From contig JALSLH010000093.1 in NCBI GenBank assembly GCA_026988435.1, positions 1 to 64,000 of the forward strand: 64,000 nucleotides of DNA. The letters run 5' to 3'. The position numbers were made by a program, and so were the translations under genes. Shown here one piece after another: positions 1-64,000 of the stretch (positions within the stretch are counted from its first letter, which is position 1; each line of letters starts with the position of its first letter). The notes below the pieces were generated by a model. The model was not told where the DNA came from. It saw only the letters and a program-made list of their open reading frames with translations, and made no database searches. Origin of the DNA: Methylophaga sp. Lineage in GTDB: Bacteria; Pseudomonadota; Gammaproteobacteria; Nitrosococcales; Methylophagaceae.

Positions 1-52
1 GGCTGTTTATGGGAAAATATAAACTTATCGATATATTAATAGTTTAGGTGTT

Positions 53-3000
53 ATGCCCTCTCCCACCAAATTTGCTTCACTACCGCTCAAGATCCCTACT
101 AAAAATAGTCAGCTATTTCGTGCTGGTCAGCTATATGGTAGTGCGCAGGGTTTATTATTGGCTCAAGCAGCACAACAGCATGATGGGCCTGTTCTTGTAT
201 TAACTGATGATACAGCCGCCGCACATCGCTTAGAAATTGAAACTCAATTTTATATGGGCGAGCATGCATTGCCCATTATGCATTTCCCCGATTGGGAAAC
301 ATTGCCTTACGATAGCTTCTCGCCGCATCAAGATATTATTTCTGAACGATTAGAAACCTTACATCAATTACCTAATTTTGAACGTGGTTTGCTATTTGTA
401 CCTATTGCTACCTTGATGCACCGACTAGCACCTCGTGCTTTTCTAGAAGGTAATACACTCAAATTATCAACAGGTGATCTGTTTGATATTGAACAATGGC
501 GGACTCGATTAGAAAAAGCAGGCTATCGTTATGTTTCACAGGTAATGGAACATGGTGAGTTTGCTGTACGCGGTGCTATTATTGATCTGTATCCAATGGG
601 CAGTAAGTTACCATTTCGGATTGATTTGTTTGATGATGAAATTGACACCTTACGCACCTTTGATCCTGACACGCAGCGTTCGATTGAAACGCTTGATGTT
701 ATTCAAATGTTACCCGCACGTGAATTTCCCACCACCGATGACAGTATTCAATTATTTCGCCAGCAGTTTCGGCAACATTTTGAAGGTGATCCGCAAAAAA
801 GCTTGATTTATCGTGAAGTGACTGCCGGCAATATGCCTGGCGGCATTGAATATTACCTGCCATTATTTTTTGAACAAACCAGTAGTTTGATGGATTATTT
901 GCCCGACTCCACTCTGCTGATAAATATTAATGACCCACATCAGGCGGCGAGTGACTTTTGGCAAGAAATTGAGCAACGCTTTCAACAACATCAAGTTGAT
1001 CCTGAACGCCCTTTGCTACCAGCCAATGAGGTGTTCTTTCCTGTTGATCAGTTATTTTCCCGGTTCAAACAATACCGTCGTATCCATGCGCAATCATTTG
1101 AGTTAGATAGTGCCGCGGGCAGTTATAATTACGCCACCACCATCCCACCACAGCTAACGTTAAATGCTCAACACGATAAAACCTGTGAGGCATTGACACG
1201 CTTTATTGATAACTTTGACGGTCGTATTCTCTTTGCAGCTGAAACTGCAGGCCGACGCGAAACATTGCTTGAATTATTAAGTGATAATGCAATATCACCT
1301 AAAGTTTATGACAATTGGGATGCTTTTTTAGATGACGATACGCCTTTAGGTATTACGGTTGCTCCCCTAGAACAAGGGCTCATTTTACAAGACGCTAATA
1401 TTGCCATTATTGCTGAGCCGCAATTATTTGGTCAGCAGGTGATGCAACGTCGTCGCCGTAGTCGTAAAAAACGTGATGCCGATGCGGTTATTAAAAACCT
1501 TGCCGAACTTACAATTGGTGATGCCGTGGTACATGAAGATCACGGTGTCGGTCGCTACTTAGGGCTACAAACATTAGATGTTGGCGATATAGTCACTGAA
1601 TACGTCACGCTTGAATACGCTAAAGGCGATAAATTATACGTGCCTGTTGCCGCTTTAGACTTAATTAGCCGTTATTCTGGTGCTGCTCCTGAGTTAGCCC
1701 CTTTGCATCGCTTAGGCTCCGGCCAATGGGAAAAAGCGCGCCGTAAGGCCGCCGAAAAAGTACGCGATATTGCGGCTGAATTGCTCGATCTTTATGCCCA
1801 ACGTGCTGCCCATAAAAAAACACCACTTGATAAACCCGATGACAGCTATGCTGTATTTGCATCACAGTTTCCATTTGAAACCACGCCTGATCAACAAGAT
1901 GCAATAGATGATGTGCTAAAAGATATGACATCTGACATACCAATGGATCGTCTTATTTGTGGTGATGTTGGTTTTGGCAAAACTGAAGTCGCTATGCGTG
2001 CCGCCTTTTTGGCTACGCAATCTGGCAAGCAAGTAATGATTTTAGTGCCAACGACCCTGCTCGCCAAACAACATTATGAAAATTTTAAAGATCGTTTTGC
2101 TGATTGGCCGGTTCATATTGAAGTGATGTCGCGTTTTCAATCAAAGAAACAACTCGATCAAGTCAAAGAAGCAATGACGGAGGGCAAGGCCGATATTATT
2201 ATTGGTACGCATAAGCTCATTCAACAAGATATCAACCCTAAACGTCTAGGTTTATTTATTTTAGACGAAGAACATCGTTTTGGGGTCAGCCAAAAAGAAA
2301 AAATCAAAAAATACCGCGCTGAAATTGATGTGCTCACCTTAACTGCTACCCCGATCCCACGTACCTTAAATATGTCAATTTCTGGTATTCGCGATTTATC
2401 CATTATTGCCACCCCACCAGCACGACGATTAGCGATTAAAACCTTTGTACAGCAATGGGATAATGACACTATTCGCGAAGGCATATTGCGTGAAATCAAG
2501 CGTGGCGGACAAGTCTATTTTCTACACAATAAAGTGGATGATATTGAGCGCATTGCACGTGAGCTTGAATTACTCTTACCTGAAGCCAAGGTCGGTGTTG
2601 CTCATGGCCAAATGCGTGAACGTGAACTTGAACATATGATGCTAGACTTTTATCACCAACGTTTTAATGTGCTAGTTTGCACCACCATTATTGAAACCGG
2701 TATTGATATTCCATCGGCCAATACCATTTTTATTGATCGCGCTGACAAATTAGGTTTAGCCCAGCTTTATCAAATACGTGGTCGTGTCGGTCGCTCACAT
2801 CACCGTGCTTATGCTTATTTAATTGTACCCCCTGAAAAATCAATGACTAAAGATGCCATAAAACGTCTAGAAGCTATTGAATCGATAGAAGATCTCGGTG
2901 CAGGTTTCACCCTGGCTACACATGATATGGAGATTCGTGGTGCCGGTGAGTTGCTCGGTGATGAGCAAAGCGGACAAATGCAAGAGATTGGCTTTGGGCT

Positions 3001-3514
3001 TTATAATGAATTATTAGAGCGTGCTGTTACTGCTTTGAAATCAGGTAAGGATCCAAGTGTAGACGGGCTTGATCGCCAATTTATTGAAATTGATCTGCAT
3101 GTACCCGCTTTAATACCGAGTGATTATTTGCCTGATGTACATAGCCGCCTTGTCTTATACAAACGTATTTCAGCCGCCAAAGATAATGAGACTTTACGTG
3201 AATTACAGGTAGAAATGATAGATCGTTTTGGCTTATTACCTGAACAAATTCAAACTTTGTTTGCTATTCATGAACTGCGATTTAAAGCAAAAGCTTTGGG
3301 CATTCGTAAAATTGATGTTTACGATCAAGGTGGCCGAATTATCTTTGAAAAAGAGCCAAATATCGATCCGATGACTATTATTCAGCTTATTCAATCACAA
3401 GCAGCTAAATACAAACTTGATGGTCAGGACAAATTACGCTTTACTGGTGATATGCCTGATGCTGATAGTCGCTTGTTAGCATTAAATAAACTACTAGATG
3501 ATTTAGCAAAATAA
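53..3514 (+). CDS. mfd: Transcription-repair coupling factor Mfd
   Basis: Mfd is a DNA translocase that removes RNA polymerase stalled at lesions and recruits UvrA for nucleotide excision repair. The 1153-residue protein has the family's usual length. The N-terminal UvrB-like region is followed by the RNA-polymerase-interaction domain near residue 490 (GDAVVHEDHGVGRY), Walker A GDVGFGKT near 637, the DEEH box near 737 and TATPIPRTL near 764, then the second helicase lobe and C-terminal TRG/D7 region. It starts at ATG 53, 52 nt into the window, so its promoter is not fully visible. Identification is secure. Confidence 0.98.
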   Translation: MPSPTKFASLPLKIPTKNSQLFRAGQLYGSAQGLLLAQAAQQHDGPVLVLTDDTAAAHRLEIETQFYMGEHALPIMHFPDWETLPYDSFSPHQDIISERLETLHQLPNFERGLLFVPIATLMHRLAPRAFLEGNTLKLSTGDLFDIEQWRTRLEKAGYRYVSQVMEHGEFAVRGAIIDLYPMGSKLPFRIDLFDDEIDTLRTFDPDTQRSIETLDVIQMLPAREFPTTDDSIQLFRQQFRQHFEGDPQKSLIYREVTAGNMPGGIEYYLPLFFEQTSSLMDYLPDSTLLININDPHQAASDFWQEIEQRFQQHQVDPERPLLPANEVFFPVDQLFSRFKQYRRIHAQSFELDSAAGSYNYATTIPPQLTLNAQHDKTCEALTRFIDNFDGRILFAAETAGRRETLLELLSDNAISPKVYDNWDAFLDDDTPLGITVAPLEQGLILQDANIAIIAEPQLFGQQVMQRRRRSRKKRDADAVIKNLAELTIGDAVVHEDHGVGRYLGLQTLDVGDIVTEYVTLEYAKGDKLYVPVAALDLISRYSGAAPELAPLHRLGSGQWEKARRKAAEKVRDIAAELLDLYAQRAAHKKTPLDKPDDSYAVFASQFPFETTPDQQDAIDDVLKDMTSDIPMDRLICGDVGFGKTEVAMRAAFLATQSGKQVMILVPTTLLAKQHYENFKDRFADWPVHIEVMSRFQSKKQLDQVKEAMTEGKADIIIGTHKLIQQDINPKRLGLFILDEEHRFGVSQKEKIKKYRAEIDVLTLTATPIPRTLNMSISGIRDLSIIATPPARRLAIKTFVQQWDNDTIREGILREIKRGGQVYFLHNKVDDIERIARELELLLPEAKVGVAHGQMRERELEHMMLDFYHQRFNVLVCTTIIETGIDIPSANTIFIDRADKLGLAQLYQIRGRVGRSHHRAYAYLIVPPEKSMTKDAIKRLEAIESIEDLGAGFTLATHDMEIRGAGELLGDEQSGQMQEIGFGLYNELLERAVTALKSGKDPSVDGLDRQFIEIDLHVPALIPSDYLPDVHSRLVLYKRISAAKDNETLRELQVEMIDRFGLLPEQIQTLFAIHELRFKAKALGIRKIDVYDQGGRIIFEKEPNIDPMTIIQLIQSQAAKYKLDGQDKLRFTGDMPDADSRLLALNKLLDDLAK

Positions 3515-3528
3515 ACCAAGGAATTATA

Positions 3529-3996
3529 ATGAAATCGTTCTTCTCTCTATTTGCCATTCTAATAATGTCACTTTTCCTTATATCTTGTGCTGATAATAAT
3601 GAGGAAGTAACATCAGATGAATATCAGCAACATGCTACACCTGAAACAATTGAACTAGACACTGCTAAAATTGCTGACATGATGCTCAACAATGGTAAAA
3701 AATGGCAAATGGATGAGCATACTCGCTCAATTTTAGCGGCAATGAAAACCGACATTACATCACTTGACATCAGCTCCTCAACGACTGAAGAGCTACAAAC
3801 ACTTGGAGGTGAGCTTACATTACAACTTGAGAGTCTAATTCAGGGTTGTACCATGGTTGATGCTGAACATGACCAATTGCATATCTTCCTTACTGGCTAC
3901 ATCCCTGCTCTAAGTGAATTAACAGAAACAGGTTGTATTGAATCTGCTGAAAAAGTTAAATATTATCTAAACAATTACAGTAACTACTTTGAATAA
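3529..3996 (+). CDS. Small putative lipoprotein, function unknown
   Basis: I do not recognise this 155-residue protein. Its N-terminus is a lipoprotein signal peptide: a hydrophobic stretch to about residue 19, then LISC as lipobox with the modifiable cysteine near residue 20 and acidic residues after it. The mature part is hydrophilic and mostly helical, with two further cysteines. It begins 14 nt after mfd, and its stop codon overlaps the next ATG, so the small genes behind mfd are probably co-transcribed. Membrane anchoring is inferred from the lipobox. Confidence 0.75.
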   Translation: MKSFFSLFAILIMSLFLISCADNNEEVTSDEYQQHATPETIELDTAKIADMMLNNGKKWQMDEHTRSILAAMKTDITSLDISSSTTEELQTLGGELTLQLESLIQGCTMVDAEHDQLHIFLTGYIPALSELTETGCIESAEKVKYYLNNYSNYFE

Positions 3997-4391
3997 TGAA
4001 ATTTACGGCTGTTGATCTCGAAAAAAGAAAACCACTGTGGACTGACTTTTCAGAACTATGGCTCGATACTGAAATACAGCCAGACACTCTCAATTATATT
4101 GCACTCGAAATGCAACAAAGTGGTTATTCACTGTCAGAGTTAAAAGATATTTATCAACATGAGGTGGCTCCTGTTGTTTATCAAAACTTACTTGTTATTG
4201 CTGGAGAATGGGCAGGGTTCGACGAAGTATGGCTTCATAGCCGCATTCAGCACTATCTACGTAAACCCAAAATTTGGCGAAAATTTCGGGGTTTTATCAG
4301 TAGACCCGGAATGTTTTATGCTACTAAAGATCATTGGGCAACCTTAGAAACCTTATTCCACAGCGAGATTATTGATGACAAAATCAACTAA
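3996..4391 (+). CDS. DUF7079-like small cytoplasmic protein
   Basis: This 131-residue protein has no signal peptide or membrane segment. It matches my recollection of the DUF7079 family: an opening 'RKP-W...LSELWLDTE', a central 'YSLSELKDIYQHEVAPV' helix and the block 'NLLVIAGEWAGFD'. No biochemical function is known to me. The start ATG overlaps the stop of the preceding lipoprotein gene (TAATG) and the end overlaps the following membrane gene by 17 nt, so translational coupling is likely. Confidence 0.7.
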   Translation: MKFTAVDLEKRKPLWTDFSELWLDTEIQPDTLNYIALEMQQSGYSLSELKDIYQHEVAPVVYQNLLVIAGEWAGFDEVWLHSRIQHYLRKPKIWRKFRGFISRPGMFYATKDHWATLETLFHSEIIDDKIN

Positions 4392-4704
4392 AGCATTATT
4401 ACTGTCTGCATTTGTCTACCCCGGTGCAGGGCAACTATTACTCAAGCGTTATTACCTAGGCGCTGGCTTTATAATCGTGACCACCATTGGACTTTATTTT
4501 ATTCTTGCCAATATATTTAGAATTGCTAATCAAATTATTGAGCGAGTACAAAGTGGCGGGCAAACACCCGATTTTTCAGCACTATTAAGCTTAGTTTCAC
4601 AGCATGATACCGCCTTACTCAATAATGCATTTACTGTAATGGTTATCACTTGGTTTCTTAGTATTCTTCATATTTATCTCATCAATAAACCTCAAAAAAA
4701 CTAA
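4375..4704 (+). CDS. Small integral membrane protein, function unknown
   Basis: This is a 109-residue protein with about three hydrophobic segments (near residues 7-20, 25-50 and 80-103). The N-terminal 'AFVYPGAGQLLLKRYYLGAGF' resembles the TM2-type motif in which a glycine-rich turn joins two membrane helices; that comparison is from memory. I chose ATG 4375 over the TTG one codon earlier. It overlaps the upstream gene by 17 nt. No function can be assigned. Confidence 0.7.
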   Translation: MTKSTKALLLSAFVYPGAGQLLLKRYYLGAGFIIVTTIGLYFILANIFRIANQIIERVQSGGQTPDFSALLSLVSQHDTALLNNAFTVMVITWFLSILHIYLINKPQKN

Positions 4705-4735
4705 GGTAAATTTCCGCTAGCTATTTACTTCTGAC

Positions 4736-4777
4736 TTGACTCAAGTCAAGTGAAAATGATGAGTTCAGTGATATAGT
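4736..4777 (+). promoter_or_regulatory. FNR/Dnr-type operator and promoter for the cytochrome c gene
   Basis: TTGACTCAAGTCAA at 4736-4749 is a perfect palindrome of the FNR/Dnr class (TTGAY-N4-RTCAA). A -10 hexamer TATAGT lies at 4772-4777, exactly 22 nt after it. This is the class II activator position, about -41.5. The same spacing occurs before nirK, norE and norC in this window. Confidence 0.85.
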
Positions 4778-4811
4778 CTAGCGGTATTTTATTTGAAATC
4801 GGAGAACAACA

Positions 4812-5117
4812 ATGATCAAAAAAACGACTCTTTTACTGACTGCAAGCTTATTAGTGTTAAGTGCCAACACAATGGCTGCTGGCGATGCGGCGGCTGGCAA
4901 AGCTAAAGCAATGGTTTGTGCAGCATGTCATGGTGCTGATGGCACTAGTGCTACTGATATGTGGCCTAATCTTAAAGGTCAAAAAGCAGGTTATTTAGTA
5001 AAACAACTTAAAGCCTTTAAAGATGGTAGCCGTAAAGATCCAACAATGGCAGGCATGGCGGCTGGTTTATCTGATGACGATATTAATAACCTTGCGGCAT
5101 ACTACAGCGGGCTTTAA
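4812..5117 (+). CDS. Periplasmic class I cytochrome c (c5/c553 type)
   Basis: This 101-residue monoheme cytochrome has a Sec signal peptide (cleavage after about TMA, residue 22), heme motif CAACH at residues 36-40 and a downstream axial methionine candidate in 'DPTMAGMA' (M79 or M82). A good ribosome-binding site (GGAG) precedes ATG 4812. It has its own Dnr-type promoter and is followed by a strong terminator, so it is monocistronic. Given that control and its position beside the nir-nor island, it is a good candidate electron donor to NirK or NorCB; that role is inference. Confidence 0.92.
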
Positions 5118-5140
5118 TTTTTAGTTTATCACAATCAATG

Positions 5141-5177
5141 CCCCATGAGTCTCTCTCTACTCATGGGGTATTTTTTT
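5141..5177 (+). terminator. Intrinsic terminator of the cytochrome c gene
   Basis: A perfect 10-bp stem (CCCCATGAGT / ACTCATGGGG, 5141-5150 with 5159-5168) with an 8-nt loop is followed by a run of T. It separates the + strand cytochrome gene from the convergent copper chaperone gene. Confidence 0.92.
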
Positions 5178-5631
5178 AATCCCAACTAGAGCGAACCGGT
5201 AATTTAATTTCAAATCGACCTGATTTCTCAAATTCTAGATAAAGGGTTATCTCGGCATTTTCTTTAAAGAAATCATCTGAAAGATCCATAAACATTAAAT
5301 GAAATGACATCGGCTTTAATACTAGCTCAGAGTTTGGCTCAATAACAATATTTTTCAGATGAATCATCTTAGCCATTCCTGATTCTATTTCTGTTTTATG
5401 TAGCATTACAGAAGCACTTTCCGTGCAGATATGGGTTAGCGTATCCGCTTCATTGCCGGTGTTTCTGATAATGCCATAACCAGCGGCGCTACGAGCAACT
5501 TCAGGTGGCGATACAATCCAGAAATCCTCAAATTGAATATTGGGTTTATCCTCTGCATAACTGTTACTGATGAAGACAAATAAAAGTAGAAACATCCATA
5601 TCGGATTAATGTATATTTTTAAACTATTCAT
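5176..5631 (-). CDS. PCu(A)C-type periplasmic copper(I) chaperone
   Basis: This 151-residue protein begins with a signal peptide (to about SYA, residue 26) and carries the PCu(A)C copper site: a histidine in 'VMLHKTEIESGMAKMIHL' and the distal 'PMSFHLMFMDL', matching the H-x(n)-M-x(n)-H-x-M pattern. PCu(A)C proteins deliver Cu(I) to periplasmic or membrane cuproenzymes, often with SCO proteins. It overlaps the SCO gene by 8 nt and is last in the nirK transcription unit. The inferred client is the copper nitrite reductase, because the NO reductase in the window contains no copper. Confidence 0.92.
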   Translation of the reverse strand: MNSLKIYINPIWMFLLLFVFISNSYAEDKPNIQFEDFWIVSPPEVARSAAGYGIIRNTGNEADTLTHICTESASVMLHKTEIESGMAKMIHLKNIVIEPNSELVLKPMSFHLMFMDLSDDFFKENAEITLYLEFEKSGRFEIKLPVRSSWD

Positions 5632-6265
5632 CGATTAGTACTCTTATTTTCTGAACAAATTCATCTTTCGGTGTGCCGGTATATTCTAAACTTCGTGTAA
5701 ACCCTTCTTTATCGATTAAATAGAGCGCTACACTGTGTGTATAAAGCGATGTTGTATCTTCTTTTTTATCGACACCCTCTTTAGGGTTCACCCTTCGCAC
5801 ATAGTCAGTGAGCACTGTTGTTGTTGAAAGATTGCTATATTCAGCCTGATAAAGTGACACGATATAATCAATTTGTTCACGCGTGCCAGATAGACCAATA
5901 AAGTTATCATTAAAATGCGCCATAAATGCTTTTAGATGCCCTGGTGTGTCATATTCAGGATCAACTGTTACAAATATTATGCGTGTATTTTGTTGCTCCT
6001 CTAACGATAATTTACTATATAAGGTTTTTAAATAACCCAGTGTAAAGGGGCAAATATCAGCACAATTTGTATAACCAAAGGCCATCACCACCACCTTGCC
6101 TCTATAATCACTAAATTCAATTGTTTTTCCATCGCCATCGACGGCAGTGAAATCACCGCCAACACCGCTTAATATCGGCATAGATAGTTCTGTTTCTGCA
6201 AATAAATGACAAGAAAAAAAACTTAAAGATAAGATACAAATTATTGTATTAAGATGCTTCAACAT
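5624..6265 (-). CDS. SCO1/SenC family copper-binding thioredoxin-like protein
   Basis: This 213-residue protein has an N-terminal membrane/signal segment, the copper-binding CxxxC motif at C68 and C72 (TNCADICPF) and the partner histidine H177 (YTHSVAL). All three ligands of SCO proteins are intact. SCO proteins metallate or reduce copper sites, classically CuA of cytochrome oxidase. Here the gene sits between nirK and PCu(A)C, so nitrite reductase is the likely client (inference). I prefer ATG 6265, five nt after a GGGG, over ATG 6280. It overlaps the preceding gene by 7 nt. Confidence 0.92.
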   Translation of the reverse strand: MLKHLNTIICILSLSFFSCHLFAETELSMPILSGVGGDFTAVDGDGKTIEFSDYRGKVVVMAFGYTNCADICPFTLGYLKTLYSKLSLEEQQNTRIIFVTVDPEYDTPGHLKAFMAHFNDNFIGLSGTREQIDYIVSLYQAEYSNLSTTTVLTDYVRRVNPKEGVDKKEDTTSLYTHSVALYLIDKEGFTRSLEYTGTPKDEFVQKIRVLIDE

Positions 6266-7125
6266 AAAAACCCCATCCAAGGCGCAATATCTGGTAATAA
6301 ATGTGTTTCTTTAATTGAAATCACATGCCATAGTTTGTTCGTTATTTGATACTCAATTTGTTGGTGGATCTTTGCCAATACGGGCTTACCTGACGGGTTC
6401 TCGCCTTTCCACTCAACGATCAAGTCCAATACATAGGTATTGGTTTTATTCTCTACTTTTTCCACTTTTAGCGAATGTAATAAATGGCCACCCACTGTTA
6501 AATAGTTTTTTCGTTTTTCTATCGTCCTTGCAACACTATTTTTTTCATCAATAGCACCCATTTTGATTGAATAGCTCGCACTATCTATCCATTGTTTAAG
6601 ATTAAGTGTTGATTCCATGCCTTGTGTGCCATCCAGATAAGCCAACCATGCATAAGCAAACTTGCGTGCTTGAAACTGAGCTGAATCAAATCCCATACCA
6701 TCGGGCGACACCAATTCCTGCTTATCTCGCACTATGTTTTTAATTTCAGCTGATTTTAAATACGGTACACTGAAAAAGAATGTTTCAGTGATAATTTGGC
6801 TTTGCTTGTCAGCAATAATCTTCGCCTCAACAATAAATTTATAGTGTTCGGCGTCATCCAATTGTGACATTTTTGTGCTCACAATTTTTATTTGAGTGAT
6901 ATTGGTGGGGTATTGGGCGCGATAAGGATCCCATTTTGAATTCACTTTTTCAAAAGTATTATTCTCTTCTGATATTAAGCTACCATACCAATTCATCAGG
7001 CTTGATGCCATTGAATTGAATGAGTTTGTATAGGCATTTCGTTCATCTATTTCTGTGGGAGCCGCCAATGCAACTCCCACAGAGAATAAAATGAAACTTA
7101 AAATAGCTTGAATACTAGTTTTCAT
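6259..7125 (-). CDS. Secreted protein of unknown function in the nirK operon
   Basis: I do not recognise this 288-residue protein. It has a clear Sec signal peptide (hydrophobic to about residue 20, cleavage after ALA) and no later membrane segment, so it should be periplasmic. It lacks heme motifs and has essentially no cysteine except one near the C-terminus. The mature part reads as alternating strands and helices, with a repeated 'KVEKVENKTNTYVLDLIVEWKG'-type beta pattern. It lies 26 nt downstream of nirK and overlaps the SCO gene, so a role in nitrite reductase maturation or electron transfer is plausible but unproven. Confidence 0.8.
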   Translation of the reverse strand: MKTSIQAILSFILFSVGVALAAPTEIDERNAYTNSFNSMASSLMNWYGSLISEENNTFEKVNSKWDPYRAQYPTNITQIKIVSTKMSQLDDAEHYKFIVEAKIIADKQSQIITETFFFSVPYLKSAEIKNIVRDKQELVSPDGMGFDSAQFQARKFAYAWLAYLDGTQGMESTLNLKQWIDSASYSIKMGAIDEKNSVARTIEKRKNYLTVGGHLLHSLKVEKVENKTNTYVLDLIVEWKGENPSGKPVLAKIHQQIEYQITNKLWHVISIKETHLLPDIAPWMGFLC

Positions 7126-7151
7126 ATCATCACTATTTTATCTGCATTACC

Positions 7152-8273
7152 TTACTGGATAGGGCCTGGTTTTGAAACCTGTTCCATCAAGTCATTATTC
7201 CATTCACCTTCAACAGAGACATGTCCTGCCGCACCTAACATAACACCCTCAATTAAGTTGTGGTTGATATAAACATAAATGCCAGGTTGTTGGAATGTGT
7301 ATAGTGCAGCTGCAGCTTCACCACCACCAATTTGCCATGTTTCGCGATTTGTTGTTGGAATATCATCAAAAGAACCACCTGTCCAAACGAGATCACCATG
7401 ACCACCAATCAAATGAATGCGTGTATCACGATTAGCTTGCGAATGAAGGAATAATACCGTCTCCCCCACTTTTGCAGTCATCGCATTTTCACCTGTCAAC
7501 GCACCTACTTTACCGTTAAATGTGAGGTGTGTAGGTGTTAAGCCTGTCATTACCTTCATCGTGTCGCCTAGTGCTTCTGCAGGTGAACCATAACGCTTAT
7601 ATTTACCATTTTCATCTTTCGGGATATACCAGTCTTGCTCGCCCACATAATAGGCTTTGTCATAGCTAACAGCATTGCCTTTTTCATCTTTAAGGCCTTC
7701 ACGAGGCAAGATCATAATAGCGCCATTCATGCCAGAAACAACATGATAAGGAATCATTGCACCACCAGGAGCACAGTGATAAACAAATACACCGGCTTTT
7801 GTTGCTTTAAAACGCAGAACAACTTGTTCACCTGGGTTTACATGCGTTAAACCACCGCCACCTAAAGCACCCGTTGCAGCATGAAAGTCAATATTGTGAA
7901 CCATACTGTTTGTTTTTGGGTTTTTCAATGTTAGTTCAACATAATCACCTACGTGCGCAACAATCATTGGGCCTGGATTTGTACCCTCAAATGTTAATGC
8001 TTGCACAAATACATCTGGTGCAATTTCCATCTCTTTTTCAACAATAGTCATGGTCATTTCAACAATTTTTGGTCCACCTTTGGCAACCTGATTATGCTCA
8101 GGTAAAAATGGAGGTGCGACCAGCGTTTGCGTGACTCGCTCAAGACCTTGAATTTGAGCCTGTTTTGCTACACTACCCACATCCATTTTTTCACCTGCAA
8201 ATGAAGGGGATGATAAGGCCACCAATGATGCAGCTATCGCTACACTTAATCCTAACTTTCTTAATTTACTCAC
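7152..8273 (-). CDS. nirK: Copper-containing nitrite reductase (NO-forming)
   Basis: NirK reduces nitrite to nitric oxide in the periplasm. The 373-residue protein has a signal peptide (cleavage near SFA, residue 26) and two cupredoxin domains. Type 1 copper ligands are H126, C167, H177 and M182. Type 2 ligands are H131, H166 and H338 (INHNL). The catalytic Asp and His correspond to D129 and H287 (HLIGGHG). All are intact, so the enzyme should be active. I chose GTG 8273 because AGGAG lies 7 nt upstream; the TTG at 8306 precedes that ribosome-binding site. Transcription should come from the Dnr-type promoter at 8331-8372. Confidence 0.97.
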
Positions 8274-8330
8274 CGTTTTTCTCCTAGTTATTTTCTCAGT
8301 TAACAATAAAACACGTACAACATAAGGGGG

Positions 8331-8372
8331 ATTATGAGTTCAAACGGTGAGACTATCCTTGACTTAAATCAA
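8331..8372 (-). promoter_or_regulatory. FNR/Dnr-type operator and promoter of nirK
   Basis: On the minus strand TTGATTTAAGTCAA (8359-8372) is followed after exactly 22 nt by CATAAT (8331-8336). That is a class II FNR/Dnr promoter with the predicted transcript start near 8324 and a leader of about 50 nt to the nirK GTG. Confidence 0.85.
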
Positions 8373-8417
8373 CAAAAAACGTGTTTTGACATAAAACTAT
8401 GTTATTTGACACACTTG

Positions 8418-10253
8418 CTATCGCGTCAAGCGCAAATAAAGTGAAGGCAGTTTAGCGGGGAGCTCGGCGGCATTTTTTATTAAAATATAGGCATTTTTAC
8501 CGAACAAATAAGGCAAATAATCTTCTGCCTTTTCATCGATAGTGACACAGAAAGGCTGCAAGCCTTTTTTCTCCGCCTCAAGTATGGCTTGTCGCGTATC
8601 TTCAATGCCATAGCGGCCTTCATATTTATCTAAATCGTTCGGTTTGCCATCGGTAATAATCAGCAGTAATTTCTGTGCTGATGTTTCTTTTTCTAATAAG
8701 TCGCTGGCATGGCGGATTGCCGTGCCCATTCGGGTGTAATAGCCCGGTCGAATGGCATCAATATAACCACGCACATCATCGTTATAGTTTTCATCAAAGC
8801 CTTTAATATTATAAAAACGAACGTGGTTTCGATTGCGTGAAGAAAAACCATGTAAGGCAAAACGATCGCCCGTCACACTCAATGCTTCTGAAAATAGATA
8901 CACAGCATCACGGATCACATCAACTACGCGAGCTGTATTATTGATATGGGCATCTGTCGATAAAGATAAATCGGCCAATAATAGGCAGGAAAGATCACGC
9001 GTTTCATTTTTACAATCTCGATAAACAGGTGTATCACTGTTGACATGGCCCTGTTTGCGATCGCTTAAGAAGTTGATATAACTTTCTAAATCTAATTCTG
9101 TTCCGTCAGTTTGTCTATTTACCCAATGTCGTTGCGGTCGCAAAATTTCAAACTGCCGGCGAATTTTTCTTGCCTGAGATTTTAATCGCTGTGGTAAGTC
9201 ACAGGCCTCAGCATCACGTGATTTCATCGGGATTACACGACAATGATCTTTCTGCAGGATTTGTTTTTTATAATCCCATTCATCTATAGCAATGCCCTCA
9301 CCTAAGACAACATCATCATAACGATTAGCCGGCAAATCAAGATCAAGCTTTATTTTACTCGATGTCGTTTCGCTGTCTTGCGCGACAGTGATATTGTCCA
9401 TATCTTCGGCTGTTTGCATGGCATCATCGTCGTCATCGTCGGTGCTGGTGCGATCAACTTTGCTGTATTCACCCCAACTCCATAAGCTTTCCAAGCGAAA
9501 ACTCATCAAACCATCATTGCCTTCAGGCATATCGGTTCGATTACCAGACTTACGTTTGCTTTGTTTTTTCTGATCTTTCTTTTGTTTTGCAGCTTCTGGC
9601 AGCTCAGGGTCGTGAATCGCTGCCGTATTATTAAATTCCAACGGTGGCGGCGATGGATGCAACCAAAGCGATACAGGTTGTGGCGGACGTTTGGCATAGT
9701 CTAACGTCAACGATTGTTCAGAATCGAGCAAAGCCGTTCGAATAGCCTGCTCTTGTTTTGCTTCACGCTCTGATAAATCAGCGGGGGCAGGACGCTGCTG
9801 TAAATGCGCTTCAACAAGCTGTTGATATCTACTTCGTAAACCCGGCCAAATAGTTAATGTTTTTTTAGTACGTATTTGGTTTCTACTAATCCAATCACCT
9901 TGTTTAACATCAATAACAGATAAGGCAGTTAACCATAAATACAGATCTTTATTAAGCTGCTTGGTTGGAAACAAGGCAATACTGGCTGGCAATCGTAATG
10001 TTTCTTCATCGCGCCAAGCATACTGTGTTTGTTTGCCTATTCCTGCAATACGTTGCAATACCGTACGTTTAGCATGCACTTCGGAATCTGTTGAACTTTC
10101 AACGTGCAAACCGCCTTCTCCGCCCAAGGCTCGAAAAAAGATACCCGCGGTTAAACGAATATCATCTAAATGAACAATAGCGTCAGGATAATGAGTAGCC
10201 GCTTTGTTGGTAATAAATCGATGCCATGTCGATCCCACTAGTTCTTCAAGCAT
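8418..10253 (-). CDS. norD: NorD, VWA-domain activator of nitric oxide reductase
   Basis: NorD works with the AAA+ protein NorQ to assemble or activate the NorCB complex. The 611-residue protein has a long variable N-terminal half with a strongly acidic stretch (a run of six Asp near residue 275) and a C-terminal von Willebrand A domain. Its MIDAS motif DLSLS (DxSxS) is near residue 428, with a later 'RMGTAIRHASDLL' and 'ITDGKPND'. It is the last gene of the norE operon, 3 nt after the zinc-ribbon gene. Length and MIDAS are as expected for NorD. Confidence 0.95.
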   Translation of the reverse strand: MLEELVGSTWHRFITNKAATHYPDAIVHLDDIRLTAGIFFRALGGEGGLHVESSTDSEVHAKRTVLQRIAGIGKQTQYAWRDEETLRLPASIALFPTKQLNKDLYLWLTALSVIDVKQGDWISRNQIRTKKTLTIWPGLRSRYQQLVEAHLQQRPAPADLSEREAKQEQAIRTALLDSEQSLTLDYAKRPPQPVSLWLHPSPPPLEFNNTAAIHDPELPEAAKQKKDQKKQSKRKSGNRTDMPEGNDGLMSFRLESLWSWGEYSKVDRTSTDDDDDDAMQTAEDMDNITVAQDSETTSSKIKLDLDLPANRYDDVVLGEGIAIDEWDYKKQILQKDHCRVIPMKSRDAEACDLPQRLKSQARKIRRQFEILRPQRHWVNRQTDGTELDLESYINFLSDRKQGHVNSDTPVYRDCKNETRDLSCLLLADLSLSTDAHINNTARVVDVIRDAVYLFSEALSVTGDRFALHGFSSRNRNHVRFYNIKGFDENYNDDVRGYIDAIRPGYYTRMGTAIRHASDLLEKETSAQKLLLIITDGKPNDLDKYEGRYGIEDTRQAILEAEKKGLQPFCVTIDEKAEDYLPYLFGKNAYILIKNAAELPAKLPSLYLRLTR

Positions 10254-10256
10254 GAA

Positions 10257-10442
10257 TTACGATGTCCAGTTAGGTGGCAACCAAAACATCATCACAAAGC
10301 AAAATATAAGCAGAGCTATAAACCAAGGAATAAATGTTTTTTGCCTTTGATTAGCATGATTTGGGGGCAAGGGGATACCACAACTGGGACAAACCGTATC
10401 GTCTGGTTTCACCTTGCTACCACAGTGATTACAGACCGCCAT
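10257..10442 (-). CDS. Small zinc-ribbon protein with one membrane segment
   Basis: This 61-residue protein begins with a zinc ribbon: C4-x2-C7 (CNHC) and C18-x2-C21 (CPSC), a four-cysteine site, and ends with one hydrophobic helix (about residues 38-56). The ribbon would face the cytoplasm. Its start codon overlaps the stop of the preceding gene, and norD follows after 3 nt, so it belongs to the nor accessory operon. I know no described function. A link with NorQ/NorD-dependent assembly is suggested only by position. Confidence 0.75.
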   Translation of the reverse strand: MAVCNHCGSKVKPDDTVCPSCGIPLPPNHANQRQKTFIPWFIALLIFCFVMMFWLPPNWTS

Positions 10443-10816
10443 TAAGACATCTGCCCAATAAGTGGATAATTAAATTCCAAACCTTTTATCGCTTTACTAA
10501 AAGCCATAATGCCTGCGGCTAAAAATAAGGGCACTATCAACATATAGTAAAATTCTAGACCGAAAAGTGCCGAAAGTGATTGATAGCCCTCTGTTAGCAA
10601 AATAAAGACATTAATTGACAGGAAAATAATCGTACTCAAACTACTTGCAATAAGTGCTTGGCTTAAATGCTTTTTACCCACATCCGATGTCGTTTTATAT
10701 TGAAAAAAGTAAAGGATCCATAACGCAATATAAAAGATGCCTACAAATAATAAATTGCCAATAAAAAAGGCTTCTGCAAATGCGGCTGTATTATCTTTTG
10801 GTGAAAAGATTTTCAT
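10442..10816 (-). CDS. Nor-operon membrane protein of unknown function
   Basis: This is a 124-residue protein with three or four predicted membrane helices (about residues 15-38, 50-72, 85-108) and no obvious heme- or metal-binding histidine pairs. It lies 2 nt after norQ and overlaps the start of the zinc-ribbon gene, placing it firmly in the norE-norD transcription unit. I cannot match it to a named family. An assembly factor or small accessory subunit of the NO reductase is a reasonable guess. Confidence 0.75.
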   Translation of the reverse strand: MKIFSPKDNTAAFAEAFFIGNLLFVGIFYIALWILYFFQYKTTSDVGKKHLSQALIASSLSTIIFLSINVFILLTEGYQSLSALFGLEFYYMLIVPLFLAAGIMAFSKAIKGLEFNYPLIGQMS

Positions 10817-10818
10817 GA

Positions 10819-11613
10819 TTATGTCCCTAATTTTGCTTGAACGACTTCCATTAATGCTGTTACCGTTTCTTCATCGTCGCTCAACGGCTCAATGATCGCT
10901 GCACGGCACGCCTCAATAGGATCACAGCCAGATTTAATCAATGTCGCGGCATAAACTAGCAATCGTGTCGATGCTGACTCTTCTAGATCATGATCTTTTA
11001 ATACCCGTAGCGCCTGTGCTAAATCAATCAGCTGTGAAGCTATATCAGCACCAATTGCGGTCTCTTTTTGAATGATTTCTGTTTCAGTTGCGCCATCAGG
11101 ATAATCAAATCGCATAGCAATAAAACGCTGGCGTGTAGAAGGTTTCATGCCTTTCAAAAGGTTTTGATAACCCGGATTATACGACACCACCAACATAAAT
11201 TCGGGTGGGGCTTTTAATAATTCTCCTGTACGTTCTATTGGAAGCATGCGCCTATCATCTGAAAGTGGATGCAAGACCACGGTGGTATCTTTACGCGCTT
11301 CCACTACTTCATCAAGGTAACAAATCGCACCTTCACGCACAGCCTTAGTTAACGGGCCATCATGCCAATAGGTTTCACCATCACCAATTAAGTGTCGCCC
11401 CACTAAATCTGCTGCAGTGAGATCATCATGACAAGCAATGGTATATAAAGGTCGGCCTAGCTTAGCGGCCATATGCTCAATAAACCGTGTTTTACCACAG
11501 CCAGTTGGCCCTTTGATCAGTAGCGGTAACTGATTATTATAAGCATGTTCAAATAACTCAACTTCATTATGTTGGGCTTGGTAATAAGGGATGTCTGTTT
11601 CTATTTTAGTCAT
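10819..11613 (-). CDS. norQ: NorQ, MoxR/CbbQ-type AAA+ ATPase
   Basis: NorQ is the ATPase partner of NorD in activating NO reductase, probably at insertion of the non-heme iron. The 264-residue protein has Walker A GPTGCGKT (residues 35-42), Walker B with D101-E102 (ICYLDE) and a sensor region 'MLVVSYNPGYQ', the layout of CbbQ/NorQ proteins. It lies 2 nt after the hemerythrin gene and 2 nt before the next membrane gene. Length is normal for the family. Identification is strong because norD is in the same operon. Confidence 0.95.
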   Translation of the reverse strand: MTKIETDIPYYQAQHNEVELFEHAYNNQLPLLIKGPTGCGKTRFIEHMAAKLGRPLYTIACHDDLTAADLVGRHLIGDGETYWHDGPLTKAVREGAICYLDEVVEARKDTTVVLHPLSDDRRMLPIERTGELLKAPPEFMLVVSYNPGYQNLLKGMKPSTRQRFIAMRFDYPDGATETEIIQKETAIGADIASQLIDLAQALRVLKDHDLEESASTRLLVYAATLIKSGCDPIEACRAAIIEPLSDDEETVTALMEVVQAKLGT

Positions 11614-11615
11614 TT

Positions 11616-12059
11616 TTAATCCTGTTCATAACCGTGCATAACGGCAAATTGTGCTGTGACCATATCCATTGAATTGACATGTTGTTCAAACCATTGCGGC
11701 CAAGCCGTAAAGACATAGTCTGATAATAAGGCAATATCATAGGTCTTATTCCATGACGCTACCATACGTTCCATTTCTTCTAATACACGATTATGTTCAC
11801 CAGAATGCATGGGATACATAGGGAATTGAATATCTATCATTAGCTCATTTTCACGTGCAAAGTGTGCCTGTGTATGCTCAATCCATTTATTGAGAGCTTC
11901 GCTAAGTCTGTCATTATCATTTTTGCTTTGTTTATAGCCGGAAATCAACTCACCTAGTGTTCTGACCCTTTCCAACTCTTCAAAATGCGTAGCATTCATA
12001 AAATCAAGCGCAACATGTGGAACCGTCTCAGCAGTAAGCACAAGTTTATTGTGTGACAT
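11616..12059 (-). CDS. Hemerythrin-domain protein in the nor operon
   Basis: This 147-residue protein is a single hemerythrin-like four-helix domain with the expected diiron ligands spread along it: a histidine near residue 24 (NATHFEE), H-x3-E in 'AHFARE', a histidine pair in 'MHSGEHNRV', and H-x4-D in 'EQHVNSMD'. Such domains bind O2, NO or iron; RIC/YtfE-type members repair iron centres damaged by NO. I chose ATG 12059, five nt after GGAGG, over the upstream ATG that contains that site. Position before norQ suggests NO sensing, NO storage or iron delivery to NorB (inference). Confidence 0.9.
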   Translation of the reverse strand: MSHNKLVLTAETVPHVALDFMNATHFEELERVRTLGELISGYKQSKNDNDRLSEALNKWIEHTQAHFARENELMIDIQFPMYPMHSGEHNRVLEEMERMVASWNKTYDIALLSDYVFTAWPQWFEQHVNSMDMVTAQFAVMHGYEQD

Positions 12060-12072
12060 CACATCCTCCATT

Positions 12073-12336
12073 CTAAAGACTCATAAAATACGCTATTGAA
12101 ATGCCGAGACACACTATCCACAACCAGCCATACATAATTGCTCGCCACAAAAAAGAGACACCTTTTAGATCCATAAAATCGCGGATAATAAGGCCACCTT
12201 TAATCGCTGCCGTTATTAGTAACAATAAAACAACCCCGATACCGCCATATCCTACTTCACCTATAGAGTAGGTGGTGAGTGTTAATAACAGCATTAACAG
12301 CCAAACAGTATGAATGTTGTAATAATGTTTCATCAT
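12073..12336 (-). CDS. NorF-like small membrane protein (cytochrome oxidase subunit IV family)
   Basis: This 87-residue protein has three membrane helices and the 'AAIKGGLIIRDFMDLKG' block typical of prokaryotic cytochrome oxidase subunit IV and NorF proteins. It follows norE by 10 nt, as norF follows norE in Paracoccus-type nor clusters. NorF is needed for full NO reductase activity but is not a catalytic subunit. Two ATG codons are adjacent at the start and I cannot choose between them. Confidence 0.82.
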   Translation of the reverse strand: MMKHYYNIHTVWLLMLLLTLTTYSIGEVGYGGIGVVLLLLITAAIKGGLIIRDFMDLKGVSFLWRAIMYGWLWIVCLGISIAYFMSL

Positions 12337-12346
12337 CAGTATTTAG

Positions 12347-12928
12347 TCATCGAATTATGTACACCAAGGGAAATAAAATAATCCAAACCAAATCGACCAT
12401 ATGCCAATAAGATGCTCCCGTTTCTACGCCCGTATAGTTTTGGTCACTATAGGCTCCCCGCTTTGCTTTTAGTGCCACTGCAAACAGAATAATCATCCCT
12501 AAAATCACATGTAAAAAATGAAACATCGTCAGTGATAAATAAAACATATAAAACGTGTTGGTACTTAACGTTATTCCCTCTGCGAATTTATCGTAATATT
12601 CCACTGACTTTAGTACTAAAAACCCCAAGCCTCCAAGCAATGCGGCATAAATCCAATGAATACAACGGTTCACTTCACCTTGCCTGATAGCATGCACTGC
12701 CCGCACGACAAAATAGCTAGAAGTGATGAGTAACAATGTATTTGTAGCACCTATTTCTTTATTAAGTGTCAATTGGAATTGGTTAAACATTTCTACATTC
12801 TGTAGCCGCATAACGGCATAAGCTATAAAAAAGATACCAAATACCAACAGCTCCATAAAAATGAAAAACCAGATAGCTAAATCACCCGGTAATAGATTTG
12901 CTTCATTTTCAGTGGGGGTATTAATCAC
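12347..12928 (-). CDS. norE: NorE-like cytochrome oxidase subunit III family protein
   Basis: This 193-residue protein has about five membrane helices and the short subunit-III fold ('GDLAIWFFIFMELLVFG' at the start, 'SLTMFHFLHVILGMIILF' later). In nor clusters this is NorE, which supports NO reductase activity or stability. It is the first gene of the accessory operon and has its own Dnr-type promoter at 12955-12996. A subunit III of a heme-copper oxidase is less likely because no oxidase subunit I or II is nearby. Confidence 0.9.
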   Translation of the reverse strand: MINTPTENEANLLPGDLAIWFFIFMELLVFGIFFIAYAVMRLQNVEMFNQFQLTLNKEIGATNTLLLITSSYFVVRAVHAIRQGEVNRCIHWIYAALLGGLGFLVLKSVEYYDKFAEGITLSTNTFYMFYLSLTMFHFLHVILGMIILFAVALKAKRGAYSDQNYTGVETGASYWHMVDLVWIILFPLVYIIR

Positions 12929-12954
12929 AACAACCTATTTTAGTAAATGATTAT

Positions 12955-12996
12955 ATTCTAGCTTTTCAACCATGGTCTCGCCTTGATATGAATCAA
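12955..12996 (-). promoter_or_regulatory. FNR/Dnr-type operator and promoter of the norE-norD operon
   Basis: The box at 12983-12996 reads TTGATTCATATCAA on the minus strand, a consensus FNR/Dnr site. After exactly 22 nt comes the -10 hexamer TAGAAT (12955-12960). It would drive seven tightly packed genes from norE to norD. Confidence 0.87.
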
Positions 12997-13028
12997 TTCA
13001 CTTTGAAAGAAAAGATTTCTTAAGCCTT

Positions 13029-13367
13029 TCACCTGTCCATGAACGCGTTAATTAATGCCCACGTTGCAAATAAAATAAATAAGGCATGAATAAAAACAAA
13101 GTAAGACACAACAAAAACCCATGTCCATGGCGAATCAAAGCCGCCTAGAACAATCATCAATGTTGTCATAACGATTAATGCAACACCTGCAAATACATTT
13201 GTTTTTATTCCTAAAGCAACATAATAGCGATCTATCGTATTTGGCTCGGTTTTCAAATACATAAAAAGCAAAGCCACAAAGCTTATGACAGGAAATACTG
13301 TTAAATTCAATAGTGAAAATAATGCTGCATTGGATGCTCTTTTCATTTGTGATCGGTCAGTTTTCAT
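13029..13367 (-). CDS. Membrane protein of unknown function between norB and norE
   Basis: This 112-residue protein has three or four hydrophobic segments separated by short basic or polar loops; the N-terminus is strongly positive (MKTDRSQMKR). I chose ATG 13367, seven nt after AGGAG, instead of the TTG at 13385 that contains the same ribosome-binding site. It lies downstream of norB behind a terminator-like hairpin and upstream of the norE promoter, so its expression may depend on read-through from norCB. I do not recognise the family. Confidence 0.72.
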   Translation of the reverse strand: MKTDRSQMKRASNAALFSLLNLTVFPVISFVALLFMYLKTEPNTIDRYYVALGIKTNVFAGVALIVMTTLMIVLGGFDSPWTWVFVVSYFVFIHALFILFATWALINAFMDR

Positions 13368-13382
13368 TCTTTTTCTCCTCTC

Positions 13383-13413
13383 CAAAAAAATATACCGCCA
13401 TAGTGGCGGTATA
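13383..13413 (-). terminator. Terminator or attenuator downstream of norB
   Basis: A hairpin with an 8-10 bp stem (TATACCGCCA with its complement, loop of about 4 nt) between 13392 and 13413 is followed on the minus strand by a seven-T run near 13384-13390. It separates norB from the 112-residue membrane gene and overlaps the upstream flank of that gene's ribosome-binding site. Confidence 0.8.
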
Positions 13414-13443
13414 TTTATATCTAAACATTATCCTTATTGAATG

Positions 13444-14835
<1,392 letters not shown>

Positions 14836-15273
14836 TTACCCTTGAATATTTGGTGGCCAGTCTCTGGCAGTTTTAACGCCATCAACATATTTTAAAAACT
14901 GAGCAACCGCTTCCAACTCTTCTTCTGTGAGATTAAATTGTGGCATGCTACGACGACCAGGAACACCATCCACAGGACGACTCATGATCCAGCCTTTAAT
15001 TGCTTCAGTACTTTCACCAAACCGGGTATATACATTTCCTAATTCAGGAGCAAAATATGCACCTTCGCCGAGTAAGGTGTGGCAACCAATACAATTATTA
15101 ACTTCCCAAACACGTTTACCTGCGGCAACCACTTCGGTTAGATTTTGGGAGTTATCAGTTTTTGGTAGGCTTCTTACAGTATCCACCGTCAATCCAATAA
15201 GTACCAGGAAGAAAAACACCGCCCCCCCATAATAAATATTGCGGGCCATGCCCTTAGTAAAGGTTTCTCTCAT
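14836..15273 (-). CDS. norC: Nitric oxide reductase cytochrome c subunit NorC
   Basis: NorC is the membrane-anchored cytochrome c that passes electrons to NorB. The 145-residue protein has one N-terminal membrane anchor (about residues 15-32), heme motif CIGCH at 61-65 and the distal methionine in 'RRSMPQF'. Two ATG codons are adjacent; the second (15273) has the better spacing to AGGAGG. The Dnr-type promoter at 15306-15347 lies just upstream, and norC-norB form the core transcription unit. Confidence 0.96.
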   Translation of the reverse strand: MRETFTKGMARNIYYGGAVFFFLVLIGLTVDTVRSLPKTDNSQNLTEVVAAGKRVWEVNNCIGCHTLLGEGAYFAPELGNVYTRFGESTEAIKGWIMSRPVDGVPGRRSMPQFNLTEEELEAVAQFLKYVDGVKTARDWPPNIQG

Positions 15274-15305
15274 CATTCTCCTCCTATTTTATAGAATCAC
15301 AGAGG

Positions 15306-15347
15306 AGTATATAGAGGACGACATGAGGCAGCATTGACCTATATCAA
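15306..15347 (-). promoter_or_regulatory. FNR/Dnr-type operator and promoter of norCB
   Basis: TTGATATAGGTCAA on the minus strand (15334-15347) precedes TATACT (15306-15311) by exactly 22 nt, the class II FNR/Dnr geometry, with a predicted start near 15299. The site lies between the regulator gene and norC. Confidence 0.87.
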
Positions 15348-15376
15348 TTGAGGCGAATAGGACATATTTTGGGGAT

Positions 15377-16036
15377 CTAGAGTGAAATTAGCTGCCGTAA
15401 TTTTTCAATATTAAGCAATTCTATTTCGGAACCTTCCAATTTTATTAACCCTTGTTTTGAGAGGTCTTTTAGCGTTCTTGATAAGGTTTCAGGCTTTATA
15501 GATAAACGTGAAGCAACGACATGCTTGGGGGCGGCAAGGCTTACACCCACCTGATCATAACTATCAGCGGGGATATGGCTTAATAAATAATCCACTAAAC
15601 GAAAGGTTGCATTATGCAAGGTCAATCGATCAACCTCATTGACCATCCAATGTAGTCTTTGACTTAAATTTCCCAGTAAATTGATGCACAATTCATTAGA
15701 AGTATTGAGCAGCTTTAAATATTCTTTTGCATTAATGCCTACTACGATAGATGAAGAAATCGTCACCGCCGAAACAGGGTATCTAAAACCGCCAAAAAAC
15801 AGCACCGCTTCAGCAAAAGTTTGCCCCGGCCGGATAATCTCAATTACCTTTTCATCACCATTTGGTGCCAATCGTTGTAATTTTATTCCGCCCGAAATAA
15901 GCAAATAGATGTGGGTAAATTCAGATCCTTGCTCAAATAAAATACTATTTTCAGAAAGTTGTGTCGCCTGAGACGTTTCTATAACTTGATCGAATTGTGT
16001 GGCTTCTAATGGTTGGAGTAGGACACACTGGCGCAT
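15377..16036 (-). CDS. dnr: Crp/Fnr-family transcriptional regulator, Dnr type
   Basis: This 219-residue protein has the cyclic-nucleotide-binding-like sensor fold, a long dimerisation helix and a C-terminal winged HTH ('ASRLSIKPETLSRTLKDLS'). It lacks the N-terminal four-cysteine iron-sulfur cluster motif of Fnr but resembles Pseudomonas Dnr, which senses NO through heme and activates nir and nor genes. The recognition-helix pattern E-x2-SR is that of proteins reading TTGA half-sites. It sits directly upstream of norC. I infer that it acts on the four matching boxes in this window. Confidence 0.92.
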   Translation of the reverse strand: MRQCVLLQPLEATQFDQVIETSQATQLSENSILFEQGSEFTHIYLLISGGIKLQRLAPNGDEKVIEIIRPGQTFAEAVLFFGGFRYPVSAVTISSSIVVGINAKEYLKLLNTSNELCINLLGNLSQRLHWMVNEVDRLTLHNATFRLVDYLLSHIPADSYDQVGVSLAAPKHVVASRLSIKPETLSRTLKDLSKQGLIKLEGSEIELLNIEKLRQLISL

Positions 16037-16146
16037 GGTATTTAGAATGAAACCATTTAAATCGATGTGTTTTCTTATTGAGTTTTTCGTAGCAGTTCAT
16101 CATATCAAGTTTTGATAATGTAGGCTTGAAACAGCCCAAAAAATAT

Positions 16147-16223
16147 TGGTCGGAACAGCAAGATTCGAACTTGCGACCCCTTGTCCCCCAGACAAGTGCG
16201 CTACCAGACTGCGCCATGCCCCG
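16147..16223 (-). tRNA. tRNA-Pro (anticodon GGG)
   Basis: The 77-nt cloverleaf is complete with an encoded CCA. The acceptor stem pairs CGGGGCA with TGTTCCG, and the anticodon loop CTGGGGG reads GGG. Its place after the merR gene is the normal gammaproteobacterial position. Confidence 0.96.
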
Positions 16224-16235
16224 ATATCTTTTATT

Positions 16236-16592
16236 TTATGCTAATAATGCGTGAAGCTCTTCTAATTCTAAAAGCATTTCTCGAATGAGCTGTTTTTTAT
16301 CTTGATTTGATTCGTCCGGTTTGCCTTCATTTTCAAGTTGATGGCGTGCGCCACCAATGGTGAAGCCTTGTTCATATAACAAACCACGAATTTCACGGAT
16401 AAGCACAACATCATGGCGTTGGTAATAACGTCGATTGCCACGGCGCTTTACCGGTTTTAGCTGAGTAAATTCTTGTTCCCAGTATCGCAATACATGCGGT
16501 TTAACGCCACATAACTCGCTCACTTCACCGATAGTGAAATAGCGTTTACCTGGGATTACTGGTAACTCGTTATTATTACTCGCTTCTAGCAT
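16236..16592 (-). CDS. MerR-family HTH regulator downstream of ihfA
   Basis: This 118-residue protein has an N-terminal MerR-type winged helix ('[25 protein letters not shown]') and a short helical C-terminus, without the metal-binding cysteines of MerR or CueR. It is the small MerR-like protein regularly found between ihfA and tRNA-Pro in gammaproteobacteria; its targets are not established to my knowledge. Its start overlaps the end of ihfA by 17 nt, in another frame. Confidence 0.92.
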
Positions 16593-16872
16593 ATGTATCC
16601 ACCCTAGCCTTTAGTTTTTGTCCTGGGCGGAAAGTTACTACACGTCGTGCTGTAATAGGAATTTCTTCCCCCGTTTTAGGGTTTCTACCTGGACGTTCAC
16701 TTTTATCGCGTAGTTCAAAATTACCAAAACCTGATAATTTAACCGCTTCTCCTGCTTCTAATGCGCCTCGAATTTCTTCAAAAAACATTTCTACAAGTTC
16801 TTTTGCTTCACGCTTATTAAAGCCTAATTCATCATAAAGTTGTTCTGTTATATCGGCTTTTGTAAGTGCCAT
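16576..16872 (-). CDS. ihfA: Integration host factor alpha subunit
   Basis: IHF is a sequence-specific DNA-bending heterodimer. The 98-residue protein begins '[17 protein letters not shown]', has the IhfA arm region '[23 protein letters not shown]' and normal length. Position directly behind pheT distinguishes it from HU and IhfB. It lies 36 nt after pheT and overlaps the merR gene. Confidence 0.97.
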
Positions 16873-16908
16873 GTGTTCCCCTAAATATTATTTTTAGCTA
16901 GTGTATGC

Positions 16909-19287
16909 TTACGCTCTTATCATTGCACCGACTTGTTGATTCAAGGTTTCGGTCACAGTTTCTATTACTGTATCAACCTCTTCATCTGTCAATGTTCGCT
17001 CTGAATGTTGCAACTGAAATGCTATTGCAATGCTCTTCTTATCAAGCTCGACTCCGGCTCCGCTATACACGTCAAATAATTGAATTGACTTAAGAATATC
17101 AGATCTAACACCATTCAGGCAATGTTCAATTTCACCTGCGCTGACCGTAGTATTGACTAACAAGGCCAAATCCCGACGAATTGCAGGGAATTTGGATAAC
17201 ATTTCAAATGAAGGTACCTTTGCTTTAAGCACTGATGATAATGTCAATTCAAAGACATAGGCTTTGGTACTTAACTCTAATGGTTTATTCAATTTTGGAT
17301 GTAATGCGCCTACCCAGCCAATGGCAATATCACCTTGATATATTCGTGCAGATTGGCCTGGGTGTAGGGCTGGGTGTTGTTCTGAAACAAAACGTATATT
17401 TTCTTCGCCGCCTAAATCCAATAGCGCCTCAACATCAGCTTTAATGTCAAAAAAGTCGACCGGCCGCTGTTTTTCTGCCCATTGTTCGGCATAGCGGCTA
17501 CCGCAGACTACGCCTGCAATTTGACGATGCTGTTCAACATTATCATTTGTGCCACTAAAGCTACGACCTACTTCAAATAGTCGTATACGATCGTGCTGTC
17601 TATTTAAATTATAAACTAACGCTTGGATTAAACCCGGCCATAGCGAGGTCCGCATAACCGATAACTCAGCTGAAATTGGATTCGCTAGCTCAATCGCTTG
17701 TTCGCCTTCTACAGCTAGATGCTGTTGAATTGTAGGATCACCAAAACTATAAGTAATGGCTTCTTGATAACCGCGGTCAACTAATAAAGACTGCAATCGA
17801 TGTGTTGCTAATGTGTGTTCTGAAATATCAGCTGTTAAAACCGTGCCTTGTGGTCGTGTTTCGGGCAATTTATCATAGCCATACAATCGGCCTAATTCTT
17901 CAATCAAATCAACTTCAATTGCTAAATCAAAACGGAAAGTGGGTACCGTTACTTGCCACGCATCGTCTTGGGCAACAACCGTCAAACCTAAACGTGTTAA
18001 CTGATCTTCAACTTGTGCAGAATCTATAGCAATTCCTAATACACGTTTAATTCTTGAAGCTCGTAAAGTTATAATTTTTTGCTGAGGTAAATCTGATTCT
18101 GAAACTGCTTCAGTAATTAGACCTGCTTCACCACCCACAATATCTAATAATAACGCTGTAGCGCGCTCTATTGCTACACGCGGGAGTTCAGGATCAACGC
18201 CACGCTCAAAGCGATGAGATGAGTCTGTATGCAAGCCATAAGCACGGGCACGACCCGCAATAGCTAATGGGTTAAAATGTGCGGCTTCTAAAAATATATT
18301 TTTGGTATCATCGGTAACACTTGATGTTTCACCACCTATAATGCCCGCAAGCGCTAAAGCAGATTCATCGTCAGCGATAACAAGCGTATTGTCTGTAATC
18401 GTAACTTCTTGCCCATCTAATAAGGTCAGTTTCTCATTTGTTTTTGCTAAGCGAACAGTAATGTCACCACTTAGTTTATCTAAGTCAAAAGCATGCATTG
18501 GCTGACCTAGCTCAAGCATCACATAATTTGTCACATCGACAATAGGGCCTAAACTACGCACACCACTACGACGCAACTTTTCTTGCATCCATAAAGGTGT
18601 TTCTGCCTTTACATTGACGTTTTCTATCACTCGACCAATATATCGTGGACAATCCGCAGTCGCGTCAACAGTGACATTAAATGTTCTTTTCGATTGCTCG
18701 GTAATTGCTTCTGCTGGCCACTGTGTTACATCACAGCCGGTTAATACACCTACTTCACGAGCAATACCCGCTATACCTAGACAATCACTACGGTTAGGTG
18801 TTAAATCAACATCTATCGATACATCATCAAGATCTAAATAGTCTCTGAGATCGCTTCCGACAGGTGCATCATCAGCTAATTCCATCAAACCTTTAACGTT
18901 GTCGACTAAACCAATCTCACTAGCACCACATAACATACCAAAAGATTCAACACCGCGTAGTTTGGCTTTTTTAATTTTGAAGTTACCCGGCAAAACTGAG
19001 CCGACGACAGCAACAGGAATTTTTAAATCTTGTCTAACATTGGCAGCACCACAAACAATAGACAACAACTCATCACCTGCAACATCGACTTTACAGCAGC
19101 GTAACTTATCCGCATCAGGGTGAGGTTCAACAGAAACAACTTGCCCCACTACCACGCCCGTAAAATCACCTGCAACAGCTTCAATTGCATCGACTTCTAA
19201 GCCAGCTTGCGTTAATTGTTCTGCAAGTGTTGCTGAGTCAATATCTGGATTAACCCACTCTCGTAACCATTTTTCACTAAATTTCAT
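16909..19287 (-). CDS. pheT: Phenylalanyl-tRNA synthetase beta subunit
   Basis: PheT forms the alpha2-beta2 enzyme with PheS. The 792-residue protein has the N-terminal tRNA-binding (EMAP-II-like) domain ('VVGQVVSVEPHPDADKLRCC' near residue 46), B3/B4 editing domain, B5 and the C-terminal anticodon-binding FDX-ACB domain. Length is normal. It follows pheS after 14 nt. Confidence 0.98.
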   Translation of the reverse strand: MKFSEKWLREWVNPDIDSATLAEQLTQAGLEVDAIEAVAGDFTGVVVGQVVSVEPHPDADKLRCCKVDVAGDELLSIVCGAANVRQDLKIPVAVVGSVLPGNFKIKKAKLRGVESFGMLCGASEIGLVDNVKGLMELADDAPVGSDLRDYLDLDDVSIDVDLTPNRSDCLGIAGIAREVGVLTGCDVTQWPAEAITEQSKRTFNVTVDATADCPRYIGRVIENVNVKAETPLWMQEKLRRSGVRSLGPIVDVTNYVMLELGQPMHAFDLDKLSGDITVRLAKTNEKLTLLDGQEVTITDNTLVIADDESALALAGIIGGETSSVTDDTKNIFLEAAHFNPLAIAGRARAYGLHTDSSHRFERGVDPELPRVAIERATALLLDIVGGEAGLITEAVSESDLPQQKIITLRASRIKRVLGIAIDSAQVEDQLTRLGLTVVAQDDAWQVTVPTFRFDLAIEVDLIEELGRLYGYDKLPETRPQGTVLTADISEHTLATHRLQSLLVDRGYQEAITYSFGDPTIQQHLAVEGEQAIELANPISAELSVMRTSLWPGLIQALVYNLNRQHDRIRLFEVGRSFSGTNDNVEQHRQIAGVVCGSRYAEQWAEKQRPVDFFDIKADVEALLDLGGEENIRFVSEQHPALHPGQSARIYQGDIAIGWVGALHPKLNKPLELSTKAYVFELTLSSVLKAKVPSFEMLSKFPAIRRDLALLVNTTVSAGEIEHCLNGVRSDILKSIQLFDVYSGAGVELDKKSIAIAFQLQHSERTLTDEEVDTVIETVTETLNQQVGAMIRA

Positions 19288-19301
19288 TGTGTGTAATACT
19301 C

Positions 19302-20360
<1,059 letters not shown>

Positions 20361-20365
20361 TTATA

Positions 20366-20396
20366 AAACAAAAAAGGGCCGTCAAAACGGCCCTTT
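20366..20396 (-). terminator. Terminator/attenuator between rplT and pheS
   Basis: A 10-bp stem AAAGGGCCGT / ACGGCCCTTT (20373-20396) with a 4-nt loop is followed by a T run on the minus strand. It lies about 30 nt upstream of the pheS start. I see no phenylalanine-rich leader peptide like E. coli pheM in front of it. Confidence 0.85.
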
Positions 20397-20439
20397 CCTA
20401 AATCATACAATATTTATGGCTCTTAACGAGCTGAAAATA

Positions 20440-20799
20440 TTATTTGTTTAATGCAGCCTTAGCTTGTTCTGCAACGGCAGCAAATGCAACTGAATCATTC
20501 ATTGCAAGATCAGCTAATACTTTACGATCAACTTCAACCGCTGCTTTTTTCAAGCCGTCGATTAATTTGCTGTATGACAAACCACATTCACGTGCGCCAG
20601 CGTTAATACGTGCAATCCACAATGCACGGAATTGACGTTTTTTCTGACGACGATCGCGATAAGCATATTGACCTGCTTTTGTTACTGCTTGTACAGCAAC
20701 ACGATATACATTTTTACGACGACCACTATAACCTTTGGCCTGCTTGATAACTTTTTTGTGTCGCGCGTGAGCGACTACACCACGTTTTACTCTTGGCAT
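20440..20799 (-). CDS. rplT: 50S ribosomal protein L20
   Basis: L20 binds 23S rRNA early in 50S assembly and represses its own operon in E. coli. The 119-residue sequence begins '[20 protein letters not shown]', basic N-terminal extension and globular C-terminus as expected. It follows rpmI by 15 nt in the infC-rpmI-rplT order. Confidence 0.98.
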
Positions 20800-20814
20800 G
20801 AGATAACTCCTTAA

Positions 20815-21012
20815 TTAGTGATTAGGCAACATTTTGCGAACAGACATATGATCAGCTTTACAGACAATCAATGTAGAACGCAATTGGCGTTTCCGCTTAG
20901 TGCTTTTCTTAGTAAGGATGTGGCTAGTAAACGCTTGTGAGCGTTTAAATTTTCCGCTACCCGTCTTTTTGAAGCGCTTTGCAGCACCTCGGTGTGTTTT
21001 TAACTTTGGCAT
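20815..21012 (-). CDS. rpmI: 50S ribosomal protein L35
   Basis: This 65-residue basic protein begins '[20 protein letters not shown]', the diagnostic L35 start. It sits between infC and rplT. The 62-nt gap to infC contains a short GGGA/TCCC hairpin that could be part of translational control by L20, but I cannot show this. Confidence 0.98.
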
Positions 21013-21074
21013 TATTTCGAACTCCGCATTCGTAATTAATTATTATTGATGTCAATCCCAAAACGGGACTGTCA

Positions 21075-21590
21075 TTACTTTTTACCGGGTGCTAAAACCA
21101 TAATCATTTGTCGACCTTCTTTCTTTGGATGCTGCTCAATGACAGACAGTTCTTTAAGATCTTCTGCTACTCGTTTAAGTAGTTTCAGTCCTAAGTCCTG
21201 ATGCGCCATCTCACGCCCGCGAAAGCGAAGACTCACTTTAGTTTTATTCCCCTCTTCAAGGAAACGTGTCAGGTTGCGTAGTTTTACCTGGTAATCCCCT
21301 TCTTCGGTGCCTGGTCTAAACTTGATCTCCTTGACCTGTATCTGTTTCTGCTTTTTCTTCGCAATTTGCTTTTGCTTATTAGCTTCAAACACATACTTAC
21401 CGTAATCCATTATACGGCAAACTGGTGGTTTGGCTTGCGCCGAAATCTCCACCAAATCTAATTCCGCTTCTTCTGCTAATGCCATGGCTTTTGCCAATGG
21501 AACAATTCCTAATTGCTCTCCATCTGCACCAGTTAAACGTACTTCTCTGGCAGTGATTTCACCATTTAGCTTTTTATCATCAGTAGCGAT
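21075..21590 (-). CDS. infC: Translation initiation factor IF-3 (ATC start codon)
   Basis: IF-3 binds the 30S subunit, prevents premature 50S joining and proofreads the start codon. The conserved N-terminal domain ('[22 protein letters not shown]') extends upstream of the first usual start (TTG 21497), so a 140-residue reading would lack it. Reading back in frame, an ATC at 21590 lies about 8 nt after AGAGG and 4 nt after the thrS stop, and gives 171 residues, the normal length. IF-3 genes typically use rare AUU/AUC/AUA starts for autoregulation, so ATC is the natural choice. Confidence 0.95.
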
Positions 21591-21594
21591 ATTT

Positions 21595-23520
21595 CTAGTC
21601 CTCTAAAATAATTCGACCGCGACTAGCAACGTCTTTGCGCAAGATTTCTGCGAATTCGTCAAGTGTCATTACACCCAAGTCTTCACCCTTGCGAGTACGT
21701 ACTGCCACGGCGTTCTGTTGCGCTTCGCGATCCCCAACCACAATTAAATAAGGTACCCGGCGCAATGTTTGCTCGCGTATTTTATAGCCTATCTTCTCAT
21801 TTCTCAAGTCTAAATCTACTCTAAAGCCTTTATTTTGCAATTCTTTTGTGATTTTCTTAACATATTCGGACTGATTTTGGCTGATTCCCATCACTACAAC
21901 TTGGCGTGGGGCTAACCAAGTTGGGAACGATCCCGCATATTCTTCAACCAAAATACCGATAAAGCGTTCGAGCGATCCTAAAATAGCGCGGTGCAACATA
22001 ACAGGCACTTGTTTACTACCGTCGTCCGCAATATAAGTTGCATCTAGACGGCCTGGCATCGAGAAATCAACTTGAATCGTACCGCACTGCCAGACTCGAC
22101 CCAGACAATCTTTAAGAGAAAATTCAATTTTAGGGCCATAAAATGCACCCTCGCCCGGTTGCAAGTCCCAATCTAGTCCTTTGTCATTTAAAGCGCGCTC
22201 TAATGCATGTTCTGCTTTATCCCACACCTCATCACTACCTACACGATTTTCAGGGCGTGTCGATAACTTAACGATGATTTCATTAAAGCCAAAATCAGCA
22301 TACACATCTTGCAATAAGTCCATAAATACAGATACTTCAGACTGAATCTGATCTTCCGTACAAAAAATATGCGCATCATCTTGAGTAAAGCTACGCAAGC
22401 GCATCAAACCATGTAATGTACCCGATGGTTCATTACGATGACATGAGCCAAATTCCGCCATACGGAGTGGTAAATCACGATAACTTTTCAAACCTTGATT
22501 GAAGATCTGTACATGACATGGGCAATTCATTGGCTTGATGGCATAATCACGATTATCAGTTTCAGTGGTGAATATCATGTCACCAAATTTATCCCAATGA
22601 CCTGATTTTTCCCATAAAGAGCGGTCAACCACTTGGGGCGTGCGCACTTCTTGATAATCATTTTGTTGCAAGACGTCACGAATATAATTTTCGACTTCGC
22701 GATAAATCCGCCAGCCATTGTCATGCCAAAAAATCATGCCTGGCGCTTCTTCTTGCAGATGGAAGAGATCTAAATTTTTAGCAATTTTACGATGATCACG
22801 CTTTTCTGCTTCTTCTAAGCGGAAAATATATTGTTTTAACGCTTTTTTGTCTTTCCACGCTGTGCCATAAACACGTTGCAGCATTTCATTATCTGAATTA
22901 CCGCGCCAGTATGCACCAGCTAATTTCATTAATTTAAATGCTTTTAATTTGCCCGTGCTTGGAACATGAGGTCCACGACAAAGATCAATAAAATCATCTT
23001 GTCTATATAAAGAAAGCGTTTCACCTTTGGGAATATCTTCCAAAATCTCAGCTTTATAGTCTTCGCCCATTTCACGAAACAACTCAATACCCGCTTCACG
23101 AGAGACTTCTTCTCGTACAACCGGAATATCTTGCTTAACGATTTCTTTCATGCGTTTTTCAATGCTAGCTAAATCTTCTGGCGTAAAGCCCGGTGCATAA
23201 GAAAAGTCATAATAAAAGCCATCTTCAATAACCGGACCAATGGTAACTTGTGCTTCAGGAAACAGTTGTTTCACCGCTTGCGCCATTAAATGTGACGTCG
23301 AGTGACGAATAATATCTAAGCCTTCATCATCGCGTTCAGTGATAATTGCTACATCAGCATCTTGATCAATAATATGAGTAGTATCAACTAACTCACCATT
23401 CACCTTGCCTGCTAATGCCGCACGCGCTAAGCCTGCACCAATATCATTGGCAACATCAAAAATAGAAACGGGGTGATCAAACTGGCGTTGACTGCCATCG
23501 GGAAGTGTTACTGAAATCAT
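21595..23520 (-). CDS. thrS: Threonyl-tRNA synthetase
   Basis: ThrS (641 residues) has an N-terminal TGS domain, the editing domain with HxxxH ('[16 protein letters not shown]'), the class II core with zinc ligands ('[10 protein letters not shown]') and a C-terminal anticodon-binding domain ('[19 protein letters not shown]'). It is the first gene of the thrS-infC-rpmI-rplT cluster, and its stop lies 4 nt before the infC ATC. Length is normal. Confidence 0.98.
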
Positions 23521-23556
23521 TATAATGTTCCTGACCGATACAAAGGGCCGTAAAAA

Positions 23557-23578
23557 CCAAAAAACTCCTTAAGGGAGT
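23557..23578 (-). terminator. Terminator after tRNA-Val
   Basis: A short stem ACTCC / GGAGT (23564-23577) is followed on the minus strand by a T run. It lies between the tRNA-Val gene and thrS and would end the tRNA transcript. The stem is only about 5-6 bp, so moderate strength. Confidence 0.6.
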
Positions 23579-23593
23579 CTCGATATTATTATT

Positions 23594-23670
23594 TGGTAGG
23601 CACGCTCGGACTCGAACCGAGGACTTCCACCATGTCATGGTGGCACTCTAACCAGCTGAGTTACGCGCCT
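23594..23670 (-). tRNA. tRNA-Val (anticodon GAC)
   Basis: The 77-nt cloverleaf has encoded CCA. The acceptor AGGCGCG pairs with CGTGCCT, the anticodon stem is CCACC/GGTGG and loop ATGACAT reads GAC. The gene lies upstream of thrS in the same orientation. Confidence 0.95.
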
Positions 23671-23833
23671 GTCGTTAAGCGCTGGAATTATACAGGGCTT
23701 AGCTTTTAACGCAAGAAAATATGGCTTGTGTATTCGAGATTTACTTCAGGTAAGCTTAGTTTGTTATGACAAATACAAGCTCTTTTTTAGAAGTTTAATG
23801 TACGTAACAAGTGATTTGAGCGGAAGTTAGCCC

Positions 23834-23972
23834 GTAGGTCGAATAAGCGATAGCGCCATCCGACGTTTGGATGTATCAATACTCTGCTCATAACATCGAT
23901 TAGCAATTTCGAAAATATAATTTGATGATATCGCTTGGCATGTCGGATGACGCTATCGCTTATCCAAGCTAC
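23834..23972. repeat. MITE-like inverted repeat element
   Basis: Two arms of about 34 nt (23834-23870 and 23939-23972) are near-complementary: both contain AAGCGATAGCG followed by an 'ATCCGAC' block. They enclose about 68 nt without a gene. The arms resemble a widespread class of bacterial palindromic intergenic repeats ending in GTAG/CTAC. This element occupies most of the 320-nt gene-free stretch between tRNA-Val and the yjdF-like gene. Confidence 0.8.
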
Positions 23973-23989
23973 ATCATTATTATCTCACC

Positions 23990-24706
23990 TTAATCATTCA
24001 TCATCCGCGCTATTTCATCTTCGCCTAACGGTGCTTGATGCTTCACCTTTAAACTATCGACCCATTCTTGGGCAAAATCACGTTGAATTGCTCTATTGAT
24101 TAAAGCCACAATGATCATGGCAATTAATGCACCTAAACTGGCTAAAGCCATATCTTTATGTGCATCCCAAATATCACCTTGTGTACCGAGGTAAGCCATA
24201 CCTAAATCGCCACCTAGTACAACAGCTACCGCCCACTCCACTAGTTCATAAAGCATCGACGTCGACATTGTTAAGTCTAGCGGCAGAAAATAACCCCAGA
24301 AACCTTTTACATTGACTACGCGCAAAAACATTTCTCGAATAGGATAAGCGAGCAACAATCCATAACTAAAATGTACTAGGCGATCAAAGTGATTGCGTTC
24401 CCAGCCAAAAATTTCGTTTATGGTTGTACCTGTTAATGAGTGAAACCATTGGTCATATGGCACTTCGGCATAAGTATAGTGTGAACCCACCACATGTAAG
24501 GCGAGGAAAATGAATATTAGTGTATAAGATATTCTGGACAGTGGTAATCGTTTGAATGTGGCAAATAAAAATATTACAGCTACTACAACCAATATATTTT
24601 CTAATAACCAATCTTTTGGATATAAAGGTTCAATTGCAAAATAAATCCATTCGATAGCAAATAGACTAAACAGAATTAATAAGTATTTTTTATGCGTTAT
24701 CTTCAT
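23990..24706 (-). CDS. DUF2238 (YjdF-like) integral membrane protein
   Basis: This 238-residue protein has six to seven membrane helices and family-typical blocks 'GSHYTYAEVPYDQW', 'NHFDRLVHFSYGLLLAYP' and 'YLGTQGDIWDAHKDMALASLGAL'. The family (E. coli YjdF) has no established function. The conserved acidic and histidine residues in membrane helices suggest an enzyme or transporter, but this is speculation. It is transcribed away from rpoH, and the 201 nt between them should hold both promoters. Confidence 0.9.
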   Translation of the reverse strand: MKITHKKYLLILFSLFAIEWIYFAIEPLYPKDWLLENILVVVAVIFLFATFKRLPLSRISYTLIFIFLALHVVGSHYTYAEVPYDQWFHSLTGTTINEIFGWERNHFDRLVHFSYGLLLAYPIREMFLRVVNVKGFWGYFLPLDLTMSTSMLYELVEWAVAVVLGGDLGMAYLGTQGDIWDAHKDMALASLGALIAMIIVALINRAIQRDFAQEWVDSLKVKHQAPLGEDEIARMMND

Positions 24707-24907
24707 TTAAATTTTTGCTTTTGTATATTCCATCTGAAATTTATAGTCACGCTGAGTGTTATACTGAACCAATAACTGGCACATTATCTGCTTGATATCT
24801 TTTAGTCATAATTAGGGAACTTTTCCCTGATTTTACACTCTTACTATTTGATTAAACTAAATTAATGTTAATATACCAAAAATAATTATTCGGAGGCCGC
24901 CTGTACA

Positions 24908-25768
24908 ATGACAACTGATGTAGCCCAATACAATTTAGCTTTAGCGCCAATTGAAAACTTAAATTCATACTCTAAGTTAGTTCATAGCACGCCGCTTTTA
25001 ACAGCTGAAGAAGAATATGATCTTGCAACACGCTTGCAAGCGGATGGTGATGTGGAAGCCGCACAACACCTAATTTTGTCACATCTGCGCTTTGTGAATC
25101 GCATTGCTAAAGGCTATAGCGGTTATGGTCTGCCCGTTGCCGATTTAGTGCAAGAAGGCAATATCGGTTTGATGAAAGCCGTTAAACGCTTTGACCCAAC
25201 TAAAGGTGTACGCTTGGTATCTTTTGCCGTGCATTGGATCCGCGCTGAAATTCATGAATATGTGATCCGTAACTGGCGCATTGTTAAAATTGCTACGACG
25301 AAAGCCCAACGTAAATTATTCTTTAATCTTCGTGGTGCTAAAAAACGCCTTGGTTGGTTAAATCAAGAAGAAGTTAATGCCGTTGCTGATGATTTGGGTG
25401 TTACACCTGATAATGTGATGGAGATGGAGCGTCGGTTAGCTTCTCCTGATGCATCGTTTGATTTACCTGCTGATGTTGATGATGATGAAAACACATTTTC
25501 ACCTGCCGCTTATTTAACTGGCCCTGAAAAATCAGATCCGTCATTACAGTTAGAACAAACAGATTATACTGATTATCAAAACCAACGACTCACTAATGCA
25601 CTAGGCACATTAGACGAGCGTAGCCGCGACATTATTAGCCAACGTTGGTTGAATGATGATAAAAAAGCCACATTGCATACCTTAGCTGATAAGTATGATG
25701 TTTCAGCAGAGCGCATTCGCCAAATTGAAAATAATGCAATGAAAAAACTAAAAGCATTGATGATTTAA
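24908..25768 (+). CDS. rpoH: RNA polymerase heat-shock sigma factor RpoH (sigma-32)
   Basis: The 286-residue protein has region 2.1-2.4 ('[49 protein letters not shown]'), and right after it the RpoH box 'QRKLFFNLR' that distinguishes sigma-32 from other group-2/3 sigmas. Region 4.2 closes the protein ('[18 protein letters not shown]'). A GGAGG lies 11-12 nt before ATG 24908. E. coli rpoH is controlled by an mRNA thermosensor; a small GC-rich complementarity near the ribosome-binding site is visible here but too short to claim one. Confidence 0.97.
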
Positions 25769-25792
25769 CTTTAAATCGTTGCTGACAAACAT

Positions 25793-25822
25793 AAAAAAGC
25801 CCACATAAAGTGGGCTTTTTTA
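25793..25822. terminator. Bidirectional terminator between rpoH and fdxA
   Basis: A stem AAGCCCAC / GTGGGCTT with a loop of about 5 nt has an A run on its left and a T run on its right, so it can end both the rightward rpoH and the leftward fdxA transcripts. Confidence 0.93.
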
Positions 25823-25839
25823 TTGAATGGCATTAAGGT

Positions 25840-26163
25840 TTAACGCTCTAATAATGGTTTTTTATCTGTTTTCCCATCCCACTCTTCTGCATCGGCAGGT
25901 GGATCTTTTTGTTCTGAAATCACTGGCCATACTTTTGATAGCTCTTCATTGATTTCTAAAAATTCAGCTTGATCATCCGGCAGGTCATCTTCTGAGAAAA
26001 TGGCCTCGGCAGGGCATTCTGGCTCGCACAAAGTGCAATCAATACACTCTTCAGGATCAATAACAAGAAAGTTAGGACCTTCATGAAAACAATCAACAGG
26101 ACAAACTTCTACACAATCGGTATATTTACATTTAATACAATTTTCAGTGACAATAAATGTCAT
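25840..26163 (-). CDS. fdxA: Seven-iron ferredoxin (3Fe-4S / 4Fe-4S)
   Basis: The 107-residue protein begins '[22 protein letters not shown]' and has a second cluster motif [12 protein letters not shown], the layout of FdxA-type ferredoxins. It transfers low-potential electrons; its partner here is unknown. I chose ATG 26163, which has GGAG 7 nt upstream and gives the standard FdxA N-terminus, rather than the longer reading from 26205. It converges on rpoH across a shared terminator. Confidence 0.95.
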
Positions 26164-26348
26164 TTTACTACTCCAATTTACTGGTTCTATCGCTAGCAAC
26201 CACAATAAAACTATATTGAATCACAGCGCAACGTGTCTATTTTACATTATTTCAGCATCTTTGCCTTAAAAATAGTGCCATATTTTCTACATCAGAAATA
26301 AGCTTTTAAGGTATCATTCACTTATATCAAGACTTAGGGAATATTATT

Positions 26349-26642
26349 ATGCGCCGCATTTTGACCATTATCATTTTTATTATTGTATTTGCTGTGGGCA
26401 TCACCTTTTCAGCGATTAATAACGATCCGGTTACCATTAATTATTATCTCGGCACGCTGTCACTCCCTCTTTCTATCGTTGTTGTTCTATCAATTGTATT
26501 GGGGATTATATTGGGTGCATTAGCCATCTTTGTCGGCACGCTACAACTACGCTATGAAAACCGTCGTTTGCATAAAAAGCTTGAAACGTCTGAACAAGAA
26601 ATAAATAGCCTCCGCATTTTACCGCTTACAGATGAGCACTAA
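26349..26642 (+). CDS. lapA: LapA-type membrane protein (YciS)
   Basis: This 97-residue protein has two N-terminal membrane helices (about residues 3-21 and 40-64) and a short coiled-coil cytoplasmic tail ending near 'EQEINSLRILPL', the LapA/YciS arrangement. LapA partners LapB in regulating LpxC turnover and thus lipopolysaccharide synthesis. lapB follows after 11 nt, which supports the assignment. The usual neighbours rpsA and ihfB are not upstream. Confidence 0.92.
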   Translation: MRRILTIIIFIIVFAVGITFSAINNDPVTINYYLGTLSLPLSIVVVLSIVLGIILGALAIFVGTLQLRYENRRLHKKLETSEQEINSLRILPLTDEH

Positions 26643-26653
26643 GCCTACTCATT

Positions 26654-27831
26654 ATGAATGTAGAATGGTTACTACTCCTTCTGCCAATTGCGGCTCTATC
26701 TGGTTGGATATCGGCGCGAAGTCATTATAAACATCAGCGTGATTCACAGAAAAATGCCTTTAACCCTGAATATTTTAAAGGCTTAAATTTCTTATTAAAT
26801 GAACAGCCTGATAAAGCCATCGATGTCTTTATTAAACTGCTTGAAGTAAATAGTGAAACTGTTGAAACTCACTTAGCTTTGGCCAATTTATTTCGTAGGC
26901 GAGGTGAAACAGATCGTGCTATTCGTATTCACCAAAACCTCATTGCAAGACCCACATTAACCCCACCGCAACGCGATCAGGCCTTAGTTGAGTTAGGGCT
27001 CGACTATATGAATGCTGGCGTGCTTGACCGTGCTGAATCACTCTTTCTCGAATTGCTGACTAAGCCCTCTCCTCCTCTTCAAGCTTATAAGCAATTGCTG
27101 CGCATTTATGAGCAAGAAAAAGATTGGCCTCAAGCTATTGAAATGGCAAAAAAAATTCAAACTATAGAGCCGGATGAAATGGGGCAGATTATTGCGCAAT
27201 TTTATTGTGAATTGGCCACCCAACATAGACACGCCACGAACAAAGCCTTTATGTTTCTCAAACAAGCAAATCATTATGATGCAAACTGTGTTCGCGCTAT
27301 GTTATTAGAAGCTGATCTACATATTGCAGCTAAAAACTGCCGTAAAGCAATAAAGTGTTTGTTGCATATTGAGCAGCAAAACCATCATTATCTCGAAGAA
27401 GCATTGCCTCAATTATTAACCTGTTATCAGCAACTTAATAATTTACCTTCATTTGAAAAATGGTTAAATTCTTTGCTCACTCGGCACCCTAATTTAACCA
27501 GCGCCCGCCTTATGCTTACACAAGTTACCCAGCTCCAGCATGGCAGCCAAGCAGCACAAAATTATTTGCATAAGCAGTTGCACTCGCACCCTTCTGTTGA
27601 GGGTTTGCATGCCTTGATCTCCTTAGGTGAGCCTTCAAACCCTGTTTTAGTGCCTTTGATACGCGATATTACATCGACAATGATTCGCCATGGTGATCGC
27701 TATACCTGCCAGCATTGTGGCTTTTCGGGTAAAACAATGCATTGGCACTGCCCCGGTTGCAAACGATGGGGCACAATTAAACCTACAGAAATTCATGTTT
27801 CTGCTTTAGAAACTTTATTGGAGTCATCTTC

Positions 27832-27835
<4 letters not shown>
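26654..27835 (+). CDS. lapB: Lipopolysaccharide assembly protein LapB (YciM)
   Basis: LapB is anchored in the inner membrane and controls FtsH-dependent degradation of LpxC. The 393-residue protein has an N-terminal membrane helix, an array of TPR repeats (about residues 35-330) and a C-terminal rubredoxin-like metal site with CQHC and CPGC. All four cysteines are present. It overlaps the next gene by 4 nt. Confidence 0.95.
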
Positions 27836-28774
<939 letters not shown>

Positions 28775-28775
<1 letters not shown>

Positions 28776-29140
28776 TGGTTTCAGTTTATAAAAATATCGC
28801 CCTAACCAGTTTTTTTGGCTTAATGATTACTTTAATTTGTTGGATCACCCTTGGCGAACACAGCGAAAACTACCCAACATCGGGGTTTCTACTTATCGCT
28901 TTAGTCCCTTTGTTATTTCCACTACGCGGCCTTTTGCATGGCAAACCTTACACACATGCTTGGGCGACGTTTCTAATGCTTTTGTATTTCTCGCATGGTA
29001 TTGGTGAAATGTATAGCGCTGAAGGCTTTAGTTTATATCCAAGTTTAGAGGTATTTTTTAGCTTCATTACCTTTATCGCCTCGATTACCTTTATCAAATT
29101 AAACGCTAGAATGCGTCGCAATTCACAGAAAACACAATAG
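28775..29140 (+). CDS. DUF2069 membrane protein
   Basis: This 121-residue protein has three or four membrane helices. It matches DUF2069, whose members often follow wrbA in gammaproteobacteria, as here with a 1-nt overlap. The blocks 'FPLRGLLHGKPYTHAW' and 'FSHGIGEMYS' are the recognisable parts. Function is unknown. Confidence 0.85.
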
Positions 29141-29185
29141 CTTCAGTATAAAATTGTAGCTAACGCTATGATTAGGAGGCTAATT

Positions 29186-29416
29186 ATGAGTACAATCCCC
29201 GCATTTCAATCTGGATTATCAGGTATTCAAGCAGGCATGCAAAGCCTAAATCGCAATGCTGCAAAAATCGCTAATGCTGAAACACTGCAATCTGGTGGTG
29301 ATCTGACAGAACCACTTGTTAATATGATTCGTGATGAACACCAAGTGAAAGCTTCTGCTAAAGTAATTGAGGCAAGCAGCACCATGATGGGCACACTTTT
29401 GGATATAAAAGTGTAA
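29186..29416 (+). CDS. Small flagellar-rod-like protein
   Basis: This 76-residue protein resembles the terminal segments of flagellar rod and hook proteins: 'GLSGIQAGMQSLNRNAAKIANAET' parallels the N-terminal helix of FlgB/FlgC, and 'KASAKVIEASSTMMGTLLDIKV' parallels their C-terminal helix. The middle domain is missing. AGGAGG lies 6 nt before ATG 29186, which fixes the start. No flagellar genes are nearby, so it is probably an independent small family rather than a rod subunit. Confidence 0.75.
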   Translation: MSTIPAFQSGLSGIQAGMQSLNRNAAKIANAETLQSGGDLTEPLVNMIRDEHQVKASAKVIEASSTMMGTLLDIKV

Positions 29417-29435
29417 TACTGTTCAATAAATAATC

Positions 29436-29942
29436 ATGAATATCACTGCTGTTACAAGTCCGCTTACCTCTACAGCACCCAAACGCACCCCTGTTTCACT
29501 CGAAAAAGATACCTCGACAAATAAGCTATCTGAACAAGATCTGCAGCAAATCAAACAATTAAAAACACGCGATAGTATCGTTCGAGCCCATGAAATGGCA
29601 CACATTACTGCGGGTCATGGCATTACAAAAGGTAGCGCACATTTTAGCCTCCAACGCGGAGCCGATGGAATTCAATATGCAACCGGTGGTGAGGTGCAAA
29701 TAGATACATCAAAAATTGCAGCCGATCCCGTGGCCACTTTAAAAAAAGCTATTCAAATTCAAACCGCCGCGCTCGCCCCTTTGCAACCGTCATCACAAGA
29801 TCGTACTATTGCTGCTAATGCTGCACAAATGGCCATTGAAGCGCAGGCAGAAATAAAACAACAAGCCAATAAAAATGCGTCTAGTAATGATTCCCCAGAT
29901 AAAGAAAATACTATCGGAGAATTACTCGACTTCAAAGTTTGA
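29436..29942 (+). CDS. SprA-related putative metalloprotease-like protein
   Basis: This 168-residue protein has an HExxH zinc-protease motif, H52-E53-M-A-H56 in 'RAHEMAHITAGH', followed by 'GADGIQYATGGEVQIDTS'. That is the pattern of SprA-related proteins as I remember them. There is no signal peptide. The C-terminal third is Ala/Gln-rich and helical. It follows the rod-like gene by 19 nt, and the pair may work together. Proteolytic activity is predicted from the motif only. Confidence 0.78.
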   Translation: MNITAVTSPLTSTAPKRTPVSLEKDTSTNKLSEQDLQQIKQLKTRDSIVRAHEMAHITAGHGITKGSAHFSLQRGADGIQYATGGEVQIDTSKIAADPVATLKKAIQIQTAALAPLQPSSQDRTIAANAAQMAIEAQAEIKQQANKNASSNDSPDKENTIGELLDFKV

Positions 29943-29995
29943 CCATTTCCGTTTAAAATACCCTATACCCTATTCTAAATTCATCAAATATTATA

Positions 29996-30799
29996 TTGAC
30001 CTCATACGCTCCTACGCCCCTTTCTTTATCAATTATTCAATCTCAGCTAAATCAAAACACGCTTGATTTACTAGATGAAGTATTAATACACCAATCTGTT
30101 GCTTCAACTAATGATGAGTTATGGCAACGACAATCTGATGGAAAAAATACGCCCGCTGCTTGTCTAACTGAAACACAAACAGCAGGCCGTGGCCGGCGAG
30201 GTGATCTGTGGCATTCTCCTGCTTCTGGAAACTTATACCTATCTATAATATGGCCATTTCCCGCAGAAACAGCGCTTAATGGCCTTACGATTGCTATTGG
30301 AATAAGCCTGATAAATACCCTGAAAGAATTAGGAATCAATGGTTTACAGATAAAATGGCCGAATGATATTTTACATAAAAGACGAAAGTTAGCCGGAATT
30401 CTAGTAGAATCACGTTTCGGTAAACAACAAAATACCGTTGTGGGCATCGGCCTCAATTTTGAGCTTCCGACTGCTACTCAACAACAAATTCAACAATCAA
30501 CCACCAGTCTTCAACAGCTTTGTACAAACGTACCCTGTAGAAATGAACTGGCAGGAAAAATAATTAATACAATGATAGAAACATTACAACACTTCCAAAG
30601 TCATGGTTTGCATGATTTTATTAGCCAATGGCCGCAATATGATGCATTAGATAATCAAGCCATTACATTAATCAATGATACTCAACACACTGATGCAATA
30701 GCACGTGGCATCAATGAACAAGGTGAGCTCCGTTATCAAATCGGTGATAAAATTCATACCCTGTCTAACAGCCATATCAGCATAAGGTTTGCATCATGA
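29996..30799 (+). CDS. birA: Biotin--[acetyl-CoA carboxylase] ligase, monofunctional
   Basis: BirA attaches biotin to the AccB carrier protein. The 267-residue protein has the substrate motif 'VASTNDELW', the biotin loop 'AGRGRRGDLWHSPASGNLYLSI' and 'IKWPNDILHKRRKLAGILVES'. It lacks the N-terminal helix-turn-helix of E. coli BirA, so it should not act as the bio operon repressor. The start is uncertain: TTG 29996 is the only plausible start before the conserved region and has no clear ribosome-binding site. It overlaps coaX by 4 nt. Confidence 0.93.
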   Translation: MTSYAPTPLSLSIIQSQLNQNTLDLLDEVLIHQSVASTNDELWQRQSDGKNTPAACLTETQTAGRGRRGDLWHSPASGNLYLSIIWPFPAETALNGLTIAIGISLINTLKELGINGLQIKWPNDILHKRRKLAGILVESRFGKQQNTVVGIGLNFELPTATQQQIQQSTTSLQQLCTNVPCRNELAGKIINTMIETLQHFQSHGLHDFISQWPQYDALDNQAITLINDTQHTDAIARGINEQGELRYQIGDKIHTLSNSHISIRFAS

Positions 30800-31725
30800 A
30801 ATTATTAGTCGATATTGGTAATACCCGAGTCAAATGGGCAGTACTTGAAAAAGGTGGCCCAATCGAAAGCCATCATTTCACTCGTAAAAAAACAACCATC
30901 AAAACATCGCTCACCAGCGAATGGAAAGCACTCGAAGGGATCGAATCTATTCATGTTTCTAATGTTGCAGGCGATAAAATAGCCCAGCAACTGACCGAGT
31001 GGGCAGAAAAGAAATGGCAGATCACACCGACATTTGTAAAAAGTGAATCCAAACGCTTTGGCGTAACAAATTCTTATTCTGACCCTGAATTATTAGGCAT
31101 TGATCGCTGGTTAGCGATTATTGCGGCAAGACAACATGCACGCCAAGCCACCTGCATTATTGATTGTGGCACTGCCATTACTGTTGATATTGTTACCAAA
31201 TATGGCATTCACCAAGGCGGTATGATTTTGCCCGGTTTGTCACTGATGCGTGAAGCATTAGGTGATAATACCAATATGAGTGAAAACGCCGAAATCAGCG
31301 ATTTTAAAACCTTAGCCGTGAATACTCAAAGCGCAATTCAAGCCGGTACACTTTATACCGTATCCGCAAGTTTAGAACGCCTTATTGATGACCTAACGAC
31401 TCAATTTGATAATAAAATCCGCTTTATTATCACTGGCGGCGATGCAGAAACAATATTGCCATTAATTAGCGCATCGATCTCACATTACCCTGACATCGTA
31501 TTAAAAGGCCTCGCCTATTACGCCCGTCAAGGTGATAAAAAGCCACATCATCCACAACACGTCAAAACTGAAGAAACCACAGAAGCTGTGGAAGCTGTGG
31601 AAGCTGTGGAAGCTGTGGAAGCTGTGGAAGCTGTGGAAGCTGTGGAAGCTGTGGAAGCTGTGGAAGCTGTGGAAGCTGTGGAAGCTGTGGAAGCTGTGGA
31701 AGCTGTGGAAGCTGTGGAAGCATAA
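30796..31725 (+). CDS. coaX: Type III pantothenate kinase with a repetitive C-terminal tail
   Basis: CoaX phosphorylates pantothenate, the first step of CoA synthesis. The ASKHA fold is visible: '[13 protein letters not shown]' at the N-terminus, '[14 protein letters not shown]', '[14 protein letters not shown]' and 'GGMILPGL'. The catalytic domain would end near residue 250-260. After a histidine-rich linker and TEETT, the protein continues as 15 perfect EAV tripeptides plus EA, from a 9-bp DNA repeat. The total of 309 residues exceeds the usual 240-260. The tail is outside the kinase fold, so activity is likely kept. Confidence 0.95.
31582..31722 (+). repeat. Tandem 9-bp repeat (GAAGCTGTG), 15 perfect copies
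   Basis: The unit GAAGCTGTG repeats without a single mismatch from 31582 to 31716, followed by a partial GAAGCA and the stop codon. All copies are in frame in coaX (Glu-Ala-Val). Complete identity implies recent expansion by slippage or recombination, so copy number may vary between strains. Confidence 0.99.
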
Positions 31726-31728
31726 AGT

Positions 31729-32373
31729 TTGTCGAACCGCGACATAGAAAGCAACAAAGACAAGCAAATAAAAGCTGCTGCCTACTATGACAAGTTTTCA
31801 CGAATATATGATTTACTCTCTCCCAGGCATTATTATCATAAAGCAAGATTGCAAGCGGTAAAGGAATTACAACTTTCCAAAGGTAAAACAGTTTTAAATA
31901 TTCCTGTAGGTACCGGCCAGAATTTTGACTATTTCCAGCACTATCTAAACAATACAGGTTTGATTATAGGTGTTGATATTTCAGCAGGAATGTTAGATAA
32001 AGCCCAGAAAAAGATCGAGAAAAACCAGTGGATAAACATCCAACTGTTAAATCAAAATGTAACAAATCTAAAGGCAGACGTCGAGGGTGTTGACTCGATT
32101 TTATGTGATCTCGGCCTATCTGGTTTCCCGCAATGGCAACACGTTATTGATTCGTTAATCTCAATGTTATCGCCCAATGGACGTATTGTTATTATGGATT
32201 GGTATATTGAAAAGCCTTCTTTCACAGGGCTGCTTGTTCAATGGATTGGCCGGGGCGAAGTCAATAGGCCACTTTGGCAATATTTAGAAACTAAAGTAAC
32301 TGATTTTCACGTTGATTCATCATTTAATCGTGGTAATGTATTTGTAGCATCTGGAACTAAAATAGCTCCATAA
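31729..32373 (+). CDS. Class I SAM-dependent methyltransferase
   Basis: This 214-residue protein has a UbiE-like start ('[17 protein letters not shown]'), motif I '[14 protein letters not shown]' (an unusual PVGTG in place of GCGTG), motif II 'GVDISAGML' and a later '[15 protein letters not shown]'. The substrate is unknown. The start is probably TTG 31729, 3 nt after the coaX stop, with GGAAG from the last repeat unit 8 nt upstream. It lies in the same frame as coaX, with only the TAA between them. Confidence 0.85.
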
Positions 32374-32415
32374 CTTCTAAACATTCGATTCTTACAATTA
32401 AATTGGTAAGCCAAA

Positions 32416-33339
32416 ATGAATAATCTTAAATTTATCTTTTTTACCCTACTCTCCTTGATGATTTTTTCTTCTGCCCATGCAAACTCTACCTGTGCTCACA
32501 ATAATGTAAAACTACAGGTTTTAGGGTCTGGAGGTCCAGAGTTAGGTGACCAACGTGCTTCAAGCAGTTATCTAATCTGGATAAATGGCAAAGCAAGTGT
32601 ATTAATTGATGCCGGTGCAGGCAGTAGCCTAAATTTTGAAAAGTCCTCCGCTAAATTTGAAGATCTACAAGCCATCGTCTTTAGTCATTTTCATGTCGAT
32701 CATAGTGCTGATTTTCCCGCTTATATCAAAGGTTCATTTTTCACACCTCGGCAGAATGACTTGCCGGTGTTTGGCCCTGAAGGTAATGCTTTAATGCCCT
32801 CTACAACTGAATTTGTAGAAAAAATCTTGGGCGACACTGGTGCATTTTCATATTTACAAAATTTTGTGAATACTGAACAAGCTAGTAGTTATCATCTTCA
32901 AAGTCATAATGTGCCCTTAACACCACACAAAATTCAACACTATCCACTAACAGATAATTTAAGCCTTAGCGCTATTCCCGTTCATCATGGGCCTCTTGCT
33001 GCTGTTGCATGGCGAGTTAATGTGTTTGATTGCTCAATCACTTTCTCCGGCGATATGAATAACCAGTATAAAACACTAGCAAAACTAGCAAAAAACACCG
33101 ATATTTTAGTGATGCATAATGCCATTCCTGAATCAGCCAAAGGTATTGCCGCAAACTTGCATATGAAACCTGCTGAAATGGGTAAAATTGCTAACAAGGC
33201 CAACGCTAAGTCAGTGGTGATTTCACATCGAATGCTTCGCACTTTAGGCCATGAAGCTGAAACGAAACAACTTATGGAAAAAAATTACTGCGGCCCCATT
33301 AACTTTGCAGATGATTTGGATGTATTTCCTATTCCATAG
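32416..33339 (+). CDS. Secreted metallo-beta-lactamase-fold hydrolase
   Basis: This 307-residue protein has a Sec signal peptide (cleavage after AHA, about residue 22) and the zinc site HFHVDH ('VFSHFHVDHSADFPAY'), with further histidines in 'IPVHHGPL' and 'SGDM', 'SHRML'. The fold is closest to the RNase Z/arylsulfatase-like branch, but export to the periplasm argues against tRNA processing. An environmental ester or sulfate-ester hydrolase is possible. It has its own ribosome-binding region and is followed by an inverted repeat. Confidence 0.88.
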   Translation: MNNLKFIFFTLLSLMIFSSAHANSTCAHNNVKLQVLGSGGPELGDQRASSSYLIWINGKASVLIDAGAGSSLNFEKSSAKFEDLQAIVFSHFHVDHSADFPAYIKGSFFTPRQNDLPVFGPEGNALMPSTTEFVEKILGDTGAFSYLQNFVNTEQASSYHLQSHNVPLTPHKIQHYPLTDNLSLSAIPVHHGPLAAVAWRVNVFDCSITFSGDMNNQYKTLAKLAKNTDILVMHNAIPESAKGIAANLHMKPAEMGKIANKANAKSVVISHRMLRTLGHEAETKQLMEKNYCGPINFADDLDVFPIP

Positions 33340-33351
33340 ATATAATTATTT

Positions 33352-33423
33352 GTCATTCTGGTATGCTTCAAGCCGGAATCTAATAGCTCAATAAGACTCC
33401 GGCTTAAAGCATACCGGTGTGAC
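33352..33423. repeat. Palindromic intergenic repeat (GTCAT family)
   Basis: Two 30-nt arms (33352-33381 and 33394-33423) are near-complementary around a 12-nt centre. The outer ends read GTCAT and GTGAC; the arms contain GGTATGCTT and AAGCCGGA blocks. It lies just after the hydrolase gene and may double as a transcription stop. A related element is at 38765-38865. Confidence 0.8.
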
Positions 33424-33521
33424 GGAATAGCGAAAGCCTTGATTTGATAGTCTCGACAATAAATTACCATTTGTCAGCTCAGGCAATCTACTGTAATCTT
33501 CGCACCCTGAAACAGAACAAT

Positions 33522-33611
33522 GGAGAGCTGGCCGAGCGGCCGATGGCGCACGCCTGGAAAGTGTGTATAGGTTTATCCCTATCGAGGGTTCGAATCCCTC
33601 GCTCTCCGCCA
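33522..33611 (+). tRNA. tRNA-Ser (anticodon GGA)
   Basis: The 90-nt gene has the long variable arm typical of serine tRNAs and encoded CCA. The acceptor GGAGAGC pairs with GCTCTCC, and anticodon loop CTGGAAA reads GGA. It forms the left border of the mobile patch. Confidence 0.96.
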
Positions 33612-33635
33612 CCTTCACACTCCCTTATACTTTCC

Positions 33636-33754
33636 TTGTTTACCCTTGATTATCTACTTACTAGGCCTTTTATCGAATTTTATATAAATATCTAATCTTG
33701 ACCCCATGATAACGCTTTGTTTCCCCTTGATTATGATATTACTAGGCGTTATAG
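33636..33754. repeat. Imperfect direct repeat left of the IS91 transposase
   Basis: Two copies about 38 nt long start at 33636 and 33717 (81 nt apart) and share TTGTTT-CCCTTGATTAT and TTACTAGGC. The second copy is bounded by ATAACGC and GCGTTAT in inverted orientation, a weak attC-like look. The 259-nt stretch from tRNA-Ser to the transposase otherwise holds no gene. Confidence 0.6.
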
Positions 33755-33870
33755 TCCGTATATGTATAAGAATTACAGGGAAACTCCTTTCCCGTTAATA
33801 ACAAGTTGTACAAATCGCTCCGCGAAGATCAAGTCAGTGCGCCACTGCAACTAACTGATAAATAAGGGAT

Positions 33871-35100
33871 ATGTCTAATCGAAAACTACAAAACCTGTTT
33901 AGAAGTCATCTCGATTATTTAGACAGGCTTCCTCAACCTCTAAAAAATAGGAAGGCGATTAGTGCCATTGCGTTTTGCCGTACCCCGGATATGGGGACGA
34001 GTTATTTCACGTGTGATAAGCAGCATAAGCCCATTGAGCAGTTTCATGCCTGCCGAAACCGCAGTTGTTATGTCTGTGCTTTAAAATCTAAGCAGGATTG
34101 GATTGAAAAACAAAAAAAACGTCTCCTTAATGTGCCTCATTTCCATGTTATCTTCACTTTGCCTCATGAGTATTTATCGCTGTGGCGATATAATCAAGCT
34201 TTGTTTGCGTCTATTTTGTTTAAGGCGTCTAAAGAAACCCTGTTAGAGTTGATGGCGGATACTAAGTATCACGGTGTACTACCCGGCTTGATGATCGCGC
34301 TTCATACGTGGGGCAGGAAGTTGACTTTGCACCCTCATGTGCATTGTTTGATTTCTGCGGGTGGGGTTAATGCGTCACATCATTGGCAGGAGTGTGGTCA
34401 ATTTTTATTACCTGTTCGGGTGGTGAAGTCTCTTTATCAGGGTAAGGTGCAAAGCTTCATAAAACAGGCTGTCGAGGATAAGGTATTATCGCTTCCATCT
34501 GATATGTCGATGACTGAGTTTCGTCGTTTATATCAACAGACTTACCGAAAAGAGTGGTGTGTGAGAATTGAGGAGCGATATGACCATGGCAAGGGGGTGA
34601 TGTTGTATTTGTCTCGCTATATCAAAGGAGGACCAGTATCACCCGAGCAAATTACATTTTGTGACAGGCAACAGGCGGTGCTTCGGTATTTAGATCATCG
34701 AGATAAGCAGATCAAAGACGTTACGCTGTCGTGTAAGGAGTTAATCAAACGTATTTTAGAGCATGTATCGCCAATAGGGTTTCATACGGTACGTCATTAT
34801 GGGCTTTATGCGGCCAGCAGTGGAAAACGACAATTGAGTTGTGTAAAAGATAAAGGAACACTGGTACATGCTAAAGTAGGCACTGGTGAAATCATAAGGA
34901 ATATGGTACTTTCGTGTAAAACCTGTGGGGGCGTTGTTCATCTGATTCATCGTTCATGGAAAAAGCATTCAAAAGCTTTTTCTATTAATAGAGAAACTAG
35001 TGAAAGCCCCTTTGTACAATCGGGTAGCCGAGGGTCTCTAACCCTCAGCCCCCACAACACCCTGCATGCGGCTCCGCACAGGGCGTTTCACTTAGGATAG
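33871..35100 (+). CDS. IS91-family (Y2 rolling-circle) transposase, C-terminus altered
   Basis: The protein has the family layout: an N-terminal zinc finger ('CRNRSCYVCALKSKQDWIEKQ'), the HUH region 'HPHVHCLISAGG' near residue 155 and the two catalytic tyrosines Y246 and Y250 in 'YLSRYIKGG'. A late CxxC ('SCKTCGG') follows. Only about 383 of the 409 residues come from the IS. The final 26 are read from the complementary strand of the group II intron, because the intron's 3' end lies near 35020. Catalytic parts are intact, so activity is possible. No IS end could be fixed on the right. Confidence 0.93.
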   Translation: MSNRKLQNLFRSHLDYLDRLPQPLKNRKAISAIAFCRTPDMGTSYFTCDKQHKPIEQFHACRNRSCYVCALKSKQDWIEKQKKRLLNVPHFHVIFTLPHEYLSLWRYNQALFASILFKASKETLLELMADTKYHGVLPGLMIALHTWGRKLTLHPHVHCLISAGGVNASHHWQECGQFLLPVRVVKSLYQGKVQSFIKQAVEDKVLSLPSDMSMTEFRRLYQQTYRKEWCVRIEERYDHGKGVMLYLSRYIKGGPVSPEQITFCDRQQAVLRYLDHRDKQIKDVTLSCKELIKRILEHVSPIGFHTVRHYGLYAASSGKRQLSCVKDKGTLVHAKVGTGEIIRNMVLSCKTCGGVVHLIHRSWKKHSKAFSINRETSESPFVQSGSRGSLTLSPHNTLHAAPHRAFHLG

Positions 35101-36939
35101 TGAAGTGCAATCCAGCCATCACGCAATGCATAAAGCCCTTCAGATTTTAAGTAATCAAGTGATAAAGCTTGATTGATCCCCGGGGATTTGGCACTGCGCC
35201 ATGGCCCTTTACTGGTGAGCCCACACGCCACTGCGGCTTGAACGTGTACACCTAATCTCATCAAATTCCTGACTTTGGTTCGAGGCTTTCGCCATTGTCG
35301 CCAGTAGGCCATTCGTACTCTGCGTCTGATCCATTGATCTAATTCAACACAGCGTTGATAGCTATTGGCTATTCCAAAATAGTTTATCCAACCACGTAAG
35401 TATTGGCTGAGTTTAAAGAGTTGATAGTGCATCGATACGCCCCAGTTGCGATTCGTCAACCGACGTACTTGCTGTTTAAAATTCAGCAAGCTCTTCGGGT
35501 GCCATTGAATGCGTCCTCCCTTGAAGGTGAATCCAAGGAATTTGCTATCACTGGTTTTAACGACGTGACTTTTGGTGGTGTTCACCACCAATTTCAAACG
35601 GTCATTCAAGAATCTGCTGATACTACTGAGCACTCGCTCACCTGCTCGGGGTGTCTTGACCAAAATAGTAAAGTCATCCGCGTAGCGAGCAAAGTGGTGG
35701 CCTCGTTTCTCCAGTTCTTTGTCCAAAGGATCGAGCATGATGTTGGCCAATAGCGGCGATAAAGGTCCGCCTTGTGGTACACCTTCTCGACTTTCACTAT
35801 AACGCTGCTTGTCAATGATCCCAGCTCGTAAGTAACGTTTGATCAGTTGAAGTACTCGCTTGTCCTTTACTTTATAGCCAAGGTAAGTCATCAGTAAATC
35901 ATGATCAACGCGGTCAAAGAATTTTGACAGATCAACATCAACGGCAATACGACGCCCCGTCTTAATGATGTCTTTAACCTGTTTCACCGCTTGTTGCCCA
36001 TTTCGATTTGGCCTAAACCCAAAACTATTGTTTGAGAAGGTGGGGTCGAATATAGGGGTTAATACTTGAGCAATTGCTTGTTGGATAACCCTATCTATGA
36101 TCGTCGGGATCCCCAGTTGGCGTTGTCCACCATCCGATTTATCAATCTCAACACGTTTGACAGGAAAGGGGCGGTATTGCCCTGAGCGAAGCTCAGCCAT
36201 AATACGTTTCCAGTTATCCGCTTTTGCCCAATCGGGAAATTCATCAATGGTCATGCCATCAATGCCAGCGGCCCCGTTGTTGGCTCGAACTCGTTTCCAT
36301 GCAGCCAATATATTGGCTGAACAGAGGATAAGTTCAAGTAAATTGCCACTAAAGGCTGGCTGCATGCTATTACGCTGAGTCACGTCACTACCGGTCGGCA
36401 TTCGTGTGTTCAAGTTGAGCAAGGCTCCTCCTTTATTCTAAATGTTCAGGCCTTGACCGTGTCCCAACCATTACGATGGGCATTTGGCTACTATGCCGTC
36501 TGCTGACTTCTGCTTAATCATCACCAAAATTACTCTCAGTGACGCTACCGGTTTCCATCTATTCGCTCTTTCCAGTGGATGACTCTGAAAAGCCGAGGCA
36601 CTTCTATACCAGAGCCTGACTGGTTATTGACCGATCGCTTGTTAAGCAGATCTCCCCAGATAAGAACATGAACTTTCCCTGCACTGCTGCATCATTTACG
36701 GTGGCCGTTAAATCACATGGCTTCGTTGTCTTGTGCCAACTCGCCTCCAGCCTACGCCTCATATGATGTTCTTGTTCATCAGCTCGCAGTTTTGCATCCG
36801 GCTTCCTTCGGACCAAACCTCGCGGTTAAGCCCTTGCCTTTTGCTAGTAGTTATCGTCTAATAACAACATGGTTTTCGACGGTGATCTTCCTACAGAGGA
36901 CTTTCACCTCATTAGTTCATGCCCATGCTGGGCGTACAC
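35020..36939 (-). mobile_element. Class C group II intron (about 1.92 kb)
   Basis: On the minus strand the element begins GTGTACGCCCAGC (36939 downward), encodes a reverse transcriptase, and ends about 35020 with the typical ...GGCTACCCGAT. Domain V is visible at 35058-35085 as a hairpin beginning CGCCCTG, with the CGC triad typical of class C introns. A domain VI hairpin is at 35030-35046. The 5' region 36423-36939 holds no protein gene and should be ribozyme domains I-III. The 5' exon is half of an integron attC site; the 3' exon is the IS91 region. Confidence 0.9.
35088..36422 (-). CDS. ltrA: Group II intron reverse transcriptase/maturase
   Basis: This 444-residue protein has RT motifs in order: 'GAAGIDGMTIDEF' (RT0/1), 'RQLGIPTIIDRVIQQAI', 'NSFGFRPNRNGQQAV', 'VDVDLSKFFDRVDHDLLM', 'GVPQGGPLSPLLANIMLD' and the catalytic YADD at 247-250. 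The maturase GIIM domain follows ('QYLRGWINYFGIA'). There is no C-terminal HNH endonuclease, as expected for class C introns, which insert at terminators or attC hairpins. All catalytic residues are intact. The stop codon lies just before domain V. Confidence 0.96.
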   Translation of the reverse strand: MLNLNTRMPTGSDVTQRNSMQPAFSGNLLELILCSANILAAWKRVRANNGAAGIDGMTIDEFPDWAKADNWKRIMAELRSGQYRPFPVKRVEIDKSDGGQRQLGIPTIIDRVIQQAIAQVLTPIFDPTFSNNSFGFRPNRNGQQAVKQVKDIIKTGRRIAVDVDLSKFFDRVDHDLLMTYLGYKVKDKRVLQLIKRYLRAGIIDKQRYSESREGVPQGGPLSPLLANIMLDPLDKELEKRGHHFARYADDFTILVKTPRAGERVLSSISRFLNDRLKLVVNTTKSHVVKTSDSKFLGFTFKGGRIQWHPKSLLNFKQQVRRLTNRNWGVSMHYQLFKLSQYLRGWINYFGIANSYQRCVELDQWIRRRVRMAYWRQWRKPRTKVRNLMRLGVHVQAAVACGLTSKGPWRSAKSPGINQALSLDYLKSEGLYALRDGWIALHYPK

Positions 36940-37051
36940 AAATAGATCAAGCGGAATTTGCAATCGTACCTTTCGGAAAGATCGGCGAATTTTCAAGCGC
37001 ATGATCTTTTTTTTAGGCATTATGCAAATCCGCTTATCTAAAACGTTAGGG
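36940..37051 (+). other. Integron attC-like site, left end replaced by the intron
   Basis: Arms at 36944-36962 and 37023-37039 pair along AGAT-AAGCGGA-TTTGCA, and the left arm has two unpaired extra bases (C36948 and one A near 36955), the extrahelical-base hallmark of attC. The right end is GTTAGGG (37045-37051), close to the R' consensus GTTRRRY. The matching R'' (RYYYAAC) is missing because the intron starts exactly there. An inner hairpin AAAGATC/GATCTTT forms the variable terminal part. Confidence 0.72.
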
Positions 37052-37063
37052 TTCGAGAAATCA

Positions 37064-37699
37064 ATGGCAACTAAAGTAAACTTCTTTGACAAAAACTTAG
37101 TTATCTACCGAGAACTTTCCAATGTTCTTGGTTTGGGACTGCTGATAAGTGTTTTTTGCATTGGTTTTGGAGCATGGTTTCTAAAATCAATGCCAGATGA
37201 AATATTTCCTCGCGTTTTCGGAATGCTATTTATCACTATCGGTATTTTGGTTTTAATTGGTTTACCTAAATATTATGGCAAAATGAAAAACAAGTCTGGC
37301 GCAATCATATTTGAAGCTGACGTAAAAGGAATCTCTGAAGGATCGCCATTAAATACTCTTGAAAATAACTACGCTTGGAATAGTATTGAAAAAATCATAT
37401 TAGCCTCGAAGCATATTGAAAAGGGGCTTGATAGTGACGGAGCATCCCATAGCTGGAATATTATGTTTATTTTTTTAAATAAAAAAACAAATAATAATTT
37501 TGGTCTCATACAACGCAGTAAAAAACAGATTAGCATTTCTCCAAAAGGGCATAACTTTATATCCATTCAGCTTCCAAAAAATAGCTTAATTGATATTAGA
37601 GAAAAACTAGCTTCTCTATCAAAGAATCAAATAGAAATATCTGTTTGTAAACATTTTGAATTTCATTACGGTAAAGACATTGAAGCAATTACACCCTAA
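37064..37699 (+). CDS. Integron-cassette-like gene, membrane protein of unknown function
   Basis: I do not recognise this 211-residue protein. It has two membrane helices near the N-terminus (about residues 21-43 and 48-68) and a soluble C-terminal domain with many Lys, Asn and Ile; the DNA is more AT-rich than its neighbours. I chose ATG 37064, 13 nt after the attC GTTAGGG, the usual position of a cassette gene start. Longer in-frame readings run into the attC and the intron. No second attC is visible downstream, so the cassette has lost its own recombination site or was cut off. Confidence 0.7.
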   Translation: MATKVNFFDKNLVIYRELSNVLGLGLLISVFCIGFGAWFLKSMPDEIFPRVFGMLFITIGILVLIGLPKYYGKMKNKSGAIIFEADVKGISEGSPLNTLENNYAWNSIEKIILASKHIEKGLDSDGASHSWNIMFIFLNKKTNNNFGLIQRSKKQISISPKGHNFISIQLPKNSLIDIREKLASLSKNQIEISVCKHFEFHYGKDIEAITP

Positions 37700-37770
37700 A
37701 AAATCGCTCAACTTGACCGTGATCCTCCCCCACTAAAGTGGACACCAAAATCCAACAACAAGATGAGGCA

Positions 37771-38754
37771 TTAGCTTAATCCAAAGCTCTGTACAGCATT
37801 AATACTCTTCTTATCCAAAACCAACATCATCAACCGATCAACACCAACAGCCACACCAGAACATTCAGGTAAACCCGATTGCATGGCGGCAAGGAGATTT
37901 TCATCTATTGGTATTATTGGTTTGCCTTGTTGTTTTCGTTGCTGATTATCTGCTTCGAAGCGCTGGCGTAATTCATCAGCATCTAATAATTCATTATAGC
38001 CATTGGCAAGTTCAACGCCATCAATATAAAGCTCAAAACGATCAGCGACTGCATTGCCTTGTTGATCGTATTTAATTTTAGCTAATTGTGCTTGTGATGC
38101 GGGGAAGTCATAGATAAAAAGTGGACAATTTAGGCTGGCTAATTTGGGTTCTATTACATAGCTCATTAGTAGTTCTTGCCAGCCATCCCTATCGGTTTCA
38201 AAATCTTTCGGTAGTGAATTTATTCGCGCCTGTGCACAGTGTTTTATGTCATTATCAGGGCAGGTCAATACATTTAACTTAAAGAAAAACTCAAACACAG
38301 CGCGATAACTTAAACGCATAACGGAATTAATTTGAAAAACGTGCTGCAAAAGTGCATTGACCTCATCAATAAGTTGATGCAAGTTTAGTCCCGGGCGATA
38401 CCATTCCAGCATGGTGAATTCAGGCGAATGCAGTCTGCCCTGTTCACCATTGCGAAAGACGCGGGCTATTTGATAGATTGAACCCGAGTCTGCCGCCAGC
38501 AATCGCTTCATTGTGAATTCGGGTGAGGTTTGCAGGTAATGCGTTTGTTTGCTATTTGTACCTATGGGGGCATAGTCGGTGGTAAAGCTATCTAAATAAG
38601 GCGCTGTGGGCGCTGTTATTGACAGTATTGGGGTTTCGACCTCCCACACATCACGTTCAGCAAAAAAAAGGCGGGCATCAGCTAAATACTGAGCCCGCTT
38701 TTTTAGTGTTTCTATATCAGCTGAGGGTTGCCAGCTTTTTCCATTTACACTCAT
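37771..38754 (-). CDS. epmA: EF-P--(R)-beta-lysine ligase EpmA (PoxA/GenX)
   Basis: EpmA is a truncated lysyl-tRNA-synthetase homologue that attaches beta-lysine to Lys34 of EF-P. The 327-residue protein has class II motif 2 'FRNGEQGRLHSPEFTMLEWYR' and motif 3 'GVAVGVDRLMMLVL', without an anticodon-binding domain. I chose ATG 38754 ('MSVNGKSWQPSADIETLKKR'), which matches the EpmA N-terminus; the longer reading from 38799 would translate a palindromic repeat. efp lies just upstream on the same strand. Confidence 0.95.
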   Translation of the reverse strand: MSVNGKSWQPSADIETLKKRAQYLADARLFFAERDVWEVETPILSITAPTAPYLDSFTTDYAPIGTNSKQTHYLQTSPEFTMKRLLAADSGSIYQIARVFRNGEQGRLHSPEFTMLEWYRPGLNLHQLIDEVNALLQHVFQINSVMRLSYRAVFEFFFKLNVLTCPDNDIKHCAQARINSLPKDFETDRDGWQELLMSYVIEPKLASLNCPLFIYDFPASQAQLAKIKYDQQGNAVADRFELYIDGVELANGYNELLDADELRQRFEADNQQRKQQGKPIIPIDENLLAAMQSGLPECSGVAVGVDRLMMLVLDKKSINAVQSFGLS

Positions 38755-38764
38755 TAATTTCTCT

Positions 38765-38865
38765 GTCATCCCCGCATGTTTTAAGCGGGGCTCTTCCATG
38801 CACGGTTTAAACAGTGACTATATTGCTTACTCCATAGATTCTCGATAAAAGAATTCGAGAATGAC
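38765..38865. repeat. Palindromic intergenic repeat (GTCAT family), two hairpins
   Basis: The element opens with GTCAT (38765) and closes with ATGAC (38865). Each end is a hairpin: CCCCGC/GCGGGG (38770-38790) and ATTCTCGA/TCGAGAAT (38838-38862). It fills the gap between efp and epmA and overlaps the longer N-terminal reading of epmA. Its outer ends match the repeat at 33352-33423, although the cores differ. Confidence 0.7.
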
Positions 38866-38868
38866 GAC

Positions 38869-39438
38869 TTATTTTTTAGCACGTTCTACATACTCACCCG
38901 ACCGTGTATCAATACGCAGTAAGTCACCGATATTCATAAATAATGGCACACGTACTACCGCACCTGTCTCTAATGTCGCTGGTTTGCCTCCAGTGCCCGC
39001 TGTATCACCTTTTAACCCGGGGTCTGTTTCTGTCACTTCTAAGTTTACAAAATTAGGTGCAGTTACTAATAAAGGTGCGCCGTTCCACTGTGTCACAGTA
39101 TAAACATACTGTTCTTTTAACCATTTTTTACAGTCTGCTATCGCATTTGCATCAGCGGCATGTTGCTCAAATGTTTCTGCGTCCATGAAATACCAAAACT
39201 CACCATCGGTGTAGGAATATTCTAATTCAACTTCCATTACATCAGCTGCTTCTACGCTATCACCTGATTTAAAGGTGCGCTCGTTTACTCGCCCTGTTTT
39301 TAAATTGCGAAATTTAACGCGGTTAAACGCTTGGCCTTTTCCCGGCTTTACTAATTCATTTTCAATGATGCTACATGGATCGCCATCTAGGATAAATTTA
39401 AGCCCTTGTTTAAATTGATTTGTACTAACACTTGCCAT
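38869..39438 (-). CDS. efp: Translation elongation factor P
   Basis: EF-P rescues ribosomes stalled at polyproline. The 189-residue protein has three beta-barrel domains and the modified lysine K34 in 'VKPGKGQAF', the same position and context as in E. coli. The window also encodes EpmA and EpmB, which make the beta-lysyl modification. efp is transcribed leftward, away from epmB; the 222-nt gap between them should carry both promoters. Confidence 0.98.
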
Positions 39439-39660
39439 GATGACCTCTTTTGAGCGACGATCTACGTCTGTTTAAAATATTAAGTCGATATGATACCGCA
39501 AACTTAGCAACGATACCCATAATCATTGAAATTGCGGTTTTCCAGTGCGTATAATGGATTGTGATAGCAAGGCATATTCTCAACGTAATAGCCATTCTAT
39601 TATTTGATAATATAACGTGGCTAGCGCATTCAGTATGCCTGCTGGAAAGGTGAAATTTCA

Positions 39661-40659
39661 TTGCTTATGGGTATAAACACGAAACAAGATTGGCAAATTT
39701 CATTAGCGAATTGCATTAGTGACCCTGCTATTTTGTTAAGTCAGCTTGGTTTGACTGATCGGCTTACTGCAATTGATGGCGACATTGTCAAAAAATTCCC
39801 ATTACGCGTGCCTCAAAACTACATTAATAAAATGCGTTATGGTGATGCTGATGATCCTCTTTTACGGCAAGTTTTCCCGCTTATTGATGAAGGTTTAGCC
39901 GTCGAGAATTTTGTCACTGATCCTGTGGGTGATGGTTTAGCGATTACCGCACCCGGTATTTTACAAAAATATCATGGGCGCGCTTTATTGGTGACAACGG
40001 GTGCTTGCGCCATTCATTGTCGTTATTGTTTTCGTCGTCATTTCCCTTATGGTGACAGCAATCCCTTAGCCAGCCAATGGCTAGAAACATTATCTACACT
40101 ACGCGCTGATATCAGCATTAATGAGGTTATTTTAAGTGGTGGCGATCCACTGGTGCTTAGCGACACTAAACTGGCATCGATGGTCGCTGATTTAGAAAAG
40201 ATTCCTCATCTCAAACGATTACGCATTCATACCCGTTTGCCGATTGTTTTGCCTGAACGAATTGACTCACATTTATTAAAATGGATTAAAAATACGCGCT
40301 TACAAGTCATTATGGTGGTGCATGCGAATCATGCGAATGAAATTGATGATGACGTTGCTACAGCGTTAGACCGTATACGACTTGCTGGCTGTCAGTTATT
40401 AAATCAATCGGTTTTACTTAAGGGTATTAATGATAATGCAGAAAGTTTAATCGCCTTGAGTGAACGCCTCAGTGAGGTTAATGTGATTCCGTATTACTTA
40501 CACTTGCTCGATCCCGTTGTGGGAGCAAGCCATTTTGATGTGTCTGATCAGATCGGAATTGAGCTGATCGATACTATTCGAAAGAAATTGCCAGGTTACC
40601 TTGTGCCCCGTTTAGTGCGAGAACAGCAAGGCGAAGCTAGCAAAACAACAATCGCTTAG
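39661..40659 (+). CDS. epmB: EF-P beta-lysylation protein EpmB (lysine 2,3-aminomutase-like)
   Basis: EpmB is a radical-SAM, PLP-dependent enzyme converting alpha-lysine to (R)-beta-lysine for EF-P. The 332-residue protein has the radical-SAM cluster CAIHCRYCFRRHFPY, 'LSGGDPLVLSD' and a PLP lysine region near the C-terminus ('LDPVVGASHFDV'). The start may be TTG 39661, about 10 nt after AAAGG, or ATG 39667. It ends one nucleotide before the convergent citrate synthase stop. Confidence 0.95.
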   Translation: MLMGINTKQDWQISLANCISDPAILLSQLGLTDRLTAIDGDIVKKFPLRVPQNYINKMRYGDADDPLLRQVFPLIDEGLAVENFVTDPVGDGLAITAPGILQKYHGRALLVTTGACAIHCRYCFRRHFPYGDSNPLASQWLETLSTLRADISINEVILSGGDPLVLSDTKLASMVADLEKIPHLKRLRIHTRLPIVLPERIDSHLLKWIKNTRLQVIMVVHANHANEIDDDVATALDRIRLAGCQLLNQSVLLKGINDNAESLIALSERLSEVNVIPYYLHLLDPVVGASHFDVSDQIGIELIDTIRKKLPGYLVPRLVREQQGEASKTTIA

Positions 40660-40660
40660 C

Positions 40661-41821
40661 TTATGAGCGTTCTGCTAAAGGCATGTAGTCACGAATTTCA
40701 CTACCAGTATAAATCTGTGTAGGTCGATAAATACGGTTGTTTGCAATCTGTTCACGCCAATGCGCTAACCAACCTGCTGATCGTGCTACGGCAAACAAAG
40801 CGGTAAATTGATCGGCTGGAATACCCATTTCGGCATAAAGAATACCCGAGTAAAAATCAACATTTGGATAAACGCCCTTATGACCTAAACGATCAACACA
40901 TATTTCTTCAACTTTCATTGCTGTTTCAAACGTTTTATCTAAGCTGCTACCGCGATCTTCAATCAATTCTTCAACCAATTTATGTAAAATAGTTGCACGA
41001 GGATCTTTAACTTTATACTCTCTATGACCCATTCCCCAAATCACTTCTTTTTTTGCTAAGGCATTATCAATCCATGCTTCTGCATTTTCAGGGCTACCAA
41101 TTTCTTTCATCATATCAACTACACGTGAATTTGCACCACCGTGTAGCGGGCCTGATAGTGTGCCAATCGCACCAGAAATAACACTGTAAGGTGTCGCTAA
41201 TGTTGAGCCTGAAACTAAAGCTGAAAATGTTGAGGCGTTTAAGGTGTGCTCGGCATGAAGAATCAAACAGACATCCATGATTTTTGCCATCATTGGATCA
41301 GGTTCTTTACCCGTGAACATATAGAGTAAGTTTTCTGCAACCGATAGATCTTCACGAGGTTCAATTGGATCATAACCTTGACGCATATGCTCCCACATTG
41401 CCACCAGCGGCGCCATTGATGCAATAATGTTCACCGTCATATTGCGAACATAGTTTAAATCTTCACAAGCATCACCACTTGTTAGGCATTCATTGCCGGG
41501 ATAGAACATACCTAAACTAGATACGGCTGTTTGCAACATATCCATCGGATGACCCGTTGCTGGGAAATGATGCATCATTTCACGGATATGGTATTTGATT
41601 CGGTATTGGCTACGTAGCTGAGTAGTAAACTCTGACAGTTCTGCTGCTGTTGGTAATTCACCTCGAAGCAGCAAGAGTGTTGTTTCTTCAAAACTGCTAT
41701 TTTCTGCTAGGGTCTGTAACGTATATCCGCGATAAGAAAGTAAACCCTTCTCACCATCGATAAATGATATGGCTGACTTTGTTGCAGCAACGCCTTCTAA
41801 ACCAGGTAAAAAATCACTCAT
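40661..41821 (-). CDS. Citrate synthase (short type)
   Basis: This 386-residue enzyme condenses acetyl-CoA and oxaloacetate. Catalytic His regions 'GPLHGGANSRVVDMM' and 'GMGHREYKVKDPRA' and the Asp region near 'VDFYSGILYAEMGIP' are present. It is shorter than E. coli GltA (427) and lacks an N-terminal NADH-binding domain, resembling the dimeric type and 2-methylcitrate synthases. No prpB, prpD or acn genes are adjacent, so I call it citrate synthase, with methylcitrate synthase as an alternative. Confidence 0.92.
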   Translation of the reverse strand: MSDFLPGLEGVAATKSAISFIDGEKGLLSYRGYTLQTLAENSSFEETTLLLLRGELPTAAELSEFTTQLRSQYRIKYHIREMMHHFPATGHPMDMLQTAVSSLGMFYPGNECLTSGDACEDLNYVRNMTVNIIASMAPLVAMWEHMRQGYDPIEPREDLSVAENLLYMFTGKEPDPMMAKIMDVCLILHAEHTLNASTFSALVSGSTLATPYSVISGAIGTLSGPLHGGANSRVVDMMKEIGSPENAEAWIDNALAKKEVIWGMGHREYKVKDPRATILHKLVEELIEDRGSSLDKTFETAMKVEEICVDRLGHKGVYPNVDFYSGILYAEMGIPADQFTALFAVARSAGWLAHWREQIANNRIYRPTQIYTGSEIRDYMPLAERS

Positions 41822-41895
41822 TCCGAATACCTTTGCAAACTAATCAATCAGTTTACTTGTAATTAACATGGACGAGCATCATACCAGAAACGCAA

Positions 41896-43617
41896 TTATG
41901 CTGGCATCAAATATTCTTCAAAAGATTCAGAATCATCTTTTTCTGCACCTTGTGCAGAAAATGTAAACTGAGCAAACCCTTCGCTATGCCACACATCTTT
42001 GCCTAGTGTTGCAAGAATTTCTTCTCCGTGATGTGATAATTGAAGTTTATTGCCAATTCTAAACTCAGCTCTAGGCAACAACAAAGTGTCACCATAGTCA
42101 CTGTCAGCCATCCATAACGCATTCATTGTCAATTCATCGGTTGTGCCTTCTTTATTGATCAAGACACTATCTACTTGAGCAGATAATAAATACAAACCGA
42201 CATACAATTTATTTTCAGCAATTCTCATCCACCGTACAATGCCTAGCGTCCATATCTGGGGATCATAACCTCGGATAAACATCATTTCACCAATGAATAA
42301 ACCACTTCCGTGGAGATCATTACAACTGATGCAAGCCCCCATTTTACTTTCATTTTCAACAGTAAACTTATGCCGTCGAACCGTAGGTATATCATCATCC
42401 TGTTGCTTGACTTGTCTTTTCACCGAAACGTCTCTAGCAGATGTAGGTTGAATCGTCGGTGTATAAAATTGTAGCGTATCCCAATCAATGCTGGTGATAT
42501 CAAGCTCTGATTCCCCTATTTTTACTTTAGGAATAGGAGAATTTATTACATCATCATTCATTATGGCATCAATATGCTCTAAGAATAAGTCAATATCCTG
42601 CAAGCCCATTACAACTTCTACGGGTTCGTTATCACCGTCATACTGTTCTTCACTATCCGTTTTTGATGCCTCTAAAGCCAAGACAATCTGCTCTAATAAT
42701 TTTTCTGTCATACCTTTTTGATCAAATGATTCAGGCTTATCATCTGAATTTTGCCACCGTTTTAACTGGCGAAGCAAATTACTATTATCAATCACCATTT
42801 TATTTGCAATATTTTTAAGTTCAGGATAATAAACCGGGCCGTAGTCATCGTCAAAGCCTACGGCATAGCCATGTGAAGAGTCACCATTTTTGCGCACCTG
42901 AATAAGGCTTGTCCACGGTGTTAAGCCATAATAAACCTGTTCTAACTCTGCGCCACGTAAGCTATAAGGGGCAATCATTGATAATAATAAAATGCGATTA
43001 TAAAGTGTATCTATACTGCCTTTTTCTTCAAAATAGGCTAAGTCATCTTTTAAGGTATTCGTCGTTAAACCTTGTTGCAATGAGAATGAGTATGTGCAAT
43101 TTAACTCAAACCACGCCCTTTTAGGCGGCACACAACACAAAATATATGACAACCGAATTTGTTCACTCAAATAATACATTGTCCTTTGGGCTAAGATGGT
43201 ATATTGATTTCGGTTCATCAATCCTATTTTTTTCTGAGCCATGCTAGACAGTAAATGCTGATATCCTACCGCCATTCCATGTATCATTTTGCGCGTTAAC
43301 CATTGAATCTCTTGTGACTCTCTTGATAGGTCAAGGTTTCTTCTAGAAAATCGTTTAGTTAACGACATATACAAATGTGCAACCACAGGGCGCAATTGCT
43401 CTAACATGGCAAATCGATCTTTGTCCGAAATGTTGATTTGATTGAGCTGTTGAATATATCTAGGAATTTCATAACTCAACTGACCAATATTCAATAATGG
43501 CAATCCTTCCAACCATTTTCCTAATTTAGCGGGTGTCAATGGAATATCAGCCGCCTTTCTTGGCGAGATCAACTCAGGGAGTTGATACGCTAATATCTCC
43601 GATACATCTTTTGCCAT
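41896..43617 (-). CDS. Uncharacterised 573-residue cytoplasmic protein
   Basis: I cannot name this protein. The N-terminal 330 residues are helical and leucine-rich ('QLRPVVAHLYMSLTKRFSRRNLDLS'). A linker of about 90 residues is acidic then polar. The last 170 residues are beta-rich, starting near 'GACISCNDLHGSGLFIGEMMFIRG', with 'WTLGIVRWMRIAENKLYVGLYLL', which could be a PilZ-like barrel. No signal peptide or membrane helices are seen. It stands alone between citrate synthase and a Tat flavoprotein. A cyclic-di-GMP link is only a suggestion from the C-terminal pattern. Confidence 0.8.
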   Translation of the reverse strand: MAKDVSEILAYQLPELISPRKAADIPLTPAKLGKWLEGLPLLNIGQLSYEIPRYIQQLNQINISDKDRFAMLEQLRPVVAHLYMSLTKRFSRRNLDLSRESQEIQWLTRKMIHGMAVGYQHLLSSMAQKKIGLMNRNQYTILAQRTMYYLSEQIRLSYILCCVPPKRAWFELNCTYSFSLQQGLTTNTLKDDLAYFEEKGSIDTLYNRILLLSMIAPYSLRGAELEQVYYGLTPWTSLIQVRKNGDSSHGYAVGFDDDYGPVYYPELKNIANKMVIDNSNLLRQLKRWQNSDDKPESFDQKGMTEKLLEQIVLALEASKTDSEEQYDGDNEPVEVVMGLQDIDLFLEHIDAIMNDDVINSPIPKVKIGESELDITSIDWDTLQFYTPTIQPTSARDVSVKRQVKQQDDDIPTVRRHKFTVENESKMGACISCNDLHGSGLFIGEMMFIRGYDPQIWTLGIVRWMRIAENKLYVGLYLLSAQVDSVLINKEGTTDELTMNALWMADSDYGDTLLLPRAEFRIGNKLQLSHHGEEILATLGKDVWHSEGFAQFTFSAQGAEKDDSESFEEYLMPA

Positions 43618-43716
43618 GGTCTTTCCTTCAAACTATATGTATACAAACTATCCTAGCATGTCGTGTATGATACTTTCACCCCTAAAACTGGGGATGTTTG
43701 CAAAATAAACGTCAGA

Positions 43717-44988
43717 TTAGCGCAGTATATCTTGCCAAATATTCTTAGCCCAAGCATCCGCATAATCACCCTCAAGCTTGCTTGCTTTGTCAGATACGCC
43801 ATGTCCAGGCATAACTAACATTGCTTCTTTATCTTTGTTATATCGATATACTGCCGCAACATGCATTGCTTGTTTATCATCGACAAAACTATAACACGTG
43901 TTACTAAAAACAGGTTCTTGCTCTGGTTCTTGCTCTGCCAATAATGCTGAAACTGCTGCTGCGCATACTTTCGCTTGTGCATTAGCCATATGGCCTGATT
44001 TAGGTAATTTAGCGTGAACCGCATCGCCAATAACATGCACGTTCGCTTTTTCAGTCGATTCATACGTTAAAAAATCAACTTTGCACCAACGATTATCAAC
44101 ATTAATAATGCCTGCCATTTCAGCAACTTTGCCTGCTTTTTGATTTGGAATTACATTGACCACATCAGCTGCAAATGTATCAAATTCAGTTTCAACGCTT
44201 AAGCTAGCCACATCAACACTTTCAATCAAGCTATTCGGCACATATTCAATTAAACTTGAATAGTATTTTTGCCACGCTGCCTTAAAAAGTGCTTTTTTAG
44301 ATGCAACATCGCCATTGGCATCTAATATAATTAATTTAGCGCTTGGATTATGGTTTTTCAAATAATGTGCAACTTGGCAGGCACGCTCATAGGGGCCTGG
44401 CGGACACTTAAATGGCGTGGCAGGCACGGTCATGACCATTGTTCCGCCTTGTTTCATACCATGTAGTTGGTTTTTTAGATTCTCAGTCTGAGGGCCAGCT
44501 TTCCACGCATGTGGGACTTTTTGCTGTGCTTCATAACTTGCCAACATCGGTAAGTCATCATAAATAAAGTCAACACCAGGGGCGATGATAAGCCGGTCAT
44601 AAGCCACAATCACACCATCATGTAATGTTACCTGTTGTTTATCAGTATCAACGAATACCACTTCAGCCTGCACGGTTTTAATATCATAATTATCAGCCAA
44701 GCCATTATAGTCATGTGTTAATTGTTGCAGGGTACGACTACCACTTAAAACAAGATTACTTTGAGGGCATGATACAAATTGAGCATTGCGCTCAATCATG
44801 ACGACTTCAGTGTTCTTTGACCACATTGCGACATATTTGGCTGCTGTAGCACCGGCAAATCCGCCACCAATAACAACAACTCTTTTTTGTTTGCTTGGCG
44901 ATCTGCTTGCAATCGCAGTTGCAGGTATCGCTACAGCTACGCCAGCAACTGCTGCTGTTTTAATAAAATCTCTTCGCTTCAATGTCAT
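43717..44988 (-). CDS. Flavocytochrome c sulfide dehydrogenase-type flavoprotein (FccB/SoxF-like)
   Basis: This 423-residue protein has a Tat signal (RRDFIKTAAVAGVAVAIPA), an FAD-binding Rossmann motif 'VVVIGGGFAGATAAKYV' and cysteines equivalent to the FccB flavin-linking and redox cysteines ('FVSCPQSN' and 'FKCPPGPYERAC'), ending with the FCSD flavin-binding domain. FccB oxidises sulfide to sulfur, normally with a diheme or monoheme cytochrome FccA. No cytochrome gene is adjacent. I chose ATG 44988 (AAAGG 8 nt upstream, intact Tat signal). A sulfide:quinone-type role remains possible. Confidence 0.9.
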   Translation of the reverse strand: MTLKRRDFIKTAAVAGVAVAIPATAIASRSPSKQKRVVVIGGGFAGATAAKYVAMWSKNTEVVMIERNAQFVSCPQSNLVLSGSRTLQQLTHDYNGLADNYDIKTVQAEVVFVDTDKQQVTLHDGVIVAYDRLIIAPGVDFIYDDLPMLASYEAQQKVPHAWKAGPQTENLKNQLHGMKQGGTMVMTVPATPFKCPPGPYERACQVAHYLKNHNPSAKLIILDANGDVASKKALFKAAWQKYYSSLIEYVPNSLIESVDVASLSVETEFDTFAADVVNVIPNQKAGKVAEMAGIINVDNRWCKVDFLTYESTEKANVHVIGDAVHAKLPKSGHMANAQAKVCAAAVSALLAEQEPEQEPVFSNTCYSFVDDKQAMHVAAVYRYNKDKEAMLVMPGHGVSDKASKLEGDYADAWAKNIWQDILR

Positions 44989-45021
44989 ATCAGTACCTTT
45001 TATTTTTCTGGTCAAAATCAA

Positions 45022-45978
45022 CTATGAAACATGCCCTCCTTGTGCTTGCAAGTCCGCATGATAAGACGACCTCACCATTGGCCCGCTTGCAACATGTTCA
45101 AAGCCCATTTGTTTACCAATTAATGCTAATTGGTCAAACTCTGCAGGTGTAACAAACCGTTCTACGGCTAAATGATGACGACTAGGTTGTAGATACTGAC
45201 CTAGTGTTAGCATTCGACAGCCATGATCACGTAAATCTTGCATCACTTGCTGTACTTCTTCTAAGGTTTCTCCTAATCCTAACATTAATCCTGATTTTGT
45301 AGGGACTTTAGGATGCATTTCTTGGAATTTGTTAATCAAGTCTAGTGACCATTGGTAATCTGAGCCGGGGCGAACCGCTTTATATAAACGAGGAATGCTC
45401 TCTAAATTATGATTAAAAATATCAGGGGGACTTTTTGTCAGTTGTTCTAAAGCGACTTCCATACGCCCACGAAAGTCAGGCACTAGTACCTCAATCGTTG
45501 TTTGAGGCGATTGCTTACGAACTTCGGCTATACATTGGGTAAAGTGTGCGCTGCCACCATCACGCAGGTCATCACGATCTACTGAAGTGATAACTACATG
45601 TTTTAACTGCATAGTTGCTATGGTTTTAGCTAAGTGATTCGGCTCATTTTTGTCTAAGGGATCAGGTCGGCCATGGGCAATGTCACAGAAAGGGCAGCGT
45701 CGTGTACAAATATTACCCATAATCAAAAAGGTAGCCGTACCATGTGTAAAACACTCACCTAGATTCGGGCAAGCGGCCTCTTCACAGACCGTATGCAAGT
45801 TATTTTCACGCAATAGTGTTTTTAATCGAGAAACTTCAGGGTTGCTATGTGTTTTGGCACGGATCCATGTTGGTTTTCTCTTAGGATCACTGGGTATGAT
45901 TTTTATCGGGATCCGTGAAACCTTTGATTCGCCTTTTAAAGCCTTTACATCTCTCTTTTTTGGTACTTCTTCAGTCAT
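45022..45978 (-). CDS. lipA: Lipoyl synthase
   Basis: LipA is a radical-SAM enzyme that inserts two sulfurs into octanoyl groups. The 318-residue protein has both clusters: the N-terminal C-x4-C-x5-C ('[12 protein letters not shown]') and the SAM cluster C-x3-C-x2-C ('CTRRCPFC'), followed by '[10 protein letters not shown]' and the C-terminal '[11 protein letters not shown]' serine ligand. lipB lies 6 nt upstream. Standard length. Confidence 0.97.
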
Positions 45979-45984
45979 GCATTT

Positions 45985-46590
45985 TCACTCTTGTTGTAAT
46001 TGTTTTTCAAATTCAACTACAAATTGTTGTTTTGCCTGAGCCATCGTTAATTCAACACCCAATATTTTCAGATCAATCATTTCCATACCGGCTAAACCAC
46101 AGGGATTAATATATGAAAAGGGAGTTAAGTCCATATCAATATTTAAACTCAGTCCATGATAACAGGCTCCGCGCTTTACTCTTAGCCCTAATGATGCAAT
46201 TTTACAACCATCAACATAAACACCCGGTGCATCTGATCGCGCCTGCCCTTCAATACCCAATGTATCAAGTAAACTAATCACACTGTTTTCTAGGTGAGAT
46301 ACCATTTGTCGCACACCAATATTACGGCGTTTTATATCAAACAAGGTATAAGCAATTAATTGTCCTGGGCCATGATACGTCACTTGCCCGCCGCGATCTG
46401 TTTTAACTACAGAAATATTTTTAGTCTCAAAGATATGTTCGTCTTTACCATTTAGGCCTTGGGTAAAAACGGGGTTATGTTCTAACAACCATAATTCATC
46501 TACCGTGCTGTTATCACGCTGGGCAGTAAATTTCTGCATTGCCTCACAGGTCGGTTGAAAATCTACCAGCCCTAAATCTCTAATTAACAT
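45985..46590 (-). CDS. lipB: Octanoyl-ACP:protein octanoyltransferase
   Basis: LipB transfers octanoate from acyl carrier protein to lipoyl domains. The 201-residue protein has '[20 protein letters not shown]' and the catalytic cysteine in '[11 protein letters not shown]', with the partner lysine in '[15 protein letters not shown]'. Its start is shared with the stop of the ybeD-like gene (1-nt overlap), and lipA follows. Confidence 0.97.
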
Positions 46591-46862
46591 TACAGAATAT
46601 ATTTAACCTGTTCATGATCAATGAGGGCTTTATAAATAGTATCGAGTTGTTGCTTACTTTCAGCGTGAAAATCAACCGTGACCGATGTGAATTTGCCGCC
46701 TGAGCTCTGTTTAGTTGTCACGGCGCCTTCTTTAATATCATCAACATATTGACGAATAATACCGACCACAATCGAATCAAAATCATCACTTGTTGGACCC
46801 ATCGCTTTAATCGCAAAGTCACACGGGAATGCCATTGATACTTCTGGTTTTTGCTCACTCAT
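46590..46862 (-). CDS. ybeD: YbeD-like protein (DUF493)
   Basis: This 90-residue protein has the ACT-like fold pattern of YbeD ('[22 protein letters not shown]' and '[13 protein letters not shown]'-type strand). Function is unproven; it is regularly found between dacA and lipB, as here. It overlaps the aminotransferase gene by 4 nt and lipB by 1 nt. Confidence 0.93.
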
Positions 46863-47707
46863 GCCGCACCATTTTTCTTATATTGTTGATAAAGTGCATC
46901 CATCTTTTGCCATACTGATCCAGGAATACCATCACCCACTGGCTTACCATCTAAAATAGTGATGGGAACCACTTCTTTTGTTGAGCTACTGACCCATATT
47001 TCATCGGCTTGTTTTAACTGGGAGTCTGTTACTGCTTCTTCAAGCAATGGCATATTATTGGCCTGAGCTATTTCAATCACCACTTCGCGCGTAATACCCG
47101 GTAATACCTTTTCATCTTTAGGCGCCGTATAGATGGTGCCGTCAATAACGACATAGGCATTACTTGCCGCGCCTTCCGTCAGGTAACCATCACGAATGAG
47201 TAATGCTTCTAAGGCTCCAGCTTCTAGAGCTTGCTGTTTAAGCATGCTATTCGGTAATAAAGTGATTGCTTTAATATTACAATTCTGCCAGCGGATATCT
47301 GGCAAAGTAATCGCCGCCGCACCCTCTGTTTTATATTTTTCCGGCACAGTTTGTAGTGGGTTACTCATCGCAAATGCTGTGGGTGTAACGCCTTCTGGAA
47401 AGACATGATCGCGTGGTGCTACACCTCGAGTCACTTGCAAGTATAACGATTGATCGCCACCACCATTTAACGCAACTAATTTTTCTATCAGATCTTCCCA
47501 CTGTGCGTTTGTATGTGGATTTTTCATCCTCACACCATCAAGACTTGCTTGCAAGCGTTCTAAGTGTCCGGTTAATTGAAAGCATTTTCCTTTATATACA
47601 GGGATAACTTCATAAACACCATCACCTAATAAAAAGCCACGGTCAAAAACAGATATCTGTGCCTGCTGTGCAGGGAGAAACGAACCGTTTAAATAAACCT
47701 CGCCCAC
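46859..47707 (-). CDS. dat: D-amino-acid transaminase
   Basis: This 282-residue fold-type IV PLP enzyme makes D-glutamate/D-alanine by transamination. The N-terminal 'SVFDRGFLLGDGVYEVIPVYKG', the PLP lysine in 'NCNIKAITLLPNSM', and 'EGAASNAYVVIDG' and 'LPGITREVV' fit D-amino-acid aminotransferase rather than BCAT or PabC. Its place between dacA and ybeD links D-amino-acid supply with peptidoglycan synthesis. Confidence 0.9.
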   Translation of the reverse strand: MGEVYLNGSFLPAQQAQISVFDRGFLLGDGVYEVIPVYKGKCFQLTGHLERLQASLDGVRMKNPHTNAQWEDLIEKLVALNGGGDQSLYLQVTRGVAPRDHVFPEGVTPTAFAMSNPLQTVPEKYKTEGAAAITLPDIRWQNCNIKAITLLPNSMLKQQALEAGALEALLIRDGYLTEGAASNAYVVIDGTIYTAPKDEKVLPGITREVVIEIAQANNMPLLEEAVTDSQLKQADEIWVSSSTKEVVPITILDGKPVGDGIPGSVWQKMDALYQQYKKNGAA

Positions 47708-47711
47708 TCAA

Positions 47712-48857
47712 TCACCCCCAAATCAGCATTAGAATACTATCCAGTATGCGACGCCACCAACTGCCTTCCTCCACGGCTGTAAGCGCAATAAGTGGCTGCT
47801 TAACAACAATCTGGTTATCTAGACGAATTTCCACTTCACCTAATACGCTACCTTGGGCTACCGGTGCAACTATAGGTTGCTGTAAATTAGTCGTTGCAAC
47901 TAATTCTTTATAACGACCTCTAGGTACAGTCACCGCTAGTGGATTTGCCAAGCCAAGAGCCAGTTCTTTTTCACTGCCTTTCCAGATTTTACTAGTAGCA
48001 ATTTTAGCTCCTGCTTTATATAGATCATGTGTTTCAAAAAAGCGAAAGCCATAATTAAATAATTTTTGCGTTTCTTGAGCTCGGGCATTTTCACTTCGTG
48101 TACCTAATACCACCGAAATTAAACGCATTCCACTACGTTTTGCTGATGCAGCTAAACAATAGCCCGCTTCCTCAGTATGACCTGTTTTGAGCCCATCAAC
48201 CGTGGTGTCACGCCACAGTAGTTTATTTCGATTATGCTGCGTTATATTATTGTAGGTATACTCTTTTTCTGCATACCATTTGTAATGATCTGGAAAGTCA
48301 CGAATTATTGCCGCTGATAAAATAGCAATATCTTTTGCTGTTGTATAATGTTCCGGATCAGGTAAGCCTGTTGCGTTACGGTAGTTTGTATCAATCATGC
48401 CTAATTGCTGTGCATATTGGTTCATCATCTGCGCAAAGGTCTCTTCACTGCCCGCAATGTGCTCAGCTAGCGCTACTGCAGCGTCGTTACCTGACTGAAT
48501 AATCATTCCTCGAAGCAGTACTTCAACCGGCACTTTAGTATTTACTTCAATAAAGCTCCGTGAGCCAACCATTCGCCATGCTTTTTCACTGATCAACACT
48601 TCATCTTCTAGTGCAATATTGCCTGCTTGAAGCTCGTGCGAAACAACATAAGCTGTCATTAACTTGGTAATACTTGCTGGCGGTAAACGTTGCTGTGAAT
48701 TTTGTTCGGCAATGATTCGTCCACTGGCAAAATCTTGCAAAATATAAGATTTTGCTGCGATAGTAGGCACTGTTGGATTGGGGGTGATGGCTGCACTAGC
48801 AGTGTAGACATTCAGTGCCAATATTAATAATAAGCTGTTTTTCAATACTTTAATCAT
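47712..48857 (-). CDS. dacA: D-alanyl-D-alanine carboxypeptidase (PBP5/6 type)
   Basis: This 381-residue penicillin-binding protein trims pentapeptides. It has a signal peptide (cleavage near ASA), SxxK in 'PPASITKLMTAYV', SxN in 'QSGNDAAVALAEH', KTG in 'DGLKTGHTEEAGYCL', a C-terminal PBP5-associated domain and an amphipathic terminal helix ('SWWRRILDSILMLIWG') for membrane attachment. All catalytic motifs are present. Confidence 0.97.
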   Translation of the reverse strand: MIKVLKNSLLLILALNVYTASAAITPNPTVPTIAAKSYILQDFASGRIIAEQNSQQRLPPASITKLMTAYVVSHELQAGNIALEDEVLISEKAWRMVGSRSFIEVNTKVPVEVLLRGMIIQSGNDAAVALAEHIAGSEETFAQMMNQYAQQLGMIDTNYRNATGLPDPEHYTTAKDIAILSAAIIRDFPDHYKWYAEKEYTYNNITQHNRNKLLWRDTTVDGLKTGHTEEAGYCLAASAKRSGMRLISVVLGTRSENARAQETQKLFNYGFRFFETHDLYKAGAKIATSKIWKGSEKELALGLANPLAVTVPRGRYKELVATTNLQQPIVAPVAQGSVLGEVEIRLDNQIVVKQPLIALTAVEEGSWWRRILDSILMLIWG

Positions 48858-48893
48858 TCATTTACTCTCTAATAGTTATAACTGCCTGGCTAT

Positions 48894-49700
48894 TTATTCG
48901 ACCACTATATGGGCATCATAGTAACCTAAATCAACCAATTGTCTTGCTAGTGAATCACCATATTCTACATTGGCTAAGGGGCCTACTCGAACACGGTATA
49001 AACTCCCTTCTGGTTTTTTTAGCGGTGCAATTAATATTGCATCTCCAATTTGCCGTTGTAATTTTGCTTTTAATTGCTCAGCAGAAGTTAACGTACCAAA
49101 AGCACCCACTTGTAAATACAGACCAACATAAGCATCATTAGTAACATGCGTCACCGGTGCTGATGGCGTGGTGTAGTGACCATTTTTTGTGATAGCTCGT
49201 ATTTCTACAGTGCCCGTACCTTTGCTAATAATGCCTAGTTTTTTTGCTGCAGTATATGATAAATCGATCAAGCGGTTATCATGAAAAGGCCCCCTGTCAT
49301 TTACTTTGACTATAACTTTCTTACCATTAGCTAAGTTAGTCACTTCAACATAACTTGGTAATGGTAATGTCTTATGTGCAGCCGTCATCGCATACATATC
49401 ATACGTTTCACCGCTTGACGTGCGCCTACCATGAAATTTTTTGCCATACCACGATGCAATACCTTTCTCGTGATAACCTTTACTACTGTTTAAGGTGTAG
49501 TAACGCTTTCCAAATACTTCATAATGCGCAGGGTTGCCATATTTACTCTTTGGCTCATCCCGAGGCACAGCATTGGGCACATTTGATACATCCCGTGGGC
49601 TAGTAGGCGCACGATCCGGTATAAATGTCCCGCCACCGCATGCTACCAGCAAGGCATACATACTTGCTGTCAATAATAATTTCAAGCGTGTTTTAGTCAT
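48894..49700 (-). CDS. rlpA: RlpA-type septal ring lytic transglycosylase lipoprotein
   Basis: RlpA cleaves denuded glycan strands. The 268-residue protein has a lipobox (LLVAC near residue 21), a double-psi beta-barrel domain with 'GIASWYGKKFHGRRTSSGETYDMYAMTAAHKTLPLPSYVEVT' (catalytic residues in this block) and 'KVNDRGPFHDNRLIDLS', and a C-terminal SPOR domain (about residues 190-268) that binds septal glycan. It overlaps mltB by 8 nt. Confidence 0.96.
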   Translation of the reverse strand: MTKTRLKLLLTASMYALLVACGGGTFIPDRAPTSPRDVSNVPNAVPRDEPKSKYGNPAHYEVFGKRYYTLNSSKGYHEKGIASWYGKKFHGRRTSSGETYDMYAMTAAHKTLPLPSYVEVTNLANGKKVIVKVNDRGPFHDNRLIDLSYTAAKKLGIISKGTGTVEIRAITKNGHYTTPSAPVTHVTNDAYVGLYLQVGAFGTLTSAEQLKAKLQRQIGDAILIAPLKKPEGSLYRVRVGPLANVEYGDSLARQLVDLGYYDAHIVVE

Positions 49701-50679
49701 TTAATGTTTGCTCATAGCGATGCCGAATAAGCTCGGCCAACTGTTTCACTGTCATTGCATACATACGGCTATGGTTATAACGGGTGATACTATAAAAGTT
49801 TTGTCGTACAAGCCAGTACTCTTCCCCATCCTCTTGAGTAAGCGAAATCAAGGCGATTTTGTCATTTGCATAGGGCAAAGTTTTAAGCGATACTCCTGCT
49901 GCAGCTAACTCTTCACGGGTAAGTGTTGGTTTATAGCCTTTTTCTAAAAATGCTACCGGCTCTTCTCTTGATAAGCTTGCTTTGTGGGCAATGCTTTCCC
50001 CTGCAACCCAACCATGTCGTTTAAGATAGTTTGCAATACTGCCTATTGCATCATCAGGATTTGTCCAAATATCACGTTTTGTGTCACCATCAAAATCAAC
50101 CGCATATTCACGATAACTGCTCGGCATAAATTGGCCTAAGCCCATTGCGCCAGCATACGAGCCAACAGGATCTAGAATAGACATTTTTTCTTCGCGCGTG
50201 AGCAATAGAAAATTTTCTAATTCACTACGGAAAAACTTACTTCTTGGCGGATATCGAAACGCCAAGGTTGATAAAGCATCAACTACGCGATAGCCTCCAA
50301 CGTTGCCGCCATAGCGTGTCTCAACACCTAATATAGCGATAATTATCTCGGCTGGCACACCATATTCTAGCTCTGCCTTTAGTAATGATTCGGCATGCTG
50401 TTGCCAAAATTGGACACCACCATTAATACGTTTTTCTTGTATGAATATTTTACGATAGTCATACCAAGGCTTACTTTTCTCTGCTGGTCGAGAAATAGCT
50501 TTCAAAATAGAATCTTTAACTTCGACTTTAGCAAATAGCTGGGTTAGTTCATCAGCATCAAAACCATGCTTTTGTTCCATTTCATTAATAAACTTAGTCA
50601 AGCCGGGTAAATCTGCATTCGCAAATACTCCGCTAGAAAAGCTCACAAAAATTAACGCAATAATAACTATATTTTTCAA
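49693..50679 (-). CDS. mltB: Membrane-bound lytic murein transglycosylase B
   Basis: The 328-residue protein has a signal peptide (to about VFA, residue 20) without an obvious lipobox cysteine, the catalytic Glu in 'GVETRYGGNVGGYRV' and the SLT-B fold block 'YAGAMGLGQFMPSSYREYAVDFDGD'. It cuts peptidoglycan glycan strands. The absence of a lipobox suggests a soluble periplasmic form. It overlaps rodA by 4 nt. Confidence 0.95.
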   Translation of the reverse strand: MKNIVIIALIFVSFSSGVFANADLPGLTKFINEMEQKHGFDADELTQLFAKVEVKDSILKAISRPAEKSKPWYDYRKIFIQEKRINGGVQFWQQHAESLLKAELEYGVPAEIIIAILGVETRYGGNVGGYRVVDALSTLAFRYPPRSKFFRSELENFLLLTREEKMSILDPVGSYAGAMGLGQFMPSSYREYAVDFDGDTKRDIWTNPDDAIGSIANYLKRHGWVAGESIAHKASLSREEPVAFLEKGYKPTLTREELAAAGVSLKTLPYANDKIALISLTQEDGEEYWLVRQNFYSITRYNHSRMYAMTVKQLAELIRHRYEQTLND

Positions 50680-51806
50680 GATGACATCATCCTTCGATGG
50701 GTGTGAATAGACATCAGGATACCGAAGCCAGCCAATAAGGTCACCATTGATGTTCCCCCATAGCTGATTAAAGGTAATGGTACACCTACCACAGGCAGTA
50801 GCCCCGTCACCATCCCGACATTAACAAATACATAGACCAGAAAAGTCAGCGAAATACTCCCGGCTAATAATCGCGCAAAACTTGTTTGTGCTTGACTAGC
50901 AATATAAATACCTCTTGCCGCCACTAATAAATATAAAAATAAGAGTAAACCGACACCCACCAAACCAAATTCTTCAGCAATAACTGCAAAAATAAAATCA
51001 GTCGATCGTTCAGGCAAAAATGCTAAATGCGATTGTGTACCTTCTAGCCATCCTCGACCAAATATGCCACCTGAACCAATCGCTATTTTTGACTGGATAA
51101 TATGGTATCCAGAGCCTAACGGATCACTTTCTGGATTAATAAAAGTTAATACTCGCTGGCGCTGATAATCATGCATAACATACCATAAGACAGGTAATGC
51201 AGCTGCACACACAGTGACAAACCCAATAATAATTCGCCATGAAATACCTGATAAAAACACCACTATCAGCCCCGAGCTTGCAATCAATAATGCTGTGCCC
51301 AAATCAGGTTGTTTTGCAATTAATAGAGAAGGCAATATGATCATTATTAAACCCATAAATAAACGCCAAACTGTGGGGGGAAGAGGATATTCTGCTAAGT
51401 AACGTGCCACCAATAATGGCACAGCTAACTTCATTAATTCTGACGGCTGAAAACGGAAAAAGCCTAAATCTAACCATCGTTGCGCTCCTTTTCCTTCATG
51501 ACCGAACAATAAAACTGCCACAAGCAAAATAAGTCCTACACCGTACAATATATAAACTGAATCTCGCATACGATCTGGGTGAATATTAGCAAGTATAAAA
51601 AGTATAAAAAATGCTGTTCCGAGTCGTATTAACTGCCTAATTATAAGTGAGATGCTTTGATCTCCCGCACTGTATAACACCATCAAACCCAAGCCAAGTA
51701 CAACTAATAATAAAAGAAGCAACAATGCATCAATATGGATAATTCGAAGTAGTTTTGTTACGCTAAATTTTTGAGGGTTTTTCCAATCAATTAATGTTTC
51801 ACTCAT
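50676..51806 (-). CDS. rodA: Rod-shape peptidoglycan glycosyltransferase RodA
   Basis: RodA (SEDS family) polymerises lipid II in the elongasome together with PBP2. The 376-residue protein has about ten membrane helices and the SEDS signature 'GLLPVVGVPLPLISYGGTSMVTLLAGFGIL', with the conserved Asp region in 'EGTQSHLAFLPERSTDFIFAVIAEEFG'. I chose ATG 51806 (MSETLIDW) over the in-frame TTG 51821. It overlaps the end of mrdA by 8 nt, so translation is coupled. Confidence 0.96.
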   Translation of the reverse strand: MSETLIDWKNPQKFSVTKLLRIIHIDALLLLLLLVVLGLGLMVLYSAGDQSISLIIRQLIRLGTAFFILFILANIHPDRMRDSVYILYGVGLILLVAVLLFGHEGKGAQRWLDLGFFRFQPSELMKLAVPLLVARYLAEYPLPPTVWRLFMGLIMIILPSLLIAKQPDLGTALLIASSGLIVVFLSGISWRIIIGFVTVCAAALPVLWYVMHDYQRQRVLTFINPESDPLGSGYHIIQSKIAIGSGGIFGRGWLEGTQSHLAFLPERSTDFIFAVIAEEFGLVGVGLLLFLYLLVAARGIYIASQAQTSFARLLAGSISLTFLVYVFVNVGMVTGLLPVVGVPLPLISYGGTSMVTLLAGFGILMSIHTHRRMMSS

Positions 51807-53652
51807 TTGGCTTAATCCCAAAATATTGATCTATCATTTTTCGAGCAATGGGGGCTGCAGTATGACTTCCTCCACCACCATTCTCGGCAACCACCACCAC
51901 TACAAACTCAGGGTCTTCAGCAGGTGCAAAGGCAATAAACAAAGCATGATCATGTAGTTTTTTATCTAATGTTTTAGCATCATACTTTTCATCTTGCTTA
52001 ATACCAAAAACTTGTGCTGTACCTGTTTTCCCTGCCATTTTAAAAGGTAGACCCACTCCTATCTTGCGGGCTGTGCCACGCTTACCATGTATGACTTCGA
52101 CCATGGCATCAACTGTCGCTTCCCAGTTTTTAATATCAATTATAGGCAAGGTATCAAGCCTTTTAGGAGCTAGCAATTGCAGCTCATCTTGCTCGGCATT
52201 TCTTGTAGCTCTGACCACTTGTGGGCTAAAGCTTTCACCTCGCATTGCCAATGTTGCTGTGGCATGCGCCAACTGAATCGGTGTCATTTGATTAAAGCCC
52301 TGTCCAATACCTGAAATAAGTGTTTCTCCGGGATACCATACTTGATTCCGAACTCTTCTTTTCCATTCTCGTGAAGGCGATAGCCCTCTACTCTCACTGG
52401 GTATATCAATACCTGTTCGCCTACCAAAGCCAAATAAATCTAAAAAACCATGCAGTCTATCAATGCCCATGGCATTTGCTAAATCATAAAAATACACATC
52501 ACATGATTGAGATATAGCCTTGATAAAGTCGACCTTTCCATGTCCGTGTTTTTTCCAGCAGCGATATCGATGATCAGGCTTGCCGGGGAGTGTATACCAA
52601 CCCGGGCAAAAGCTTGTTGACTGTTCGTCAACTACTCCCATTTCTAATCCAGCCAGTGCAACAAAGGGTTTTAATGTTGAGCCCGGTGGGTAATGCCCTC
52701 TTAAAGCGCGGTCAAACAATGGTCGTTCTAATGAGTCTCTTAGTACGGCATATGACTTTCGGCTAATTCCCGTCACAAATTCATTGGGATTAAAATCTGG
52801 CTTACTAACCATGGCGAGCACCCCACCCGTTTTAGGATCGAGGGCAATAATTGAACCATTAAAATCACCTAATGCTTCTGAGGCAACTCGTTGTAGATTA
52901 ATATCTAAATGTAAAAATAAATCTTGCCCAGAAACAGAGGGTGTATTCATTATTTCACGTACCATGCGACCTTGAACGTTAGTCTCTATTTGTTGATGCC
53001 CTACCCGGCCATGCAATGTGTCTTCATAAAAACGCTCTACGCCTGTTTTTCCAATATATTGCGTACCTTTATAATTTTGTGCATCAACCTTTTTTTGATC
53101 TTTTTCATTAATGCGCCCTACATAGCCTATAGTGTGGGCAAATAAAGAGCCATGAGGATAATGACGCACTAAACGACCGACTACGTCTACCCCAGGGAAT
53201 CGATGCCTATTCACTGAGAACTTAGCAACCTCTTGCTCGGTTAACTGCTGCCTAACAACCACCTCTCTAAATCGACGTTGGCGTTTAATTTTCTGTTTTA
53301 TTTCGGCCACTTCATCATCTGTCATGACCAAGAGTAGTTTTAATTCTTGTAATGTAAAATCAAGGTCAATAACTTTTTCAGGCACTAATTCTAAGCTAAA
53401 TACTGGAATATTCTCAGCTAACACCACACCATTACGATCATAGATTAATCCTCGTTGTGGCGCTAAAGGCTCAAAATCGACTCTATTTCTATCTGAAAGG
53501 GCATTAAAGTGCTCATACTCAAATACTTGCAAGATGGTGAGGCGAACCATTATGACAGCGAATAATATTCCAGCAAAAATAGCGGCAAAAATTAATCGGT
53601 CAGTAACAACTCTGTTCTCACGATGGTGGTCTTTGAGTTCAAACCTTAGCAT
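51799..53652 (-). CDS. mrdA: Penicillin-binding protein 2
   Basis: PBP2 is the class B transpeptidase of cell elongation. The 617-residue protein has one N-terminal membrane helix (about residues 22-42), a pedestal domain, SxxK in 'YPPGSTLKPFVALAG', SxN in 'ISQSCDVYFYDLAN' and KTG in 'MAGKTGTAQVFG'. All active-site motifs are intact. It lies 22 nt after mreD and before rodA. Confidence 0.97.
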   Translation of the reverse strand: MLRFELKDHHRENRVVTDRLIFAAIFAGILFAVIMVRLTILQVFEYEHFNALSDRNRVDFEPLAPQRGLIYDRNGVVLAENIPVFSLELVPEKVIDLDFTLQELKLLLVMTDDEVAEIKQKIKRQRRFREVVVRQQLTEQEVAKFSVNRHRFPGVDVVGRLVRHYPHGSLFAHTIGYVGRINEKDQKKVDAQNYKGTQYIGKTGVERFYEDTLHGRVGHQQIETNVQGRMVREIMNTPSVSGQDLFLHLDINLQRVASEALGDFNGSIIALDPKTGGVLAMVSKPDFNPNEFVTGISRKSYAVLRDSLERPLFDRALRGHYPPGSTLKPFVALAGLEMGVVDEQSTSFCPGWYTLPGKPDHRYRCWKKHGHGKVDFIKAISQSCDVYFYDLANAMGIDRLHGFLDLFGFGRRTGIDIPSESRGLSPSREWKRRVRNQVWYPGETLISGIGQGFNQMTPIQLAHATATLAMRGESFSPQVVRATRNAEQDELQLLAPKRLDTLPIIDIKNWEATVDAMVEVIHGKRGTARKIGVGLPFKMAGKTGTAQVFGIKQDEKYDAKTLDKKLHDHALFIAFAPAEDPEFVVVVVAENGGGGSHTAAPIARKMIDQYFGIKPNE

Positions 53653-53674
53653 TATTTAGATGTGACCATCATTC

Positions 53675-54151
53675 TCAACTCACACCAAACACACGTCTAA
53701 TCTTTCGTAATACGGCATAGACTATTGGCCAAATAAGAGTGCTAACTACGGCTGGAGCCCAAACATACCAGCTGGCAACGGCTGGAGAAAGCATTACTTT
53801 GATAATATTGACTAACAAGACTAATGACATAACAATTAAAGCTTGTTGCCACAAAGGGTATTGCCGTAATTGTAAATGAAAATTAAGAACAAGGTAGGTA
53901 ACCAAAGCATAAGAAAAAGCCAATATTCCTAAGGTACCTCCCAACATCATATCCATTAATAGTCCAACCACCCATGCAAAGCCAATTCCCACTCGCTCTG
54001 GTAACGCCATCGCCCAATAAAGCAAGGTCATTAAAACCCACTCAGGTCTAAAGAGACGGAGTGAATCTGGTATAGGGACAATAACCAATATCATTGCAAT
54101 AATGATTGTGATAAATAATATAATTCTACCTTGCGCTCTATTCTGAATCAT
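53675..54151 (-). CDS. mreD: Rod shape-determining protein MreD
   Basis: This 158-residue integral membrane protein has five predicted helices, with the family-typical 'WVVGLLMDMMLGGTLGILAFSYAL'. MreD stabilises the elongasome with MreC. It overlaps mreC by 14 nt and lies upstream of mrdA in the canonical order. Confidence 0.94.
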   Translation of the reverse strand: MIQNRAQGRIILFITIIIAMILVIVPIPDSLRLFRPEWVLMTLLYWAMALPERVGIGFAWVVGLLMDMMLGGTLGILAFSYALVTYLVLNFHLQLRQYPLWQQALIVMSLVLLVNIIKVMLSPAVASWYVWAPAVVSTLIWPIVYAVLRKIRRVFGVS

Positions 54152-55022
54152 TCGTCGGCTCCACAGTTACCTCTGGCTCCTCCCCATCACTATTTTCAAA
54201 GCTTTCAATAGGTAATACTAATAATAATTCTCGGCTGGTTGATAAATGTGCCGCTGGCTCAACAGCAATTTCAGCAAAAGCGCGCCCTTCTGGGAAATGT
54301 ACATATTTCACTGTACCAACAGGATAACCCACTGGAAAGCGCCCACCCAACCCAGATGTAACAAGTAAATCACCTTCTCGAATATCTATATTATGTGGCA
54401 GGTGCTCTAATTGCAAAGGCATGCCTAAACCTCGGCCTATTGCCACTGCTCGCAAGCCATTTCGATTGACTTGTACTGGAATAGCATGGCTTGGATCCGT
54501 TAACAAAATTATGCGGCTAGAATAAGGATAAACCTCACTAACTTGCCCCATGACACCGCTGGCATCAAGTGCTGGTTGCCCTATAAAAATACCATCGCGC
54601 TTACCTTTATTCACTACAACCTGTTGAAAAGAGGGATCAAGATTAATGGTGAGTAATTCAGCCACTAACACGCGTTCTGTTAGCCGAAATGACGAGCCTA
54701 ATAGCTCACGTAAACGCATATTTTCACGTTCTAATGCTTGTAGCTTTTGCAAACGCATACTGTTTAGCATTTGCATTGTCTCAAGTTGATTATTTCTAGT
54801 TTTTAATTGCTCTCTATTTTGAAAAAAATCACCAGCCCAATGACTTAAATCTGAAGGCAATGCTGCTACAACTTGAATTGGGTACAAGACTGTCGCCAAT
54901 GTTGTTCTAACAGGGGCAAAATAATTAAATCTAGAATCCATTATAAACAGCGTCAACGATGCTATTAATGCCAATGACAATCGTGTATTTAAAGAAGGTG
55001 CTTGTGAAAATAGTGGTTTGAT
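54138..55022 (-). CDS. mreC: Rod shape-determining protein MreC (probable ATC start)
   Basis: MreC is a periplasmic coiled-coil scaffold that activates PBP2-RodA. The protein has one N-terminal membrane helix, a coiled coil ('KTRNNQLETMQMLNSMRLQKLQALERENMRLRE' region) and two beta-barrel domains ending in an acidic tail. The first standard start, TTG 54980, gives 280 residues but lacks the conserved N-terminus. Reading upstream adds KPLFSQAPSLNTR, matching E. coli MKPIFSRGPSLQIR. The codon before it is ATC at 55022, 8 nt after AGAGAG. No ATG, GTG or TTG is available, so ATC is the likely start (294 residues). Confidence 0.93.
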   Translation of the reverse strand: MKPLFSQAPSLNTRLSLALIASLTLFIMDSRFNYFAPVRTTLATVLYPIQVVAALPSDLSHWAGDFFQNREQLKTRNNQLETMQMLNSMRLQKLQALERENMRLRELLGSSFRLTERVLVAELLTINLDPSFQQVVVNKGKRDGIFIGQPALDASGVMGQVSEVYPYSSRIILLTDPSHAIPVQVNRNGLRAVAIGRGLGMPLQLEHLPHNIDIREGDLLVTSGLGGRFPVGYPVGTVKYVHFPEGRAFAEIAVEPAAHLSTSRELLLVLPIESFENSDGEEPEVTVEPTNDSE

Positions 55023-55044
55023 AAAATCAGCTCTCTGATATCCA

Positions 55045-55085
55045 AATAAAAAGCCTTCGCTAAATGTTCTTTTAGCAAAGGCTTT
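55045..55085 (-). terminator. Terminator between mreB and mreC
   Basis: A long stem AAAGCCTT-GCTAAA with TTTAGC-AAGGCTTT (55050-55085, one mismatch/bulge) is followed by a T-rich run on the minus strand. It can end the mreB transcript 24 nt after its stop and just upstream of the mreC ribosome-binding site. Confidence 0.88.
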
Positions 55086-55108
55086 CTATTATCTTGTATA
55101 TTTATCTC

Positions 55109-56191
<1,083 letters not shown>

Positions 56192-56273
56192 TTATCAATG
56201 CACTGGGCTGTTGAGCAAGCCACGAATGATTTAAACTTGACGCTTTTAACACTATTTACTTATGGAACCGTCG

Positions 56274-56561
56274 ATGAGTTTAGATAAAACCGATGTAGAA
56301 AAAATTGCACACTTAGCACGTTTGGCTATTGATGATGCCGATATACCTGAGTATGCGCGCGATTTAACCAATATTTTTAAGCTTGTAGAGCAGATGGGGC
56401 AAGCTGATACTAGCGATATTTTACCGATGGCTCATCCCTTAGATGCCCATCAACGTTTGCGCTCAGATGTGGTTAAAGAAACCGATCAGCGCGAATTATT
56501 TCAATCGATTGCGCCAAAAACAGATTCTGGTGTTTATCTCGTCCCTCAGGTTATTGAATAA
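56274..56561 (+). CDS. gatC: Glutamyl/aspartyl-tRNA amidotransferase subunit C
   Basis: GatC is the small scaffold subunit of GatCAB, which converts Glu-tRNA(Gln) or Asp-tRNA(Asn) to the amide form. The 95-residue protein begins 'MSLDKTDVEKIAHLARLAIDD', typical of GatC; I therefore chose ATG 56274 rather than ATG 56262. The conserved 'DILPMAHPLD' motif is present. gatA follows after 62 nt. Confidence 0.95.
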   Translation: MSLDKTDVEKIAHLARLAIDDADIPEYARDLTNIFKLVEQMGQADTSDILPMAHPLDAHQRLRSDVVKETDQRELFQSIAPKTDSGVYLVPQVIE

Positions 56562-56623
56562 CAGATAAAACAACAACAGTCATAATAACGATTAACGAAC
56601 AATGAAAATTTATAGGCAAATAC

Positions 56624-58078
56624 ATGCACAACAAATCTTTATCTGAACTTTCAGCATCATTACACAAAGGTGATTTTACTAGTGTTGAACTAACGCAGCA
56701 TTATCTTGACCGCATAAATAAATATAATGGCGAGCTCAATGCCTTCATCACTGTGGCAGACGAGCACGCTCTTAAACAAGCTGAGGCGGCTGATCTACGT
56801 TTACAGCAAAAAACAGCTGGCAAATTAACAGGCATTCCATTAGCGCATAAAGATATTTTCTGCACACAAGGCTTGCGTACTAGTTCTGCCTCAAAAATGT
56901 TAGATAATTTCATATCACCTTATGATGCAACCGTTGTTGAAAAAATCAATGCGGCCGGTATGGTGACATTGGGCAAAACCAATATGGATGAGTTCGCAAT
57001 GGGTTCATCTAATGAAACTAGTTTTTATGGTCCCGTTAAAAACCCGTGGGATCTTGAACGTGTTCCCGGTGGTTCATCGGGTGGTAGCGCGGCAACCATG
57101 GCGGCAAGATTGGCACCTATTGCAACGGGGACTGATACCGGTGGTTCTATCCGCCAGCCCGCATCTTTATGTAATTTAACCGGTTTGAAACCCACTTATG
57201 GTCGTATTTCACGTTATGGCATGATTGCCTTTGCATCAAGCTTAGATCAAGCTGGGCCGATGGCAGCTAGTGCTGAAGATGCCGCATTATTACTCAATGA
57301 AATGGCAGGGTTTGATGAGCGAGATTCAACCAGCGTTGAGCGCGATGTGCCTGATTACACCGAAAATCTAAATGATTCTTTAGAGGGGTTAACAATTGGC
57401 TTACCAAAAGAGTTTTTTGATGAAGGTTTAGATTCTAATGTTGCAGCAACAATTCAAGCAGCCATTAAAACCTATGAATCATTAGGCGCAACAGTCAAAG
57501 AAATCACCCTGCCAAATTCAGAGCTAGCTGTGCCGACTTATTATGTCGTTGCTCCTGCTGAATGTTCGTCTAACTTATCACGTATGGACGGCGTACGTTT
57601 TGGTCACCGTTGTGACAACCCTAAAGATCTTGATGATCTTTATTTTCGTTCACGTGGCGAAGGTTTTGGCGAAGAAGTAAAACGCCGTATTATGATCGGT
57701 ACTTATGCCCTATCAGCCGGTTATTACGATGCCTATTACTTAAAAGCACAGCAATGCCGCCGTTTAATTAGTGATGATTTCAAACAAGCATTTAATGAAG
57801 TTGATGTCATTATGGGGCCAACCGCTCCAACAACAGCATTTAAAGCAGGTGAGAAAACCGATGATCCTGTTGCTATGTACTTGGCTGACATTTATACCAT
57901 CAGCACCAATTTGTCTGGTTTACCGGGCATGTCTATTCCGGCGGGTTTTGTAAACGGTTTACCTGTTGGTTTACAGCTGATTGGCAATTATTTTGAAGAG
58001 TCTAAATTATTGAATATTGCCCATAAATATCAACAAGAAACTGATTGGCATAAGCAAGTGCCTGATGCATTTAAATAA
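56624..58078 (+). CDS. gatA: Glutamyl/aspartyl-tRNA amidotransferase subunit A
   Basis: GatA is the amidase that releases ammonia from glutamine. The 484-residue protein has the Ser-cisSer-Lys triad regions: Lys in '[13 protein letters not shown]', '[18 protein letters not shown]' and the nucleophile region '[16 protein letters not shown]'. Length is normal. gatB, which usually follows directly, is not present; a small membrane protein gene and an acetolactate-synthase-like gene follow instead. Confidence 0.97.
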
Positions 58079-58086
58079 CATTAGCT

Positions 58087-58380
58087 ATGCAACAGAGAAA
58101 TGTACGAATCTTTCTGCTCATCACTACAATAGCGTGTATTTACGGTTATTATTTACAATTAGGGTTTTTAACATCCTATCTATTCGAAGCTAGAACACAA
58201 TATAGCCATGAGTATTTAGCAGGCGTATTTTTAGTCGGATTTTTCTTTTCTATCGCATGGCTAGGCTCGTTTATATTGCTTACATGGAAAAAGAGTTGTT
58301 TTTCGACCACTGAGCGCATAGTTGGGTATATTCCTAGTTCACTTATTGTCATAAATTGTCTGTTATCCGTAGTATTATAA
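58087..58380 (+). CDS. Small membrane protein of unknown function
   Basis: This 97-residue protein has three hydrophobic segments (about residues 7-30, 43-65 and 78-96). The start lies 8 nt after the gatA stop. I do not recognise a family. Its position suggests co-transcription with gatCA or with the following synthase gene. Confidence 0.65.
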   Translation: MQQRNVRIFLLITTIACIYGYYLQLGFLTSYLFEARTQYSHEYLAGVFLVGFFFSIAWLGSFILLTWKKSCFSTTERIVGYIPSSLIVINCLLSVVL

Positions 58381-58402
58381 TTTTTTGTTGTAAGGTTTCA
58401 TT

Positions 58403-60034
58403 ATGAAAGCATCAGAACTCTTTATCCACAGTCTCGAAAACGAAGGTGTTGAATACATCTTCGGGATTCCGGGTGAAGAAAATTTAGATGTAATGGATGC
58501 TTTATTAGACTCTAAAATTAAATTCATCACCACGCGCCATGAGCAAGGTGCCGCATTTATGGCTGATGTTTATGGGCGTTTAACGGGGCGTGCAGGTGTC
58601 TGTTTAGCTACGCTAGGGCCTGGTGCAACCAACCTTATCACTGGTGTGGCTGATGCTAATATGGACCATGCACCCTTAGTTGCTATTGCAGGCCAAGCAG
58701 CCACTAACCGCCTACACAAAGAATCACATCAAGTGCTCGATTTAGAAGCGATGTTTTTGCCGATCACAAAATATTCAACACGTATTGTCGGCCCTGAAGC
58801 CATCACAGAGATTGTACGCAAAGCCTTTAAAGTGGCGCAAACTGAAAAAACCGGTGCGTGTTTTATTGAGTTTCCTGAAAATATCGCTGAAATGGATATT
58901 GATGATACGCCGCTCTATGTAAAACATGCGCAAGCTCCTGAGCCTGCAATAGAACAAGTAGAAAGTGCCGCAGCCATTATATCTAAGGCTTCCAATCCTA
59001 TTATCTTGGCAGGCAATGGGGTAATACGAGCCCAAGCATCACAAGCACTAGCCAATTTTGCCGAGGATCTAGGCATCCCTGTCGCCAATACGTTTATGGC
59101 AAAAGGTGTGATTCCTTTCCGCCACCCGCTGGCATTAGGCAGTGTGGGTCTACAATCAAATGACTATATCAGTAGTGGCTTTGCTAATGCCGATGTCATT
59201 ATTTGCATAGGCTACGATATGGTCGAATATCATCCTTATTTATGGCACCCATCACGTAATCGCACCATTATTCATATTGATACTACCCATGCCGAAGTTG
59301 ATGCCTACTATAGTGTTGTTGTCGGCGTGATTGGCAACATCAACCATAGCCTAGATCGCATCGCGAAAATCAGCACACCCCATCAAAATAAAACTATGCG
59401 GACTTTACGCGATAGCCTAGTTAAAGATATGAATCAACATCGAGATGATGTTGAATTTCCCATCAAACCACAGAAGATTATTTGGGATTTACGTACCGCA
59501 ATGGATTTAAAAGACATTGTGATCTGCGATGTCGGTGCCCATAAAATGTGGATGTCGCGCATGTTCCGTTGCGAACACCCCAACACCTGCATTATTTCAA
59601 ATGGTTTTGCTAGCATGGGTATTGCCGTACCCGGTGCCATCGCCGCCAAACTAGCCCACCCAGAACAAAAGGTTGTAGCAGTAACAGGCGATGCCGGATT
59701 TTTGATGAATTCACAAGAAATTGAAACGGCTATTCGCCTCAATATCGCCATTGTCATTCTAATTTGGAATGATGCTAGCTATGGTTTAATCGAATGGAAA
59801 CAACAAAATCAATTTGGCCGCACCAGCAATGTCAAATTCACCAATCCGGACTTTGTACAATATGCGGAATCATTTGGTGCTCATGGTGTCAAAGTTGAAG
59901 AGACACAACAGCTTATGCCTGAATTAAAAGCGGCACTTACTCGCAACACCGTGACCATTATTGATTGCCCAGTTGATTATCGTGAGAACTTAAAACTCAC
60001 TGAAACATTGGGCCAACTAACCTCAACCGACTAA
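58403..60034 (+). CDS. Acetolactate synthase-like thiamine-diphosphate enzyme (AlsS type)
   Basis: This 543-residue enzyme has the three ThDP-family domains: an N-terminal pyrimidine domain with the catalytic Glu in 'FITTRHEQGAAFMADVYGRLTG', a central domain, and the C-terminal pyrophosphate domain with the metal motif 'VTGDAGFLMNSQEIETAIRLNI'. The sequence is closest to AlsS/catabolic acetolactate synthase; no ilvN/ilvH regulatory subunit is adjacent. Other pyruvate decarboxylase-like activities cannot be excluded. The thioredoxin-like gene follows after 12 nt. Confidence 0.88.
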   Translation: MKASELFIHSLENEGVEYIFGIPGEENLDVMDALLDSKIKFITTRHEQGAAFMADVYGRLTGRAGVCLATLGPGATNLITGVADANMDHAPLVAIAGQAATNRLHKESHQVLDLEAMFLPITKYSTRIVGPEAITEIVRKAFKVAQTEKTGACFIEFPENIAEMDIDDTPLYVKHAQAPEPAIEQVESAAAIISKASNPIILAGNGVIRAQASQALANFAEDLGIPVANTFMAKGVIPFRHPLALGSVGLQSNDYISSGFANADVIICIGYDMVEYHPYLWHPSRNRTIIHIDTTHAEVDAYYSVVVGVIGNINHSLDRIAKISTPHQNKTMRTLRDSLVKDMNQHRDDVEFPIKPQKIIWDLRTAMDLKDIVICDVGAHKMWMSRMFRCEHPNTCIISNGFASMGIAVPGAIAAKLAHPEQKVVAVTGDAGFLMNSQEIETAIRLNIAIVILIWNDASYGLIEWKQQNQFGRTSNVKFTNPDFVQYAESFGAHGVKVEETQQLMPELKAALTRNTVTIIDCPVDYRENLKLTETLGQLTSTD

Positions 60035-60046
60035 AAGGTATCTAGT

Positions 60047-60547
60047 ATGAATCGTCATGCCATCTTTGCTATTGCCCTTGTGGCAGGGTTATTTGCTATT
60101 AATTGGTTTAACCATAGTGGGCAAAATACTCTACCGTCAATGAGCTTTAATGATATTGATCATAAAAGTCTTTCATTTGATGAATTTAAAGGCAAACCGA
60201 TACTGGTGACATTTTGGGCCACCGACTGCCCCGGATGTATTGCTGAAATCCCCGAGCTACTTGAATTGCATGAGACCTATGCCAAACAAGGGCTCACCAT
60301 GATTGCCGTCGCTTTGGCACATGATACGCCTAAACATATCAAAGCGATGCGTAGCGAGCGCAAGCTACCCTATATAATCACATGGGATAAAGATGCCTCC
60401 ATTGCCCAAGCATTTGGCAATGTACGTGTCACACCTACCCATTTTTTAATTGATCCTAGCGGTGAAATTGTGATGCGCAAAATTGGTAGTCTAAATCCTA
60501 TTCGACTCGAAGCTATGTTACATGGCATGGGGCTTAAGGAATCTTAA
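60047..60547 (+). CDS. TlpA/ResA-like thioredoxin-fold protein
   Basis: This 166-residue protein has an N-terminal signal/anchor helix (about residues 5-22), the active site CPGC in 'FWATDCPGCIAEIPELLEL' and the cis-Pro region 'VRVTPTHFLIDPSGEIV'. It should be a periplasmic thiol-disulfide oxidoreductase, possibly for cytochrome c maturation or copper proteins. It lies 12 nt after the synthase gene; the functional link is unclear. Confidence 0.9.
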   Translation: MNRHAIFAIALVAGLFAINWFNHSGQNTLPSMSFNDIDHKSLSFDEFKGKPILVTFWATDCPGCIAEIPELLELHETYAKQGLTMIAVALAHDTPKHIKAMRSERKLPYIITWDKDASIAQAFGNVRVTPTHFLIDPSGEIVMRKIGSLNPIRLEAMLHGMGLKES

Positions 60548-60699
60548 TCTTATTCCGATTACACATTAAGCCATAAATATGGTATAAAGTTCGGCTTTGT
60601 AAGCCCTTATTTGTAAACTAATGAACAGCGAGTAAGGGATATTTTAGTTAGGGGAGTTCTTTCCTTAACATTGTAAATGTTCAACAGGAGCGATTTAAT

Positions 60700-60936
60700 A
60701 TGGCACGAGTATGTCAGGTAACGGGTAAACGCCCAATGGCTGGGAACAATGTTTCTCATGCACACAATAAAACAAGACGTCGGTTTCTTCCAAACCTTCA
60801 CCCACATCGTATTTGGGTTGAATCAGAAAACCGTTGGGTTAAATTACGTGTAAGTAATCACGGTTTACGCATTATCGACAAGAAGGGCATTGATGCAGTT
60901 TTAGCTGACATCCGAGCTCGTGGCGAAAAAGTTTAG
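60700..60936 (+). CDS. rpmB: 50S ribosomal protein L28
   Basis: The 78-residue protein begins '[21 protein letters not shown]', the diagnostic L28 start. An AGGAG lies before ATG 60700. rpmG follows after 11 nt. The 152-nt gap upstream should carry the ribosomal-protein promoter. Confidence 0.98.
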
Positions 60937-60947
60937 GAGATTAAATC

Positions 60948-61103
60948 ATGCGCGAAAAAATTAAATTAGTATCGTCAGCTGGCACAGGCCACTACTACAC
61001 TACAGACAAAAACAAACGTACTATGCCTGAAAAATTGGAAATGAAAAAATTCGATCCAGTTGTTCGCAAACACGTTATGTATAAAGAAGCTAAAATTAAA
61101 TAA
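60948..61103 (+). CDS. rpmG: 50S ribosomal protein L33
   Basis: This 51-residue protein reads '[20 protein letters not shown]' at the start and ends [11 protein letters not shown]. It lacks the CxxC zinc pair, so it is the zinc-independent form. AGGAGA precedes the start by 6 nt. It completes the rpmB-rpmG operon, closed by a terminator. Confidence 0.97.
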
Positions 61104-61125
61104 GCTTTTTAATGCAACAGATATT

Positions 61126-61150
61126 AAAACCCGCATCTGCGGGTTTTTTT
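61126..61150 (+). terminator. Terminator of the rpmB-rpmG operon
   Basis: AAACCCGC / GCGGGTTT with a 4-nt loop is followed by seven T. Strong rho-independent terminator. Confidence 0.94.
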
Positions 61151-61187
61151 ATGTCTAGTTTTTATTAATTCCGTTAAAATTTAAAAA

Positions 61188-62411
61188 ATGAGCCAATCAA
61201 TATACGATGTCATTATTCTAGGTGCGGGAGCATCAGGCTTACTTTGCGCCTTTACTGCCGCACAACGAGGTCGCAGCGTTTTAGTCATTGAAAAGGCCAA
61301 TAAAGTCGGCAAAAAGATTTTAATGTCGGGGGGTGGAAAGTGTAATTTCACCAATTATTTCGTAGAAGCAACTAATTTCATTTCTAACAACCCCCATTTT
61401 TGTAAAGCAGCCTTAAACCGCTATACTCAATGGGATTTCATTGCACTTGTCGAAAAGTATGGCATTGAATATGAAGAACGCGAGCATGGCCAATTATTTT
61501 GTAAAAACTCGGCTAAAGAAATTTTGGCTATGTTACTAGACGAATGTGAGCAAGCTGGTGTCAAGATTGAAACAGACTGTAATCTAACTGAAATTAAAGC
61601 GCTAACCTCAGCACAGAAAATAACTAATCACTATCAAATCAATCTTGAACAGAAACAGAGTAAGCTCACTCTATCCTGCCAATCTTTAGTGGTGGCGACT
61701 GGGGCGCTGTCCATCCCTTCTTTAGGAGGTAGTGGGCTTGGTTATGAAATCGCACATCAATTTGATATCGCGGTTACAAAACGGCAAGCTGGTTTGGTAC
61801 CTTTCATGTTTAGTGATTATATGAAGCCTATTTGTGATCATTTATCTGGTTTAGCACTTAAGGCTACAGTCCATTGCAATCATCAACAATTTACTGAAAA
61901 CATCTTGTTTACTCACCGAGGTCTTAGCGGCCCTGCAATTTTACAAATATCTAATTATTGGTCTCCGGGGGATGAGATTAGCATTAATTTATTACCCGAT
62001 CTTGAAGCCGCTGAGTGGTTGATTTTGTCGAAAAGAAAACAGGGTAAAAGCCTATTAAAAACTGTCTTAAGCCATAAACTAGCCAAGCCCCTAGTGAATG
62101 AATTACAAACACTTTGGTGGCAAGATCATTCCGAAACACCCTTAGCCGAATTCAGTGACAAGCAGCTTATTGTAATTGGAAACTTGATCAATAAGTGGTC
62201 GGTTAAACCTTCTGCCACCGAAGGTTACCGAACGGCCGAGGTGACTTTAGGCGGCGTAAGCACAGATGAAATAAGTTCAAAAACAATGGAGTCTAAACAC
62301 CAACCTAGCCTCTATTTTATTGGCGAAGTCTTAGATGTTACTGGGCACCTGGGGGGGTATAACTTTCAATGGGCTTGGTCTTCAGGCTATAGCGCAGGCA
62401 TGTTTGTTTAA
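61188..62411 (+). CDS. YhiN/HI0933-family FAD-dependent oxidoreductase
   Basis: This 407-residue flavoprotein has 'VIILGAGASGLLCAFTAAQRGRSVLVIEK' for FAD, the HI0933 signature 'GKKILMSGGGKCNFTN' and C-terminal 'TLGGVSTDEISSKTMES' and 'GEVLDVTGHLGGYNFQWAWSSGYSAG'. The family is conserved but its reaction is not established to my knowledge. It stands alone after the rpmG terminator. Confidence 0.93.
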   Translation: MSQSIYDVIILGAGASGLLCAFTAAQRGRSVLVIEKANKVGKKILMSGGGKCNFTNYFVEATNFISNNPHFCKAALNRYTQWDFIALVEKYGIEYEEREHGQLFCKNSAKEILAMLLDECEQAGVKIETDCNLTEIKALTSAQKITNHYQINLEQKQSKLTLSCQSLVVATGALSIPSLGGSGLGYEIAHQFDIAVTKRQAGLVPFMFSDYMKPICDHLSGLALKATVHCNHQQFTENILFTHRGLSGPAILQISNYWSPGDEISINLLPDLEAAEWLILSKRKQGKSLLKTVLSHKLAKPLVNELQTLWWQDHSETPLAEFSDKQLIVIGNLINKWSVKPSATEGYRTAEVTLGGVSTDEISSKTMESKHQPSLYFIGEVLDVTGHLGGYNFQWAWSSGYSAGMFV

Positions 62412-62523
62412 ATTCTTGAAATCTATCCAGATCTAATTTTAAAAAAATACGAATAGATCGGTTTTTTTATATTCACCAATAAGTTACTATTTAGCTATTA
62501 AGACATGGAAGGTATGCTGACCA

Positions 62524-63741
62524 TTGGATATTAACAATTATCAAACCGTTGTTGCACGACAACCTATCTTCGATCGGGACTTAAGCATTTATGCTTATGA
62601 ATTACTGTATCGAGGAGAATTGCGAACGGAAGATAATCCTTTAAGTGGCAAATCAGGTGATTCTGCTACAAGCCAGGTGATTAATGATGCCTTTATAGAT
62701 TTTGGTATAGAAAAAGTGGTGGGCAAACACATTGCTTTTTTGAATATGACACGTGGTCATCTTATCAAAGGCGATCCTCTGCCTTTTACTCACGACCGAG
62801 TTGTATTAGAAATTTTAGAAGATATTACAGCCGATCTTGAAGTTATTACTGCTGTTGAAGAATTAGCCGCTCAAGGTTATAAAATTGCATTGGATGATTT
62901 TGTTTTTAATGAGTCATTATGGCCACTTATCAAACTAGCAGATATCATTAAGATCGATATATTGGCATTAAGCTCAGAAGAACTTGAGCAGCATGTTTCC
63001 CTATTAAAACAAGAAGATGTGAAGCTATTAGCAGAGAAAGTAGAATCACAACAACAATTTGAGCGCTGTAAGGCTTTAGGTTTTGACTATTTTCAGGGTT
63101 TCTTTTTTAGCAGACCTTCACTCATTAAAGACAGTCCTCTTCCAGGTAGCCAGCTTCATATTCTAAACTTAATTGCTGGGCTACATGATCCTAAAATGGA
63201 TTTTGATGAAATTGAAGAATTGATTAGTCATGATGTCAGTTTGAGCTATAAACTATTAAAATTACTAAACTCCGCGGCCTTTGCTCTGCCACAAAAAGTA
63301 GACTCTGTTAAACGAGGTTTAGTCATTTTGGGGTTTGATGCCATTAAAGCATGGACAACATTAATAGTGTTACATTCCATTAATCCGACAACACCAGAGT
63401 TAACGACGCTCACTTTAATTAGAGCCAAAATGTGTGAAAACTTGGCAAGTGATTTTAATTGTAAACCCGAGACGGCTTTTACTGTTGGCTTATTTTCTAC
63501 CATAGAAGCCATGTTGCTTCATCCCAAAGAAGAATTACTTGAGGCGTTACCCCTTACTGCTCCCGTAAAACACGCCTTATTAACTCAGCAGGGTGAATTA
63601 GGGGAAATGCTAAAAATAGTTATGCTATGTGAACATGGATTATGGGATAATATAACTCCGCCTCCCATCAGCATTGCAGATTTTGGAGAGGCGTACTTGA
63701 ATGCAACGCAATGGGCGATTGATATCCAAACATCACTTTAA
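62524..63741 (+). CDS. EAL-HDOD signalling protein (YuxH family)
   Basis: This 405-residue protein combines an N-terminal EAL-type domain (about residues 5-200) with a C-terminal HDOD domain (about 205-395; 'EELISHDVSLSYKLLKLLNSAAF'). The EAL motif is replaced by ELL in 'YAYELLYRGELR', and other catalytic acids are only partly kept, so it probably binds rather than cleaves cyclic-di-GMP, or has lost both. The start appears to be TTG 62524, about 11 nt after GGAAGG; no in-frame ATG is nearby. An ABC transporter gene follows after 3 nt. Confidence 0.9.
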   Translation: MDINNYQTVVARQPIFDRDLSIYAYELLYRGELRTEDNPLSGKSGDSATSQVINDAFIDFGIEKVVGKHIAFLNMTRGHLIKGDPLPFTHDRVVLEILEDITADLEVITAVEELAAQGYKIALDDFVFNESLWPLIKLADIIKIDILALSSEELEQHVSLLKQEDVKLLAEKVESQQQFERCKALGFDYFQGFFFSRPSLIKDSPLPGSQLHILNLIAGLHDPKMDFDEIEELISHDVSLSYKLLKLLNSAAFALPQKVDSVKRGLVILGFDAIKAWTTLIVLHSINPTTPELTTLTLIRAKMCENLASDFNCKPETAFTVGLFSTIEAMLLHPKEELLEALPLTAPVKHALLTQQGELGEMLKIVMLCEHGLWDNITPPPISIADFGEAYLNATQWAIDIQTSL

Positions 63742-63744
63742 TTT

Positions 63745-64000
63745 ATGTCAGATTCTCCTCTTCTTAACGTTAGCTCACTGTCTCGAATTTTCGGCACTCA
63801 ACACGCTGTTAGTGATGTCAGTTTTAGCATTAACAAAGGTGAAGTGCTCGGCTTCTTAGGCCCAAATGGTGCCGGTAAAAGCACAACAATGAAGATGATC
63901 AGTGGTAATTTAGCACCTAGTTCTGGTGAAATAACCATTAATGGCTACGACTTATTAACACAAGCAAAACAAGCCAAAGCCCATATTGGCTATTTGCCCG
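63745..64000 (+). CDS. ABC transporter ATP-binding protein (cut off by window end)
   Basis: The first 85 codons are present. They show a typical ABC ATPase N-terminus with Walker A 'GFLGPNGAGKSTTMKMISG' and the Q-loop region about to follow. The sequence resembles GldA-type or multidrug/export ATPases. It starts 3 nt after the EAL-HDOD gene. The permease is outside the window, so the substrate cannot be judged. Confidence 0.93.
   Translation, partial: MSDSPLLNVSSLSRIFGTQHAVSDVSFSINKGEVLGFLGPNGAGKSTTMKMISGNLAPSSGEITINGYDLLTQAKQAKAHIGYLP

Follow-up and report, generated by a model that had tools for sequence, protein, structure and literature searches.

A group IIC-attC intron in an IS91-type transposase cassette at a putative satellite attI suggests a distributed integron in Methylophaga-related bacteria

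The window analysed here, that is, the whole stretch of 64,000 nucleotides from a Methylophaga genome, contains a short array of gene cassettes. A tRNA-Ser (GGA) gene (33522..33611, plus strand; Rfam and ARAGORN) lies directly upstream of an element corresponding to the attI site of an integron: a partial upstream copy of its left half (33636..33672, plus; 81% identity over 37 bp by blastn and a half match to profile R1) is followed by a satellite copy (33705..33811, plus; 92 bits with profile R1) that contains the core GTTGTAC (33805-33811). Inside this copy, a promoter-like motif (TTGATT-17-TATAGT; 33727..33755, plus) would be directed toward the cassette. Cassette 1, which includes an intron, begins at the base next to the core G and ends with the G of the attC core (33806..37045, plus). 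Cassette 2 (37046..37700, plus) consists of an open reading frame of 211 amino acids without family match (37064-37699), followed by the relic R'' (CCCTAAA) of a truncated attC; the array of the window comprises this relic and one complete, intron-split attC. Between 37694 and 37760, the relic R'' and half an attC end cassette 2 and are followed by TCCCCCACTAAAGTGGACACC, which resembles the end of an insertion sequence. The right boundary of the site, also in a sister species (locus L190; 83.8% amino acid identity), is an epmA-like gene (37771..38799, minus). Upstream of the array, the open reading frame at 30796-31725 (pantothenate-kinase-like by eye) has a C-terminus made up of a long EAV repeat, encoded by a tandem DNA repeat within the gene (31620-31725).

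The intron (35019..36937, minus strand; 1919 nt) belongs to group IIC-attC. Its ends were assigned by comparison with four relatives, taken together with their flanks from class 1 integrons of E. coli, Klebsiella and Providencia and from a Vibrio campbellii plasmid, to which it is 70–78% identical at the DNA level. The Rfam models D1D4-3 (137 bits), D1D4-1 (61.5 bits) and gpII D5 (48 bits) all matched the minus strand above their gathering scores. The intron-encoded protein of 444 amino acids (35088..36422, minus) carries the RVT_1 and GIIM domains, scores 413 bits with TIGR04416 and is 69–79% identical to LtrA of the plasmid relatives; a domain search found no domains beyond those of reverse transcriptase and maturase. 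Ribozyme domains and protein thus agree with the preliminary description, which had placed a group II intron on the opposite strand. Its 5' end, given there as 36939, has to be moved by 2 nt, because the four relatives put the boundary at 36937: they all read TTGT/GTACGCCCAGC at the 5' junction (...TTGT/GTACGCCCAGCATGGGC when read further) and ...GGCTACCCGAT/TA at the 3' junction.

Introns of this class insert into R'' of the attC bottom strand at TTGT/T and are oriented opposite to the cassettes (PMC7923331). In the window, the intron likewise splits the bottom strand of attC at TTGT^T, as it does in the four plasmid relatives. Judged by ribozyme domains, protein and insertion site, it is a complete member of the family. 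Retrohoming into the folded attC bottom strand, at TTGT^T within R'', would account for its position, and this route is supported by the insertion point, the opposite orientation, a hairpin in the 5' exon and the identity to introns of integrons and plasmids; the earlier assignment to the IIC-attC family, with homing into the folded bottom strand, fits all of these features. When the intron was searched for in the other genomes of the family, no match was found at E ≤ 1e-60.

Read on the plus strand across the intron, the flanks are CCCCTTTGTACA/intron/ACAAATAGATC, or, more widely, ...GCCCCTTTGTACA (intron) ACAAATAGATCAAGCGG...GTTAGGG. The R'' of this attC is GTACAAC, which the intron cuts into GTACA (35014..35018, plus; abutting the 3' end of the intron) and AC, the latter being followed by the L'' arm, the L' arm and R' (GTTAGGG, 37045-37051) in the remaining part of the site (36938..37051, plus; delimited by folding). 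With the intron disregarded, R'' complements the cassette's own 5' end, GTTGTAC, 1.2 kb upstream, at 7/7 positions; as the motif dictates three of these seven bases, agreement at the remaining four has a chance of ∼1 in 256. With the intron left out, the bottom strand of attC folds, with extrahelical bases, at −19.5 kcal/mol, compared with −8.8 ± 2.5 kcal/mol in 300 mononucleotide shuffles, none of which was as low. The attC-like hairpin with extrahelical bases, ending in GTTAGGG beside the intron, had been correctly recognized. The R'' said to be absent from the 3' side of the intron is, however, there, its two halves flanking the intron. In an integrated array, a core contributes its last six bases to the right-hand cassette, whereas R'' complements the start of its own cassette. 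A complement of GTTAGGG is the wrong expectation for R'' because the last six bases of this motif (TTAGGG) belong to the next cassette. Searching the genome for further copies of the window attC yielded chance matches only. As 1919 nt of intron stand between R'' and the remainder of attC, cassette 1 would be locked in place, and as the intron is antisense to the transposase gene, splicing cannot restore the sense message of the transposase.

The site at which cassette 1 resides is not unique in the genome. Positions 33718-33812 are 95% identical to a stretch on contig C95 that lies ∼170 bp upstream of the only full-length integron integrase of the genome (TIGR02249, 437 bits; cut-off 265). There, the element is the attI heading the integrase's own cassette array, with matching attC, and the partial left-half copy is found beside intI as well. 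Altogether, the genome contains four copies of the ∼105-bp element (in the window and on C95, C5 and C53), each of which heads cassettes and shows a 7/7 match of core and R''; at C5 and C53, one matching attC each was found by script and more by eye. No intI adjoins the window copy, just downstream of tRNA-Ser, which would not count as an attI if adjacency to an intI of functional length were decisive, whereas on C95 this element does adjoin a full-length intI. By these comparisons, cassette 1 is docked at what appears to be a satellite copy of the integrase's attI.

Whether such copies are attI sites can be read from their conservation, which begins ∼100 bp before the core and drops right after GTTA of the core, from 97–100% to 31–54% at the next six positions, the point at which crossover puts different cassettes. 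Among the 54 copies with at least 0.8 kb of readable sequence, 26 were followed by an attC-like hairpin with an R'' exactly complementing their own core, compared with 0–4 matches (mean ∼2) when 7-mers of other copies were used as the control in 20 trials. That about half of the copies lacked a matching attC is attributed to decay, truncation or the crudeness of the detector. Some arrays chain through further cassettes (e.g., L177, L179, L191, L205 and L208). Within the element, an inner inverted repeat (GGGAA...TTCCC, alternating with GAGAA...TTCTC) is paired in 94% and an outer one (AATTCC...GGAATT, alternating with AACGC...GCGTT), picked by eye, in 71%. The covariation score of these helices exceeded that of all 500 shuffles and of all slid versions, the eye-chosen outer helix being the weaker evidence; RNAalifold alone recovered the inner hairpin only. 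The promoter-like TTGATT-17-TATAGT was found, with at least four matches in each hexamer, in 20 of 42 copies, and in these, about half of the total, it may drive the first cassette.

By blastn, the element was detected in 17 of the 29 genomes of the genus, with 15 matches in the richest one. A profile built from 42 copies matched 26 of the 57 genomes of the family, the top counts being 17, 13 and 10 with some half copies included; most of these genomes are fragmented metagenome bins (that of the window with 5.9% contamination), so copy numbers, and likewise the absence of intI, hold only approximately. In a class-wide sample of 369 genomes, the element is rare beyond the family, four other genomes giving matches (six in G405, three in G187, one each in G328 and G218). 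All four encode an IntI 50–70% identical to that of the window genome, in G405 beside one of the attI copies. At one locus of genome G027 (L183, G027:C12:226300-232300), two attI copies stand 3.6 kb apart with upstream flanks 86% identical, a tandem duplication of attI and flank. Longer flanks common to the copies, there and at L209 with L210, identify segmental duplication as another apparent route of attI copying. Two other candidate explanations, a REP-like spread of attI by a Y1 transposase and attI being the target of the IS91 transposase, were dropped; for the former there was no evidence, and for the latter a second insertion was not found.

Comparison between species indicated that the sites are kept while their cassettes differ. 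In nearly all pairs of orthologous satellites with alignable upstream flanks that were compared, the sequence after the core was different, and the genes downstream corresponded (epmA and efp at the window site and in G008; a sortase-like gene at C53, in G008 and G018; an mfnB-like gene at C5 and in G018). At the window's own site, the first cassette of G008 is, over 427 bp and from core to core, 97.2% identical to cassette 4 of the integrase array of the window genome, whereas the chromosome next to this site, on the epmA side, is only 83.6% identical. Cassette exchange between integrase array and satellite would thus postdate the split of the two species. Another cassette was found in two satellites of G027. 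Furthermore, cassette 4 of a satellite in the window genome (L021) and cassette 1 of a satellite situated elsewhere, in G027 (L184), carry the same gene, with ∼85% DNA identity over 496 bp.

Taken together, we consider it likely that these genomes contain a distributed integron, in which one integrase is accompanied by a family of as many as ∼15 attI ports scattered over the genome, part of them carrying a promoter. These ports would capture and exchange cassettes in trans and keep their chromosomal sites from species to species within a lineage related to Methylophaga; distant gammaproteobacteria would have such a system, too. It would be a further origin of CALINs (clusters of attC sites lacking integrase). 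IntI from its own locus would act on all attI copies, joining circular cassettes by their attC to any attI that it meets and being able to excise them again. One integrase would thereby maintain several mini-arrays at fixed chromosomal places, and about half of the attI copies may also supply the promoter for the first cassette. Recombination in trans at the satellites is deduced from evolutionary comparison, above all from the cassette held in common, core to core, with the integrase array.

The occurrence of the integrase itself bears on how the satellites arose. A full-length IntI of this clade (73–100% identity) was found once each in G000, G026, G008, G022, G024 and G006, and at most one matching full-length integrase was found per genome. 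Remnants of intI stand beside attI in G027, G014, G004 and at a second locus of G022. The integrase-type locus of G027 (L178, G027:C12:422559-428700), a genome with ∼15 attI copies, retains only fragments of both ends of intI, nearly all of which is lost. A second lineage of integron integrases (43–46% identity) occurs in relatives (G025:C8, G004:C89, G012:C39, G009:C73, G021:C37 and G405:C1). Several genomes have satellites, and in these no full-length IntI of this clade was found; part of the system is therefore relic. It could be argued that all satellites are relics of complete integrons, copied as intI plus attI and then deprived of intI, with no docking in trans at all. The intI remnants beside attI at three satellites (L206, L219 and L236), the deleted intI at L178, the one intact and one broken copy in G022, and the genomes with satellites but without full-length IntI of this clade would be expected from such a history. 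Most satellites, however, have no trace of intI in the 300–400 bp read upstream, and orthologous satellites carry differing cassettes, one of which appears younger than the species split. As a full explanation, this history is therefore unlikely; as an account of how the copies originated, it may be partly right, and it is compatible with use in trans. The pattern as a whole fits satellites that are served in trans while the integrase lasts and persist after its loss, and origin by copying of intI together with attI, followed by decay, may also apply.

Still less probable is a reading of the 105-bp element as a generic repeat dispersed in these genomes, which IntI happens to use as an off-target attG, and not as a copied attI. 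It is multi-copy and intergenic and has paired inverted repeats, and insertion at attG is an established route of cassettes, as far as the papers citing it relate (cited in PMC12444791 and PMC12690207). But the very same element is the attI adjoining full-length IntI in G000, G026, G006, G022, G024 and, in another family, G405, on the right it always ends at the integron core, and it is rare in the class-wide sample, where all four carriers outside the family encode IntI.

Two further alternatives concern the gene carried by cassette 1. The payload is an IS91-family transposase frame (33871..35018, plus; NF033538, 316 bits with a cut-off of 125; Y2_Tnp and Zn_Tnp_IS91), with 65 nt before and 0 nt after the gene between the matching core and R''. 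The frame continues into the intron, up to a stop at 35100, and without the intron would read on into attC. With its complete IS91-family domain architecture, the gene might be taken for a genuine insertion sequence that landed in attI. This is very improbable: the gene is bounded by matching core and R'', the tyrosine recombinase gene that adjoins the transposase in most other IS91 relatives fetched is absent beside it, and no second copy of the element was found in the genome. Moreover, its two best plasmid relatives, from Thiolapillus pTBH10 and from an IncN class 1 integron, between aadA2 and qacEdelta1, are cassettes, too (core GTTGAAC, R'' GTTCAAC, 7/7). It is scarcely credible that, as proposed in the preliminary description, retrohoming was followed by a rearrangement that swapped R'' for IS91 sequence, because, although an IS91-type transposase gene does stand 3' of the intron as described, it is the cassette's own gene between two valid boundaries, R'' lies on both sides of the intron with its 7/7 match to the cassette start, and the cassette is intact around the intron from attI core to attC. 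The IS91 sequence beside the intron is thus the payload of a gene cassette, composed of a gene and a hairpin attC whose R'' is complementary to the 5' end, and no rearrangement partner.

IS91-type transposase cassettes were observed in three unrelated settings (window 33871-35018; L270 1189-2418; L271 1501-2616), each of them having a GTTG core and an R'' complementary to it, and the frames of the window and of Thiolapillus continue into attC. A clade of cassette-borne transposases was considered and rejected, as the tree, with its long branches, fails to group the window, Thiolapillus and IncN sequences. A degenerate-peptide scan of the genome contigs revealed no close relatives of the transposase. 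In another genus, the first cassette after an attI in the last bases of a contig (L281, G031:C76) starts with TTGCACAAATCGCTCCGCGA, near the start of the window's transposase cassette, which may thus occur there as well. For the locus as a whole, it is likely that the intron resides in the attC of an IS91-type cassette docked at a satellite attI that is served in trans by a single IntI.

The type of intron is already known, whereas the architecture of satellite attI is, as far as the literature searched shows, undescribed. A literature search on attI in more than one copy or in orphan form found no description of satellite attI; the only match, judged by its title, deals with Salmonella genomic islands, and as subscription papers were mostly outside the search, this absence proves little. 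Should attI itself be able to exist in several copies, a single integrase could supply cassettes to multiple stable positions on the chromosome simultaneously, and many CALINs may own an attI for which present programs do not search. Any genome lends itself to a test, in which the DNA beside intI is searched against that genome. In Xanthomonas, non-ilvD CALINs at conserved places have been described (PMC12444791), and these may merit a look for attI copies.

Compared with the IIC-attC introns of class 1 integrons in Enterobacterales (PMC7923331), the window intron has the same kind of reverse transcriptase/maturase, the same ends, the same TTGT/T site and the same orientation; there is no essential difference, its attC being that of a cassette that carries an IS91-type transposase gene and is docked at a satellite attI. 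Integrons typically have one attI, near the integrase (PMC9024848). In this respect, the C95 locus, with intI, adjacent attI and cassettes with matching attC, is like a sedentary chromosomal integron, to which the window genome adds three attI copies without intI, and its relatives up to about 15. CALINs are about as common as complete integrons (PMC9024848), and the origins listed for them are off-target insertion, loss of intI and rearrangement, extra attI copies not being among them (PMC8618304). The satellite arrays resemble CALINs in standing away from intI and in having positions conserved between species, but differ from them in that each is headed by a recognizable copy of the integrase's own attI. 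Insertion at attG (Loot et al, 2024, as presented in papers citing it) likewise places cassettes outside the integrase locus in trans; according to those papers, its target is a loose, core-like genomic site, whereas the target here would be a copied attI of 105 bp.
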